From: an uncultured Ilumatobacter sp.
GTDB lineage: Bacteria; Actinomycetota; Acidimicrobiia; Acidimicrobiales; Ilumatobacteraceae
Length of the DNA stretch: 55,663 bases
Direction of reading: 5' to 3'
NCBI GenBank assembly: GCA_938044705.1
Contig: CALIOL010000014.1
Location: 1-55,663, forward strand
The notes beneath the pieces are model-generated. The model was not told where the DNA came from and did no database searches. It saw nothing but the letters and a program-made list of their open reading frames with translations. This document shows, piece by piece, positions 1 through 55,663 of the stretch. The position numbers and the translations under genes were made by a program. The first letter of the stretch is position 1, and each line of letters begins with the position of its first letter.

Positions 1-1293
1 CTCGACACCGAGTGGGATCGGTTTGCACCCGATGCGGAGACCGGGAAGATCTGCCGGAGTGTCGGCGGGGACATCAACAACGCGCCGTCACCGCCTCGAC
101 CCAAGCTCCCGATTCCGGTCGCATCACGCTCGGTCTCCACGACCGGGTCGACGTCGACTCAAGAAGCCTTCGGCCGCGTCCTCGCGAGCCTCGCTGATGT
201 CGAAGGCGTCGGCGATCGCCTCGTCACGACCGCCCCCGACGTCTCGATCTCGACCAACCTCGGCGGCTTCATCAACAAGCGCGGCGTCTACTCCCACGTC
301 GAACGAGACGACCATGGCGGCGCCGACCGCCTCCTCAAGTGGGCCCCGGCCCCTTCGGGCCAGCACATCGAACTCGGTATCAGCGAGATGAACCTGTTCA
401 TGCTGCTCGGTCAACTCGGCCTCAGCCACGACCATCACGGTCAACACCTGCTCCCGGTCGGCACCGTCTACGACCCCTTCGTCCTCCGTGGCCTCGACGC
501 GTTCATCTACGGGATCTACAACGATGCGAAGTTCGTCGTTGCTGGAACACCAGCGGGCGTGACGCTCGCTCCTGAGGGCGGTGCGCACCAGTCGACGATC
601 ACCGCTTCGGTGGGCGCGGAGTTGCCGAACCTGACGTACTTCGAGCCGGCGTTCGCGACCGAAGTCGACTGGATCCTGTGCGACGCACTCGACCAGGTCG
701 GCCGCGCCGACGGTATGAGTAGCTACCTGCGGTTGTCCACCCGTCCAATCGATCAGCAGCCGTTCGGCGCGGTTGCCGAGCGATTGGGAATGGACCGCCT
801 CCGCGCCCAGGTGCTGGACGGCGGCTACCGGCTCGTCGACGCTCCGCCCGACGGCCGCCCCGGCGTCACGATCGTCACCACCGGGGCGATGGTGGCCGAG
901 GCGCTCCAGGCTGCCGCCGAGCTCGACGCCGAAGGCGTGCAAGCAGCGGTGATCCATCTCACGAGCCCAGATCGTTTGTATCGCAGCTGGCGTGCCGGCT
1001 TCGCCACGGCGACGGCGACGGCACGCGTCGTGCGTGCTCCGAGCCACCTCCATCGTCTGATCCCGCATGCTGAGCGGAGACGACCGATCGTCAGTGTTCA
1101 CGACGCTGCGAGTCACAGCCTCGCTTGGCTCGGCTCGGCGGTCGGTACGCGTCAGTACACGTTGGGGGTCGATCGCTTCGGTGAGTCCGGGACCATCGCC
1201 GATCTCCATGAACTGACCGGCATCGACGCAGGCAGTGTGGTGAACGCAGCGTTGATCGCGGTGACCGAGTCGGACGCCGACGCCGTCGATTGA
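1..1293 (+). CDS. Pyruvate dehydrogenase E1-like (transketolase family) protein, C-terminal part
   Basis: The reading frame is open from base 1, so the gene begins outside the window and about 430 C-terminal codons are visible. The text runs through a transketolase pyrimidine-binding region (TTAPDVSISTNLGGF, then ELGISEMNLFMLLGQLGL) and a transketolase C-terminal domain. The stretch FVVAGTPAGVTLAPEGGAHQS resembles homodimeric AceE-type E1 enzymes, which decarboxylate pyruvate or a related 2-oxoacid with thiamine diphosphate and pass the acyl group to E2. The N-terminal ThDP-binding half cannot be seen, so substrate (pyruvate or another oxoacid) is not settled. The ORF track starts at an internal Met at 388; the upstream codons clearly belong to the same protein. 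Confidence 0.75.
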   Translation, partial: LDTEWDRFAPDAETGKICRSVGGDINNAPSPPRPKLPIPVASRSVSTTGSTSTQEAFGRVLASLADVEGVGDRLVTTAPDVSISTNLGGFINKRGVYSHVERDDHGGADRLLKWAPAPSGQHIELGISEMNLFMLLGQLGLSHDHHGQHLLPVGTVYDPFVLRGLDAFIYGIYNDAKFVVAGTPAGVTLAPEGGAHQSTITASVGAELPNLTYFEPAFATEVDWILCDALDQVGRADGMSSYLRLSTRPIDQQPFGAVAERLGMDRLRAQVLDGGYRLVDAPPDGRPGVTIVTTGAMVAEALQAAAELDAEGVQAAVIHLTSPDRLYRSWRAGFATATATARVVRAPSHLHRLIPHAERRRPIVSVHDAASHSLAWLGSAVGTRQYTLGVDRFGESGTIADLHELTGIDAGSVVNAALIAVTESDADAVD

Positions 1294-1449
1294 GTCGCGT
1301 TCCGTCTCCGGGACGTGGGTGAGGTTCTTTTCCCCTCTGGGTTCCTGATCGCCCACTGAGAGGGTGGCAGACGCTCCGCAGGGGTCGAGCCGCACGGACA
1401 CCTCACCCGCATCCGATGACGGCAACGTCACATCAACAAGGAGAACATC

Positions 1450-1719
1450 ATGAGCGCAGGAACCTATTCAGCAACGCCCGAAGACCTCGATGCGATCGGC
1501 ACGAAGCTCGAAGCACAGGTCACCATCGTCGACACGATCAAAGGAGACGTCGACAAGCAACTCGCGAACGCCGCCTGGACCGGCCCGGCCCGCGACTCGT
1601 TCCAGAGCCAGTGGACCGAGAGTTTCGTCCCGGCCCTCAACAAGTTGAACGAGGCGTTCGCCGGGACGGGCAAGGACTGTCACACCCGAGCTGAGAACAC
1701 CCGCATCGCCCTCGGCTGA
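1450..1719 (+). CDS. WXG100 (ESAT-6-like) family protein
   Basis: An 89-residue, mainly helical protein with the W-x-G turn (AAWTGPARDSF, W43-G45) in the middle, the hallmark of WXG100 proteins. These form helical hairpin dimers and are usually secreted by, or scaffold, type VII (ESX) secretion systems. A good ribosome site (AAGGAGA) lies 6 bases before the ATG. The C-terminal tail lacks an obvious YxxxD/E export signal. No EccC/EccB-type gene, partner WXG100 gene or LXG toxin is adjacent, so it is a solitary copy here. Family assignment is firm; export is inferred from the family only. Confidence 0.85.
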   Translation: MSAGTYSATPEDLDAIGTKLEAQVTIVDTIKGDVDKQLANAAWTGPARDSFQSQWTESFVPALNKLNEAFAGTGKDCHTRAENTRIALG

Positions 1720-1814
1720 GCGGGTCGACGTTCGTCGCGCGGCGCTCGGGCTCGGGCTGGCTTGGTCGAGAACCGAGCGAGCTCGGGCCGATGATCGCAC
1801 GTAGTCTCGGCGTG

Positions 1815-2522
1815 ATGACAGCACGGCGCATCGACGACTTCGACATCGTGGCGTTCGACGCTGACGACACGCTGTGGAAGTGCGAGGACGGCTTCCGCAG
1901 TGCCGAAGCACGATTCGAGAAACTCGTTGCACCGTTCACGCCGGTCGGTATCGACGTGCTCGATGCGCTGCATGCCACCGAGAAGACCGACATCCCGTCC
2001 CAGGGGTATGGCGTCAAAGCGTTCACGTTGTCGATGGTGCGAGCTGCGATCACGATGACCGATGGCGCCGTCACCACCGACGTCGTTCGCCAACTCGTCG
2101 ACCTCGGTGCCGCGATGCTCGTGGAGCAGGTGCACCTCCTGCCCGACGTTCCTCAGGTCCTCGAGCGTGTGGGAAGCGAAGTGCGCCTCGTGTTGATCAC
2201 GAAGGGAGACCTGGTCCATCAGACCCGCAAGGTCACGACCTCGGGCATCGAACATCATTTCAGCGACATCGAAATCGTGTTGGAGAAGGATCCTCCGATC
2301 TACGCGAGGTTGCTCGATCGCTTCGGGGTGGACCCCGATCGGTTCTGCATGGTCGGCAACTCGGTGCGCAGCGACATCTTGCCGGTCATGGCGCTCGGCG
2401 CTCACGCCGTGCACATTCCGTACCATCTCACGTGGGAGCTCGAACGGGTCGACGATCACACCGAAGACGTGGTCGCGCTCGACCGTTTGGCAGACCTGCC
2501 GGGCTGGCTCGGTCTCGACTGA
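1815..2522 (+). CDS. HAD-superfamily hydrolase
   Basis: A 235-residue HAD phosphatase from the chosen start. Motif I is FDADDTLW with nucleophile D15 and acid/base D17; motif II is the ITKG stretch; motif III/IV is the MVGNSVRSDI region. A helical cap lies between motifs I and II, as in small-molecule phosphatases of the YjjG/phosphoglycolate phosphatase type. The ORF track starts at 1791, but ATG 1815 is preferred because motif I begins a few residues later and a TAGTCT hexamer sits 7 bases upstream, as in other apparently leaderless genes here. It converges on coaA with 23 bp between them. The substrate cannot be told from sequence. Confidence 0.85.
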   Translation: MTARRIDDFDIVAFDADDTLWKCEDGFRSAEARFEKLVAPFTPVGIDVLDALHATEKTDIPSQGYGVKAFTLSMVRAAITMTDGAVTTDVVRQLVDLGAAMLVEQVHLLPDVPQVLERVGSEVRLVLITKGDLVHQTRKVTTSGIEHHFSDIEIVLEKDPPIYARLLDRFGVDPDRFCMVGNSVRSDILPVMALGAHAVHIPYHLTWELERVDDHTEDVVALDRLADLPGWLGLD

Positions 2523-2545
2523 TCAGAACGCGACGCTCGGGTTAC

Positions 2546-3523
2546 TCAGAGTCGTCGCAGTTGAACGCGATCGATGCGGTGATCCTTGCGCTTTCGAAGG
2601 ATCGCTGACGCACGGTCGCGAGTCGGCGCGATGTTGTCTCGGAGGTTGAGGCCGTTGATCGACTGCCAGATACCGCGGGCCGTATCGACAGCTTCGTCGT
2701 CGGTGAGGTCTGCGTAGTTGGAAAAGAAGCTGTCGGGATTCTGGAAGACCGATTCACGCAGCGTGAGGAACCGCTCGACGTACCAGTTCTCGATGTCGGA
2801 CTCGTCCGCGTCGATGTAGATCGAGAAGTCGAAGTAGTCGCTGACGAATTCGGTCGACGACTCTCCGGTCTGCAAGACGTTGAGTCCTTCGAGAATGACG
2901 ATGTCGGGCTGCTCGATGACGACGCGCTCATCATCGATGATGTCGTAGACCACGTGGCTGTACACGGGGGCCTCGACGTGTGCGTGGCCGCTCTTGATCT
3001 CTCGCAACACCCGGAGCAGCTCGCGTGTGTCGTACGACTCGGGAAACCCCTTGCGATGCATGAGCCCACGTGACTCGAGCACTCGGTTCGGATGGAGGAA
3101 CCCGTCGGTGGTGATGAGGTCGACCTTTGGATGGTCCGGCCACTGGGCGAGCAAGGCCTGAAGGATGCGAGCAAAGGTGCTCTTGCCGACGGCGACCGAT
3201 CCGGCGATGCCGATGACGTAGGGGACCTTCGGGGCGCGAGCGCCGAGGAATGTCGCCGACACCTTGTGCAAGTCCTGAGTGGCCGCCACGTACAGGTTGA
3301 GGAGTCGGCTCAGCGGGAGGTAGATCGCCGCCACCTCGTCGATGTCGATGCGCTCGTTGATGCCGCGGAGCCGATCGAGATCGGGCTCGCGAAGCGTGAG
3401 CGGTGTTGCTGCTCGGAGCTCTGCCCATTCGTCTCGATCGAACGACAGGTGTCGGGACTCGTCGGAGAATGCGCGAGCGGGCGTCGTCGTCGACTGCTCG
3501 GCGTCGGTCACGTTTTGAACCAT
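2546..3523 (-). CDS. coaA: Type I pantothenate kinase
   Basis: A 325-residue protein that phosphorylates pantothenate, the first and controlling step of coenzyme A synthesis in the cytoplasm. A P-loop (GSVAVGKST, about residues 108-116) is followed by the family stretch [13 protein letters not shown] and by [11 protein letters not shown]. Length and motif order match bacterial type I (CoaA) kinases rather than the type III enzyme. It is divergent from the DNA methyltransferase gene, with only 32 bp between the two start codons, so promoters must be very compact. The first ~25 residues are Ser/Thr/Glu-rich and typical of actinobacterial CoaA. Confidence 0.95.
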
Positions 3524-3555
3524 AGACGGGGGCGGCTCCGCGTACCCTCTCGGCG

Positions 3556-5001
3556 GTGACCGTGGATCCCGACCTCGCCGATACGGTCGGTGCCGGCGCG
3601 TCGGCCGATCGCAAGCAGCGCGGCGCGTGGTTCACGCCACGACACCTCGTCTCATCTGTCGTCGAGGCCGTCGTGGACGATGACTTCGTCGAGGCTCGAC
3701 GCAATCGTCCGATCAGCGTGATCGATCCGGCTTGTGGCGATGGTCGGTTTCTGGTGGCTGTTCGAGCGGCAATCGAACGCCGTGGCGGATCGGCGCGCCT
3801 CATCGGTGTGGACATCGACGCATCCACGCTCGACTCGATCGAGTCGACCGCCGGCATCGACACGGTGTGCGCTGACGCCTTGAGCACCGGCTGGCTCGAC
3901 TCGGTGCAACCTGAAGGAGGCTTCGACCTCGTGATCGGGAACCCGCCGTACCTCTCGCAGATGGCGGCCGCGACGACCCGCGGCGGATCGAGCGGACGAG
4001 GTGGTGGTCCCTACATGGACGCGGCGGCTGAGTTCCTCGCACTCGGGATGGAACTGGTCGACCCCGAGGGTGGACGACTCGCGTACGTGTTGCCGCAATC
4101 GATCCTGTCGGCGCAAGACGCCGGCGAAGTGCGACGGCGAATCGACGAACGGTCGACGATGATCTGGTCGACGTGGACGGGCGAACGCGACTTCGATGCC
4201 CAGGTCGTCACCTGCGCGTTGGCGTTCGAGTTCGGGCGTCGTTTCGGCGACGCAAACGACGGCAACTGGTCCCACGTCGTCACCGAACGGTCGGGAGTTC
4301 CTGCGTTGGCGTCGGTGTTCGAACGCACGACTTCCGAGGCGGGCAGTCTGGGCGACCGCGTCCGTTTGAACGCGAACTTTCGAGACGAGTACTACGGCAT
4401 GATCCCGGCCGTCGGCGATCACGCTTCGGGTCCGCCGCTGATCACCAGCGGATTGATCGATCCGGGCCGTTGTCTCTGGGGTGAGCGGCCGGTCAGATTC
4501 GCGAAGCAGCGGTTCACGGCGCCGCGTCTCGATCTCGCCGCTCTCGACGACAAGATGTCGCGGTGGGCCGAACAGCGGCTGGTCCCGAAAGTCCTGATCG
4601 CGAACCAGACGCCGATCCTGGAAGCCGTGTGCGATCCGAACGGCGACTGGCTCCCCGGCGTGCCCGTCGTGGCGGCATATCCGCACGACGCCAACAGCGC
4701 CGTCGCGACGGCGTGGGAGGTTGCCGCCGTGCTCACTTCGCCAGCGGCGTCGACCTGGGCGTGGCATCAGCGAGGCGGAACGGGCCTCGGGCCGACAGCT
4801 ATTCGAGTGGGCCCAACCATGCTTGCCGAGCTTCCTTGGCCCGACGGACCGCTCGACGCTGCGATCGATGCGCTGCGGAGCGGTGACGTCGAGCGATGTG
4901 GCGCGCTTGTCGATGCGGCCTATGGGCTCAGCGCGCCTGAGCAGGAGTCCGCAATGGGCTGGTGGCAGGTGTCGCTGGACCGCATCGGGCGACGAAACTG
5001 A
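3556..5001 (+). CDS. N6-adenine DNA methyltransferase (orphan)
   Basis: A 481-residue class I SAM-dependent methylase with motif [10 protein letters not shown] (residues 57-64) and catalytic motif IV NPPY (129-132), followed by a target-recognition-like C-terminal half. This is the gamma-type N6-adenine layout of Eco57I/TaqI-like enzymes. No endonuclease domain is visible in the protein and no restriction gene lies next to it, so it may be a solitary regulatory or protective methylase. The start is GTG, with a TACCCT hexamer 7 bases upstream. A residual possibility is that it modifies something other than DNA, since NPPY also occurs in RNA and protein methylases; the C-terminal extension favours DNA. 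Confidence 0.8.
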
Positions 5002-5038
5002 CGGAGCCGGGTGCCTGAAGCCGCGCCATGATGTCGGG

Positions 5039-6199
5039 GTGACCGGACGACTCGACCTCCCCGACTTCGAGTTGGAGACCTACTTCAGTCGCTGGGAGTT
5101 CACTGCCGAGCACCACCTGACCGCGTCGGACGCAGAGTCGATGTCGATGTCGGAGCTGCTGGCCCTGGGAACCGATGACGATCGGACGGCGTTCGATCAG
5201 CTGCACCTCGGCTACACACCCACCTGGGGTACCGATGCACTGCGAGCCGCGGTTGCCGAGTCCTACTCGGGTCTCGAACCCGCCGATGTCCTCGCATTCG
5301 CTGGGGCAGGAGAAGCCCTGTTCTGGGCGATGCAACTGTTCGTCGAGCCCGGTGACCACGTCATCGTCACCGTCCCGAACTATCAATCGATCGAGTCGAT
5401 TCCCGTGGCGACCGGGGTCGACGTGAGCGGCCTCCCGCTGTGGTCGGGTGATGGAGCGGACCTCGAATGGACCCTCGACCTCGAACGGTTTGCGTCGCTG
5501 CTGCGGCCCGAGACCACGCTCGTCTCGGTCAACTTCCCGAACAACCCAACGGGGTTCGTTCCGGACCACGAGACCTGGGTTGCGTTCAACGCGATGTGCA
5601 ACGACCGAGGCGTCCGCGTGGTGAGCGACGAGGTGTATCGAGGTGTCGAGCTCGATCCGGCACGAACACTCGCGGCAGCCGCCGAGATCAATCCGACGGC
5701 GCTGAGCATCTCGGTCACGTCGAAGGCGTACGGACTGCCAGGGCTCCGCGTCGGCTGGGCGGTGTCGAAGGATCACGACGCGCTCGGTCGCCTCGAGCGG
5801 GCCAAGCACTACACCAGCATCTGCAACTCGGGGCCGAGCGAACATCTCGCGGTCATTGCGCTCCGCAACGCCGACGCGATTCTCGATCGCAACCGCTCGA
5901 TCGTGGACTCCAACGACGCAGTGGTCACCGACTTCATGGCCAGTCATCCCGATCTGTTCGACTACGCAACACCCGACGGTGGTTGTGTGGCGTTCCCGCG
6001 ATTCCTCGGACCGGAAGGCCCGACCGAGTTCTGTCGACGTGCGGTCGAGGAAGACGGCGTGTTGTTGCTCCCGAACTCCGTCTATCGATCAGGTCTGTGC
6101 GAGGTTCCCGACGATCGCTTCCGCATCGGTATCGGGCGCGTCGATGTTCCGAAATCCGTCGACGCGCTCGAACAACACGTGGCCCGGCGGGCGCACTGA
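5039..6199 (+). CDS. PLP-dependent aminotransferase, class I/II
   Basis: A 386-residue fold-type I aminotransferase. Visible features are the substrate/cofactor stretch FPNNPTG, the DEVYRG motif with the PLP-binding Asp and Tyr, and SVTSKAYGLPGLRVGW carrying the Schiff-base lysine. A C-terminal Arg-containing stretch (RFRIGIG) fits carboxylate binding. GTG 5039 is preferred to the far-upstream ATG of the ORF track, which overlaps the methyltransferase gene; homologous sequence starts near LDLPDFELETYFSRWEF. It is 16 bp upstream of the deacetylase-like gene and probably co-transcribed with it. Amino-acid specificity is not deducible. Confidence 0.88.
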   Translation: MTGRLDLPDFELETYFSRWEFTAEHHLTASDAESMSMSELLALGTDDDRTAFDQLHLGYTPTWGTDALRAAVAESYSGLEPADVLAFAGAGEALFWAMQLFVEPGDHVIVTVPNYQSIESIPVATGVDVSGLPLWSGDGADLEWTLDLERFASLLRPETTLVSVNFPNNPTGFVPDHETWVAFNAMCNDRGVRVVSDEVYRGVELDPARTLAAAAEINPTALSISVTSKAYGLPGLRVGWAVSKDHDALGRLERAKHYTSICNSGPSEHLAVIALRNADAILDRNRSIVDSNDAVVTDFMASHPDLFDYATPDGGCVAFPRFLGPEGPTEFCRRAVEEDGVLLLPNSVYRSGLCEVPDDRFRIGIGRVDVPKSVDALEQHVARRAH

Positions 6200-6215
6200 G
6201 GGGAGGGTTGACGCC

Positions 6216-7226
6216 ATGCTGATCGTCGCCAGTGACGCACACCGAGGCCATCGCTACCGCGAACTTCACAACGGTGAGATGGTCGATGGGTTCGAGCGAC
6301 CCGAACGCGCCGATCTCATCGCCGAGGCACTCCGCAGCGCCGGCTACGACTTCACCGAGCCCGACCCCGTCGATCGTGAGTTGGTCGGCCGCGTGCACAC
6401 GCCGGCGTACGTCGAGTTCTTGGAGACTGCCTGGGATCGCTGGACGGCAGCGGGGCACGAGGCCCCGGCTGCGATGGGATTCATGTGGCCCACCGGTGGC
6501 TTCAGCGATCGGGAACCGAGCGACATCGTCGGACTCCTCGGGAGGCACAGCTTCAGCGCCGACACCTCGATCGTGCCGGGTACATGGGATGCCGTCGCGT
6601 CGTCGGCGTCGATCGCGATGACCGCCGCCGATCGCACTCTCGACCATGGCGCAACTGCGTACGGACTGTGTCGGCCTCCCGGGCATCACGCCGGCCGCGA
6701 TCGGTTCGGCGGCTACTGCTACCTGAACAACGCGGCGGTCGCAGCGCAGCGTCTGCGGGATCGTGGAATCGCGCGAGTCGGGGTGCTCGACGTGGACTAC
6801 CACCACGGCAACGGCACACAGGAGATCTTCTACGCGCGCGATGACGTGGTGTTCGCGTCGATCCACGCTGACCCTGTCGAGGAGTTTCCGTGGTTCGCCG
6901 GGTTCGCCGATGAACGCGGTGCCGGCGCGGGCGAAGGAGCGAACGTGAACCTTTCGCTCCCGAGGCGAGCGAGTCGCAGCGCATGGTTCGATGCGCTCGG
7001 AACGGCGCTCGAGTCGATGAGGGCTGTTGATGGTCTCGTCGTGTCGTTGGGCGTCGACACGTTCGTCGACGATCCGCTGGGAACCTTCGCACTCACCAAC
7101 GAGGACTTCGCGCGCATGGCGACCGAGATCCGAGCGGTCGACCTGCCGACCGTGGTCGTGCAAGAGGGCGGCTACGAGTCTGATGACCTCGGGCGTAACG
7201 TCGCGACCTTCCTCGCAGACTGCTGA
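6216..7226 (+). CDS. Histone-deacetylase-fold amidohydrolase (acetylpolyamine amidohydrolase-like)
   Basis: A 336-residue zinc amidohydrolase of the arginase/deacetylase superfamily. The catalytic His pair is in RPPGHHAG (H157-H158), metal ligands are in DVDYHHGNGTQ (D194, H196), a third Asp is in SLGVDTFVDDP, and the transition-state Tyr is in QEGGY. Bacterial relatives deacetylate acetylpolyamines or other N-acetyl amines; the SLGVDTFVDDPLGTF text is typical of the polyamine branch. A purine-rich ribosome site (GGGGAGGG) precedes ATG 6216. Pairing with an aminotransferase could mean amine or polyamine breakdown, but that is inference from position only. Confidence 0.88.
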   Translation: MLIVASDAHRGHRYRELHNGEMVDGFERPERADLIAEALRSAGYDFTEPDPVDRELVGRVHTPAYVEFLETAWDRWTAAGHEAPAAMGFMWPTGGFSDREPSDIVGLLGRHSFSADTSIVPGTWDAVASSASIAMTAADRTLDHGATAYGLCRPPGHHAGRDRFGGYCYLNNAAVAAQRLRDRGIARVGVLDVDYHHGNGTQEIFYARDDVVFASIHADPVEEFPWFAGFADERGAGAGEGANVNLSLPRRASRSAWFDALGTALESMRAVDGLVVSLGVDTFVDDPLGTFALTNEDFARMATEIRAVDLPTVVVQEGGYESDDLGRNVATFLADC

Positions 7227-7238
7227 CGGCCTCTCGAC

Positions 7239-7895
7239 CTACCGCACGGTGTGCAAGCGGTCGCCCACTCGCTCGCGCATGTCGTTCCAGCCGTTCCAGC
7301 CAGGGGATCCGGCGATCATCCACAGCAACGCGAGGCCGGCGAGTTCTGCAAGGTGTGTTGCTTCGGCAACGGCTGACCGCCCGCCGTCGGCGAGGTCGAA
7401 ACCGGTGCTTGCCAGCATCGAGACGACGAGTGCCCCGACGAACGGCAGCATCCCGAAGGCTCGGTGCGGACGCCAGGCCGCGTACGCGAACCCGATCGCA
7501 AGTGCCACACCGAACGCTCCGAGGTGTCGTGCCATGTGCGTCTCGGCGCCGTCTGCCTCGCCGGAGATGAGCAAGACGATGTTCTGAGCGAACAAGACGA
7601 CGGCCACCCATGCGAGTGCTGGACGCATCCACCCGCCGCGACCCAACACCGCGGGGTGCACTCGCGAGGTGACCGCCATGACAAGGTCGGGAACGGGTTC
7701 GGCGGGGCGCAGTCGAACCCGTCGTTCGACGAGGTCGAGTCGCTCGGCGAACGAGGCGCAGGCGGCACAGCTCCCGAGATGGAGGTCGAGCGAGGCCTGC
7801 TCATCGAGTGACGCTTCGCCGTCGGTCGCGACCGAGATCAACTCGAGCGCATCGTCGCAGTTGAGTTCTGGGATGTGTCGATCATCACGTTCCAC
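7239..7895 (-). CDS. Anti-sigma factor with zinc-finger domain and membrane segments
   Basis: A 218-residue protein. The N-terminus carries a zf-HC2/ZAS anti-sigma motif, H-x3-C-x2-C in LHLGSCAAC, preceded by an acidic helix. Four hydrophobic stretches follow (PALAWVAVVLFAQNIVLLI, GAFGVALAIGFAYAA, MLPFVGALVVSMLA and LAELAGLALLWMIAG), so the sigma-binding domain faces the cytoplasm. It is divergent from the ECF sigma gene at 7955, its likely partner; sigma/anti-sigma genes are more often co-directional, so this arrangement is slightly unusual. Such proteins hold the sigma factor inactive until an envelope or redox signal releases it. Which signal applies is unknown. Confidence 0.85.
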   Translation of the reverse strand: MERDDRHIPELNCDDALELISVATDGEASLDEQASLDLHLGSCAACASFAERLDLVERRVRLRPAEPVPDLVMAVTSRVHPAVLGRGGWMRPALAWVAVVLFAQNIVLLISGEADGAETHMARHLGAFGVALAIGFAYAAWRPHRAFGMLPFVGALVVSMLASTGFDLADGGRSAVAEATHLAELAGLALLWMIAGSPGWNGWNDMRERVGDRLHTVR

Positions 7896-7954
7896 GAAAC
7901 ATCAGGTCGCAACGCGGTCGGATTCGGTTCCCGCAATGCGAGAATGTTCATCAG

Positions 7955-8539
7955 ATGGACCACTTGACCCGATTGCTCCTCGAGGCGCGAGATGGTGACC
8001 GCGGCGCGCTCGAGCGTTTCGTGTCCGAGACCCAAGGCGATGTCTGGAAGCTGTGCCGGTATCTCGGCGACGCGCGAGATGCCGATGACCTGGCCCAAGA
8101 GGTGTACGAGCGAGCTGTTCGTTCACTGCATCGCTACCGCGCAGAAGGGCCCGCCCGCGGGTGGTTGCTCACGATCGCGCGTCGAGTGTGCGTCGACCAC
8201 TCACGGCGCGCCCAGCGCCGTCGCCGCCGCGACGCCGCGGTACTCGACAACGCAGTGGCCGGTGGAGGAATCGGAACTCTCACCTCGGTGGACGCTGCGG
8301 ACCGCATTGCGCTTGGTGACGTGCTCGACGGACTGGGAGACGAGCGCCGTGACGCGTTCGTGCTGACCCAAGTGCTCGGCATGCACTACGACGAAGCCGC
8401 CGAGGTGCTCGGCTGCCCCGTCGGCACGATTCGTTCGCGTGTAGCGCGTGCCCGTCTCGACCTGGTCGAGATGATGACCGATGACACCGTCGATGACGAG
8501 TCGGCCACGGGAACCGACGGGCCCCTTCGAGCGACCTGA
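7955..8539 (+). CDS. ECF (group 4) RNA polymerase sigma factor
   Basis: A 194-residue protein with sigma region 2 (DDLAQEVYERAVRSLHRYR and a WLLTIARRVCVDHSRR stretch) joined by a short linker to region 4 (RDAFVLTQVLGMHYDEAAEVLGCPVGTIRSRVARAR). There is no region 1 or 3, as expected for ECF sigma factors. The cytochrome c gene starts 6 bp after its stop, followed by SCO, cupredoxin and membrane-protein genes on the same strand, so the factor and its probable regulon look like one transcript. The divergent zinc-finger membrane protein is the presumed anti-sigma factor. The promoter sequence it reads cannot be deduced from a single locus. Confidence 0.92.
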   Translation: MDHLTRLLLEARDGDRGALERFVSETQGDVWKLCRYLGDARDADDLAQEVYERAVRSLHRYRAEGPARGWLLTIARRVCVDHSRRAQRRRRRDAAVLDNAVAGGGIGTLTSVDAADRIALGDVLDGLGDERRDAFVLTQVLGMHYDEAAEVLGCPVGTIRSRVARARLDLVEMMTDDTVDDESATGTDGPLRAT

Positions 8540-8544
8540 ACCTC

Positions 8545-8961
8545 GTGGACGGACCTAGAGCAGTAGCGAGCAAGCGGCTACGACGAGGAAGAGTTGCCGG
8601 AGGTGCAGCCGCGGTCGCCTTGATCGTCGGCCTCAGCGCTTGTGGCGGCGAGAGCCAGTTCTCGGAGATCGCGCAACGCGGTAAGGACACCGCACTCTCC
8701 AACGGCTGTGCGTCGTGTCACGGAGCGCAGGGCCAAGGAGGCGTCGGCCCGTCGTGGGTCGACCTTGCAGGGAGCGATGTCGAGTTGAAGGACGGAAGCG
8801 TCGTCGTTGCCGACGACGCGTATCTGCTGCGCTCGATCCTCGACCCGAGCGCAGAAGAGGCAGCTGGGTTCACACTCGCCATGCCGGTCAACGGGCTGAG
8901 CGAAGCGCAAGCGGCAGACATCGTGGCGTACATCAAGGAGCTGACGAGCGATGACAACTGA
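8545..8961 (+). CDS. Lipoprotein c-type cytochrome
   Basis: A 138-residue exported haem protein. A basic N-terminus and hydrophobic segment end in a lipobox (GLSAC, Cys33), so it is predicted to be lipid-anchored on the outer face of the membrane. The haem motif CASCH (C55, C58, H59) and a downstream TLAMP methionine as likely sixth ligand mark a small class I cytochrome c. The stretch AYLLRSILDPSAEEAAGF resembles the cytochrome c domain fused to some oxidase subunit II proteins. Start is GTG, 6 bp after the sigma gene stop; the 3' end overlaps the SCO gene by 11 bp. Likely role is electron delivery at the membrane surface. Confidence 0.88.
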   Translation: MDGPRAVASKRLRRGRVAGGAAAVALIVGLSACGGESQFSEIAQRGKDTALSNGCASCHGAQGQGGVGPSWVDLAGSDVELKDGSVVVADDAYLLRSILDPSAEEAAGFTLAMPVNGLSEAQAADIVAYIKELTSDDN

Positions 8962-9622
8962 TCACGCACGCCGACGCATGTCCCGCCGGGGCTTCGTCGG
9001 CCTCACGAGCGCTGCGGCGCTGGTCCTGGCAGCCTGCGGCGGGTCGAGTGATTCGGAGAGCAGTGCGGAGACCTCGGACGAACCGGTTCTCTCCGGTGTG
9101 GTCCGCGAGCCGGCGCCGGTTGTCGACGGAACCGCACTGCCGTCATTGACCGACCCCGGGACCGCGGTCGAGTTCCGCGCCCAGCCAGGCGGCATCGAGG
9201 TCGTGTACTTCGGATTTACCAACTGCCCGGACGTGTGCCCGACCACGATGTCCGATCTTCGTGCTGCGCTCAACCGGATCGAGCGCGACGACCCCGGGCG
9301 CACCGACCTGGTCGACACGCTCGTGGTCACCGTCGACCCGGCCAGAGACCTGGAGGTGTTGCCGCAGTACGCCACCAGCTTCGTGAGTGACGCAGTCGCT
9401 GCCGGCACGATGGACGAGGAACTGCTGCTCGCCGCGGCCGAACCGTTCGGGGTGAGCTACGACGTGCGCACCCTCGACGACGGCACCGTCGAAGTCGACC
9501 ACTCGCCGTTCCTGTACGCGGTGGACGACGAAGGCCACCTCGTGCTCACGTGGCAGTTCGGGGCCCAACCGAGCGACATCGCCAATGACCTGACGATCCT
9601 GTTGGACCAGGCCGCAGCATGA
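8951..9622 (+). CDS. SCO1/SenC-family copper chaperone, Tat lipoprotein
   Basis: A 223-residue thioredoxin-fold protein. The copper-binding CxxxC is in TNCPDVCPTT (C92, C96), with the partner histidine in EVDHSPFLY (H184). SCO proteins deliver copper to the CuA site of cytochrome oxidase subunit II or act as thiol reductases. The N-terminus has a twin-arginine motif (SRRGFVG) and a lipobox (LAAC, C29), implying folded export and lipid anchoring. It overlaps both the cytochrome c gene (11 bp) and the cupredoxin gene (ATGA), so translation of the three is probably coupled. Confidence 0.92.
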   Translation: MTTDHARRRMSRRGFVGLTSAAALVLAACGGSSDSESSAETSDEPVLSGVVREPAPVVDGTALPSLTDPGTAVEFRAQPGGIEVVYFGFTNCPDVCPTTMSDLRAALNRIERDDPGRTDLVDTLVVTVDPARDLEVLPQYATSFVSDAVAAGTMDEELLLAAAEPFGVSYDVRTLDDGTVEVDHSPFLYAVDDEGHLVLTWQFGAQPSDIANDLTILLDQAAA

Positions 9623-9999
9623 CCACGAGACGACTTCTCGCACTTCTCGGCGCGGCAACGTTCGGAGTCGTCGCGTGCGGTGGTGATGCCGCCGCTGGGC
9701 CGGGACTCTCACCGACCGAGGTAGCCGGGGCAGCAACGTACGAGTACACGATTCCGGCTGGCGCAGGTGAAGCGCTCGATGCCGGAACGCCGTTGGAGAT
9801 CCTGCCCGGCGAGCTCGTCACGCAGGTCGGTGAGACCATCCGCATCGTCAACGAGGACGACCGAGGACACAACGTCGGGCCGTGGTTCGTGGGAGCGAAC
9901 GAGACCTTGAACCAGGAGTTCACCTCGGCCGGCGAGTTCGAAGGTGTGTGCACCGTGCATCCCAGCGGTCAGCTGATTCTCGTCGTCGAAGAGGCCTGA
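9619..9999 (+). CDS. Cupredoxin-domain lipoprotein
   Basis: A 126-residue protein with a lipobox (GVVAC, Cys20) and a plastocyanin-like C-terminal half. Candidate copper ligands are H84 (RGHNVGPW), C111 and H114 (GVCTVHPSGQ). At the position where blue copper proteins usually have an axial Met there is Gln118, the stellacyanin-type substitution, which would lower redox potential; that reading is inference. ATGA overlap with the SCO gene and 3 bp to the next gene show a tight operon. It may exchange electrons or copper with the neighbouring cytochrome c and SCO protein. Confidence 0.82.
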   Translation: MTTRRLLALLGAATFGVVACGGDAAAGPGLSPTEVAGAATYEYTIPAGAGEALDAGTPLEILPGELVTQVGETIRIVNEDDRGHNVGPWFVGANETLNQEFTSAGEFEGVCTVHPSGQLILVVEEA

Positions 10000-10002
10000 C
10001 CG

Positions 10003-11055
10003 ATGGCGCGGGCGCTCCGGTCAGCACTGCTCGGTGCACTGGCGGCGGTGCTGTCGGTGATCGCGTTGCCGGGCACCGTCTTCGCTGACCCAGCTGGGCC
10101 CACCGACTACCTCAGCGAGATCCGCTCGGTCGACCCTGCGACGCCATCGATCCAGCTCGAAGTGCTCGGCGGCGACTCCTTCGTCCAGCTCCAGGCCGAG
10201 GATGGGACCGAGGTCATCGTGATCGGGTATCAAAGCGAGGACTATCTGTGGTTCCGTGAAGACGGAGTCGTCCTGGAGAACCAGAACGCCCCGAGCACCT
10301 ATACGAACGACGATCGGTTCGGCGGTGGCGAGATTCCCGCCACGGCGACGGCCGACGCCGAGCCCGATTGGCGCGAGGTGGGATCAGGTGGACGCTATTC
10401 CTGGCACGATCACCGCGCCCATTGGATGCAGACCATCCGCCCGGCAGGCCAGCAGGTCGGCGATCAGATCGTCGAGGGCGTCATCCCGCTGGTCGTCGAC
10501 GGTGCGGAGGTCGACGTCACGGTGATCAGCACCTGGATGCCGGAGCCGTCGTCACTGCCGGTCTTCGGCGGCGCTGCTGCCGGACTGGCGGTGGCCGGGA
10601 TCGCAGTAGGAGCGTTGCGTGCGGGGCGAAGGTGGATCGCGATCGTGTTGCCCGTCGCGGTGCTCGCTGTCGTGGTCGGTGCACTGCAGTACCTGAGCCT
10701 GCCGTCGGAAACCGGACCGCGTTTCCTGTGGTGGCTGCTCCCGACCGTCGCGCTCGTCGCCATGATCGTCGGTTCGATTGCCGACCAACGGGGCGCACAC
10801 TTCGTGACGAAGGCGGCAGCGTTGATCGCTGGCGTTCAGCTCGTGGTGTGGGGCGTCATCAAGCGTGACGGGCTGTCCGCAGCGCTGATTCCGACCGACG
10901 CGCCCGGTTGGCTGGATCGTCTGAGCACCGCGTCGGCGATCACCGGCGGAGCGGCGTTGACGGTCCTTGCGCTGTGGACGCTGTTCGCCCAACCATCGAC
11001 CGGCGGTGCTGCCACCGCACCTCGAGTCTCGGCGGCAACGATCAGCGAGGGATGA
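10003..11055 (+). CDS. Membrane protein with extracytoplasmic domain and SWHDHRAHWM motif
   Basis: A 350-residue protein with a signal peptide (cleavage expected near TVFA-DPAG), an extracytoplasmic domain to about residue 180, then about five hydrophobic helices (starting near SLPVFGGAAAGLAVAGIAVGA). Residues 133-142 read SWHDHRAHWM: three His and an Asp within six residues, a plausible metal site. I recognise this only as a conserved-looking actinobacterial membrane protein with no assigned role. It is last in the sigma-cytochrome-SCO-cupredoxin run, 3 bp after the cupredoxin gene, which suggests copper handling or oxidase assembly. Function is inferred from context only. Confidence 0.75.
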   Translation: MARALRSALLGALAAVLSVIALPGTVFADPAGPTDYLSEIRSVDPATPSIQLEVLGGDSFVQLQAEDGTEVIVIGYQSEDYLWFREDGVVLENQNAPSTYTNDDRFGGGEIPATATADAEPDWREVGSGGRYSWHDHRAHWMQTIRPAGQQVGDQIVEGVIPLVVDGAEVDVTVISTWMPEPSSLPVFGGAAAGLAVAGIAVGALRAGRRWIAIVLPVAVLAVVVGALQYLSLPSETGPRFLWWLLPTVALVAMIVGSIADQRGAHFVTKAAALIAGVQLVVWGVIKRDGLSAALIPTDAPGWLDRLSTASAITGGAALTVLALWTLFAQPSTGGAATAPRVSAATISEG

Positions 11056-11064
11056 CCGCGACGG

Positions 11065-12048
11065 TCAGCGTTGCCAGGGAGCGACGGGGCTCGCAGCACC
11101 CTCGCCGCCGGTGAACACCTCGGCGTCGCCGTCGGTGACCATCAAGGTGTGCTCGAACTGAGCGGTGCGCTTGCCATCCGAGGTGACCGCAGTCCAGTCG
11201 TCGTCCCAGATCTTGTAGTTGATCGTACCGAGGGTGATCATGGGCTCGATCGTGAAGGTCATGCCGGGCCGCATGATGATCGCGTCCTGGCGGCTGTCGT
11301 AGTAGTGCAGGATCTGGATGTCGGTGTGGAACTGCTCGCCGATGCCGTGCCCGACGAACGCCTTCACCACGCCGTACTTGTACGGCTTCACGTGCGTCTC
11401 GATGGCCCGGCCGATGTCGGAGAGCGGACGACCGGCCTTGGCGGCTTCGATCCCCTTCCACATCGCTTCCTCGGTGACCTGCACCAGCTTGCGGCTCTCG
11501 GGGTCGACCTCGCCGACGAAGAACGTGGCGTTGGTGTCGCCGTGGACACCGCCGATCCAACCGGTGACGTCGATGTTGCAGATGTCGCCTTCCTGCAGTG
11601 GACGCGAATCGGGGATGCCGTGGCAGATGACCTCGTTGATCGACGTACAGCACGCCTTGGGGTAGCCGTGGTAGTTGATCGTCGACGGGTACGCACCGAG
11701 TTCGATGAAGCGATTGTGGACGTACAGGTCGATCTCTTCGGTCGTGACGCCGGGTGCGACCATCTCGCCTGCTTCGCGCAGCACGGTCGAGGCGACCTTG
11801 CCGGATTTGCGCATGGCTTCGATGATCTCCGGCGACTTGATGCGACCTTCGTCCCAGGGCTGGTACTCGCCGGTGTCGGCATACGGCGGGCGAGCGATGT
11901 GATCGGGGACCGTGCGCATCGGCGTCACTTCACCCTGGAGCACGCGACCTTCGAGCTTCTTGTGGCAACGCTTGTACTTGCGTCCGCTCCCACACCAACA
12001 CGGTTCGTTGGCCTGAGGGAGGGCGATGGGAGCCGTGGCGATGCTCAT
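11065..12048 (-). CDS. map: Methionine aminopeptidase type I with N-terminal SEC-C zinc motif
   Basis: A 327-residue enzyme that removes the initiator Met from new proteins. The N-terminus carries a SEC-C-type metal motif (CWCGSGRKYKRCH, C17-H29), seen in the longer bacterial MetAP forms and thought to help ribosome contact. The pita-bread catalytic domain follows, with HGDTNATF, GHGIG, TIEP and FEHT stretches supplying the five metal ligands. The start at 12048 is chosen over 12099 because CTGGAG and a TATCCT hexamer 7 bases upstream both point to it, and the extra 17 residues look non-conserved. It converges on the membrane-protein gene with 9 bp between. Confidence 0.95.
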   Translation of the reverse strand: MSIATAPIALPQANEPCWCGSGRKYKRCHKKLEGRVLQGEVTPMRTVPDHIARPPYADTGEYQPWDEGRIKSPEIIEAMRKSGKVASTVLREAGEMVAPGVTTEEIDLYVHNRFIELGAYPSTINYHGYPKACCTSINEVICHGIPDSRPLQEGDICNIDVTGWIGGVHGDTNATFFVGEVDPESRKLVQVTEEAMWKGIEAAKAGRPLSDIGRAIETHVKPYKYGVVKAFVGHGIGEQFHTDIQILHYYDSRQDAIIMRPGMTFTIEPMITLGTINYKIWDDDWTAVTSDGKRTAQFEHTLMVTDGDAEVFTGGEGAASPVAPWQR

Positions 12049-12113
12049 GAACTCCAGGATACGGCGCGAAATCTCTCGGGACGAGCGCGCGCATGTCATG
12101 AGAGAATCAGGTC

Positions 12114-12500
12114 ATGTCCGTCACCGATGCGAAGTACGTCAGCCTCACCACGAACAAGAAAGACGGCACGACGAAGTCGCTGCCGGTCTGGATCGCCGAT
12201 TTCGGCGACGGGACGATCGGTTTCACCACGTCGTCGTCCAGCTACAAGGTCAAGCGAATCGGCAACGACCCACGCGTGACGTTGCAGCCGAGCAACTCGA
12301 AAGGGGTCGTGACGCCCGGTTCGCAAGAGGTTGCGGGAACCGCAGAGGTCGTCACCGGTGCGGAGTTCGAGAAGTGTGCGTCCGTGCTGAAGAAGAAGTA
12401 CAAGCTGCAGTACACGGCGATCACGCTGGTCGGCAAGGTCGCCAAGTTGTTCGGCCGAGGGTCGGGTACTGACTGTGCCGTGAAGATCACACTGACGTGA
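12114..12500 (+). CDS. PPOX-class, probably F420-dependent, flavin-type oxidoreductase
   Basis: A 128-residue split-barrel protein of the pyridoxamine 5'-phosphate oxidase superfamily. Typical text is the N-terminal barrel (KYVSLTTNKKDGTTKSLPVWIADFGDGTIGFTT), a KVKRIGNDPRVTLQP strand-helix and a final beta hairpin. In actinobacteria, small stand-alone members of this type often bind F420 or FMN and reduce small molecules; the cofactor here is inferred, not shown. The stop overlaps the next GTG by four bases (GTGA), so it is coupled to a methyltransferase gene. Confidence 0.8.
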   Translation: MSVTDAKYVSLTTNKKDGTTKSLPVWIADFGDGTIGFTTSSSSYKVKRIGNDPRVTLQPSNSKGVVTPGSQEVAGTAEVVTGAEFEKCASVLKKKYKLQYTAITLVGKVAKLFGRGSGTDCAVKITLT

Positions 12501-13171
12501 CCGACCACATCGACCTGGATTGGTTCGAATGGCATCGGCGCTATGAGCCGCAGAGCGGATCGCATCTTCGCCGTCGGTTGCAGGTGGTCCAGGATCTGCT
12601 GAGCCGAACGCTGTACGAGTGTCGCCCGGGGCGAATTGCGGTCGCCAGCCTGTGCGCCGGTCAAGGAGACGACCTGTTCGGTGTGCTCGGCGGTCACCGC
12701 CGAGCAGACGATGTCGACGCACTGCTGGTCGAACTCGACGAACGAAACACCGCCGAGATCGATCGACGTGCGGCGGCTGCGGGTTGTGGCACCGTTCGTT
12801 CGCTGAGGGCGGACGCAGGGGACGCCGACGTGCTCAGCTCGGTTGCTCCGGTGGACGTGCTTCTGCTGTGCGGCATGCTCGGGAACATCACGATGCTCGA
12901 CGCGGAGCGAACAATCGCTGCGATACCGATGCTCGTCCGGCCGGGAGGAACCATCGTCTGGACTCGGCGCAACGTGCCGGTCGATCAGACACCGCGGTTG
13001 CGGTCGGCGTTCGATGCTGCGGGGTGTGTCTCCGTGGACTTCGTCGCACCACCTGGTGACAAGTTCACCGTCGGCCTCGAGCGTTTCGAAGGGCCTGGCT
13101 CAGCATTCGAGCCGGGGCACCGACTGTTCGACTTCGTCGGCTTCCCCAAGCTGGCGGCTCTCGGCGAGTAG
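12497..13171 (+). CDS. Class I SAM-dependent methyltransferase-like protein
   Basis: A 224-residue Rossmann-fold protein. The glycine-rich SAM loop appears as IAVASLCAGQGDD, followed by an acidic strand end (ALLVELDERN) and a VDVLLLCGMLGNIT stretch where the substrate/catalytic motif lies. The layout resembles small-molecule methylases annotated as class I SAM-dependent. The start is GTG inside the preceding stop, so translation is coupled to the PPOX gene; the two may act on one substrate. Convergent with holB, 23 bp apart. Substrate unknown. Confidence 0.75.
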   Translation: MTDHIDLDWFEWHRRYEPQSGSHLRRRLQVVQDLLSRTLYECRPGRIAVASLCAGQGDDLFGVLGGHRRADDVDALLVELDERNTAEIDRRAAAAGCGTVRSLRADAGDADVLSSVAPVDVLLLCGMLGNITMLDAERTIAAIPMLVRPGGTIVWTRRNVPVDQTPRLRSAFDAAGCVSVDFVAPPGDKFTVGLERFEGPGSAFEPGHRLFDFVGFPKLAALGE

Positions 13172-13194
13172 CCGACGCCGCATCGGCACTGCGG

Positions 13195-14238
13195 TCAGGC
13201 AGCGGGAAGCGACCAGATGAGGTGCTCGAGTAGGAGTCGCTCGTTCGGGTTGCGCTCCAGCGCTTCGAGTGCTGCGTGGATCGAGCGGACGGCCCCGACG
13301 GTTTCGTCCACGTCGGCTCCTCCGGCGGTCAACGCGTCGCGATAGGTGGCGGCCATCGTGGCGAGCCCAGCACGCAGCTCGTCCGTGCGATGGCGGCGGA
13401 GCTCGCGCTTGTGCCGGTCTTCCAGCTGTTTCTTGCCGCTTCCGCGTTCGCCGAACTCCTTGATTCTGGCTGTCAGCTCAGCGACCTCGGCCTCATGGCG
13501 CGTGGAGAGCGGCTCGGCAGCGGCGTCGATCATGGCGAGCAGGTCGCGAGCCAGCCCGGTGGCGATTGCTCCGGAACCGTCGACGGTCTTCGACACGGCG
13601 AGGAAGGCTTTGCGTCGCTCGGCGAGTCCGGGGTCCGTGGCGAGCAAGCGTGCGCGATCGAGATCGCCCAGCGCGGCTTTGGAGGCTGCTTGAGCCTCGA
13701 CGGGGCCCACACCTTCGGTGAGTAGACGCGCTGCGATCACGCCGTCAGCGATGGAGCGGAAGTCGATACGGGCGCAGCGAGACGAGATGGTGATCAACTC
13801 GTGAGGCACGAAGTCGGCGCAGATCACGAACATCGTCGACGGTGGAGGCTCTTCGATGGTCTTCAGCATCAGTGCTGCGCCCTCGGGTCGGAGCAGGTGG
13901 AACTCATCGAGAATCAGCACCTTGCGGTCGCTCTCGGTCGGCGCCAGCGATGACACGCGAACGATTTCACGCGCCTGATCGGCGGAGATCGATGGCCCGG
14001 TTCGGCGCACCTCGCGCACATCGGGATGTTCACCCGCCAGAGCGAGTCGCGCATCGCGCTGTTCCGGGTCATCGTTCCCGCTGATCACCTGGCCAGCGAA
14101 GGCGCGAGCCGCTTCCCATTTCGTCGAGCCCGGAGGTCCGACGAAGAGGTACGCGTGCACCGGGCCGTTCTCCGCGGCGGCTTTCAGTTTCTCGATCGCC
14201 CCGGCTTGGCCGACGACGTCGTCCCACACCGAGCTCAC
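13195..14238 (-). CDS. holB: DNA polymerase III delta-prime subunit
   Basis: A 347-residue AAA+ clamp-loader subunit from the GTG at 14238. Visible features are VWDDVVGQAGAIEKL at the N-terminus, a P-loop-like GPPGSTKWE, the Walker-B-like VLILDEFHLL and the sensor/SRC stretch SSRCARIDF. The P-loop lacks the usual Gly-Lys-Thr order, and no four-Cys zinc module is seen; delta-prime is not a working ATPase in characterised loaders, so this loss is tolerable. The C-terminal half has a charged coiled stretch (RHKRELRRHRTDELR). The start overlaps the tmk stop as GTGA; topA-tmk-holB is a familiar actinobacterial order. Confidence 0.88.
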   Translation of the reverse strand: MSSVWDDVVGQAGAIEKLKAAAENGPVHAYLFVGPPGSTKWEAARAFAGQVISGNDDPEQRDARLALAGEHPDVREVRRTGPSISADQAREIVRVSSLAPTESDRKVLILDEFHLLRPEGAALMLKTIEEPPPSTMFVICADFVPHELITISSRCARIDFRSIADGVIAARLLTEGVGPVEAQAASKAALGDLDRARLLATDPGLAERRKAFLAVSKTVDGSGAIATGLARDLLAMIDAAAEPLSTRHEAEVAELTARIKEFGERGSGKKQLEDRHKRELRRHRTDELRAGLATMAATYRDALTAGGADVDETVGAVRSIHAALEALERNPNERLLLEHLIWSLPAA

Positions 14239-14846
14239 GATGCACTCCCGCGTGCGGCGAGCGCGTCTCGGATCTGCTCTGCGACGTCGCTGATCGACCC
14301 GACCGCGGCGACGGTGATCCAACGATCGGCGTCAGCGGCTGCCATCGTGCGGAATCCATCGATCACTCGCTCGTGGAAGGCATCGCCCGCCGCCTCGAAC
14401 CGATCGAGTTTGCGGCGCGACATACGTTCGGCGATGACCTCGTCGGGCGTATCGATGAAGACGACGACCTCGGGCCACAACCCATCGGTGGCCCACTCGT
14501 TGAGCTTGCGAACCTCGTCGATGTCCTGCTGGCGGCCGTAGCCCTGATACGCCAGCGTCGAGAACACCGACCGGTCGCTCACGATGGTCTTGCCAGCATC
14601 CAGCGCAGGACGTACGACTTCAGCGATGTGCTGGGCGCGGTCGGCAGCAGCGATGAGTGCTTCGGCACGAGGGGTCAGGTGGTCGTTAGCGGTGTCGTGC
14701 AGGATCTCTCGGAGCCGTGACCCGATGTCGGTGCCTCCGGTCTCGCGTGTGAGCACCGCGCCGATCGACTCGGCGTACTTCGCTGCTTGCGTCGACTTGC
14801 CACAACCCTCGGCCCCTTCGAACGCGATGTACCTGGGTCGACTCAC
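14235..14846 (-). CDS. tmk: Thymidylate kinase
   Basis: A 203-residue enzyme that phosphorylates dTMP to dTDP for DNA synthesis. P-loop EGAEGCGKST (residues 10-19), the substrate DR motif in IVSDRSVFSTLAYQGYGR, and a lid region (ERMSRRKLDRFE) identify it. The start is GTG with a TAGTCT hexamer 8 bases upstream, suggesting its own leaderless promoter between topA and tmk. The 3' end overlaps the holB start (GTGA), so tmk and holB are coupled. Confidence 0.95.
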   Translation of the reverse strand: MSRPRYIAFEGAEGCGKSTQAAKYAESIGAVLTRETGGTDIGSRLREILHDTANDHLTPRAEALIAAADRAQHIAEVVRPALDAGKTIVSDRSVFSTLAYQGYGRQQDIDEVRKLNEWATDGLWPEVVVFIDTPDEVIAERMSRRKLDRFEAAGDAFHERVIDGFRTMAAADADRWITVAAVGSISDVAEQIRDALAARGSAS

Positions 14847-14891
14847 GAGCTTTCAGACTACTGATCGAGACATCGACGGAGACGAGAAGCG

Positions 14892-17654
<2,763 letters not shown>

Positions 17655-17804
17655 GGGTGCCTGTGTGTGTCTTTCCGGTTCTTGACCTCTGGCGGACCGA
17701 TTGCGGGTGACGATATGGGACGTCAGCCCGTTTCACATGAATTCCTCCGCGCGATCGCCCTCAGCGAGGGGGCCCGGGGTACGCCTGCAGCGTACGATCG
17801 ACCC

Positions 17805-19493
17805 GTGGAACCGGACGGGCCGGACGGGCCGGACTCGCTGTTGGACAGCCCCTGGCGCCCCGATGCAGATGTCCGCTTCGAGCACCCTCCGATGCGCCCG
17901 TTCGACCGTGCCGACGGTGCCTCCGGCGAGACTCCGGCCGACGATTCACATGTCGCTGACCGCGCAGCGGGTCCGATCGCCGCGGGCTCGCACGAGACGG
18001 ATCGGCGGTTGCATCTCGGCGTCGCTGGCGGGCTCCTCGTCGGTCTGTTGGCGATCGGCAGCGTGGTATGGGCCACCGGTGCAGCGACCTCGCCCGATGC
18101 CGTGGGGCTCATGGTGCCGACGATCTCTGATGCCGCAACGCCGGTCGACACCGCGGTGAGCGTCGTGAACGACGGGCTCCCGCTCGGCGCGGCGGCGCTG
18201 AACCCCTGCGGTGGGGCCAGGCTGCCGACCGAGCTGGACTTCGCATGGTCGGCAGGTCTCCCCGGTGTGCGTTCGGTTCGGTCAGACATGGCGATCAGCG
18301 AGCAGAGCGTCGTGGCGATCGTCGGCCTTGCCGCACCGGACGCAGCACCGTCCGATCCGGCCGAGCTGATCGCCTTGGAGCTTGCGACGGGTGCGATCCG
18401 CTGGCGGTCGGGCCTGGGACCCGGTGGGTCGAGTCAACAGGTCCTCGGCGTCGTCGACGGGGTGGTGATCGTCGAGCAGAAAGCTCCTGATCGGTCGTTC
18501 ACGGGTTTCGTCGCCTTCGACGAGGCCGATGGCTCAGAGTTGTGGAGCCTGCAGTCGCCGGCGCCGAGCCAGGTGCATCTCGGCGACGAAGTGCTGGTCT
18601 TCGAGACGCCAGTCGATCCGACCATTGCCGAGTCCGGTGATGACCCCTCACTCACTCGCCAGGTCACCGTCGTGGATCCGATGACGGGTGAGGCAGGTCT
18701 CACACACGTCGGCGTGTACGCGTCGATCGAGCCGGGTCCGCTGCTCGTGATCCGAGCGGGTGGCAAGGTGCTGGGTGCCGACCTGTCCGCCGAGGATGCG
18801 TCGTTCTCGGTGCTCGGAACGCTCGACGTCGACGAAACGCTGTTCGCGGTGTCCGGCGGCACCGTGCTCAGCATCGATGCATCCGGAACGGCCGTGCGTT
18901 CGTCTCGCGGCCAACGGGTCGCGACGATCACCTTCGAACCGCTCGGAGATGTCATGGCGCCCGATTCGATCGTCGATATCGAACCGCTGGGAGGTTTCGA
19001 TCTGCTGATCTCCAGTGACGACGCGGTGTTCGGCGCGTCACAGAACCTGCCTCGGTATGCGCTGCGATGGCAGGTGCCGGGCGATGTGCTCGAACGCACT
19101 CCCAGTGATCGCGGATCGATCGTGCTCGTCGAGTCGCCATCGGCCGACGAGCAGTTCGTCATCGATGCCTCCACCGGTCGCACCATCACGTCGGTGCCCG
19201 ACGTCGTCGGTCGATGGTCGGCGTTCTCGATGACCGCGAACGGCGTGGTGGTCCTCGAACGCGATGGAGCGAGCGCGACACGTGTGGCGTACGACCTCGA
19301 CGGAAACGTGGTGTGGGAGCTCGCCGGATCAGGTCCGATCGCCGTGGGAAGCGGCGTCGTGGTCGACATCGATGCGCGCTCGGACCCACTGGGCGTTGGA
19401 AGCGAACCGACCCGGCTGATCGCGTACGCCGACGCCGCTGACCCGACCACCGCAGTGGACTGCTCGTCGGACGGGAGCCTCGGTGACGGATGA
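17805..19493 (+). CDS. Membrane-anchored PQQ-like beta-propeller protein (first tandem copy)
   Basis: About 562 residues from GTG 17805, with an acidic, Pro-rich cytoplasmic N-terminus, one transmembrane segment (LGVAGGLLVGLLAIGSVVWA) and a ~430-residue outside domain made of repeating WxSGL/G-x-xLWSL-type strands, as in PQQ-binding-like (BamB-like) propellers. The ORF track start (17667) lies close to the topA start; GTG 17805 is preferred because a TACGAT hexamer sits 6 bases before it. The following gene overlaps by 11 bp and encodes a paralogue with the same plan and ending (LDLDGN/YDLDGN...W.L.G.GP...G.GVVV). Role unknown; propellers of this kind often act as assembly platforms or sensors in the envelope. 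Confidence 0.7.
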   Translation: MEPDGPDGPDSLLDSPWRPDADVRFEHPPMRPFDRADGASGETPADDSHVADRAAGPIAAGSHETDRRLHLGVAGGLLVGLLAIGSVVWATGAATSPDAVGLMVPTISDAATPVDTAVSVVNDGLPLGAAALNPCGGARLPTELDFAWSAGLPGVRSVRSDMAISEQSVVAIVGLAAPDAAPSDPAELIALELATGAIRWRSGLGPGGSSQQVLGVVDGVVIVEQKAPDRSFTGFVAFDEADGSELWSLQSPAPSQVHLGDEVLVFETPVDPTIAESGDDPSLTRQVTVVDPMTGEAGLTHVGVYASIEPGPLLVIRAGGKVLGADLSAEDASFSVLGTLDVDETLFAVSGGTVLSIDASGTAVRSSRGQRVATITFEPLGDVMAPDSIVDIEPLGGFDLLISSDDAVFGASQNLPRYALRWQVPGDVLERTPSDRGSIVLVESPSADEQFVIDASTGRTITSVPDVVGRWSAFSMTANGVVVLERDGASATRVAYDLDGNVVWELAGSGPIAVGSGVVVDIDARSDPLGVGSEPTRLIAYADAADPTTAVDCSSDGSLGDG

Positions 19494-21186
19494 TTCGAAT
19501 GCAGCGGTGTCGCCAGACTCCGATGCGCTGTGGAAACCCGCCGACGAGTCCGACTCGCGCGAGGCCACTGTCGATGTCAGCGCGAGGCAGGCTCCGGCGG
19601 CCGACGACCGTGGCGGTCGAGTCGAGCACAACAGTCCGTGGAGCCCGGAGTCCACCGCAGTCTTCGACGAGGTCTCGACAGCGCGACGCAATGCTGACGC
19701 GACCACGCCGCCGATCGACGCACGCGCAGGTGGCAGTCGAATCGAGGTGAACGAACCGGTGACGTCGGCTCCGACGCGTCGCTCGCGCCGCCGCCGATGG
19801 TTCGCGTTCGTCGTTGTCGGCGTCGTGTCGATCGTGGCGATCGTGATCGGGCGTTCGGTGCTGACCACCGACCTCGTTGGCGACACGGCGGCTCAGCTGG
19901 AAACCATGAGCGTCGACGGGAACGATGCTGGTGTCATCGCACGGCCCGCTGACTCGCTGGTACCCGACCCGTTCGCCGGAGCAGACCCACGTCGGCTCCC
20001 GGCGCAGCTGGACCAGCAATGGCGCGCCGAGCTCGCAGATGTCTCCGCAACGGGGCAGACGCAACTGAGCGTGCTCGACGATGGCGCCGTCGTGGCGGTC
20101 TTCGACGACACGTCAGTCGCCGACGGCCAGCCAGCTTCCGTGATCGTGCTCCTCGACGGCATCGACGGATCGGAACGGTGGCGAACCCCGTTCGACTCGC
20201 AGGCGAGATCGTTCGACATCCTGGGCGACTTCGGCGACGTGATCGTCTTCGAGCGGCTGGACACCGAGAACCGATCGGTCCTCGGTGTCTCGGAACAGAG
20301 CGGCGAGTTGCTCTGGGTCCGAGAGACCAACGACCCAGGGGTGCATGTCCGTCTCGAAGGGACGCCGCTCGTTGCTCGAGTGTCCTTCACCGTGAACGCG
20401 CGCCTCACCTTCATCGACCCGAACTCGGGTGACGAGATCGCACGCGTCCCGGGGCGTTTGTTCGCCACCGACTATCTGGGCACGTGGTACGTGCGGAACT
20501 CGGCGACGGTCTCAAAGCTCGATCTTCGCGACGGATGGAGCCCTCCGACGCCGTTCGGAACCCTGTGGGTCGCCGACAGCGAGCCTGCGTCCGTGGTCGA
20601 TGGGCAACTCATCGCGATCGACGACGGACGGCTCGAACGACTCGATCAGGACGGGGCGCCCACGAACGTCGCCACGATCGGCGCAGCCGGTTCGGGAGGA
20701 TTCGCAGGCCTGGACACCGGGGCGAGCTTCACGCAGCTCTCCCCGATGGTGGACGATTCGTTCGTCATCGTGGGGCCGCGTTCGGTGTTCGGTGCCGTGC
20801 TCGACGAGAGCGGCGACGCAGACGTGCGATGGCGCGCAACCGGATCACCGATCGAGTCTCGACCGACGGATCGAGGACTTGCGCTGGTGGTGGCGACGGA
20901 GGGAGGGGGTTCCCAAGGGGTCATCGACGCGTCGACCGGTGCCGAGATCACCGTCGTCGAGATGGTGCCGGGCTCGGTCGACGCGCTGCGGTTGGTCGGC
21001 AACGGCGTCGTCGTCACGCGGTCAGCGGAGCTCGGGACGGAGCGGGTGGGCCTCGACCTCGATGGAAACCGGCTGTGGTCGCTCGTGGGTGACGGGCCGC
21101 TGGAGATCGGTCCGGGTGTCGTCGTGACCTACGCGCCGAGCGACGCCGGCGTGGCGATCACCGCATACGGCGACTCGCCATCGTGA
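19483..21186 (+). CDS. Membrane-anchored PQQ-like beta-propeller protein (second tandem copy)
   Basis: A 567-residue paralogue of the preceding gene, starting at GTG inside its last codons. Residues 1-107 are cytoplasmic and acidic, ending in an Arg-rich patch (TRRSRRRRW) next to a single transmembrane helix (FAFVVVGVVSIVAIVIG). The outside part repeats propeller-like units (IVLLDGIDGSERWRTPF, SEQSGELLWVRETN, LDLDGNRLWSLVGDGP). Overlap of 11 bp means coupled translation and probably a two-protein complex. Two copies with divergent N-termini suggest distinct cytoplasmic contacts. I do not recognise a named family beyond the PQQ-like fold. Confidence 0.7.
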   Translation: MTDDSNAAVSPDSDALWKPADESDSREATVDVSARQAPAADDRGGRVEHNSPWSPESTAVFDEVSTARRNADATTPPIDARAGGSRIEVNEPVTSAPTRRSRRRRWFAFVVVGVVSIVAIVIGRSVLTTDLVGDTAAQLETMSVDGNDAGVIARPADSLVPDPFAGADPRRLPAQLDQQWRAELADVSATGQTQLSVLDDGAVVAVFDDTSVADGQPASVIVLLDGIDGSERWRTPFDSQARSFDILGDFGDVIVFERLDTENRSVLGVSEQSGELLWVRETNDPGVHVRLEGTPLVARVSFTVNARLTFIDPNSGDEIARVPGRLFATDYLGTWYVRNSATVSKLDLRDGWSPPTPFGTLWVADSEPASVVDGQLIAIDDGRLERLDQDGAPTNVATIGAAGSGGFAGLDTGASFTQLSPMVDDSFVIVGPRSVFGAVLDESGDADVRWRATGSPIESRPTDRGLALVVATEGGGSQGVIDASTGAEITVVEMVPGSVDALRLVGNGVVVTRSAELGTERVGLDLDGNRLWSLVGDGPLEIGPGVVVTYAPSDAGVAITAYGDSPS

Positions 21187-21216
21187 TCGGTTCCGACCCG
21201 TTACGGTCGGGAGGAC

Positions 21217-22281
21217 ATGGCAGACGATCTCGCACCATCCGAGCGACTCGGGTGGTCCGGCGCGTTCGAGGAGGCCTGGCACGGGCTCGATCGACCGGGC
21301 GCTCCAGCTCGCGTCACACGACTCGACCGAGGGTGGTCGACGGCAGCACGAAACCTGGACCAGGCGACGGGAACCGAAGAGCCTGTTCGGCTGCGCAATA
21401 TCGGCGCTGACGTCGCCGTCGGCGACTGGATCGTGCCGAGCGAGGACGGCGAGCGCGTCGAGCACGTCCTGGAGCGCACCTCCGGGTTCACGCGGCGGGC
21501 GTCGTTCGACGGCATGCGTGCGGTGTCGCACACGCTGGCAGCGAACATCGACGTGGTCTTTCTTGTCCATGCGCTCGGTTCACCGCCGAGCCCGCGCCGC
21601 CTCGAGCGTGAGCTCGTGCTCGCGTTCGATTCCGGCGCTGAGCCGGTGGTCGTGTTGACCAAGACCGACCTCGTCGACGACCCCGAGCCGATGCGCGCAG
21701 CGCTTGCCGAGGTCGCACTCGGTGTCCCGGTCCTCCTCGCCAGCGGGATCACCGGCGACGGCATCGATGCGATCAGGGCGTATGCCGCTGGCAACCGAAC
21801 GCTCGCGTTTCTCGGTGCATCCGGTGTGGGCAAGTCCACCTTGGTGAACGGTCTCGTCGGCGACGCGCTCCAAGCCACGTCCGAGGTACGCGAAGGCGAT
21901 CAGCGCGGGCGGCACACGACCGTTGCCGCGGAACTCGTCCCCATGCCCGGTGAGGGTTGGTTGATCGACACGCCCGGCGTGCGGGCGGTCTCGTTGTGGC
22001 TGTCGGGCAACGGCATCGAGCGTGCCTTCGCAGATGTGTTCGACCTGATGGACGGTTGTCGCTTCCGTGACTGCAAACACGACCGGGAGCCGGGTTGTGC
22101 TGTGCAGGCAGCGATCGCCGACGGCGAGCTGGACCCCGTCAGGCTGAGCGCGCTGGAGGCGCTGATCGACGAAGAAGAAGCGCTGGAGAAGGAACAGAAG
22201 GCACGCGAGAAAGCAGCGGATCGGCGCTCGAAGGACAAGCGTCGTCCCGAAGCTGACGAGTTCGACGGAATGAGGGACTGA
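21217..22281 (+). CDS. rsgA: Ribosome small-subunit biogenesis GTPase RsgA
   Basis: A 354-residue circularly permuted GTPase that checks late 30S subunit maturation. The order is G4 TKTD (148-151), then G1 GASGVGKST (200-208), then G3 DTPG (251-254), diagnostic of the family. The C-terminal zinc site is C281-x4-C286-x-H288-x5-C294 (CRFRDCKHDREPGC). An OB-like N-terminal domain precedes. A GGGAGG ribosome site lies before ATG 21217. The C-terminus is a highly charged helix. The stop overlaps the DUF427 start by one base. Confidence 0.96.
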   Translation: MADDLAPSERLGWSGAFEEAWHGLDRPGAPARVTRLDRGWSTAARNLDQATGTEEPVRLRNIGADVAVGDWIVPSEDGERVEHVLERTSGFTRRASFDGMRAVSHTLAANIDVVFLVHALGSPPSPRRLERELVLAFDSGAEPVVVLTKTDLVDDPEPMRAALAEVALGVPVLLASGITGDGIDAIRAYAAGNRTLAFLGASGVGKSTLVNGLVGDALQATSEVREGDQRGRHTTVAAELVPMPGEGWLIDTPGVRAVSLWLSGNGIERAFADVFDLMDGCRFRDCKHDREPGCAVQAAIADGELDPVRLSALEALIDEEEALEKEQKAREKAADRRSKDKRRPEADEFDGMRD

Positions 22282-22823
22282 TGGGATTCGGGGCGAAACG
22301 AGGCGACAAGGAGCTGGCTGCAGCAGGCGGTCGGGGAGCCCTGGCACCGAACGGGAAGCCGGTCGAGTCCGTCTGGGACTTCCCGCGACCGCCCTCGGTC
22401 GAGCGCGTTGACTGGCGCATTCGAGTCGTGCACGCTGGCGAGACGATCGTCGACGCACCGCACGCGATGCGGGTTCTCGAAACGAGCCAGGCGCCGGCGT
22501 ACTACGTCGCGTCCGACTTCGTGGCGTTCGATCTCCTCGAGGCGGTTCCGCGCCAGTCTGGGTGCGAATGGAAGGGCGTCGCGAGTTATGCGAACGTCGT
22601 GGTCGGATCGTCGATCGCGGCCGAGGCGGCGTGGACGTACCCGCAGCCGACGCCCGCGTTCGAGCCGATTCGAGATCATTGGGCGTTCTATGCCCAGGCG
22701 CTCGACGAGTGCTGGGTCGACGACGAGCAGGTCGACCCGAACGACGGCAGCTTCTACGGCGGTTGGATCACGAACAATGTCACCGGCCCCTACAAGGGCG
22801 CCGCCGGCACGATGTTCTGGTGA
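22281..22823 (+). CDS. DUF427-family protein
   Basis: A 180-residue soluble protein. The core IRVVHAGETIVDAPHAMRVLETSQAPAYYVASDFV is typical of DUF427 proteins, which are common in actinobacteria and have a small beta-rich fold; a second half contains WAFYAQALDECWVDDEQV and ends in a Trp. No biochemical role is established that I can name. It overlaps rsgA by one base (TGATG), so it is co-translated with it, although a functional link to ribosome assembly is only positional. Confidence 0.82.
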   Translation: MGFGAKRGDKELAAAGGRGALAPNGKPVESVWDFPRPPSVERVDWRIRVVHAGETIVDAPHAMRVLETSQAPAYYVASDFVAFDLLEAVPRQSGCEWKGVASYANVVVGSSIAAEAAWTYPQPTPAFEPIRDHWAFYAQALDECWVDDEQVDPNDGSFYGGWITNNVTGPYKGAAGTMFW

Positions 22824-22833
22824 GGTGTACGAG

Positions 22834-23208
22834 TCAGAGGCTGTCGAGTGACCAGCCGGCTCCCGATTCGTCGATCGTGCGAAACCAGTAGTTGGTCATC
22901 ACGACCGCGGCGATCGGGAGCGGGCCGTAGATGTGAGGGAAGAGCACGTCGCTGCCGGGTGACGGCGGTTCCCACTTGATCTCGGACGGAACCTTCAGTT
23001 GGTCGACCGTGAGGAGGACCAGCTGGTCGACGTCGGCGTAGAAGCGGTTCGCAGTTGCTTCCACCTGGTCCCGGGTCGAGAGATGAATGAAGCCGACCTC
23101 CGCGAGCGTTTGCCCGCGTGTGGACATCGTGTACTCGCCTGTCTGGAACGCTGCCGCCCAGTCATCGGGCATCGCGGCGTGGAACAACGGCTGATCATCG
23201 GTACTCAC
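22834..23208 (-). CDS. DUF952-family protein
   Basis: A 124-residue protein from GTG 23208. The family signature is visible: GFIHLSTRDQVEATANRFY near the middle and the FPHIYGPLPIAAV stretch in the C-terminal half. DUF952 proteins are small single-domain proteins of unknown function found widely in bacteria. It is convergent with the DUF427 gene (10 bp) and lies just upstream of the photolyase gene on the same strand (gap 15 bp), but its own start precedes none of that gene, so any operon would read photolyase then DUF952. Confidence 0.85.
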   Translation of the reverse strand: MSTDDQPLFHAAMPDDWAAAFQTGEYTMSTRGQTLAEVGFIHLSTRDQVEATANRFYADVDQLVLLTVDQLKVPSEIKWEPPSPGSDVLFPHIYGPLPIAAVVMTNYWFRTIDESGAGWSLDSL

Positions 23209-23223
23209 GGCGCAGAGCTTGCC

Positions 23224-24738
23224 CTACAACTCACCCGAATCGAGCAGGCGTCGGACTTCCACGGCGCGCTCGCGTACGGCGGGCAGGTCGCTGAGCTTCT
23301 CCGAGGCGCGCACCTGGCGCGCGATGCGCGGGTTCTTCACGAACCGGTCGTGATGCCGAGCGAGGAAGTCCCAGTACAGCGTCGTGAACGGGCACGCGTC
23401 ATCACCCGTGCGCTTCTTGCGGTCGAATCGGCACGGCTTGCAGTAGTCGCTCATCTTGTCGATGTAGTTGCCGCCGGCGGCGTACGGCTTGGTGGCCATC
23501 TTGCCGCCGTCTGCCCACTGACTCATGCCGATCACGTTCGGCAACATGACCCACTCCGCGCCGTCGATGAAGTTCGACCACATCCATTCGGTCATCGCCC
23601 ACGGGTCGACGCCGTGAAGCATCGACAGGTTGCCGAGCACCATCAGTCGTTGGATGTGGTGGTTGTAGGCCTTGTCGTGCAACGTTTCGACGCAGTTGCT
23701 CACGCAGTTCATCTGGGTGCTCGCCGCACCGGTGAAGGCCGGTGGTAGCGGGCGGTCGGCGCCGAGCGCGTTGGCCGAGCGATAGTCCGGCATCCACAGC
23801 CAGTAGACGCCCCACACGTACTCGCGCCAACCGATCACCTGGCGGATGAACCCTTCGGCGGAGTTGATCGCCACGTCACCGCGGTCGTAGGCGTCCTGCA
23901 CGGCGTCGCACACCTCGTCAGGCATCAGGAGGCCGATGTTCATGTACGGCGAGAGCACCGAGTGCGCGAGGTGCCATGAGCGTTCGACCATCGCGTCTTC
24001 GTGTGGTCCGAACTGGGGGAGCACGTTGTCCACGAAGTGCTTGAGGCGCGCAAGCGCAGCGCGTCGAGACGTTGCCCAGGTGCCGTCAGGCTCGGCGCCC
24101 CACAGCTCGCCGCCGTGTTCGTCGGCGGCTGCTTCGAGATCGGTGATCACCTGCCGGTCGACGTCGTCGAGCTGCGAGGTCTGCGGGTCGGCCCACGGGT
24201 TGGCGTCGCCCTTCGGTGGCGGCTCGCGGTTCTCGTCGTCGAAGTTCCAGCGCCCGCCGCCGGGCTCGCCGTCGTCGTTCATCAGGTAGCCGAGTCGCTT
24301 GCGCTGTTGCCGGTAGAAGTCCTCCATCTTGAAGCTCTTCTTGCCGTCGGCCCACACAGCGAAGTCCTCGTAGTGGCAGAGGAACTGGTTCGACCGCACG
24401 ACGGCCACCTCGAGTTCGCGCAACATCTCGAGGCCGTCGTAGCTTGCCGGCTCGGTGGCGACCACCTCGTCGGGGTCGAACTCGGCGACATGGGCACGGA
24501 AGCCGTCGCGCAGCGAATCGGCTCGTCGGTAGTCGACGGTGAACCCGGCATCGGTGAGTTCGTCGGCGAAGCGACGCATCGACGCGATGACGAAGTGGGC
24601 GCGTTGACGGTGCCACCGTTTGGAGGTGACCTTGGCGATCGATTCGACCATCAGGACGCGACAGGTGGCCGGGTCGGCGTCGGCGAGCGCTCCGATTCGA
24701 CGATTCAGTTGGTCGCCGAGCACCCACACGGTCTGCAT
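23224..24738 (-). CDS. FeS-containing bacterial cryptochrome/(6-4) photolyase (PhrB-like)
   Basis: A 504-residue flavoprotein expected to repair UV (6-4) photoproducts or act as a photoreceptor. The N-terminal antenna domain starts VWVLGDQLN; the C-terminal catalytic domain contains GWREYVWGVYW and NHHIQRLMVLGN. Cysteines C345, C433, C436 and C449 (CVSNC, DYCKPC, ACPF) match, with a constant five-residue offset, the four 4Fe-4S ligands known from Agrobacterium PhrB. This is the iron-sulfur prokaryotic cryptochrome/photolyase class, not the CPD class I enzyme. Start at 24738 (MQTVWVLGDQ) preferred over 24756. It follows tadE on the same strand at 63 bp, probably a separate unit. Confidence 0.93.
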   Translation of the reverse strand: MQTVWVLGDQLNRRIGALADADPATCRVLMVESIAKVTSKRWHRQRAHFVIASMRRFADELTDAGFTVDYRRADSLRDGFRAHVAEFDPDEVVATEPASYDGLEMLRELEVAVVRSNQFLCHYEDFAVWADGKKSFKMEDFYRQQRKRLGYLMNDDGEPGGGRWNFDDENREPPPKGDANPWADPQTSQLDDVDRQVITDLEAAADEHGGELWGAEPDGTWATSRRAALARLKHFVDNVLPQFGPHEDAMVERSWHLAHSVLSPYMNIGLLMPDEVCDAVQDAYDRGDVAINSAEGFIRQVIGWREYVWGVYWLWMPDYRSANALGADRPLPPAFTGAASTQMNCVSNCVETLHDKAYNHHIQRLMVLGNLSMLHGVDPWAMTEWMWSNFIDGAEWVMLPNVIGMSQWADGGKMATKPYAAGGNYIDKMSDYCKPCRFDRKKRTGDDACPFTTLYWDFLARHHDRFVKNPRIARQVRASEKLSDLPAVRERAVEVRRLLDSGEL

Positions 24739-24801
24739 GCGTCGATGTTGCCCCACCGGAGACCTTTCGCAAACTCGTGCGCGCAGTTCGACGAGGTCGC
24801 G

Positions 24802-25185
24802 TCACGGTGGCTCGATGGCCATCGTCGCGGTCGCAGTGTGGCGGATCGGACCGATGGCCGACCCGATGATCGCGATGTTCGTGGGGTCGACATAGGTGAC
24901 CGTGACCGAGACGGTCGTGCCGTCCGAGGAAACCGACACCTCCATCGGAAGCGCAACGGCGCGTCGGGCTGCCGCTTCGGCGGACGCTGCAGAGTCGGCT
25001 GACACCGCAGCAGCGCGGGCGCCTTCTCGAGCCGCCAGCTCGACAGCGACCTCGTTGCGGACCGACACGCCGACCTGCGCGATTGCCAGCATCACCACGA
25101 CGATGAGTGGAAGGGCGACGGCGAACTCGACGGCGGCCTGACCGGTGTCACGGTGATGCGATGGGGCGGCGTGTCGGTCCAGCAT
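24802..25185 (-). CDS. TadE-like pilus assembly protein
   Basis: A 127-residue protein with the pseudopilin-like N-terminal block GQAAVEFAVALPLIVVVMLAIAQVGV: a short leader, the conserved Glu five residues into the hydrophobic helix, then a helix-rich outside part (AREGARAAAVSADSAASAEAAARRA) and a beta segment. TadE proteins are minor pseudopilins or envelope components of Tad pili. It is the last gene of the Tad cluster, 4 bp after the DUF4244/Flp gene. Actinobacterial clusters usually carry a second TadE/TadF-type gene next; none is present here. Confidence 0.88.
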   Translation of the reverse strand: MLDRHAAPSHHRDTGQAAVEFAVALPLIVVVMLAIAQVGVSVRNEVAVELAAREGARAAAVSADSAASAEAAARRAVALPMEVSVSSDGTTVSVTVTYVDPTNIAIIGSAIGPIRHTATATMAIEPP

Positions 25186-25189
25186 CGGG

Positions 25190-25471
25190 TCAGACCTTGT
25201 CGATCACCGAGTCGATGACGCGGTTGAAGAGCTGACTGATCCGTGCCGCTCCGCCTCCGGCTGTTGCCCATGCGATGACGAGCAGCGCAACGAGAGCTGC
25301 CGCGAGCAACACGAGCGCATATTCGGTCGTGGCCTGACCGCGGTCGTCGGTCCATGCGGTGCGGTTGCGGTCGACGAGGTCGCCGATCACATCGGCGGTT
25401 CGGTGACCGAGCGCTACGCCGGCGTGGTGAATGGTGATGGCGAGCATCAGCACAGGGGTGGTGTCGAACAT
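25190..25471 (-). CDS. Flp-type pilin-like protein (DUF4244)
   Basis: A 93-residue protein from ATG 25471, inside a longer track ORF. An AAGGAG ribosome site sits 5 bases before this ATG. The processing-like block DDRGQATTEYALVLLAAALVALLVIAWA has the Glu+5 and Tyr of Flp prepilins, and GGGAARISQLFNRVIDSV follows. This is the small DUF4244/Flp-like gene found between tadC and tadE in actinobacterial Tad clusters, probably the major pilin. The leader before the cleavage region is long (about 45 residues), unusual for a classical Flp pilin. Confidence 0.85.
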   Translation of the reverse strand: MFDTTPVLMLAITIHHAGVALGHRTADVIGDLVDRNRTAWTDDRGQATTEYALVLLAAALVALLVIAWATAGGGAARISQLFNRVIDSVIDKV

Positions 25472-25565
25472 GGCGACTCCTTGAAGGGTTCGAGACGGCG
25501 TTCGCCGTCGCAGAGTGTGGACCGAGCGTCGAAGCGGGCGTGTGGCCGAGAGGGAACGAGTCGAG

Positions 25566-26288
25566 TCAGAAACCGGTGTCGTCGAGTGACGACAGGGCAC
25601 CGAGAACGGCGGGAACGATGGCGATGAGGACGAAGGAGGGGAGCGTGCAGACGACGAGTGGAAACGACATGCGGATCGGGAGTTTGCGAGCGTCCGCCTC
25701 CGCCTGTCTGACGCGCCGTTCGCGGACGTCCACCGAGAGTTGCTCGAGTGCGCCTGCGATGGGAGTGCCGTACCGTTCCGCCATCGCCAAGGTGTCGGCA
25801 ACGACGTTCGCTCCCGAACCCACGGTCTCGGGGAGCGCCTGCAGCGCGTCGGCGAGGGGCTCGCCGCGCGACCGACGACGATCGACCTCAGCAAACGCCG
25901 GCCGGATCGGAGCCGGTGCCCGTTCGGTGAGCATCGAGATGGCTTGGTGCGGAGTCATCCCTGCGTTGATGACGAGGATCAGCATCTCGATCGCGTCGGG
26001 GAGGGCCGCGTCGACAGCGGCTTGTGTTCGGCGCCGTTCGAGGAAATCGGCGACATGCGGCCACCCAAGGAGTCCGATGCCGAGCGCACCGGTCACTGGC
26101 ACACCGAGCAAGAGGATCGACATCACGGCGCCGACTCCGAGAGCCAGCGGGCGCCGATATCTCGGAGCGTCGTCACGCTGGTGCTGGAGCGCCTCGATGT
26201 CGAAGGGCGATCGATGGATGTTCGGTCGCGCGCAACTGGCGAGAACGAGCAGCACGGCGAACGACGACAGCGCTGCGGCGCTCAACAT
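25566..26288 (-). CDS. tadC: Tad pilus inner-membrane platform protein TadC
   Basis: A 240-residue GspF/T2SF-domain membrane protein. Hydrophobic segments near the N-terminus (AALSSFAVLLVLASCA), a pair around residues 50-80 and one at the C-terminus (PLVVCTLPSFVLIAIVPAVLGAL) flank a cytoplasmic helical domain with ALPDAIEMLILVINAGMTPHQAI. Start ATG 26288 overlaps the tadB stop by 7 bp, so tadB and tadC are coupled. TadB and TadC form the platform that couples TadA ATPase motion to pilin assembly. A 94-bp gap follows before the pilin gene. Confidence 0.88.
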   Translation of the reverse strand: MLSAAALSSFAVLLVLASCARPNIHRSPFDIEALQHQRDDAPRYRRPLALGVGAVMSILLLGVPVTGALGIGLLGWPHVADFLERRRTQAAVDAALPDAIEMLILVINAGMTPHQAISMLTERAPAPIRPAFAEVDRRRSRGEPLADALQALPETVGSGANVVADTLAMAERYGTPIAGALEQLSVDVRERRVRQAEADARKLPIRMSFPLVVCTLPSFVLIAIVPAVLGALSSLDDTGF

Positions 26289-27037
26289 GGGCGCACACCG
26301 TTGTTGCCCTGCGCGACTCGGCGCATCCACACGGCACCGATGGTGTTCACGACCAGCCCGAGCGACACGGTTGCGGCCCCAGCTGTCGACGCGATCACCG
26401 AACGGACGTCGCCATCCGTCGCAACGAGCAGCGCGAGGACTGCGATCGGTACCGAGGTCAGGACGCGGGCCGACATCTTGGCCTGAGCGCTGTGCGCGGC
26501 CCGCTCCAGGTCGTCAGACGCTCGCTGTCGCATCGTCACGGCAAACCGGTCGAGCGGAGCCGCCGCCGACCCTCCGAGCGAGGCGGTGGCGGCGAGGACC
26601 GCCGACATCGCAACGAGTAGCTCGATTCGATTGCTGCGCTGCTTCTTCTCAGTGGCCGAGGCGACCAGATCGTCGGCCCATTCGTCGCACGCATCGGCGA
26701 CCGAGGCACCGCGATCGAGCCAGTGGCGCAGTGACGCCGAGCGTTGCGCGATGACGGTGTCGGTCGGCAACGTGTTGGACAGCGCAGCACGCAGGGTGGA
26801 CCCGTGGCGCAACGCACGGCTGAGGTCATCGGACCAGCTGGCGAGCGCAGCCGGCTTCACCCCTTTCGGGGTGCTCCAGAGCCTTCGAGTCATCCGAGAG
26901 GTGCGACGGCGTGGTCCGGAGCGCGCCTCGGGGAGCGGTGGCCTGCGAACCGGTCGACGGTGCGGTGGTGCTCCCAATGCTGCAGCCGAGACGAACGCGA
27001 CGATGCTCACCAGCAACGTGGCGGCGGCGGTGGTCAT
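26282..27037 (-). CDS. tadB: Tad pilus inner-membrane platform protein TadB
   Basis: A 251-residue protein with an N-terminal hydrophobic helix (AATLLVSIVAFVSAAALGA), a basic linker, a T2SF-like cytoplasmic domain (RHGSTLRAALSNTLP, DEWADDLVASATEKKQ) and C-terminal membrane helices (VLTSVPIAVLALLVA, GAATVSLGLVVNTIGAVW). ATG 27037 overlaps the tadA stop as ATGA; the longer track ORF (from 27373) is an artefact running into tadA. Partner of TadC in the assembly platform. Confidence 0.86.
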   Translation of the reverse strand: MTTAAATLLVSIVAFVSAAALGAPPHRRPVRRPPLPEARSGPRRRTSRMTRRLWSTPKGVKPAALASWSDDLSRALRHGSTLRAALSNTLPTDTVIAQRSASLRHWLDRGASVADACDEWADDLVASATEKKQRSNRIELLVAMSAVLAATASLGGSAAAPLDRFAVTMRQRASDDLERAAHSAQAKMSARVLTSVPIAVLALLVATDGDVRSVIASTAGAATVSLGLVVNTIGAVWMRRVAQGNNGVRPC

Positions 27038-28170
27038 CGCCGGCCTCGCTCGAGGGCCGAACACGTGACGAAGTGATCGTCGCGCAGCTCGCCCAACGTC
27101 CGCGTCTGCGGTGTTGAGTCGACACTGCCGGGAGGTGGTGCGACCACCTCGGAGATCGTCGAGACCCGGCGGCATCCGTCGACGCGATCGACGTGGATGA
27201 TCACGTCGATGGATCGAGCGAGCTGCTGGCGGACAGCTGCGAGTGGCCACTGAGGTGCTGCTTGGAGCACGAGCGATTCCAAACGCAGGAGTGCATCGAG
27301 TGGGCTGTTGGCATGACACGTCGAAAAGGAGCCGTCGTGGCCGGTGTTCATCGCCTGCGTCAGCGCCAAACACTCGTCTGAGCGCACCTCGCCGACGACG
27401 AGACGATCCGGTCGAAGACGCAACGCCGTTCGCACCAGGTCGCCGAGCGTGATGACCGTGACACCGTCAGCCGAAGCCGGGCGAGCTTCGAAGCGGACTT
27501 GATGGGGTGCGCGGCAGGGAAGCTCCGTGGTGTCTTCGAGCACGAGTAAGCGGTCCGCCGGATCGATGTGGTCGATCATGGCGGCGAGCAGTGAGGTCTT
27601 CCCCGAAGATGTGGAGCCGCTCACGATGACGTTGCAGCGCGTCTCGACGATCTGATGGATGAGCTGCTGGCCGGTGGCGTCGGTGAAGTCGTTGAGCGGG
27701 CGGACTGCCGAAGCGAAACGACGGATGGACAGTGACGACCCACCGACCGCAACGGGAGCAACCACCGCGCAGACCCGTGATCCGTCGGCGAGGCGAGCAT
27801 CGACGATCGGACTGGTTCGATCGACGCGACGTCCGATCGGCGCGAGGATGCGTTCGATCAGTTGATCCACGCTGGTCCCTGTCAGGTGGCCAGCGTGCTC
27901 GACGCGCCCGTTGCGGTCCACCCAGATCTCGCTGCCGTTCACCAGGACCTCGTCGACGTTCGGGTCCGAGACGAAGGCATCGAGTTCGCCGAGGCCGGCC
28001 ATCCGTGCCAAGGCCTCGCGTCTGAGCAAGCTTCGCTCGGCGGCCGTGGCGAGCGGTGCGAGATCCCGCACTGCTCGTTCGATGAGATGGTCGAGCTCAC
28101 CGTCTGCGTCTCGAACAGCGGTGCAGACCTGGTCGATGACTCGCACGGTCGTCGAACCGGCGGTCGTCAC
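27034..28170 (-). CDS. tadA: Tad/Flp pilus assembly ATPase TadA (CpaF family)
   Basis: A 378-residue secretion ATPase that powers pilin assembly. The Walker A is GSTSSGKT (185-192), the Walker-B-like strand is DRLVVGEVR (about 256-263) and the His box is STCHANSP. An N-terminal domain (FVSDPNVDEVLVNGSEIWVD) is typical of CpaF. The GTG start at 28170 overlaps the tadZ stop (GTGA); the 88 residues upstream of it in the track ORF are an out-of-frame reading of tadZ and should be dropped. Confidence 0.94.
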   Translation of the reverse strand: MTTAGSTTVRVIDQVCTAVRDADGELDHLIERAVRDLAPLATAAERSLLRREALARMAGLGELDAFVSDPNVDEVLVNGSEIWVDRNGRVEHAGHLTGTSVDQLIERILAPIGRRVDRTSPIVDARLADGSRVCAVVAPVAVGGSSLSIRRFASAVRPLNDFTDATGQQLIHQIVETRCNVIVSGSTSSGKTSLLAAMIDHIDPADRLLVLEDTTELPCRAPHQVRFEARPASADGVTVITLGDLVRTALRLRPDRLVVGEVRSDECLALTQAMNTGHDGSFSTCHANSPLDALLRLESLVLQAAPQWPLAAVRQQLARSIDVIIHVDRVDGCRRVSTISEVVAPPPGSVDSTPQTRTLGELRDDHFVTCSALERGRR

Positions 28171-28841
28171 GCCGCGACTCCGCGCATGCTGCGATGAACG
28201 GCGCGGGGAAGCCGACGGGCGCCCAACAGGCCGGTGTCGATCGATCGAGCGACGCGGATGTCCCACGGAATGGTCGCGATGATCGGCGCACGCACGGAGG
28301 TCTCGATGTCTCGATGGCGAAGGGCTCGGCCTGGCTCGTCGATGACCACCGTTGCGGTCGGCAGGGTCGCGAGCCGCGTTGCTCGTCGTAGCGAGAGATA
28401 ACACGCCCGGGTCACCAGCCAGCGGCTCGGACACTGTTCCGAGAACGTCGACGGCAGTGCAGTGGTGCCCGCATCGATGACGATCGAACCGCCGCTGTCA
28501 TGGGCCCATTCGCCGAACCAGTCGATCAGCTCGTCCCAGCGCTCGGAGCACGCCTGCGCGACCGCTGACCGGGTGGAGCCTGGCGACTCCGTGTTCGTCG
28601 CAGGAAGGAGGCGGGCGTTCGGTGTGACCTCGATGAGAAGGTCGTCGAGGTGAGCGATCGGTGCTCGGCTCGTGAGCCAATCGATCACGCCGGGGCGCTC
28701 GGGCTCGGGCAGACCGAGCATGTCGGGGACGTCGCCCTCGAGGTCGACCAGCAGCACCGGTCCGGGGGATTCGATCGCTCGCAGACAGGCGACGATCGTG
28801 GTGCCGCTTCCGCCTTTGGCGGCATGGCAGAGGGTGATCAT
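28167..28841 (-). CDS. TadZ/CpaE-like (septum-site-determining Ssd-type) ATPase
   Basis: A 224-residue MinD/ParA-fold protein with a deviant Walker A (AAKGGSGTT near the N-terminus) and DLEGDVPDMLGL after strand 2, but a weak second acidic motif. Proteins of this kind head actinobacterial Tad operons, position the pilus machinery at the pole, and in mycobacteria are called Ssd. It is shorter than usual because the N-terminal receiver-like domain is missing. Start ATG 28841 is chosen because GGGAG lies 5 bases upstream. It is the first gene of the tight tadZABC run. Confidence 0.82.
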   Translation of the reverse strand: MITLCHAAKGGSGTTIVACLRAIESPGPVLLVDLEGDVPDMLGLPEPERPGVIDWLTSRAPIAHLDDLLIEVTPNARLLPATNTESPGSTRSAVAQACSERWDELIDWFGEWAHDSGGSIVIDAGTTALPSTFSEQCPSRWLVTRACYLSLRRATRLATLPTATVVIDEPGRALRHRDIETSVRAPIIATIPWDIRVARSIDTGLLGARRLPRAVHRSMRGVAA

Positions 28842-28946
28842 GTGGGCTCCCAAGTGGGACGTGCCGGCGCACCGGACGTGGACTCAGGAGGGAGTCGGTA
28901 CTGTCAACGTAACGTCAGTGCACGATTCGCGCAACGCGTGATCGGG

Positions 28947-29174
28947 TCATCGTTCGGAACGCGATCGGCGGCGTTCGACGGCACGCATCCATTTGTTCTG
29001 GCGGCTCCGACAGGCCTTGCGGCAATACCGCTGGTTGCTCGTTCGTCGCTCGAACAGCTCACCGCAGCGCCAGTACGAACACACCGCAAGGCGATCGACG
29101 TCGACCGGTTCGTCGAGCGGCTCGTCCGGGGAGTGCGGCGGGGTGCTGATGGGTCCAGTGAACCAGACCGGCAC
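28947..29174 (-). CDS. Small four-Cys zinc-finger protein
   Basis: About 75 residues from GTG 29174; the track ORF begins at 29288 inside the preceding gene. The C-terminal block VCSYWRCGELFERRTSNQRYCRKACRSRQNKWM has C-x4-C and C-x3-C pairs and a basic helix, resembling CGNR-type or similar zinc fingers that bind nucleic acid. It lies between the EAL gene (24 bp downstream of its stop) and tadZ (105 bp), all on one strand. A role as regulator of the pilus genes is a positional guess. The start codon is uncertain. Confidence 0.55.
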   Translation of the reverse strand: MPVWFTGPISTPPHSPDEPLDEPVDVDRLAVCSYWRCGELFERRTSNQRYCRKACRSRQNKWMRAVERRRSRSER

Positions 29175-29197
29175 TCGTCGTCCGGTGCTTGCCGAGA

Positions 29198-31165
29198 TCA
29201 AGCTGGCTGTTGGTGGTCGGCCAAGAAGGCCAGGGCGTCGTTGGGTCGAAGCGCTGGGGATGTCATGAAGCCCTGGTAGAGATCGCATCCCGCGGCGTCC
29301 AGGAACTCGAGCTGTTCAGGTTGTTCGACGCCCTCGGCGACCGTTCGTAAGCCGAGGCCCCGCGCCAGGCCGAGGACCGCAGTCACCAGCTCGGCACTCG
29401 GGCGGTCGGCGGGAAGCCCGTCGACGAACCGCTTGTCGATCTTGAGTTCGGTTGCCCGAAGATCGAGGAGGTGACTGAGGCTCGAGTAGCCGGTTCCGAA
29501 GTCGTCGATCGCGAGGCCGATGCCGATCGCTTCGAAGTCCTGAAGGTTCTGGAGGAGAACGCCTTCGACTCGCGTGACTTCGTTCTCGGTGATCTCGACG
29601 GTGAGCGACGCTGGCTCGACGCCATGGGCGCCGAGGCGCTGTCGGATGAAGTCCGGAAGGTCGAGACGGCGCGCTTCGCTCGCCGACAGGTTGACATGCA
29701 CCGACGAAGCGTGATCGTGGCCTTGCGCCACCAGGTCGGCGACGAACTCCAGACTCTGATCGATCACACGATTCGTGAGCTGGGATGACAATCCACCCAC
29801 TTCGGCCAGGCCGAGGAACTGCGCGGGCGGCACGAGCCCACGCATCGGGTGCTCCCATCGCACGAGCGCCTCCCAGCCTCGCACGGTCTGCCCATCGCAA
29901 CTGAGCATCGGCTGGAACCACGGCGTTACCTCGCCGTCTGCCAAACCGGCTCGGAGCTCGGTGAGCAGCTCCCGACGGTCGCGATGTTCACCATCGGCGG
30001 CGACGAGCGACGGTGACCGTTGTGACCGCTCCTCGCGGACCAGTGACGACGCGCCGGTGAGGAGTTGCTCGAAGTTGGCCGGACTCCCGATCTTGCCGGC
30101 AGTCGACATCTGCACGGGCACCGGTCTTCCGTCGAGCACGAAGGGTTCGAACATGCAACGTTCGAGCGTGTCTCGCAAGCGGGCCACGTCGCGTTCGCCC
30201 TCGGCCGGAACCGCGATGGCGAACTCGTCGCCAGCGATGCGGCACAGCGCGACTTCCGGTTCGGCGAGCTCCTCGAGCCGCCGCGCGATCGATTGGAGTA
30301 CCGCGTCGCCCTGATCCACGCCGAACAGTTCGTTGATCGAGCTCAGGCGTTCGACGTTGCCGACGGCAACAGCAACCAGTTGGCCGCGTCGATTCGGGTC
30401 GCGCCAGCTGGCGAGCCAGGGCGTCAATCCGTCCCGGTTCAAGAGCAGCGTGAGTGGGTCCTGATACTCGAGCACTCGTGACAGTTGCTCGGCGAGCTGT
30501 TGGTTCTCGAGGTTCGAGGCAATGAGCGCGGTCAGCGTCTGGTGGAAGGCTCGGTGGAGCCACCACGCAGCAGCGAAGTACAGCACGAGGAGCGGGATGA
30601 ACGTTCCGCGAGGCAACTCGTCCATCACCAGCCCGATCGTGACCGTGCTCAACGCGCCCACGATCGTCGCGCCGTACAGAACGCGTGAGCCTGCGGTGAC
30701 GACCGCGGTCAGGCTCACCACGGCGAGCAAGACGACGAATCCGATCCATCGATCCGAGTCGGCGCCGTATCGCCCGGTGACCACGGGCAGTGCCCCCCAG
30801 ATTGCTCCGTACGTGAGGTAGTAGACGGCGTTCAGCTCGGTGTAGCGACGAGGGACCTTGCCGGTCTGCAGGATGCGCCGGTCATACACGTTGCAGGCGA
30901 CCGCACGAACGTTGTTCAGCAGCGCGACGGCACCCCACCACCAGATCGCATTCGACGTGAGTTGACCAGCGAAGAAGGCAACGACTCCGATCGTCGCACC
31001 GACATGCGGGAGATGCGAACGCCATAGCTGGAGCGAGGTGTTGCGCACCAACTCGAGTTCGACGGCAACAGAGCGCGTCGAGCGGCTGTCGCCAAGCGCT
31101 TCGCTGCTCATGCGAGAGGTCTCGGGGCGGGCGCGCAGAACACAACGTTCCTTCGGCGTGAGCAC
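29198..31165 (-). CDS. Membrane EAL-domain c-di-GMP phosphodiesterase with degenerate GGDEF
   Basis: A 655-residue protein: about six membrane helices (residues 50-210), a GGDEF domain (about 230-390) and an EAL domain (about 400-650). The GGDEF signature reads AGDEF (311-315), and the first metal Asp of the usual D-x-D/FKxxND stretch is lost (GNVERLSSINELFG), so the cyclase is probably inactive and may serve as a GTP sensor. The EAL domain looks complete: WEALVRW, VHVNLSA, TVEITENE, IDDFGTGYSSL, LKIDKRFV, AEGVEQ. Hence it should hydrolyse c-di-GMP. Start could instead be Met19 (31111). It lies directly upstream of the zinc-finger and Tad genes on the same strand. Confidence 0.9.
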   Translation of the reverse strand: MLTPKERCVLRARPETSRMSSEALGDSRSTRSVAVELELVRNTSLQLWRSHLPHVGATIGVVAFFAGQLTSNAIWWWGAVALLNNVRAVACNVYDRRILQTGKVPRRYTELNAVYYLTYGAIWGALPVVTGRYGADSDRWIGFVVLLAVVSLTAVVTAGSRVLYGATIVGALSTVTIGLVMDELPRGTFIPLLVLYFAAAWWLHRAFHQTLTALIASNLENQQLAEQLSRVLEYQDPLTLLLNRDGLTPWLASWRDPNRRGQLVAVAVGNVERLSSINELFGVDQGDAVLQSIARRLEELAEPEVALCRIAGDEFAIAVPAEGERDVARLRDTLERCMFEPFVLDGRPVPVQMSTAGKIGSPANFEQLLTGASSLVREERSQRSPSLVAADGEHRDRRELLTELRAGLADGEVTPWFQPMLSCDGQTVRGWEALVRWEHPMRGLVPPAQFLGLAEVGGLSSQLTNRVIDQSLEFVADLVAQGHDHASSVHVNLSASEARRLDLPDFIRQRLGAHGVEPASLTVEITENEVTRVEGVLLQNLQDFEAIGIGLAIDDFGTGYSSLSHLLDLRATELKIDKRFVDGLPADRPSAELVTAVLGLARGLGLRTVAEGVEQPEQLEFLDAAGCDLYQGFMTSPALRPNDALAFLADHQQPA

Positions 31166-31224
31166 GCCGAATCTTCAATCGCTGGACGTCGGTCGGTGTC
31201 GATAGGGTCGAGACCGTACTACCG

Positions 31225-31320
31225 GGAGGTGTCTGGGTACCTGGTGGGCTCCGCCGCCTTCAAAGCGGTTGGGATGGGCGATCCCCATCCGGCGGGTTCG
31301 ATTCCCGTCCACCTCCGCCA
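31225..31320 (+). tRNA. selC: Selenocysteine tRNA, anticodon UCA
   Basis: A 96-nt tRNA with encoded CCA. A 7-bp acceptor stem (GGAGGTG/CACCTCC) stacks on a 6-bp T stem, giving the 13-bp stack special to tRNA-Sec. The anticodon loop CTTCAAA carries UCA at 31260-31262 on a 5-bp stem (GCCGC/GCGGT). The variable arm is long, a perfect 7-bp stem (GGATGGG/CCCATCC) with a 5-nt loop. The T loop is TTCGATT and the discriminator is G. The D stem has six positions with one A-G mismatch. Overall it parallels the 95-nt E. coli selC. It reads UGA as selenocysteine with SelA, SelB and SelD; none of those genes is in the window. Confidence 0.96.
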
Positions 31321-31381
31321 CGCCCGCACTGATTCTTGGCGTTCGCGTCACGGATGCGTGTCGGTCAACGTCTCTACGTGC

Positions 31382-31678
31382 ATGCGACGTGACGACCAAT
31401 CTGCGGCGAGCCCGGTTGGGCCGCGAGCGACGACCCGTGGACGATCTCGGTCATGGCTCCTCGCCGCCGCATGTCGACGCTCCGAGAGCGATGACGTGCC
31501 CGCAGCCACGAGTGTCTTCACGTGCGTGGAGTGCTGCGTCAAGAACGAGTGTCTCGATCGGGCGCTTCAGCGAGAACGGCGCGGACACCTCGTGCGTGGG
31601 GTGGCCGGAGGGTTGACCCAGCGAGAACGGCGCACGGTGCTCCGGATGGAGGCGTCCAACCTCCTCGTCATGAGCTGA
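31382..31678 (+). CDS. Miniature WhiB-like iron-sulfur regulator
   Basis: A 98-residue protein starting 61 bp after the tRNA. It has the WhiB pattern W25-x5-C31, then C48-x2-C51-x5-C57 (TCVECCVKNECLDRAL), a G-V-A-G-G turn like the family G[VI]WGG, and a basic tail (LTQRERR). The spacing between the first and second Cys is only 16, against the usual ~20-30, so it is compact. WhiB proteins bind a 4Fe-4S cluster and contact the principal sigma factor. The start is uncertain: ATG 31382 has a weak ribosome site and GTG 31358 is in frame. Confidence 0.68.
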   Translation: MRRDDQSAASPVGPRATTRGRSRSWLLAAACRRSESDDVPAATSVFTCVECCVKNECLDRALQRERRGHLVRGVAGGLTQRERRTVLRMEASNLLVMS

Positions 31679-32084
31679 CTCAGCGCCTGCGATCTCACCA
31701 GTGACCGGTGTGATAGAGCCGGTGCTCGATGAAACCCGGCCAACCGTTTCCGTCTTCATGGCACGCGCACGGACAGCGCCACCCGGCGCCCGTCGTATCA
31801 CTGGGGTACGCCGGCCACCATCCGTTGCACGCACGGTGGCTTGGCGGGTGATGCCCAGCATTCGACACGCCTGACCCTCGGTGCGGGGCGCAACGAAAGC
31901 CGTACTCGGTTCCGAGCTCGGAGCGCGGTGGCGGTTCGAGCTTCCGTAGCTGCTGCTGTGACGCGTTCATCGCTTGACGAGCTCTCCGGTGTTCTTCGCG
32001 ACGCCAGTGATGTGTTCACCGGTCCCTCTCCGTGAAGAAGAGACGTGAGGTCGGAGGTGTTCGTGTCGCGAGTCTCGGCTCGAG
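31679..32084. other. 406-bp low-density region
   Basis: Between the WhiB-like gene and the sigma/anti-sigma gene, which point toward each other. Apart from the doubtful minus-strand ORF at 31695-31970, I see no gene, tRNA, repeat or clear terminator. Plus-strand track ORFs here are Ala/Arg-rich shadows without ribosome sites. Confidence 0.5.
31695..31970 (-). CDS. Possible small Cys/His/Trp-rich protein
   Basis: A 91-residue ORF whose C-terminal half is rich in Cys, His, Trp and Gly (RACNGWWPAYP, GWRCPCACHEDGNGW), a composition compatible with a small metal-binding protein. An in-frame stop lies 16 codons before the ATG, which is the only usable start. It is downstream of the sigma/anti-sigma gene on the same strand (114 bp). 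I recognise no family, and no convincing ribosome site is present. It may be a chance ORF. Confidence 0.38.
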   Translation of the reverse strand: MNASQQQLRKLEPPPRSELGTEYGFRCAPHRGSGVSNAGHHPPSHRACNGWWPAYPSDTTGAGWRCPCACHEDGNGWPGFIEHRLYHTGHW

Positions 32085-33704
32085 TCAGTCGAGGGTCGAG
32101 GTATCCACGACGTTGCCGGAGTCATCGAGCAGCGTGACCGTCAGCGGGCCGTCGGCGACGGCGCTGATCGACACGACTGCTGGACTGCTCACACCGTTGA
32201 AGTCGCAGCGGGTCGGAGACGAACACGTTGCGAGCAGGACTTCGGTCGGCGTGATCGGATTGCTGAAGACCACAGCTCCGGGTTGGCCATCGAGATCGAT
32301 CACACGGAGATCGAAGGTGACCACGCCGTTGTCCGACATCCAGAAGCCGGCGAGTGCGCCTGGCGACGGCTCGACGGTGGTCGTCGGAGCGACCGTTGTC
32401 GTGGTGTCGACCACGGTGGTCGTGGTGACGTCGCCAAAGGTCGGCACAGGAGCGATGGTCGTCCTGGCTTCGGTCGTCGGGGGCGGCGTGACCGGTGGTG
32501 CGGTCGCTGGGGGTGGCGTTGCCGGCGGTGATGTTGCTGGCGGTGACGTGCTCGCCGGTGTGACGGGTGCCGTGGGCAGCGGCGTGGTCACGGCGGGCTC
32601 AGCTGGCGCCGGCGGGGCCGTGCTCGTCGTCGTTGTCGTGGTGGTCGTCGAGCTCGTCGTCGTTGTGGTTGCTGGCAGCGTGGCCGGGGTGGCAATGGTG
32701 GTCGCCGGTGGAGTGGATGCAGACAGCGTGGTCGAGGGAGCTGCGACCAGCGACGCCGAGGGCTCGACCAAGTCGTCGGATCCCTGGAAGATGACAAAGC
32801 CGATCGCGACCAGCGCTGCGGCCGTACCTCCGATTGCGACTTGTGCCCACCGTGTCGTTGGCGCCACTGCGGAACCTGCCGTGCTGGCGGCGTCTCCGAT
32901 CGCGAATCGCGCTCGGCCGGGGAGCAACGCAACGTTCGAGCCGAACTCCGGGCCGAACCCGGCCAGCACCGCCGGTGCGAGCAGCATCGGAAGACGGTTC
33001 CCGGTGAGCGCGGCGATCTTGCCGGCAAGGTCGGAACACTCGTCGCACTCTTCGAGGTGCCAGCGAACAGCTTCGGAGAGTTCCGCTTCGTCTCCGCTGC
33101 CGGCGACCAACGCTGCGAGGTACTCGCGGACCTCGGCGGTGTGTGCCTCGTCGGCCAACGTCGTGAGGTAGGCAGCACGCAGCCCGAGTTGTGCGCGGGC
33201 CCGCAGTGAAGAGACCGCGTTCGAAGATCGGACGCCGAGCATCTTGGCGACCTCGCGTGGGGCGAAGCCCTCGACGTCGGAATACCAGATGACGTTCTTC
33301 CAACGGTCCGGCAACGACGTGAACGCCGCCGCCAACGATGGATCGACATTGACATCGTCCATCATCGCTGCCTCGCTGACCAGAAGTTCGTCGCCGGTTC
33401 CGGCTGGCTGCTCGTGTTGAGTGCGTCGACGCTGTTCGATGACGACAGAACGAATTGCCGTCGCAAGGTAGGGACCGAAGGCCGACGTGGGCCCATGGTC
33501 GTTGTCGATGGCGGACATCGTGCGACGGAAGGCCTCGGCGACGGCTTCGTCGACGTCGACTGCTCGTTGTCGCCGCGCCACACCTGTAGCGAACTTCCGA
33601 TACCGAACGAAGAGTTCGTCATAGGCGGCCCGATCGCCCGAGCGGGACTTTTCCAGCAGCGCGACGGTGTCTGCCGCGCGGAGCTCTCGACTGCTTCGAG
33701 TCAT
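32085..33704 (-). CDS. ECF sigma factor fused to zinc-finger anti-sigma and extracytoplasmic sensor domain
   Basis: A 539-residue single-chain protein. Residues ~15-95 are sigma region 2 and ~125-180 region 4 (LPDRWKNVIWYSDVEGFAPREVAKMLGV). Next is a ZAS-type anti-sigma motif, H216-x3-C220-x2-C223 (HLEECDEC), a transmembrane helix (about 287-306), then a ~140-residue Thr/Pro/Ala-rich outside linker with runs of Thr, and a C-terminal beta-rich domain (about 450-539). The sigma factor is thus tethered to its own inhibitor and membrane sensor, as in extended ECF groups; release probably needs proteolysis. Its start faces the giant surface-protein gene across 589 bp, a natural candidate target. 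Confidence 0.88.
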   Translation of the reverse strand: MTRSSRELRAADTVALLEKSRSGDRAAYDELFVRYRKFATGVARRQRAVDVDEAVAEAFRRTMSAIDNDHGPTSAFGPYLATAIRSVVIEQRRRTQHEQPAGTGDELLVSEAAMMDDVNVDPSLAAAFTSLPDRWKNVIWYSDVEGFAPREVAKMLGVRSSNAVSSLRARAQLGLRAAYLTTLADEAHTAEVREYLAALVAGSGDEAELSEAVRWHLEECDECSDLAGKIAALTGNRLPMLLAPAVLAGFGPEFGSNVALLPGRARFAIGDAASTAGSAVAPTTRWAQVAIGGTAAALVAIGFVIFQGSDDLVEPSASLVAAPSTTLSASTPPATTIATPATLPATTTTTSSTTTTTTTTSTAPPAPAEPAVTTPLPTAPVTPASTSPPATSPPATPPPATAPPVTPPPTTEARTTIAPVPTFGDVTTTTVVDTTTTVAPTTTVEPSPGALAGFWMSDNGVVTFDLRVIDLDGQPGAVVFSNPITPTEVLLATCSSPTRCDFNGVSSPAVVSISAVADGPLTVTLLDDSGNVVDTSTLD

Positions 33705-34293
33705 GTCGTGTGCCTTCCGACCGTTGACGCTTCGGCACCGTCACGGGAGCAACGCTCATTGCAGCTCTCCATTGACGTCCTGATGTGCCGCACACTCCGA
33801 CGCGCAGACGAGTACGAGGACGCACGAAACGCGTGCTCGGACCCACTGGTTCGGAATCGCATACCACTGTGGCATGTAGGAAGAGACGGCACCGGAGAGC
33901 AATCGTGTCGGCCGTGAGAAAAACGAAACCGGGTAACGAAGCCGATGGCGGCTCGGTACCCGGTTTCGCGACCCGTCTGCCAGGCACTGGCTTCGGAGTC
34001 TTCGGCGTCGCAGGAACGACGTAGTTGAAACGACACAGAACGAACCCTTTCGTGTCGATGCCCGCCGACAAATCTCACCGAGAGGCTGGACGTCGACTCG
34101 ACCTCGAGGGTGATTGGGCGGGGTATCGGCACCCAAGTCCACCGACTTGAGAAATTTCTTTTCGGATTCGCGACACGAAGCGGGGTCAGCGGCGTCCCTT
34201 CAGACACACGGAACCCGAGATTCTTGGTTTCGGCCGCACCGGATGACCTCCGCAGCGGCCGCGAACAGACAGCAAGAACAACGAAACGGCGGA
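33705..34293. promoter_or_regulatory. Divergent control region between the sigma/anti-sigma gene and the surface-protein gene
   Basis: 589 bp without a convincing gene. It contains a perfect 12-bp inverted repeat (33924-33968) with an A5/T5 tract, a 6-bp hairpin CAAGTC-CACC-GACTTG (34134-34149) followed by the AT-rich AGAAATTTCTTTT, and several ORFs too poor to call. Length and structure suggest long 5' leaders for one or both genes. No recognisable riboswitch class could be matched by eye. Confidence 0.55.
33924..33968 (-). terminator. Intrinsic-terminator-like hairpin in the divergent region
   Basis: CGAAACCGGGTA (33924-33935) and TACCCGGTTTCG (33957-33968) are perfect reverse complements. 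Inside, AGCCG/CGGCT adds a second 5-bp stem with an ATGG loop. On the minus strand the stem is followed at once by TTTTT, so it reads as an intrinsic terminator for a leftward transcript. It lies 220 bp upstream of the sigma/anti-sigma start, where nothing needs terminating, so attenuation of that gene or the end of a small RNA is possible. Confidence 0.55.
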
Positions 34294-37200
34294 ATGATGC
34301 AGAACTCCCACACCCACAAGACAGCGCGGCTCATCGCAGCTCTGGCGGTGGCAGCAGCGATGCTGGTGATCCCAGCGGGCTCGGTCTTCGCGGGCGAGCC
34401 GACATTGACGAAGTCGCTGTCACAGACCCAGCCGTTCGCGAACGACGACGGCACCTTCCCGAGCGGCGCGACGGTCACCTATGAGGTGTCCATCGGCTGC
34501 AACGCCCCGGGCGACTGCGACGACTTCGAACTGCATGACCTCGCACCGACGTTCACCGATGTGAACGGTGCGCCCGGCGTGTACGAGTTCGTGTCGGCCT
34601 CTCCCGGTGGCGCTGGCCCGAACTTCGACATCGACGCGTCGGACCCGAGTGACATCGCACTGACGTTCCCGGATGGTTTCTCCGCAGGTACGTCGATGAA
34701 CATCCAAATGACCTTCGCGATCCCCGCCGGTGTCACCCCCGACAACACCACAGCGACGAACACCGCGATCTGGGGAGAATTCGACGACGACGGCAACCCG
34801 CTGCCGAACACGGTCACCGATACCCAAGACGTGACGTCGCGTGCGCGCACCTCGTTCGACGTCGTCAAGACCGGACCCGCCACGGTGAACCCGAACACCC
34901 CGGTCGAGTTCGTCGTGTCACTGTGCGGTGACAATCCTGACGACCCGTACTTCGGTCCGCTCGATGGCACCGTCGAGAACGCAACGCTGACCGACCAGAT
35001 CCCCGCTGGCTTCGTCATCGTCGACGCCGGCGGCGGCACCGACAACGGTGACGGCACCGTGACCTGGGATCTCGGCGACGTCGACCTCGGGCCAGGCGAT
35101 TGCGTCGATCGCACGATCACGCTCGAGTACCCGGCCACGGGGCCGATCACCGAACCGATCGCGTCCTCGAACGTGGTCGTCGCTGGTGGTGACTTCCCGC
35201 CGGACGGCGATGGAAACCCAGGTTCTGGCGACGTTCCCTTCGTCATCGACAACCCGAGCCCGGGCGAGCCCGGCATCGACAAGCGTGCGGGCCGCCCGTA
35301 CGTCGACCTCGATCTCAACGACGGAGCGACCGGCGACGACGGCGACAGCTTCTCCTCCTACTACCTCCAGCCCGAGAACACCGGTGAAGGGGTCATCTTC
35401 GATGCGATCCTCACCGACCCGATCCCCGATCGCTTCGCGGTCACTCGTTTCGACACGGGCACCTGGCCGACTGGGCCGACCGGTCCGAACGACGACTCGC
35501 TCGTCGAGTTCGTGTTCACCTTCCTCGACGGCAGCTCGCAGAGCATCTTCGCCGACGGGGTGACCGGCCAGTCCGTTGACATCGCCGACGAGATCGGGAA
35601 CCCGCTCGTTCAGGTCGCGGTCAACTACGGCGACCTGCCCGCAGGTTGGGTTCAGAACGGTGGCGAAGGTCGAAGCGAGCTCTACGGCTACTTCATCGAC
35701 CCCGGTCGGAGTGGCGGAGACCCGATCGACTTCGACGACGCGGCGAGTGTCGCCGTCGTCAACACCGCGACGCTCGTCGGCACCGTCGTCGACCCGGTCA
35801 CGGGTGACCTCGTGTCAGCATCGGACTCCGACACGGCCACGATCAACATCGAGAGCCCCCAGCCTCACCCCGCCGTCTTCAAGTCCGTGAGCGCGGCCGG
35901 GAACACGTTCGGCAACGGAGTGTTCCCGTCGAACGACGACGAGACGACCACGCTGACGTGGACCGTTCGTATCCAGAACCACTGGACGGCCACCGAGGTG
36001 TACCCGGACCCGGTCATCGTGGACCTGTTGCCGACACTCACTCCGAACGCCCTCGGTCAGGGAGGCCTTTCCGACGCCTACGACTTCACCGTCAACACTC
36101 CCGCCGGAGTCACCTGCCCTGTCGTCCCCGCCGACGGTGGCAGCGTTGCCAACACGGCGACCGGTCTCGATGACACGGTGCTCATCTGGGAGTGCACGGG
36201 CGACCTCGCCCGTACCGAGAACATCACGATCACGTTCAAGACCGACGTGGAAGCCGGCACCCCGCCTCAGAGCATCCTCAACCGCGACTACACCACCACG
36301 AACGCGCTCACCGACGATGGCTCCGGGCAGTACTTCTCCGCCTGGAACGGCGGTGCGTTCTTCGGCGAGTGGCAGGACGACGTCGACGATCTCGATGGCG
36401 ACGGGGACACCACGGACCGCATCCGCACCGACGTCGCCAGCATCGAAGTGCTGGACTTCGTGTTCCTCGAATCCGTCAAGCAAGTGCGCGGCGGCCCCGA
36501 CGCCGAGTGCAATGGCGACAGCTTCCCGCCGGCAGGTCAGGACAACACGACCTATGGCATCGGACGTTGCACCCGGCCGGGCGGCATCGTCGACTACGAG
36601 ATGGTCGTGACCAACCGAGGAAACACCGACATCGTCAACCTGATGGTGATGGACATCTTCCCGGCAGTGGGCGACAGCTTCGTCGTGCCCAACCAGAACA
36701 CCGGCGCCGTCGGACCACGAAACAGCGCGTTCGACACCTACCTCACCGGCCCGGTGACCAGCCCTGACCCGAACGTGGTCGTGGAGTACTCGGTCGAACA
36801 GGAGCCCTGCCGATACGACGACTTCTACCCGAGCAACGCCGGCGCAGCCGAGGTTCCGGGATGCAGCCCCGCCAACTGGACGACGACCCCTCCATCGCCG
36901 ATCTCGAGCGCACGCGCGATTCGAATCAGCTACGTGGATCCGGCGACCGGTGACGTCGCCGTGCTCGAGATCGACGACACGTTCGTCCTCGAGTGGCCGA
37001 TGCGTGCCTCGGTCGCCGCGCAGACCGATGACATCGCGACCAATGCGTTCGGCTGGTCCGCCCAGTCGGCGACGTCGGACACGGTGAACACCGCGGGCCC
37101 CGCCCCGGTCGACATCAGCGTTGCCGCACTCGACGACTTCTTCCTCGGCGATCAGGTCTGGTACGACGAGAACTACGACGGCACACAGGACGAGGGCCCG

Positions 37201-40200
37201 CTGGTCGGAGTCCCGCAAGTTCCCGTCGCGGTCTTCCTCGACAACAACGGGAACGGCGTTCTCGACGCTGACGACATCTTCGTCCAGGAAACGGTGACCG
37301 ACTCCGCTCCGGGGTTCGAAGGCCAGTACCTGTTCTCGGACCTGCCCGCTGGTGACTACTTCGTGGCGTTCGCTCCGCCGAGTGACTGGGTTGTCAGCCC
37401 CGCATTCCAGGGTGGCGACACCGCGGTGGACTCCAACGGCACCGAAGCACCTGCGTTCCCGACCACCCTGTGGGACCCGGCTGCCGTCAACGGACCACTC
37501 TTCGACGACATCTTCGTCTCCGACGTCGTCAACCTCGGACCCGACAACTCATCGGTCGACACACCGAACGACCTGACCATCGACCTCGGTCTCTGGCGTC
37601 CGGACCCCGCGATCGACATCGAGAAGGCCACGAACGCTGCTGATGCGGACGCCCCGACCGTCGATGAGGACGCTGATGTCCCGCCCGGTCGGTTCATCCC
37701 AGAAGGCGAAGACGTCACATGGAGCTACGTGGTCACGAACACGGGCAACACCGTGCTCGACAACGTGGCCATCACCGATGACAACGGCACCCCCGACCCC
37801 GCTGACGACCTGTCGACCTCGCTCGGCACGATCACCTGTCCGCTGACGACCCTCGCTCCGGACGAGTCGATGACGTGTACGTCGACGACTCCCGTCGCGG
37901 CGATCGCGGGTCAGTACACCAACACCGCCGACGTGATCGGTGACCCGGTGCTCCCCGACATCCCGTGGAGCGAGGATTCCTACGCCGACCTGGAACGCCT
38001 GGACGGCACGCCGTTCTACGACGCAGACGGCGAGATCGTTCCGGTCGCCGACGACGATCCGTCGAACTACTTCGGCGCGATCGCGACGGTCGACATCGAA
38101 AAGTCGACCAACGGTGTTGCGGCCGACGGCGTCGGATCCGAACCGGCTGGCCCGGTCGTGCCCGTGCTCGACGCGGTGCAGTGGACCTACGTGGTCACGA
38201 TTCCTGCGCCGGGCAACGTTCCACTCGCCGAGGTCGTACTGATCGACGACAACGGCACGCCGGCGGACACTTCCGATGACCTGACCACTGCGAACGGAGA
38301 CTTCACCTTCGTCGGCGGCGACTCCAACGACAACGGGCTGCTCGACGTCGATGAGACGTGGACCTACACCGCCGATGCTCCCGACGGCGCAGTCCTCGGC
38401 ATCTACGAGAACACCGCCGACGTCATCGGGACGCCGGTGACACCTGACGGCACGCCCATCGAGAACCCCGACGGCACACCGATGGAACAGCCTGAAGACG
38501 ACGACCCATCTCACTACTACGGCATCGCGGTGCCGGCGATCGACATCGAGAAGTCGACCAACGGCGTTGCTGCCGATCTTCCGGGCACCGACCCGGCCGG
38601 CCCGGAGATCCTTGCTGGCTCGGATGTGACGTGGACGTACGTCATCGCCAACATCGGCAACGTCGACCTCGAGGTCACAGGATTCGTCGACGACCAGATC
38701 GGTGCGATCTCGGCGTGCGAGGAAGACGCCACCGAATCCGTGTTCCCGGTGATCCTCGCGCCGACCGAATCGGTGACGTGCACCTTCACCGCTCCCAACG
38801 GAGCAGCAATCGGTGAGTACATCAACATCGCTGACGTGACAGGCACCCCGCTCGACCCAGACGGCAACGAGATCACCGAGAACGTGACGCCCGACGGGCC
38901 GATCCCGGTCGATCCTCCAGAAGACGACGATCCGTCCAACTACACGGGCGTCGGTACTCCAGGCATCGACATCGAGAAGACCACCAACGGTTTCCAGGCC
39001 GACGACCCGACCGGCGACCAGACCGACATCAACAACACGGTGCCGTACGTCGAACTCGACGACCAGGTCACCTGGGAGTACGTCATCACCAACACCGGCG
39101 ACTTCGCGCTGCTCGTCGACGAGTTCTCCGACGACCAGATCGTCGACGTCTCCACCCTGTGCGTCGAGCCTGATCTGTTCCCCGTCACGCTGCAACCGAC
39201 AGAGTCGGTCACCTGCACGGTGATCGGCGTTGCGACAGCGCAGCCCGGCGATCTCTACATCAACGTCGCTGACGTGATCGGGGTCGCGGTCGACCCCAGC
39301 GGCGACCCAATCGTCGACCAGGACGGCAATGACCCGTTCGTCGACCCGGAAGGCGAGTCGACGATCATCGACGACGACCCGAGCGCCTACTTCGGTGCAG
39401 GGCCCGGCATCGACCTCGAGAAGTCGACCAACGGGTTCGACGCCGACACGGGCACCGGGCCGTTCGTCGCCCTGGGTGGCCAGGTCACCTGGGTCTATGA
39501 CATCACGAACACCGGTAACACCGACCTCGTCGGGCTCGTCGTGACCGACTCGGTCGAAGGCGAGATCTGCCGAATCGACTTCCTCGCGATCGGCGAGACC
39601 CAGTCCTGCGAGCTGGTGCTCGAAGCTTCCACCCTCGTGGGCCAATACGCGAACGGATCGAACGTGGTCGCACAGCCCGTCGACCAATTCGGCGAACCGA
39701 TCGTCGACCCGGTCACCGGTGAGCCTGTCGACCCGATCGGCGACTCGGACCCATCTCACTACTTCGGCGCAGAGCCCGGCATCGACATCGAGAAGTCGAC
39801 CAACGGCGAAGATGCCGACACGGGTACGGGACCGTTCATCGCGCTCGGCGCTGAGGTGACGTGGACCTACGTCGTGACCAACACCGGAAACGTTCCGCTG
39901 ACCGGCATCGTCGTCATCGACGACCAGGAGGGCGAGATCTGCACGATCCCGCTGCTGTTGGCAGGAGAGACCGAGACGTGCGAGTCCTTCATGCCGGCCG
40001 ACACCATCGGCCAGTACGAGAACCTCGGTGAGGTCGTCGGCACCCCATCGTTCCCGATCGACCCCGATGGTGATCCCACGGATCCGGAGAACTATGACCC
40101 GATCGTCGACCCGGAGTCGGGCGACCCGATTCCGGACGTCGACGACGAGGATCCGAGCCACTACTTCGGCATCAACCCCGGCGTCGACATCGAGAAGACG

Positions 40201-40785
40201 ACCAACGGCGAGGACGCCGACGTCGAAGGCAGCGGTCCGATCGTCGATGAAGGCGAGACCGTGGCGTGGGTGTACACGATCACCAACGTCGGTGACACGC
40301 CGTTGATCGATCTCGAGGTGGCCGATGACGTCGAAGGCGACATCTGCGTGATCCCGCTGCTTCTGCCTGGCGATTCGACCACGTGCACTGCGTTCGGTTT
40401 CGGCGGTCGTCAGAACTACCGCAACGTCGGCAGCGTGACCGGCACCCCGGCTGGGCCGGTCGACCCTGACGGTGATCTGTCGGATCCCGACAACTACGAG
40501 CCCATCGACACCGACCCGGTCACGGACGACGACCCGAGCGGCTACTCGGTCGGGATCGTGCTGGACACGACGCTGCCGGAGCCCCCGCAGCCCGCACTGC
40601 CCGACCCGACGCCGCCTGTGCTTCCGGACCCCAATCCGACCACGGGTCCTGACGCCCTTCCCGAGACCGGTGCCAACAGCACCTTCCGGCTGCTGACCGG
40701 TGGACTCGGCTTGCTCGCCGCTGGACTCCTGCTCCTGGTGGGTACTCGTCGTCGTCGAGACCGCGAGGTCATCGCGGCGCAGTGA
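34294..40785 (+). CDS. Giant LPETG cell-wall-anchored surface protein with DUF11-like repeats
   Basis: 2163 residues from ATG 34294; the track start at 34114 adds a non-signal extension. A signal peptide (TARLIAALAVAAAMLVIPAGSVFA) leads into several DUF11/Ig-like domains, a SdrD-B-like domain (FFLGDQVWYDENYDGTQDEG, near residue 949) with DxNxDG-type Ca-binding loops, and seven tandem ~125-160-residue repeats beginning [IV]D[IL]EK(S/T/A)TN (residues ~1107-2086). A Pro-rich wall-spanning segment precedes LPETG (2122-2126), a hydrophobic helix and RRRRDR, a full sortase signal. It is strongly acidic, very Asp-rich. Likely an adhesin or surface-layer stalk. No sortase gene is in the window. Start could be the adjacent ATG 34297. 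Confidence 0.9.
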   Translation: MMQNSHTHKTARLIAALAVAAAMLVIPAGSVFAGEPTLTKSLSQTQPFANDDGTFPSGATVTYEVSIGCNAPGDCDDFELHDLAPTFTDVNGAPGVYEFVSASPGGAGPNFDIDASDPSDIALTFPDGFSAGTSMNIQMTFAIPAGVTPDNTTATNTAIWGEFDDDGNPLPNTVTDTQDVTSRARTSFDVVKTGPATVNPNTPVEFVVSLCGDNPDDPYFGPLDGTVENATLTDQIPAGFVIVDAGGGTDNGDGTVTWDLGDVDLGPGDCVDRTITLEYPATGPITEPIASSNVVVAGGDFPPDGDGNPGSGDVPFVIDNPSPGEPGIDKRAGRPYVDLDLNDGATGDDGDSFSSYYLQPENTGEGVIFDAILTDPIPDRFAVTRFDTGTWPTGPTGPNDDSLVEFVFTFLDGSSQSIFADGVTGQSVDIADEIGNPLVQVAVNYGDLPAGWVQNGGEGRSELYGYFIDPGRSGGDPIDFDDAASVAVVNTATLVGTVVDPVTGDLVSASDSDTATINIESPQPHPAVFKSVSAAGNTFGNGVFPSNDDETTTLTWTVRIQNHWTATEVYPDPVIVDLLPTLTPNALGQGGLSDAYDFTVNTPAGVTCPVVPADGGSVANTATGLDDTVLIWECTGDLARTENITITFKTDVEAGTPPQSILNRDYTTTNALTDDGSGQYFSAWNGGAFFGEWQDDVDDLDGDGDTTDRIRTDVASIEVLDFVFLESVKQVRGGPDAECNGDSFPPAGQDNTTYGIGRCTRPGGIVDYEMVVTNRGNTDIVNLMVMDIFPAVGDSFVVPNQNTGAVGPRNSAFDTYLTGPVTSPDPNVVVEYSVEQEPCRYDDFYPSNAGAAEVPGCSPANWTTTPPSPISSARAIRISYVDPATGDVAVLEIDDTFVLEWPMRASVAAQTDDIATNAFGWSAQSATSDTVNTAGPAPVDISVAALDDFFLGDQVWYDENYDGTQDEGPLVGVPQVPVAVFLDNNGNGVLDADDIFVQETVTDSAPGFEGQYLFSDLPAGDYFVAFAPPSDWVVSPAFQGGDTAVDSNGTEAPAFPTTLWDPAAVNGPLFDDIFVSDVVNLGPDNSSVDTPNDLTIDLGLWRPDPAIDIEKATNAADADAPTVDEDADVPPGRFIPEGEDVTWSYVVTNTGNTVLDNVAITDDNGTPDPADDLSTSLGTITCPLTTLAPDESMTCTSTTPVAAIAGQYTNTADVIGDPVLPDIPWSEDSYADLERLDGTPFYDADGEIVPVADDDPSNYFGAIATVDIEKSTNGVAADGVGSEPAGPVVPVLDAVQWTYVVTIPAPGNVPLAEVVLIDDNGTPADTSDDLTTANGDFTFVGGDSNDNGLLDVDETWTYTADAPDGAVLGIYENTADVIGTPVTPDGTPIENPDGTPMEQPEDDDPSHYYGIAVPAIDIEKSTNGVAADLPGTDPAGPEILAGSDVTWTYVIANIGNVDLEVTGFVDDQIGAISACEEDATESVFPVILAPTESVTCTFTAPNGAAIGEYINIADVTGTPLDPDGNEITENVTPDGPIPVDPPEDDDPSNYTGVGTPGIDIEKTTNGFQADDPTGDQTDINNTVPYVELDDQVTWEYVITNTGDFALLVDEFSDDQIVDVSTLCVEPDLFPVTLQPTESVTCTVIGVATAQPGDLYINVADVIGVAVDPSGDPIVDQDGNDPFVDPEGESTIIDDDPSAYFGAGPGIDLEKSTNGFDADTGTGPFVALGGQVTWVYDITNTGNTDLVGLVVTDSVEGEICRIDFLAIGETQSCELVLEASTLVGQYANGSNVVAQPVDQFGEPIVDPVTGEPVDPIGDSDPSHYFGAEPGIDIEKSTNGEDADTGTGPFIALGAEVTWTYVVTNTGNVPLTGIVVIDDQEGEICTIPLLLAGETETCESFMPADTIGQYENLGEVVGTPSFPIDPDGDPTDPENYDPIVDPESGDPIPDVDDEDPSHYFGINPGVDIEKTTNGEDADVEGSGPIVDEGETVAWVYTITNVGDTPLIDLEVADDVEGDICVIPLLLPGDSTTCTAFGFGGRQNYRNVGSVTGTPAGPVDPDGDLSDPDNYEPIDTDPVTDDDPSGYSVGIVLDTTLPEPPQPALPDPTPPVLPDPNPTTGPDALPETGANSTFRLLTGGLGLLAAGLLLLVGTRRRRDREVIAAQ
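37612..40551 (+). repeat. Seven tandem DUF11-like coding repeats
   Basis: Repeats begin near 37612, 38089, 38539, 38964, 39409, 39781 and 40183. Each opens with text like IDIEKSTNG-DAD, continues VTW-YV(I/V)TNTGN, has a Cys pair in the later members (GEICTIPLLLAGETETC), and ends DDDPS-YFG. At DNA level the openings are near-identical (cgacatcgagaagtcgacc), which gives scope for recombination between units. Copies 5-7 are shorter and more alike than 1-4. Confidence 0.85.
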
Positions 40786-40802
40786 GTCGGCGGTGCCCGG
40801 CG

Positions 40803-41309
40803 CTATGGCGTTCGCTCGTCGACCGACAGTGACTTCCAGAAGACGACCTTGTCGTCATCTGGGCCGTAGAACTGGCGGATGCGAGCTTCCTCGTCGTAGC
40901 CCCGCGCTCGGTAGAAGTCAGGCGTGCGTGCGTACTGATCGGTCGAGGATGTCTCGACGACCAGCACGCGTGCGACGTCCTCGCCGCGTTTCGTCAACTC
41001 GTTCTCGATGTGCGCGATCAGCGTGGCGCCGAGCCCCCGACTCTGCCGTGAGGGGGTCACGGCGATGAAGTACAGGTTCCACATCCGGTCAGCGAAAGGT
41101 TCGGGCGCGTAGTTCGCAGCCGCCACCACGACGCCGTCATCCTCAACGACGAGCCACTGGTGTTCTTCGAGGGTCGCGTCGAAGAAGCCACCGAGCATCT
41201 CATCGAAGAATCCGACCTCCTCGACATCGAACATCTCGGCGTCGACCGCGATGGTTTTGATGACTTCGACATCCGCATGGGTGGCGGATCGGATCATGGG
41301 CGTGCTCAT
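40803..41309 (-). CDS. GNAT-family N-acetyltransferase
   Basis: 168 residues from ATG 41309 (track start four codons earlier). The acetyl-CoA-binding motif A reads LYFIAVTPSRQSRGLGATLIAHIE (R/Q-x-x-G-x-G/A type), followed by ARVLVVETSSTDQYARTPDFYRARGY, typical of GNAT proteins acting on small molecules or protein termini. A TATGGT hexamer lies 7 bases before the chosen ATG. It converges on the giant surface-protein gene (17 bp). Substrate unknown. Confidence 0.88.
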   Translation of the reverse strand: MSTPMIRSATHADVEVIKTIAVDAEMFDVEEVGFFDEMLGGFFDATLEEHQWLVVEDDGVVVAAANYAPEPFADRMWNLYFIAVTPSRQSRGLGATLIAHIENELTKRGEDVARVLVVETSSTDQYARTPDFYRARGYDEEARIRQFYGPDDDKVVFWKSLSVDERTP

Positions 41310-41363
41310 CGCCGCGACCATACGACGAGCTCGCTGTCGTCAGCCCGTCGGTTTCGGTGGCGG

Positions 41364-41900
41364 TCAGCCCACGTCGTCGAGGCCACTCGACCCGAAGCCG
41401 CTCTCGAGTTCGACGATCATCCGGTCGACCGCGGGCAACTGCAGGAAGACGTCGACGTCCAGGGCGTCGCCGGATGCAGCAGCCCGTTCGAGCGTCTGTC
41501 GGAATTCGTCGATGCTTCGATCTCGTGCGGCGATCTCGTCGTCGGTGTCGTCGGGTTGGGTGCGACGCGTTCGCAGCGACGAGGCGGTTGCTTCCCAGTC
41601 GTCGAGCGCTTGCAAGACGAATGCACGCTGTAGCTCGTCGCTGAAATACACCGTTGCGAGGGTTTGGTACAGCGCGACCTCGGCTGCGCTGAGCGCCGTG
41701 TCGTCGTTCAGGTCCTCGGCGGTGAGCTGTGAGAAGAGCCCATCGCGTAGGTCGAGCTCGTCGGCGGTGCCAGCGTTCAGGTCGGCGACGCTCAGTGAGG
41801 AGGCGTCGCTGCTGCTGCACCCGGCGATGCCCAGAGCAATCGCGAAGGCGACACAGGCCGCGGCTCGGCGAGTCCGGGTTGATGGTGCAGTCGAGAACAT
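41364..41900 (-). CDS. Lipoprotein of unknown function, paralogue of the C-terminus of the next gene
   Basis: 178 residues from ATG 41900 with a lipoprotein signal (AAACVAFAIALGIAGC, lipobox IAGC). The mature part is acidic and helical. Its last ~85 residues, ALDDWEATASSLRTRR...AARDRSIDEFRQTL...DVDVFLQLPAVDRMIVEL, align with the end of the 655-residue protein encoded just upstream (NALDDWEATAAGLRTGM...AARDRRIDEIQREL...DVEIFLDLPEVRDIVVEL). The two genes are co-directional, 60 bp apart. I recognise no family. The shared module suggests the pair interact or bind the same partner. Confidence 0.75.
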   Translation of the reverse strand: MFSTAPSTRTRRAAACVAFAIALGIAGCSSSDASSLSVADLNAGTADELDLRDGLFSQLTAEDLNDDTALSAAEVALYQTLATVYFSDELQRAFVLQALDDWEATASSLRTRRTQPDDTDDEIAARDRSIDEFRQTLERAAASGDALDVDVFLQLPAVDRMIVELESGFGSSGLDDVG

Positions 41901-41960
41901 AGGAGACCATTGTGGCAAGTGGCCGATCCGCGTCGGTGACGGCAGGTACGACACCACGGG

Positions 41961-43928
41961 TCAGCTGCGCGCGCCGTTCGCGGACAGCGTCACCTTGTCG
42001 AACAACTCGACGACGATGTCGCGTACCTCGGGCAGATCGAGGAAGATCTCGACGTCGACGGGTGGTGCCCCGATCTCGAGACTTGCTTCGAGTTCCCGTT
42101 GGATCTCGTCGATCCGGCGGTCTCTCGCGGCGAGGTCCGCCGGCGAGTCGTTCCCGTGCGTCATGCCGGTGCGAAGACCCGCCGCGGTCGCCTCCCAGTC
42201 GTCGAGAGCGTTGCGCACGATCTGGTCGTGGAACTTGTCGGTGGCATAGATCGTCAGCAAAGCTGCCTCGACGGCGATCGCGTCGATCTGTTCGGCAGCA
42301 TCGAGAGGTCCTCGGTCGGCGCTCACCGTACGTTCGACGAACGACGTGAACCCCTGCCGGATGATCAGTTTCGTGACCTGCCCGCCTGGGAGCGGGAGCA
42401 AGCCGAATGCTTGCCCGAGCGCCTTGCGCCAGATCGCAGCGCGCTCCTCGCGACCGCCCACGACGTTCTCGATCGCGGCCGTCGCAGGGCCGAGGACGCC
42501 GTCGAGGAGCTGACCGATCTCGATGTCGGGGCGTCGTCCCGAACCGAACTCGCCCGGGTCGAACTCGTCGAAGCGTGCGAGTGCTCCGCTCAGGATCAGC
42601 GCAAGAGCGGTCTCCACTTCCTCGGTGGTCATGTCGTTGAAGATGTCGAAGTACAGATCGCCGATCTGCTCGTCGCTGAAGGGTGTCTCCGAGTTCGGGT
42701 AGGCGCCGGTCACTACCGGGAGGTACGGCGCAAGCGCTTCGAGGACCCCGAGCCCGCTGACTTTGAAGTCGTGGTCGAGGAGCAGACGGACGAGATCGAA
42801 CACCACCCCGTCGCCGGTCTGATTTCGATTCGCGTCGATCTCGACGAGCTCTGATTGCGGGGTCTGATCGATGATGCGCTGGATCACGTCACCGAGCGCC
42901 TCCGACACTTCAGCGCCCATGACGTCGTTACGAACCCTGGTTTCGATCAGGTCGCCGAGCAGTTGTTCCCCGCCTTCCACGAAGCCGTCCGGGCCGTAGA
43001 TGTATCGCGTGACGAGGCGAGGGTTTCCTCCGAACAACACTGCGACGAGTGACTCGGTCTTGGTCGGAAGGCCCGGGTACGCAACGTTGGTCGGCCGCAT
43101 CGTGTCGAGGTGGAGATCACGATCCTCGAGCTCGCGCAGCGCCGCGAGCAGTTGATCGGCCAAGTCGTCCGGGAGGTTGTCGACTCGAGCGAGTCCTGCG
43201 AGCGGAGCGACGTATCGCAGGATCGGCCACTCGCCAGCGTCGTCGATGACCTGTTCGATCACTGCTGATGCACCGGGCCGCTTGACGGCCTGGGTGACGA
43301 TCAAGCCGAATGCCTCGATGACCGCCGGCAGGTCGGGTTCGAGTCGCGGGTGATCCGGGGCCTCCAATACCGGGTACGGGTAGCCGAGGTCGTGGAGGCG
43401 GGCGTAGAACGCGGTGACCCCGTCTGGCCCGAGGGCTTCGATCACCTCGGCGGAGAGCTCGGTGTTCATGGCGATCTCTTCGAACGCGTTCGTGAGCACG
43501 CCGAGGTCGAGGAGCTGTTGTACCGATGGGTCGCCGTCGAGGATCTCTTCGATCTTGTCCGCGATCTCCTCGCCGGTGATGTCGTCGTCACCCGGGAACA
43601 AGGAGGACAGCGCGCTGAAGGGTTGAAACGTCAATGTCCCGGGCTCCGGGCCATCCTCGGAACGGTTCCAACTGCTGCTGCTCCCGCCGGCACCACGGAA
43701 TCCGTACACGGGAGCCGCCCCTGACAGGGCGGTGCTGGACAGAATGGTCCGAATCGCAGGAACCCAGCCGGCTTCGAGCACGAACTGAAGATTCCTGATG
43801 GCCGTGATCGCCTCCGACGCGGCCGGGTCGCTCGACGCGATGCCGCGCAGCGACGTGACGGCAGCAGTGGCCCTGTCGTCGAGGGCGGTCAATGCGCCGG
43901 GTTCGTATCCGTGACTCGCTGCTGTCAT
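41961..43928 (-). CDS. Large helical protein of unknown function
   Basis: 655 residues, no signal peptide or clear membrane helix, mainly helical, acidic. The N-terminal ~70 residues (ALDDRATAAVTSLRGIASSDPAASEAITAIRNLQFVLEAGWVPAIRTIL) look like a helical bundle. Middle segments such as TAFYARLHDLGYPYPVLE and ILRYVAPLAGLA weakly resemble actinobacterial scaffold proteins linked to ESX/WXG-type effectors (DUF6571-like), but I cannot confirm that. A Gly/Leu-rich stretch (KALGQAFGLLPLPGGQVTKLIIRQGF) precedes the C-terminal module shared with the lipoprotein gene at 41364. Divergent from the acyl-CoA dehydrogenase (134 bp). Possibly an exported effector or structural protein; unproven. Confidence 0.7.
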   Translation of the reverse strand: MTAASHGYEPGALTALDDRATAAVTSLRGIASSDPAASEAITAIRNLQFVLEAGWVPAIRTILSSTALSGAAPVYGFRGAGGSSSSWNRSEDGPEPGTLTFQPFSALSSLFPGDDDITGEEIADKIEEILDGDPSVQQLLDLGVLTNAFEEIAMNTELSAEVIEALGPDGVTAFYARLHDLGYPYPVLEAPDHPRLEPDLPAVIEAFGLIVTQAVKRPGASAVIEQVIDDAGEWPILRYVAPLAGLARVDNLPDDLADQLLAALRELEDRDLHLDTMRPTNVAYPGLPTKTESLVAVLFGGNPRLVTRYIYGPDGFVEGGEQLLGDLIETRVRNDVMGAEVSEALGDVIQRIIDQTPQSELVEIDANRNQTGDGVVFDLVRLLLDHDFKVSGLGVLEALAPYLPVVTGAYPNSETPFSDEQIGDLYFDIFNDMTTEEVETALALILSGALARFDEFDPGEFGSGRRPDIEIGQLLDGVLGPATAAIENVVGGREERAAIWRKALGQAFGLLPLPGGQVTKLIIRQGFTSFVERTVSADRGPLDAAEQIDAIAVEAALLTIYATDKFHDQIVRNALDDWEATAAGLRTGMTHGNDSPADLAARDRRIDEIQRELEASLEIGAPPVDVEIFLDLPEVRDIVVELFDKVTLSANGARS

Positions 43929-44062
43929 GGCCCTTCGGATTCGTCAGAGGATCGCAGTCGATCGATGGTGTCGGGACCGAAACCGGCCCACCTCCGCAGT
44001 GGGTCGTGACACGCCGAAAGGGGAAATCGGCATCGAACGTCACACCGAAGTCGGGGGACACG

Positions 44063-45433
44063 ATGGGACCCGTCGCGACGGCGATCACTATGTTCGAGCG
44101 AATGGCAGCACTCGAATCCACCGTGGACATGTACGACCTTCGGATGTCGGAAGGCGTTCGGCCTCTCTATGAGAAGGTGAAGGCGTTCATCGCCGAAGAA
44201 GTCACGCCGATGTCGGAGAAGTTCTTCAAGCTCGGTGAAGGCCGCGCCGACCCGTGGTCCTATGCGCCCGGCCAGCTCGAAGCGCTGCAGGAAGTGAAGG
44301 ACAAGGCGAAGGCCAACGGCCTGTGGAACTTCTTCCTCCCCGATGCCGAGACCGGCGAGGGCCTCTCCAACCTCGACTACGCCTATATCGCGATCGAGCT
44401 GGGCAAGAACCCGCTCGCATCGGAATCGATGAACTGTGCCGCACCTGACACCGGCAACATGGAGGTGCTCGAGCGCGTCGGCACCGAAGCACAAAAGGAG
44501 CAGTGGCTCAAGCCGCTCCTCGCCGGTGAGATCCGTTCCGCCTATGCGATGACCGAGCCCGACGTTGCATCCTCAGACGCGAAGAACGTTGCCTGCAAGG
44601 CCGAACGTGACGGCGACGAGTGGCTGATCAACGGTGAGAAGTACTACATCTCCGGTGCTGGTGACCCTCGCTGCAAGATCATGATCACCATGGTGCAGAC
44701 CAGCCCCGACGGCCCGCCGCACCAGCGTCAGAGCCAGATCCTCGTCCCGATCGATACCCCCGGTGTCCAGATCCTCGGCCCGATGCACGTGTTCGGCAAG
44801 GACGACGCCCCGCATGGCCACATGCACATCAAGTTCGACAACGTTCGCGTCCCGTACGAGAACGTGCTGCTCGGCGAAGGCCGTGGGTTCGAGATCAGCC
44901 AGGTCCGCCTCGGCCCTGGCCGAATCCACCACTGCATGCGCGCGATCGGCCAGGCCGAGAAGGCGCTCGAAATGATGGTGTCGCGTGGGCTCAGCCGCGA
45001 TGGCTTCGGCAAGCCGCTGGCCAAGCTCGGTGGCAACACCGAGATGATCGCGAAGGCCCGCATCGAGATCGAGTCCATGCGTCGCATGGTGCTCACCGCA
45101 GCAAACGCGATGGACAAGCTCGGCAACTCCGAAGCCCGTGTCTGGGTGTCGGCGGTGAAGGCCATGGTGCCGATCCGTGTCTGCGAGATCATCGACCAGG
45201 CCATCCAGATGCACGGCGCGACCGGCGTGTCGCAGTGGACGCCGCTTGCGGACATGTACACCAGCCAGCGCACCCTGCGTCTCGCGGACGGCCCGGACGA
45301 AGTCCACTGGATGGTCGTGGGTCGCAAGGAAGTCAACGACGGGGAAGAGAAGGCGGCCAGCTACAACCCCAAGGAGACGTACCTGGCCAACGAGAGCGCC
45401 GTCAAAGAGGGCGCGTTCTCCGGCCCGGCGTGA
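44063..45433 (+). CDS. Acyl-CoA dehydrogenase family protein
   Basis: 456 residues from ATG 44063 (GGGGGA ribosome site). The FAD/acyl-CoA fold is clear: N-terminal helices (VRPLYEKVKAFIAEEVTPMSEKFF), the flavin-binding AYAMTEPDVASSDAKN and YYISGAGDPRC stretches, and the C-terminal helical domain with IDQAIQMHGATGVSQWTPLADMYTSQRTLRLADGPDEVH. This ending is typical of the ACAD10/11-like, long-chain branch. It would introduce the alpha-beta double bond in an acyl-CoA, passing electrons to ETF. Met codons at 44090, 44102 and 44129 are alternative starts. The GH36-like gene follows at 24 bp but a functional link is not apparent. Confidence 0.92.
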   Translation: MGPVATAITMFERMAALESTVDMYDLRMSEGVRPLYEKVKAFIAEEVTPMSEKFFKLGEGRADPWSYAPGQLEALQEVKDKAKANGLWNFFLPDAETGEGLSNLDYAYIAIELGKNPLASESMNCAAPDTGNMEVLERVGTEAQKEQWLKPLLAGEIRSAYAMTEPDVASSDAKNVACKAERDGDEWLINGEKYYISGAGDPRCKIMITMVQTSPDGPPHQRQSQILVPIDTPGVQILGPMHVFGKDDAPHGHMHIKFDNVRVPYENVLLGEGRGFEISQVRLGPGRIHHCMRAIGQAEKALEMMVSRGLSRDGFGKPLAKLGGNTEMIAKARIEIESMRRMVLTAANAMDKLGNSEARVWVSAVKAMVPIRVCEIIDQAIQMHGATGVSQWTPLADMYTSQRTLRLADGPDEVHWMVVGRKEVNDGEEKAASYNPKETYLANESAVKEGAFSGPA

Positions 45434-45457
45434 CACTGAGCAGCTGACTGCCAGCTC

Positions 45458-47287
45458 ATGCTGGGTCGTGCCGAACCGTTCGTCGCCGACGGCGTGTCGT
45501 TCGAGTCACGACCCCATGGGCCGAGCAGCCAGCGACTCGTCCTGCGCGCTGAGCGAGATCTCGTCGACATCACGAGTGGCCGTTTCGCGCGATCGCGATT
45601 CGGGGTCCGCTGGCAGCGGACAGCGTGGCCCGACGACATCGAGTTCTTGGGCTTTGCCTTCACCCAGTTCGCGCTGCCGGTCACGGCCGGACGCGATCTG
45701 TCGTTCGACTTCGCTCCAGCACCCGGTCTCCGTTCGCCCGCAGCGATGATCCCGGTGATCGCCCGCTCGCGCGATCGCATCACATTGCTGGCGCCCCTCG
45801 ACCAGTTCCACGAGCAGGTCGTCTCGGTCGCCGAGAACGGCCTGACATGGGGCTGGCACGGTGATCTCGACCACGTGCCGGCGGGGTTCGAGACCAGCCT
45901 CGGCGTGTACGAGGCTGCGTCCGTCACCGAGGTGCTCGCGCAGTGGCAGGCCGACGTCGACCAGCACACGGAGCGGATGACCGAGAACGCACTCTCGACG
46001 CATCTCTCGTACTGGACTGACAACGGAGCTGCCTACTGGTACCGCACCGAGCCGGGTCGCACGATCGTCGAGTCGGTCACGGACGTCGTGGACTCGCTAC
46101 GCGCCGACGACATCCCGATCCGATCCGTCGAGCTCGACTCATGGTTCTACGACCATGCCGTGGCTCGTCCGATCAGCGAGGTCGGATACCCAGCCGAGGT
46201 GCCACCGACCGGAATGCTCCGTTGGGAACCGCGAGCCGACGCATTCCCTGCCGCAGCCGAAGACGGGGTCGCCGCGCTGGCCCGACGCCTTGACACACCT
46301 CTGGTGCTTCACGCTCGCCACATCGCGCCCGACTCGCCGTATATCACCGACGCTGCGGCGTGGTGGGTGGGCGAACATGCTGCCCAGCCGAGCGACCCGG
46401 CCTTCTTCCGTCGATGGTTCGACGATGCGAAGCGTTGGGGCGCCACCGTGATCGAACAGGACTGGATGCAGGTGTACTGGTTCGCGATTCGTGAGCTGCG
46501 CGCCGTTCCCGGGCGCGCTGCGACGTGGGAGCGAGCGCTCAACGACCATGCGTCGGCGACCGGCGTCGATCTGCTGTGGTGCATGGCCACCCCGGCCGAC
46601 CTCATGCTTGCCGGCCAGCTCGATCGCGTGATCGCCACTCGCACCTGTGACGACTACCGATTCAACGACGACCCGGCGTTTCTCTGGACATGGTTCCTGG
46701 TCGTGAATCGTCTCGCCGACACGCTGGGTATCCCCGTGTTCAAGGACTGCTTCTTCTCCAACGACATCGTCGACGAGTCCGATGACCCGATCGATGGAGA
46801 CCCGCACGCGGAACTCGAAGCAGCGCTCGCCTCGCTGTCGGGTGGCCCTGTCGGCATCGGTGATCGGATCGACCGGACCAACCGCGAGATCGTGATGCGC
46901 TGCTGCGACGCAGATGGACGCTTGCGACGCGTCGACCGACCGATCGCCGCCATCGATCGCTGCCTGTTCGCAGGGCCGGCTCGCGGCGACAGTGCGATGT
47001 GGGCGACCACGACGTCGACGACTGCGGACGGTGTGTGGACCTACGTCTTGGCCATCAACACATCGACAGCTCGACGTCGGCTGGTGGATCGATTCGATCT
47101 CGATGCGGAATCGCTGGTCTACGACTGGCGCACTCGGCGCGCGGCGTACGCATCGTCGATCCAGGTCGAGCTGGAACCGATGGAGTGGGAACTGTTCATC
47201 GTGAGTCCCGCTGGCGCGCCGTCCGCTGGAAGCGCAGGCGACCCCGACAAGTATGTCGCAGTGCAGGCAGGTGGCAGCTCAGCCTGA
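45458..47287 (+). CDS. GH36-like alpha-galactosidase/raffinose-synthase-type glycoside hydrolase
   Basis: 609 residues, no signal peptide, so probably cytoplasmic. The central TIM-barrel contains LSYWTDNGAAYWYRTEPG, IRSVELDSWFYDHA, TVIEQDWMQVYW and a CxDDYRFN stretch, which resemble GH36-type alpha-galactosidase and raffinose-synthase-like proteins. N- and C-terminal beta domains flank the barrel. The acidic residues in ELDSW and EQDWM are the best candidates for the catalytic pair or substrate binding. Exact activity (alpha-galactosidase or transferase) is not certain from sequence. Confidence 0.7.
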   Translation: MLGRAEPFVADGVSFESRPHGPSSQRLVLRAERDLVDITSGRFARSRFGVRWQRTAWPDDIEFLGFAFTQFALPVTAGRDLSFDFAPAPGLRSPAAMIPVIARSRDRITLLAPLDQFHEQVVSVAENGLTWGWHGDLDHVPAGFETSLGVYEAASVTEVLAQWQADVDQHTERMTENALSTHLSYWTDNGAAYWYRTEPGRTIVESVTDVVDSLRADDIPIRSVELDSWFYDHAVARPISEVGYPAEVPPTGMLRWEPRADAFPAAAEDGVAALARRLDTPLVLHARHIAPDSPYITDAAAWWVGEHAAQPSDPAFFRRWFDDAKRWGATVIEQDWMQVYWFAIRELRAVPGRAATWERALNDHASATGVDLLWCMATPADLMLAGQLDRVIATRTCDDYRFNDDPAFLWTWFLVVNRLADTLGIPVFKDCFFSNDIVDESDDPIDGDPHAELEAALASLSGGPVGIGDRIDRTNREIVMRCCDADGRLRRVDRPIAAIDRCLFAGPARGDSAMWATTTSTTADGVWTYVLAINTSTARRRLVDRFDLDAESLVYDWRTRRAAYASSIQVELEPMEWELFIVSPAGAPSAGSAGDPDKYVAVQAGGSSA

Positions 47288-47319
47288 GCGTGCGCTGCAG
47301 GACCGATCGGAGCCGAGGC

Positions 47320-48261
47320 TCAGACGGCGAGCAGGTCGCGAGCACCGGTATCGGAGCTCGGATGGCGCAGCTTGCTCATGGCGCGAGCTTCGATCTGGCG
47401 GATCCGCTCACGAGTGAGGTTGAAGTGGTCGCCGACCTCTTCGAGGGTTCGTGGCTCGCCGCGGTCGAGGCCGAAGCGCAGCTTGAGGATCTCACGCTCG
47501 CGCTCGTCGAGCGGAGCGAGGAGGCGGCTGATCTCTTCGGGGAGCAGTGCAGTGGCGGCGACTTCGAACGGCGATTCCGCAGAACGGTCTTCGACCACGT
47601 CACCCAGCTCGGCGTCGCCATCTTCACGTAGCGGCTCAGAGAGCGACAAGGGCTCGGCGGCGAAGCGCAGGGCTTCGGTCACCTTGTCCTCGGGCATTTC
47701 GACTTCCTTGGCCAGCTCGGAGAGCGTTGCAGGGCGGCCGTACTTCAGCTCGAGGCGTGAACGCGCCTTCTGCAGGCGAGCCAACGTGTCGCCTGCGTGA
47801 ACCGGGAGGCGAATCGTGCGGCCGGTGTTGGCGATGCCGCGGGTGATGGCCTGGCGGATCCACCATGTGGCATACGTCGAGAACTTGAAACCCTTACGCC
47901 AGTCGAACTTCTCGACGGCGTGCATGAGGCCGAGGTTGCCCTCTTGGATCAGGTCGAGCAGCGGAAGACCCGACGCCTGATACTTCTTGGCGATCGAGAC
48001 GACGAGGCGCAGGTTGGACTGCACGAACTGTCGCTCGGCTTCTTCGCCCTTGCGAGCGGTGCGGCGCAGCTCACGCTTCTTCGCCGGAGTGAGTTCCTTG
48101 CCGCCCGCGTCGAGTTGCTCGATCGCTTCGTTGCCGGCTTCGATGGCCTTGGCGAGTCGTACTTCGTCATCCTTCGTGAGCAGCGTGTACTGCCCGATAT
48201 CGGTGAGGTACAGACGGACGAGGTCCTCGTCGTCCCGTTCGACTCGATCTTTTGCCACCAT
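47320..48261 (-). CDS. SigA/SigB-type RNA polymerase sigma-70 factor
   Basis: 313 residues from ATG 48261, with AAGGAG just upstream. The track ORF extends N-terminally without homology. Region 1.2 ([21 protein letters not shown]), region 2 ([37 protein letters not shown]), region 3 ([22 protein letters not shown]) and region 4 ([27 protein letters not shown]) are all present. The length matches SigB/HrdA-type actinobacterial group 2 factors; a larger primary factor with an acidic N-terminal arm is not visible here, so whether this is the housekeeping or an alternative factor is open. Convergent with the GH36-like gene. Confidence 0.9.
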
Positions 48262-48469
48262 CGACTCCTTGAGATGTGTCGGAATTCGTTCGGCTTCGGT
48301 CTTCGACTTCGGTGCGAAATATTCGTCTCGGTGCCCGCTGCGGTCCACACACGCCGCCGACGTTTGTGGTAGGGAGCTGGCGAGAGTGTGGACACGATAC
48401 CGAGGAGGTGGACCCCGCCAACTCGGAAACACACGACGCGCGCCAGGTATCGCTCGTTGAGATGAAGAG

Positions 48470-48871
48470 ATGGCGAGTATCACAATGAGAGATGGGTATG
48501 AAATGGTCGACGATCTGAGGGACACGATGGACGAACCGAGCACTGAGGACACAGGGGTCGATGACGAGATCGAATTGGCGATGGTCACCATGCGCTTCGA
48601 CGCCAGTGACGCCGCCGGGCTGCACGCGGTGTTGTCGAAGTACGTCGTCCTGACTCGCATGGTCGAAGGCTGTCGCAACGTGGATCTGTGTGCGAGCGTC
48701 ACGCAACCGGGACGCATGCTCATTGTTCAGAAGTGGGATGATGCCGCAGCGCAGCGATCGCACTTCGACTCAGCACTCATGGTCGAGATGGCCGAAGCAT
48801 GCGATGGGCTCTTGGCCTCGGCCCCGGACATCGATCTGTGGGATGGGCTCAGCGCTCACGACCTGAACTAG
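48470..48871 (+). CDS. ABM-domain (antibiotic biosynthesis monooxygenase-like) protein
   Basis: 133 residues at the longest start; Met12 (48503) or Met20 (48527) may be used, since the first part is weakly conserved and acidic. The core is a small ferredoxin-like barrel: ELAMVTMRFDASDAAGLHAVLSKYVVLTRMVEGCRNVDLCAS, then MLIVQKWDDAAAQRSHFDSALMVEMAEACDGLL, the layout of dimeric ABM proteins. Such proteins cover monooxygenases and haem-degrading enzymes, but no diagnostic residues are recognisable here. 208 bp separate it from the divergent sigma-factor gene. Confidence 0.75.
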   Translation: MASITMRDGYEMVDDLRDTMDEPSTEDTGVDDEIELAMVTMRFDASDAAGLHAVLSKYVVLTRMVEGCRNVDLCASVTQPGRMLIVQKWDDAAAQRSHFDSALMVEMAEACDGLLASAPDIDLWDGLSAHDLN

Positions 48872-48944
48872 GGAGACGTCGGTGAGGCGGCCGATCGTCG
48901 GTCGCATCGGCGCGGGATCAAGCGTCAGATATCCTGTCGTCACC

Positions 48945-49790
48945 ATGTCAAACCCGTTTTTCAACGAAAAGAAGATGAACGAGGACGCAAGCGGTTGGGC
49001 GGCGCCCACGAGCGCCGCTGCGGTCGCTGCCAAGCCTCAAGGATTTCCGGAAGCGCCCGGAAGCCCGCTGAACCGTCCGATCGACGACGGACCCACCAGC
49101 CGCTTCCAGTCGCAGGTCATGACCGTCAACGGGGTCATCACCGCCACGGCGGTGTTGTTCACGATCTTCCTGGTCGCAGCCTCGGTGGGCTGGTTCACCT
49201 CCACCACCAACGCCGAGGGCAACTTCGAGCCCGCTCCGGGCATCTTGATCGGTGTGATCGTCGGCTTCGTGGCGGTCATGGTCGCGTACCGCAAGCCGAT
49301 GTGGGCAAAGTTCCTCGGCCCGGTCTATTCGATCTGTTATGGCTACTCGGTCGGAGCCATCTCCAAGCTGTACGAGAACTCCCAGGACGGCATCGTGCTC
49401 CAGGCGGCCGGTGCCACCATCGCGGTCTTCCTCGTGATGCTCACGTTGTACCGGACGGGCATCATCAAGGTCACACAGGGATTCCGCCGCATCGTCGTGG
49501 GCGCCACGATGGGCGTGATGGTGCTGTACCTCGTGTCGATCGTGATCAGCCTGTTTGGCGGTGAGATCGGCTTCATCAACTCACCGAGTCTCATCGGGAT
49601 CGGGTTCTCCGTGTTCGTGTGCGTGCTCGCTGCTTCCAATCTCGCCCTCGACTTCGACCTGATCGAGCGAGGGACGCAGATGAAGATGTCGAAGGACTAC
49701 GAGTGGGTCGCCGCGCTCGGTCTCGTCGTCACCATCGTGTGGTTGTACCTGGAGATCCTGCGACTGCTGTCGAAGCTCAATCGTCGGTGA
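48945..49790 (+). CDS. Bax inhibitor-1/YccA-family membrane protein
   Basis: 281 residues. A cytoplasmic N-terminus (MSNPFFNEKKMNEDASG) is typical of the actinobacterial branch, followed by about seven hydrophobic helices (ITATAVLFTIFLVAAS, GILIGVIVGFVAVMVAY, FLGPVYSICYGYSVGAIS, and onward) and the family LALDFDLIERG motif near the C-terminus. BI-1 proteins are pH-sensitive ion leak channels. ATG 48945 has a TATCCT hexamer 9 bases upstream. The stop overlaps the next start (GTGA). Confidence 0.93.
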   Translation: MSNPFFNEKKMNEDASGWAAPTSAAAVAAKPQGFPEAPGSPLNRPIDDGPTSRFQSQVMTVNGVITATAVLFTIFLVAASVGWFTSTTNAEGNFEPAPGILIGVIVGFVAVMVAYRKPMWAKFLGPVYSICYGYSVGAISKLYENSQDGIVLQAAGATIAVFLVMLTLYRTGIIKVTQGFRRIVVGATMGVMVLYLVSIVISLFGGEIGFINSPSLIGIGFSVFVCVLAASNLALDFDLIERGTQMKMSKDYEWVAALGLVVTIVWLYLEILRLLSKLNRR

Positions 49791-50527
49791 CACGCCGCCG
49801 CCGGAGCCTTCAGCTGCTCGAAGCGGTCGGAACGGCGGCGTTGGCCGCAGCCTTCGGCGGAGCGGCAGGTTCGCTCGTGGGTCTCGGCCCACTGTGCGCT
49901 GGTGTCGCGGCAGCGAACGGCGCGGTGTCGGGGTGGCGCGGCGTCTACAACTGGCAGTGCACACCCGGTCTGGCAGCGTTCGTCCTCGACTCGACGTGGG
50001 CGCTGCCGATGACCACCGCAGCGTTGTTCGCGAACGGCGTCGCAGCTGTCCAACGTGACTCGGGCTACGCGCCGGAATTGTCCGAACGGCAGAACCGTCA
50101 CGTCCACCGGCGTGGGTTCATGCCGCGCAAGGGGTTTGCCATCACGCTCGGCAATGTCATCGGTGGCGCCGGCGAGATCGAACGGCCGCGTCGACGGCGG
50201 TTGATCACGGATCACGAGAACGTCCACTGTTGGCAAGCTCGATGGCTGGGCCCGTTCTTTCCTGTCCTCTATGTCGGTTGGATGATTCTCGCCGGCGCGG
50301 CCGGCATCTTGATCTGGGTGGTCAAGCGTCGCGACGAGCCGTTCACGAAGGTCGTCGAAACAAGTGCCTACTACCTCAATCCGCTCGAGTGGTGGGCGTA
50401 CAGCCGTGACGACCATTGGCCGCCTGGAGGCAAGGTCGCCGACTTCGGTTGGAAGCGCCCGTGCTGTCGACCGCTCTCCGAGATTCGGCCAACGCCCGAG
50501 GTACCGATCACGCCGGTGCGGCGCTGA
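49787..50527 (+). CDS. Membrane protein with HENVH (HExxH-type) motif
   Basis: 246 residues from GTG 49787, which overlaps the BI-1 stop by four bases. Two to three hydrophobic segments near the N-terminus (LLEAVGTAALAAAFGGAAGSLVG, LAAFVLDSTWALPMTTAALFANG) are followed by a conserved-looking block TDHENVHCWQARWLGPFFPVLYVGWMILAGAAGILI. H143-E144-x2-H147 matches the zinc-protease HExxH pattern, next to a membrane helix, and recalls DUF4157-like H-E-x-x-H-x-x-Q proteins. Protease activity is not shown. The C-terminus repeats Trp/Tyr pairs (NPLEWWAYSRDDHWPPGG). Confidence 0.65.
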   Translation: MTRRRRSLQLLEAVGTAALAAAFGGAAGSLVGLGPLCAGVAAANGAVSGWRGVYNWQCTPGLAAFVLDSTWALPMTTAALFANGVAAVQRDSGYAPELSERQNRHVHRRGFMPRKGFAITLGNVIGGAGEIERPRRRRLITDHENVHCWQARWLGPFFPVLYVGWMILAGAAGILIWVVKRRDEPFTKVVETSAYYLNPLEWWAYSRDDHWPPGGKVADFGWKRPCCRPLSEIRPTPEVPITPVRR

Positions 50528-50578
50528 GCGTCGGTCCCTCCGTCTTGCGACGGACGGACCGACCGACGAGGGCGCTGC

Positions 50579-51604
50579 TCAGGGCGTGATCCCGCCGACC
50601 GGGTCGCTCCCCGGCACGAAGATCGCCGTGATCGCACGGTTGCTGATCTGTGCTTCGCCGAGCGCTGTCTGTCGGCAGTTCAGGTGGAACGTCGAGGTCC
50701 CGCCGTTGACGGTGAAACGGCGGGTTCCGGCGAGTTGGGCGCGGTCGCCGACTGCACCTCCGCTCTCCCATTCCTGGAGGTACCCGAGGTCGATGCCGGT
50801 GCCTGCCTCGCTGCCGATTCCGCACTGAATCGTCAGGTTCGCTTGCGTGGTTCGCGCCGTCGCGGTGGAGGTCACGATGACTTGGCCGGCGACGGGCGTG
50901 TCGATCGTGGTCGACAACACAGCGGTCGAGGTGCCGTTGTCGTTGAGCGTGACTCCGACCGCGGATGACGTCGCGCTCGTGGTCGAACGGATCGCATCGA
51001 TGTCGACTTCGTGGTCGTGGTCGACGTAGTACCCGGCGATGTCGATGAGCAGATCCGCATTGCCGCTCTCGTTGTACACGCTGAACTGGCCAGCTGGCGA
51101 GAGCTCGATCGTCGCGAGGTTGGGTTCCGGCGGAGTCCCAGGTGCGAGGTTCAGGTTCGACGCGAGCGGCAAGGGTTGATCCTGAGGCCAGAGCGTGATG
51201 AAGGTCGTCTGGGTCGCGTTGAGGCCCGTGACGTTTGCCGAGAGTGCGAGGGCATCGGTGGGAATGTCGCACTGTCCGTTCACGCCATGCGCATCGACGT
51301 CCCATGTCGTTGCCGGGCCGATCGTCGTTCCGGCGAACGGGCCTCCGCTGGGAGCACCGGGACGAGTGTCGAGGAGGCGGCACGGTGTGATCGGGATGAG
51401 GACCGGATTCTCGCCGTGGTCAGGGGCGGCTGAAACGAGGCCGAAGCCTCCCGCGCCCAGGGTGACCGCGACGGCGGCGCCGATGGCCGCCCATCGGGAT
51501 CGATGTCGCCCACCGCGTGGCCGAGGGAGCGATGTCCGACGCCATTGCGTCGGCGTGGCGGTGTGGTCTGGGCGGTGAGCTGAGGTGGGCGAGTTGGTGT
51601 GCAT
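50579..51604 (-). CDS. Exported protein with C-terminal-type surface domain
   Basis: 341 residues from ATG 51604, with AGGAG 8 bases upstream; the track ORF begins earlier. A basic stretch and hydrophobic helix (WAAIGAAVAVTLGAGGFGLVSAAP) form a signal or anchor. Then comes a domain starting PCRLLDTRPG and ending LLIDIAGYYV, a type I see repeated in the 52740 gene (GVRVYDSR...LDITGYF). A beta-rich segment with two Cys follows. Function unknown; the layout fits an extracellular or cell-surface protein. Two palindromes lie in its upstream region. Confidence 0.75.
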   Translation of the reverse strand: MHTNSPTSAHRPDHTATPTQWRRTSLPRPRGGRHRSRWAAIGAAVAVTLGAGGFGLVSAAPDHGENPVLIPITPCRLLDTRPGAPSGGPFAGTTIGPATTWDVDAHGVNGQCDIPTDALALSANVTGLNATQTTFITLWPQDQPLPLASNLNLAPGTPPEPNLATIELSPAGQFSVYNESGNADLLIDIAGYYVDHDHEVDIDAIRSTTSATSSAVGVTLNDNGTSTAVLSTTIDTPVAGQVIVTSTATARTTQANLTIQCGIGSEAGTGIDLGYLQEWESGGAVGDRAQLAGTRRFTVNGGTSTFHLNCRQTALGEAQISNRAITAIFVPGSDPVGGITP

Positions 51605-51622
51605 GTCTGTCTCCTGTCCTGT

Positions 51623-51640
51623 GTGTACCGAGTGGTACAC
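51623..51640. promoter_or_regulatory. Operator-like palindrome GTGTACC-GAGT-GGTACAC
   Basis: A perfect 7-bp inverted repeat with a 4-base centre, 19 bp upstream of ATG 51604 on the minus strand. Its place is consistent with a repressor site over the promoter or leader of the exported-protein gene. No adjacent regulator gene is seen. Confidence 0.5.
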
Positions 51641-51656
51641 GCACAGGTTGACAGAT

Positions 51657-51672
51657 TGAACCAAATGGTTCA
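51657..51672. promoter_or_regulatory. Perfect palindrome TGAACCA-AA-TGGTTCA at the hydrolase stop codon
   Basis: A perfect 7-bp inverted repeat with a 2-base centre. It overlaps the last codon of the epoxide hydrolase gene and lies about 53 bp upstream of the 51604 start, so it could be a TetR-type operator for the exported-protein gene or a weak hairpin ending the hydrolase transcript. A T-tract is absent, which favours the operator reading. Confidence 0.45.
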
Positions 51673-52674
51673 GCGAATATCGTGCCCCGATGGTGCCGGC
51701 CCGACGCCGCACGCCTTCAGGGCATCGTCGAGTGCCACGTTGAAGGCATCAGGGGCCTCCTGCTGAGTCCAATGGCCCGGCCCGTCGATGATGAATGTCC
51801 CGCGGTAGTCGGGGAGTGACTCCTCCATCGAGTCGACGTACTCCATGCGGTGCGCGATCACCATGTCGCGCGACCCTCCGATGAACGCACACGGCATCGG
51901 CGGAGCAGGGAGATCGCGTGTTGCCTCCCAGTTGGCGTCCAGGTTGCGATACCAGCTGATCGGTCCGAAGAACCCGCTCGCAGTGAACTGCTCGACGTAT
52001 CGATCGAAGTCTGCGGCGTCGAGCCACGGCGGAAGACCTTCGGGGATCGGCGCGTCGAGCACCCATGCATCGAGGAGACCGGTGCCCTCCATCGGCGGAA
52101 GGTCCTCGGGTGGCGTGGGTGGTCGTGCCATTTCTCCCGAGCCGCCCCAGATCACCGTGCGCAGCGAGCGTGCGATGTCGACATCCAGCTCGGTCTCGGC
52201 GGGTCCGACCGGTTGGAAGTACAGCATGTAGAAGAAACGGTCGCTGTAGAGCGCCGTGAACAACTCGGTCGGCTGCATCGGCCACGGGGTGTAGGGGACG
52301 CTGACGTTGACGACTGCATTGATCCGGTCTGGGTGATGCCGGGCGAGGTCCCACACCACGAGCGCCCCCCAGTCGTGGCCGACGAAGGTCGCCGTGTCGG
52401 CTCCGACGTCGTCGAGCAGCGCGACCAAGTCGGCGGCGAGCAGTTCACTTCGGTAGTCGGCAACGTCCTCGGGCGCCGTGGAGTTGGCGTACCCCCGCTG
52501 GTCTGGGACGAGTACGCGCCAACCGTCGGCCACGAGCGGATCGATCTGGTGGCGCCACGAGTGGGAGCTCTCGGGCCAGCCATGGCACAGCACGATCACT
52601 GGCCCGTCGGTCGGCCCGACGTCGATGACATCGAGCTCGATGTCAGGTGCGGTGGTGATTCGTCGCGAGCTCAT
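51670..52674 (-). CDS. Epoxide-hydrolase-like alpha/beta hydrolase
   Basis: 334 residues from ATG 52674 (track start four codons earlier); a TAGTGT hexamer lies 8 bases upstream. The oxyanion motif HGWPESSHSW, nucleophile Asp in FVGHDWGAL (D101) and the base His in DGPGHWTQQEAP match soluble epoxide hydrolases, which open epoxides to diols. A cap domain with several Trp/Tyr (FFYMLYFQPVG, GFFGPISWYRNLDANWEATRD) carries the usual lid tyrosines. The cytoplasmic enzyme is probably for detoxification or hydrocarbon breakdown; the substrate is unknown. Confidence 0.9.
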   Translation of the reverse strand: MSSRRITTAPDIELDVIDVGPTDGPVIVLCHGWPESSHSWRHQIDPLVADGWRVLVPDQRGYANSTAPEDVADYRSELLAADLVALLDDVGADTATFVGHDWGALVVWDLARHHPDRINAVVNVSVPYTPWPMQPTELFTALYSDRFFYMLYFQPVGPAETELDVDIARSLRTVIWGGSGEMARPPTPPEDLPPMEGTGLLDAWVLDAPIPEGLPPWLDAADFDRYVEQFTASGFFGPISWYRNLDANWEATRDLPAPPMPCAFIGGSRDMVIAHRMEYVDSMEESLPDYRGTFIIDGPGHWTQQEAPDAFNVALDDALKACGVGPAPSGHDIR

Positions 52675-52739
52675 GCGACGAAACACTAGGACGAAGGCGT
52701 CGCCCCGGACTCAATGGCCCGGAGCGACGTATGTCGAAC

Positions 52740-53957
52740 TCAGATGAAGTAGCCGGTGATGTCGAGTGCCATGTGGGAGCTTGCACCGGGGCCGAACACG
52801 CACTCGATTTGACGATTGTCGTTGAGCACGAAAGTCGCCCCGTTCGCGATGTTCTGCCCAGCTGTGAAGTTCAGCGTCGACGCCGTGATCGTGCTGGTCC
52901 CCCCTGGGTTGATCGCGAGGAATCCGTTGGCGTCGGGTCCGATAGCAACCACGTTGCCCGTCACGGCGGCGGCGCCAGCTGGGACCACGTCCGCCACGGA
53001 AACCGAGTAGTCGGTCACAGACCGAGCATCAGCCACCGAGATCGTACGGTTCTCGCCGCCGCTGAACCGGCCGTCGGTTTCAAAGCGGCTGTCGTAGACG
53101 CGGACGCCGGCAATCGGGTGGAAGGAACCGCTCGTGCCGGCCCCGCCGATCTTCTGCCATGCGTCGGCGGCGTAGCAGTACCAAAGAGCGCCGTCGGTGT
53201 CCCGTGCGATGGTTCCCATCGTGCCCGTCGAATCAGGTGCGATGGTCTCTGCGCCCTCTGGGGAGAAACGGAGATTGCCGCGTCCGCTGGCGATCACGTC
53301 GGCGGTTGTGCCGGTGGCGATCACGCCGGCGCCTCGGTCGGACTTGCCGCGCACGCCAACACCGCCTCGTGTTCCCTCGCCCTTGTGCTCGCCGTACACG
53401 CCCTGCGAGTCCGAGTCGGTCGACTCGCCGTAGACGCCGGTACCCGCAACATCGATCTTGCCATGGACCGCGTACCCCGAGGTGAAGGTCGTGGTGCCGT
53501 ACACGCCTGCGCCCTCGGATGAGCTGCCGAATACGCCGTGACCGTCTTCACCGGTGGCGTCACCGCGAACGCCGCTCGCGCCGTCGGACGTTGCGTTGCC
53601 GTAGACGCCAGCGCCGTCGTCGTTGGCAGTCGTGCCGTTGTACGTCCCGCGGATGCCGTAATCGCCGAATGTGCCCCCTGTTTGGCCGTAAATCGAAGCG
53701 CTCCTCGTCGAGTCGGCACCGCCGCCAAATACCTCGAAACTGGTGCCTCCGGTCAGCGCCGTGCGCTCCGAACCCAACTGTGTCGAGCCGCCGATGGTGA
53801 TCTCGTCACCGTTGGCTGCACTTGCGGAGTCGCTGAGTGCCAAACCGGCCGCGGCGCCGACAGCGGCAGCGATCACTCCCTTCGACATGAAGGCGCGTCG
53901 CGAAGCCTCAGGAGCTTCCGGGGTTGCGTCGGCGGCGGTATCGAGATCGTGAGTCAT
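52740..53957 (-). CDS. Tat-exported protein with tail-fibre-like GVYG repeats
   Basis: 405 residues. A twin-arginine leader (EASRRAFMSKGVIAAAVGAAAGLALSDSASA) predicts folded export. Residues ~90-220 hold short repeats of the type G-x-G-V-Y-G/G-V-x-G-x (DGAGVYGNATSDGASGVRGDATGEDGHGVFG), as in trimeric beta-helix or phage tail-fibre stalks. The C-terminal ~140 residues (FHPIAGVRVYDSR...MALDITGYFI) are the same type as in the 50579 gene. A GGGAGAAG ribosome site precedes ATG 53957. Likely a secreted surface or fibrous protein; not a recognised enzyme. Confidence 0.75.
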   Translation of the reverse strand: MTHDLDTAADATPEAPEASRRAFMSKGVIAAAVGAAAGLALSDSASAANGDEITIGGSTQLGSERTALTGGTSFEVFGGGADSTRSASIYGQTGGTFGDYGIRGTYNGTTANDDGAGVYGNATSDGASGVRGDATGEDGHGVFGSSSEGAGVYGTTTFTSGYAVHGKIDVAGTGVYGESTDSDSQGVYGEHKGEGTRGGVGVRGKSDRGAGVIATGTTADVIASGRGNLRFSPEGAETIAPDSTGTMGTIARDTDGALWYCYAADAWQKIGGAGTSGSFHPIAGVRVYDSRFETDGRFSGGENRTISVADARSVTDYSVSVADVVPAGAAAVTGNVVAIGPDANGFLAINPGGTSTITASTLNFTAGQNIANGATFVLNDNRQIECVFGPGASSHMALDITGYFI

Positions 53958-53992
53958 GGGTCTTCTCCCTGGGTTGTGCTACGACAGCGTTG

Positions 53993-54397
53993 ATGGCTGA
54001 TCAAGTGAAAGTAGTTGGGCTCGAACTCGTCGTGTCGGGAATTGACTCGTCGCTGGACTACTTCGTCGACGTGCTCGGGTGGGAGGTCGCGTTTCGTGGT
54101 GATGCACCAGACGTCGCGGGTGAAGTCGTCGTCCTCGACGGTGGCAACATCGCTGTGACATTGCTCCAGCCCGCTGACTCAGGGCCGGGCATGATGGGCG
54201 ACCGGTCGCCGCGTCTCGCCCAGATCGTGCTCGGTTCCTCGGACGATGTCGTCGCTGCCGCAATCGAGCGGAGTCGTCACGCAGGAGTCGCAGTTCATGA
54301 TGGTCCTGGCGGTCGCAATTTCGTGCCGCCGGAGGTCGTCGAGGGGATTCTCGGCTTCGAAACCGCACTGACCTTCAACGTCGTGGGCGACGCGTGA
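53993..54397 (+). CDS. VOC-superfamily (glyoxalase/bleomycin-resistance fold) protein
   Basis: 134 residues from ATG 53993. Two beta-alpha-beta-beta-beta modules are visible: VVGLELVVSGIDSSLDYFVDVLGWEVAFRGD and the second starting LAQIVLGSSDDVVAAAIERSRHAGVAVHDGPGGR, as in small dimeric VOC proteins. Usual first-module His is absent (a Glu/Ser-like GLEL instead), so metal use is uncertain. Its stop overlaps the Fic start (GTGA), so the two are translated together. Confidence 0.8.
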   Translation: MADQVKVVGLELVVSGIDSSLDYFVDVLGWEVAFRGDAPDVAGEVVVLDGGNIAVTLLQPADSGPGMMGDRSPRLAQIVLGSSDDVVAAAIERSRHAGVAVHDGPGGRNFVPPEVVEGILGFETALTFNVVGDA

Positions 54398-55467
54398 CGC
54401 GCTACGGGGTCCCGGTTCTTCCCTCATTGGACGTCGAGCTCGTCGACGCCCACCGCCGTGTTCATGACGAGCTCGGCATGTCGCTGGATCGCGCCGAAGC
54501 GGATGTGTCGCGTCTGCTTGGGCGGTTTCAGCGTCGAGTGTTCAATGAGGCCCTGGCGAACGTGTTCCTCGACCATGGTCCCGCGTTGATGCGTCCGCGC
54601 CGTCGGTTTCTCACCGACAGCCATCGAGCCCGTCTACGTGGCTGCGACGTTGCGTTTCGGCACGCCGATTCGCGCCTCGCGATGTGGCGGGAGGGCCATG
54701 TTGATGCTGTCATCGGGGTCGACACCCTCACGGTGCTGAACGCCCTGGTAGAAAGCCACGACCCATCGTCTTCAGAGACGAATCCAGGCCTGATCCGGAT
54801 GACCGAGGCGGGCTTCAATGAGGTCGAGACGGACTATTCGCCGCCACCGGGATCGAGGTGTGCGGAGATTCTCGAGGCTGCGATCGACATGGCTGAGCGA
54901 GCCCCAGCGCCAGCGATCGCTCGGGCCGGCTGGTTGTGTGCCGTGTTGCTTGCGGTTCACCCGTTCGTCGATGGCAATGGCCGCACAGCCCGCCTTGCGT
55001 TCCAGGCGGTGAACAGCTCTGGCGTTGCGAGTGGGCTCGACTGGGGCACGATCGAGCAGTGGGCCCTCGAACGTCGACGGTACGTCAACGCGCTGAAGGC
55101 GACGCAGCGTCCGTCGTCTCCGGAGTATCGGTCCGATGCGATCGACACGCTCCCGTTCATCGACTTCGCGTGTCGGTCGTCGATCGCCGGAGCCACGTTG
55201 GTCCGACGCCGCCTCGAGGCGTTTCAGGCGGTGTGGGATGGTGGTTGGACGAGCGTTTCCCGGGAGCATCGGTTGATCGAACTCGCGGTGTGGGCCGATG
55301 CGTCAGCGAGCGTCGACGAGTTGAGCTCGTTGGTCGATGATCCGATGTGTACCGCCATCGTCGCCGGTCTCGTCGGCGACGGACGTCTGACGTGGAGCGG
55401 CAATGGGATGCTGCTACTGAGCCGCGATCATCCAATCCATTCGGTGGTCGCCGCGAACGCTCGGTGA
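54394..55467 (+). CDS. Fic-family protein (AMP-transferase type)
   Basis: 357 residues. The Fic core motif HPFVDGNGRTAR (H189-R200) is complete, and the flap region RMTEAGFNEVETDYSPPPG precedes it. Such proteins usually attach AMP to Ser/Thr/Tyr of target proteins. The N-terminal ~120 residues and the C-terminal winged-helix-like region (SREHRLIELAVWADASASVDELSSL) differ from short toxins, so it resembles the larger Fic/DOC-like regulators. No S/T-x-x-x-E-G/N inhibitory helix is evident at either end. It is coupled to the VOC gene by a GTGA overlap. Target and control are unknown. Confidence 0.88.
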   Translation: MTRYGVPVLPSLDVELVDAHRRVHDELGMSLDRAEADVSRLLGRFQRRVFNEALANVFLDHGPALMRPRRRFLTDSHRARLRGCDVAFRHADSRLAMWREGHVDAVIGVDTLTVLNALVESHDPSSSETNPGLIRMTEAGFNEVETDYSPPPGSRCAEILEAAIDMAERAPAPAIARAGWLCAVLLAVHPFVDGNGRTARLAFQAVNSSGVASGLDWGTIEQWALERRRYVNALKATQRPSSPEYRSDAIDTLPFIDFACRSSIAGATLVRRRLEAFQAVWDGGWTSVSREHRLIELAVWADASASVDELSSLVDDPMCTAIVAGLVGDGRLTWSGNGMLLLSRDHPIHSVVAANAR

Positions 55468-55473
55468 ACGCCG

Positions 55474-55662
55474 TCAGTCGGCGGCTGGGAGGTCCGACCA
55501 GGTGAGATCGTCAGCGGACCAGAGCTTGTCGAAGTCGGCGTCGACGTCGTCGCCGAAGCCGAAGCGGTTCCGGAAGTCGTAGCGGTACTGCTGCTCGACG
55601 GGTGACAAGCCGAGTCGTTCGAGGCGACCGCCGCAATATGCATCCCAGGCCGCGTTCTGCGG
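55474..55662 (-). CDS. Unidentified protein, C-terminal end only
   Basis: The window ends inside this minus-strand gene; 62 codons before the stop are visible: WDAYCGGRLERLGLSPVEQQYRYDFRNRFGFGDDVDADFDKLWSADDLTWSDLPAAD. The codon pattern is good, with G/C third positions, and the Fic gene stops 6 bp away facing it. No family is recognisable from this tail. The track ORF on the same strand in another frame (Ser/Thr-rich) is a shadow. Confidence 0.6.
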   Translation of the reverse strand, partial: PQNAAWDAYCGGRLERLGLSPVEQQYRYDFRNRFGFGDDVDADFDKLWSADDLTWSDLPAAD

Positions 55663-55663
55663 A

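Follow-up and report, generated by a model that had tools for sequence, protein, structure and literature searches.

A selenocysteine tRNA gene and its partner genes in an uncultured Ilumatobacter, with a prediction of leaderless transcription for related tRNA-Sec genes

The 55.7-kb stretch of Ilumatobacter DNA analysed here over its full length, hereafter the window, carries a complete gene for selenocysteine (Sec) tRNA, selC, which, judging by its sequence, is almost certainly active. It is a known kind of gene, and the finding holds up and is for the most part ordinary, because the same genome contains the remaining Sec machinery and two predicted selenoprotein genes. The one part that a specialist might find surprising is the predicted spacing between promoter and gene in this group of tRNA genes.

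Identity of the gene

ARAGORN placed a tRNA-SeC(tca) at positions 31225-31320 of the forward strand, as the sole tRNA gene of the window, and the Rfam tRNA-Sec model RF01852 aligned end to end (model positions 1-91 of 91) with 31225-31316, scoring 66.5 bits (E 2e-11) where the gathering score is 47 bits; nowhere else in the 3.88-Mb genome was this cut-off exceeded. Together with the fold, these matches define a gene of 96 nt including the encoded CCA. The anticodon UCA, which reads UGA, lies at 31260-31262 (+; ARAGORN and Rfam), and the discriminator G73 (31317) and the CCA are read directly from the sequence at 31317-31320 (+). The marks of bacterial tRNA-Sec found here are the full-length model score, UCA, a 13-bp acceptor/T stack, a 6-bp D-stem with a 4-nt loop, which is the feature that SelA recognises, and G73. 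The initial annotation, made from the letters alone, had described a complete tRNA-Sec gene with UCA, a 13-bp stack, a 7-bp variable arm and encoded CCA, had named a covariance model as a check and had considered an acidimicrobial source likely; its coordinates and description proved correct, the model scores well, and near-identical selC sequences occur in Ilumatobacter and Acidimicrobiaceae records.

Such a molecule could conceivably be a tRNA-Sec-like tRNA of other use, that is, an opal suppressor, an allo-tRNA or a selC-type tRNA-Cys, and tRNAs with long variable arms, some of them bearing UCA, do exist (PMC7609411). Their acceptor domains, however, are of 12 bp (8/4 or 9/3; PMC7609411), whereas that of the window selC is of 13 bp, and the same genome holds a full set of Sec machinery together with UGA-containing genes, which likewise speak for tRNA-Sec, so that another use appears extremely improbable.

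Sec machinery and predicted selenoproteins

The genome of the window is 82% complete and is distributed over 369 contigs. All three partner genes that the initial annotation had proposed to search for were found above curated cut-offs: SelA (414 bits, cut-off 268) and SelB (273 bits, cut-off 242) on contig C74, and SelD (365 bits, cut-off 125) on contig C215. The selA and selB open reading frames overlap by 4 nt, and the frames of this contig match the Pfam SelA, EF-Tu GTPase and SelB winged-helix domains.

Two UGA-containing genes emerged from the selenoproteome, which was sampled by families only. The first is selD itself, with one in-frame TGA at the Sec/Cys position (..LTQFSHGAG-U-GCKLAP..). 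An in-frame TGA in selD also occurs in a complete genome of the genus (G134) and in many other members of the order and is absent from others; therefore, Sec and Cys forms alternate, an alternation already known for SelD. The second is fdhA, a molybdopterin oxidoreductase gene on contig C120 with one TGA, the product of which, when read through, is 41% identical to Escherichia coli FdhF over 346 aa, the TGA aligning exactly with Sec140. Only the first part of fdhA is present on C120, because the gene lies at the contig end; a matching molybdopterin-domain fragment is found on C187. From the UGA on, the fdhA mRNA begins UGACACG.., as does that of E. coli fdhF, and the hairpin 3' of the UGA exposes an apical loop GGUCU identical to that of fdhF. 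Because this hairpin is no more stable than shuffled sequences (z -0.55), the case for a SECIS in fdhA is built on where the hairpin lies and on its identical loop. For the selD of this genome, no clear SECIS could be recognised, and Rfam searches of the contigs with selAB, selD and fdhA returned nothing at gathering score.

By the established bacterial pathway, SerRS would load the tRNA with serine, SelA would turn Ser into Sec on the tRNA, using selenophosphate supplied by SelD, which is itself predicted to be a selenoprotein, and SelB would deliver Sec-tRNA wherever a UGA codon has a SECIS hairpin after it. The earlier proposal that this organism makes at least one selenoprotein gains support from selD and fdhA, each of which has an in-frame UGA at a known catalytic position, and we predict that, in the Ilumatobacter of the window, UGA is read as Sec at least in FdhA and SelD.

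These data also bear on whether selC might be a relic, retained after Sec decoding was lost, as its solitary position, distant from selA, selB and selD, could suggest. That reading is rejected because selA, selB and selD are present, above curated cut-offs, in the same genome. Further evidence against it comes from the two UGA-containing targets, from the tRNA itself, in which G1-C72, G73, CCA, the anticodon loop and every arm are intact, and from the selC of a genus mate (L052), which is identical to that of the window. The probability that selC is a relic is accordingly very small, and an active gene is by far the better reading.

Distribution and genomic neighbourhood

Across 148 genomes of the Acidimicrobiales, selC was detected with a strong score (at least 57 bits) in 87 and SelA in 88; both were present in 81 and neither in 54, the remaining 6 and 7 having selC or SelA singly, and several of these lone occurrences come from assemblies that are fragmented or incomplete. 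The co-occurrence is pronounced (Fisher p 1e-25, uncorrected for ancestry). An apparent second selC on contig C33 of one genome (G019) was rejected, since the place holds a tRNA-Ser.

The initial annotation had seen no selA, selB or selD near selC and had considered the gene separated from its usual partners. Indeed, none of the matches in this genome falls on the contig of the window (C14), selAB and selD residing on two other contigs, and the separation also holds in G134, the complete genome of the same genus (4,830,181 bp), in which selC maps to 403 kb and selA to 4,314 kb, a distance of about 0.92 Mb if the replicon is circular. Among members of the order with selC and selA on one contig, the distance is usually 8-35 kb and falls within 3 kb in six genomes. 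Taken with the gap in G134, these distances mean that separation of selC from selA is normal in the order and more extreme in Ilumatobacter.

Beside selC lies a gene cluster for a Tad/Flp-type pilus, in which the T2SSE ATPase and the genes near it are also kept in three members of the family; selC stands alone by this cluster and would be transcribed separately from selAB. Between selC and the pilus-type genes, a GGDEF-EAL protein is encoded at 29198-31165 (-), which, unlike those genes, is weakly matched in the family loci. Just downstream of selC, 31505-31636 (+) matches Pfam Whib at 24.1 bits over profile positions 25-64 of 65. The frame of this WhiB-like fragment passes through the tRNA gene, and the fragment lacks the beginning of the domain, so that it could be either a remnant or misframed. 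Further on, 34114-40785 (+) encodes a predicted 2223-aa surface protein that contains DUF7507/DUF11 repeats as well as an SdrD_B-like domain.

Structure of the tRNA

The unconstrained fold of selC (-46.9 kcal/mol, z -2.1) comprises a 7-bp acceptor stem and a 6-bp T-stem, together 13 bp, along with an anticodon stem of 5 bp and a variable arm of 7 bp. Comparison across the order and the fold place the 5' strand of the acceptor stem at 31225-31231 (+), pairing with 31310-31316, and the T-arm at 31291-31309 (+), with a stem of 31291-31296/31304-31309 and the loop UUCGAUU; the variable arm, defined by Rfam and the fold, occupies 31272-31290 (+; 31272-31278/31284-31290).

We prefer to divide the stack as 7+6 rather than 8+5, because nucleotide 8 (U 31232) faces C 31309 (C85), with which it forms no standard pair, whereas a pair between G67 and C85 is available. 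The 7+6 split is possible in 46 of the 49 selC genes of the order and is common, albeit not universal, in other classes. Could the stack nonetheless be an ordinary 8+5 with a U8-C mismatch and no real 7+6? The stack position is nearly invariant, so that covariation cannot prove the sixth T-stem pair, and a true eighth acceptor pair is formed in some members (L021, and many of other classes). Against this stand the unconstrained fold and the wide availability of G67-C85, where U8-C85 offers no pair. The 8+5 reading, which concerns structure only and is compatible with an active selC, seems to us the less probable of the two, although it retains a sizeable share of the probability. As to the preferred 7+6 split, the possibility that it is unique to the Acidimicrobiales was rejected, the split being widespread across the phylum. 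Folds described as 8/5, 9/4, 7/5 and 8/4 are on record (PMC5330540, PMC7609411); we did not find a 7/6 fold named in these two papers, which cover the literature incompletely.

The D-arm (31235-31251, +) consists of 4 bp (31235-31238/31248-31251), a bulged A (31239), 2 bp (31240-31241/31246-31247) and the loop UGGU (31242-31245). Mismatches in the Rfam alignment might be taken for a damaged D-arm; this was rejected, since with the purine at nucleotide 15 bulged, 98% of the cells are paired over 62 sequences, compared with 66-68% in the unbulged registers. At one D-stem pair, all of the G-C, A-U, C-G and U-A types occur among these 62 sequences. The 7+6 split and the bulged purine would be old, clade-wide traits, common to the order, that evidently work.

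Two observations concern other tRNA-Sec genes. In four of them (L156, L161, L162 and L171), the anticodon loop reads UUCAAC rather than UUCAAA, the base 3' of the anticodon being altered. A divergent second selC with a GGGGAUG acceptor is found at 1500-1600 of L033 (genome G091, contig C125), the standard selC of that genome lying on its contig C66.

Promoter spacing

Upstream regions were searched for the actinobacterial -10 motif TANNNT (selC loci L020-L069, L091-L095 and L171-L174; controls L191-L320). Among 122 unique selC upstream regions of the phylum, 46 have a TANNNT that ends exactly 7 nt before G1, against 1.65 expected from shuffles. Within the Acidimicrobiales alone, 38 of 56 selC genes have the motif ending 6-8 nt before G1, compared with 5 of 92 other tRNA genes, the latter drawn mostly from two Ilumatobacter genomes and another genome of the order; in these controls the motif peaks at 10-15 nt, and nearly all of the five exceptions are tRNA-Ser genes. 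When tRNA-Ser and tRNA-Leu(UAA) from as many as 99 Acidimicrobiales genomes were added to the comparison, the 6-8-nt spacing was seen in 69/121 tRNA-Sec and 20/34 tRNA-Ser(UGA) genes, against 0/12 for tRNA-Ser(GCU), 5/35 for tRNA-Leu and 1/86 for all others; these counts are not independent, because the genomes are related, and the selC loci are biased towards higher-scoring matches. Consequently, the notion that leaderless transcription is unique to tRNA-Sec was rejected, the arrangement being common to tRNA-Ser(UGA).

In Cutibacterium (P.) acnes, the centre of TANNNT lies about 9 nt upstream of the mapped start (PMC3848588). Combined with a 7-nt gap, this would set the start at G1 or one base before, which predicts leaderless tRNA-Sec and tRNA-Ser(UGA). 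We give roughly even credence to the full proposal, namely, that in Acidimicrobiales and elsewhere in Actinomycetota the promoters of selC and tRNA-Ser(UGA) set the start at G1, which those of the remaining tRNA genes, tRNA-Ser(GCU) among them, do not; that the two tRNAs arise with neither a leader nor a need for RNase P, as vertebrate tRNA-Sec does; and that the Ilumatobacter selC promoter was secondarily shifted 9 nt upstream. The window selC is itself an exception to the 7-nt spacing: its candidate -10 box, TAGGGT (31203-31208, +), lies 16 nt before G1, as it does in the likewise exceptional genus mates L052, L091 and L093, and a 5' leader of about 9-10 nt is predicted. A general sigma-70 scan found no full promoter near the gene.

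Implications and comparison with known systems

The genes described here indicate Sec decoding for the marine actinobacterial lineage Ilumatobacter, on which no selenoprotein papers were found in the literature searched, itself of incomplete coverage. More broadly, the tRNA-Sec genes of Actinomycetota are predicted often to begin transcription at the mature 5' end. If true, bacteria would offer a parallel to vertebrates, in which tRNA[Ser]Sec transcription begins at the first nucleotide and leaves no leader (PMC8744743), and the finding would bear on correct 5' end formation in a tRNA with an unusual acceptor stack. The parallel concerns most relatives of the genus, for which a start at G1 is predicted, and differs in that the promoter is of the bacterial -10 type and that a leader is predicted for the gene of the window itself.

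With the E. coli type 8/5 tRNA-Sec (RF01852), the window selC shares UCA, the 13-bp stack, the 6-bp D-stem with its 4-nt loop, the long variable arm and G73; it departs from that type in the 7+6 division, the bulged D-stem purine and the absence of adjoining selA and selB. The variant bacterial tRNA-Sec with 12-bp (7/5) stacks (PMC5330540) have the 7-bp acceptor in common with it, whereas the window selC keeps 13 bp, its T-stem being of 6 bp. The D-stem bulge at 13a of Clostridiales tRNA-Sec (PMC5330540) has a counterpart here, also after the fourth D-stem pair, an equivalence drawn by our own numbering. Finally, fdhA resembles E. coli fdhF in having its UGA at the residue of Sec140 and GGUCU at the apex of the hairpin, the stem of which differs from the E. 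coli SECIS in both sequence and length.
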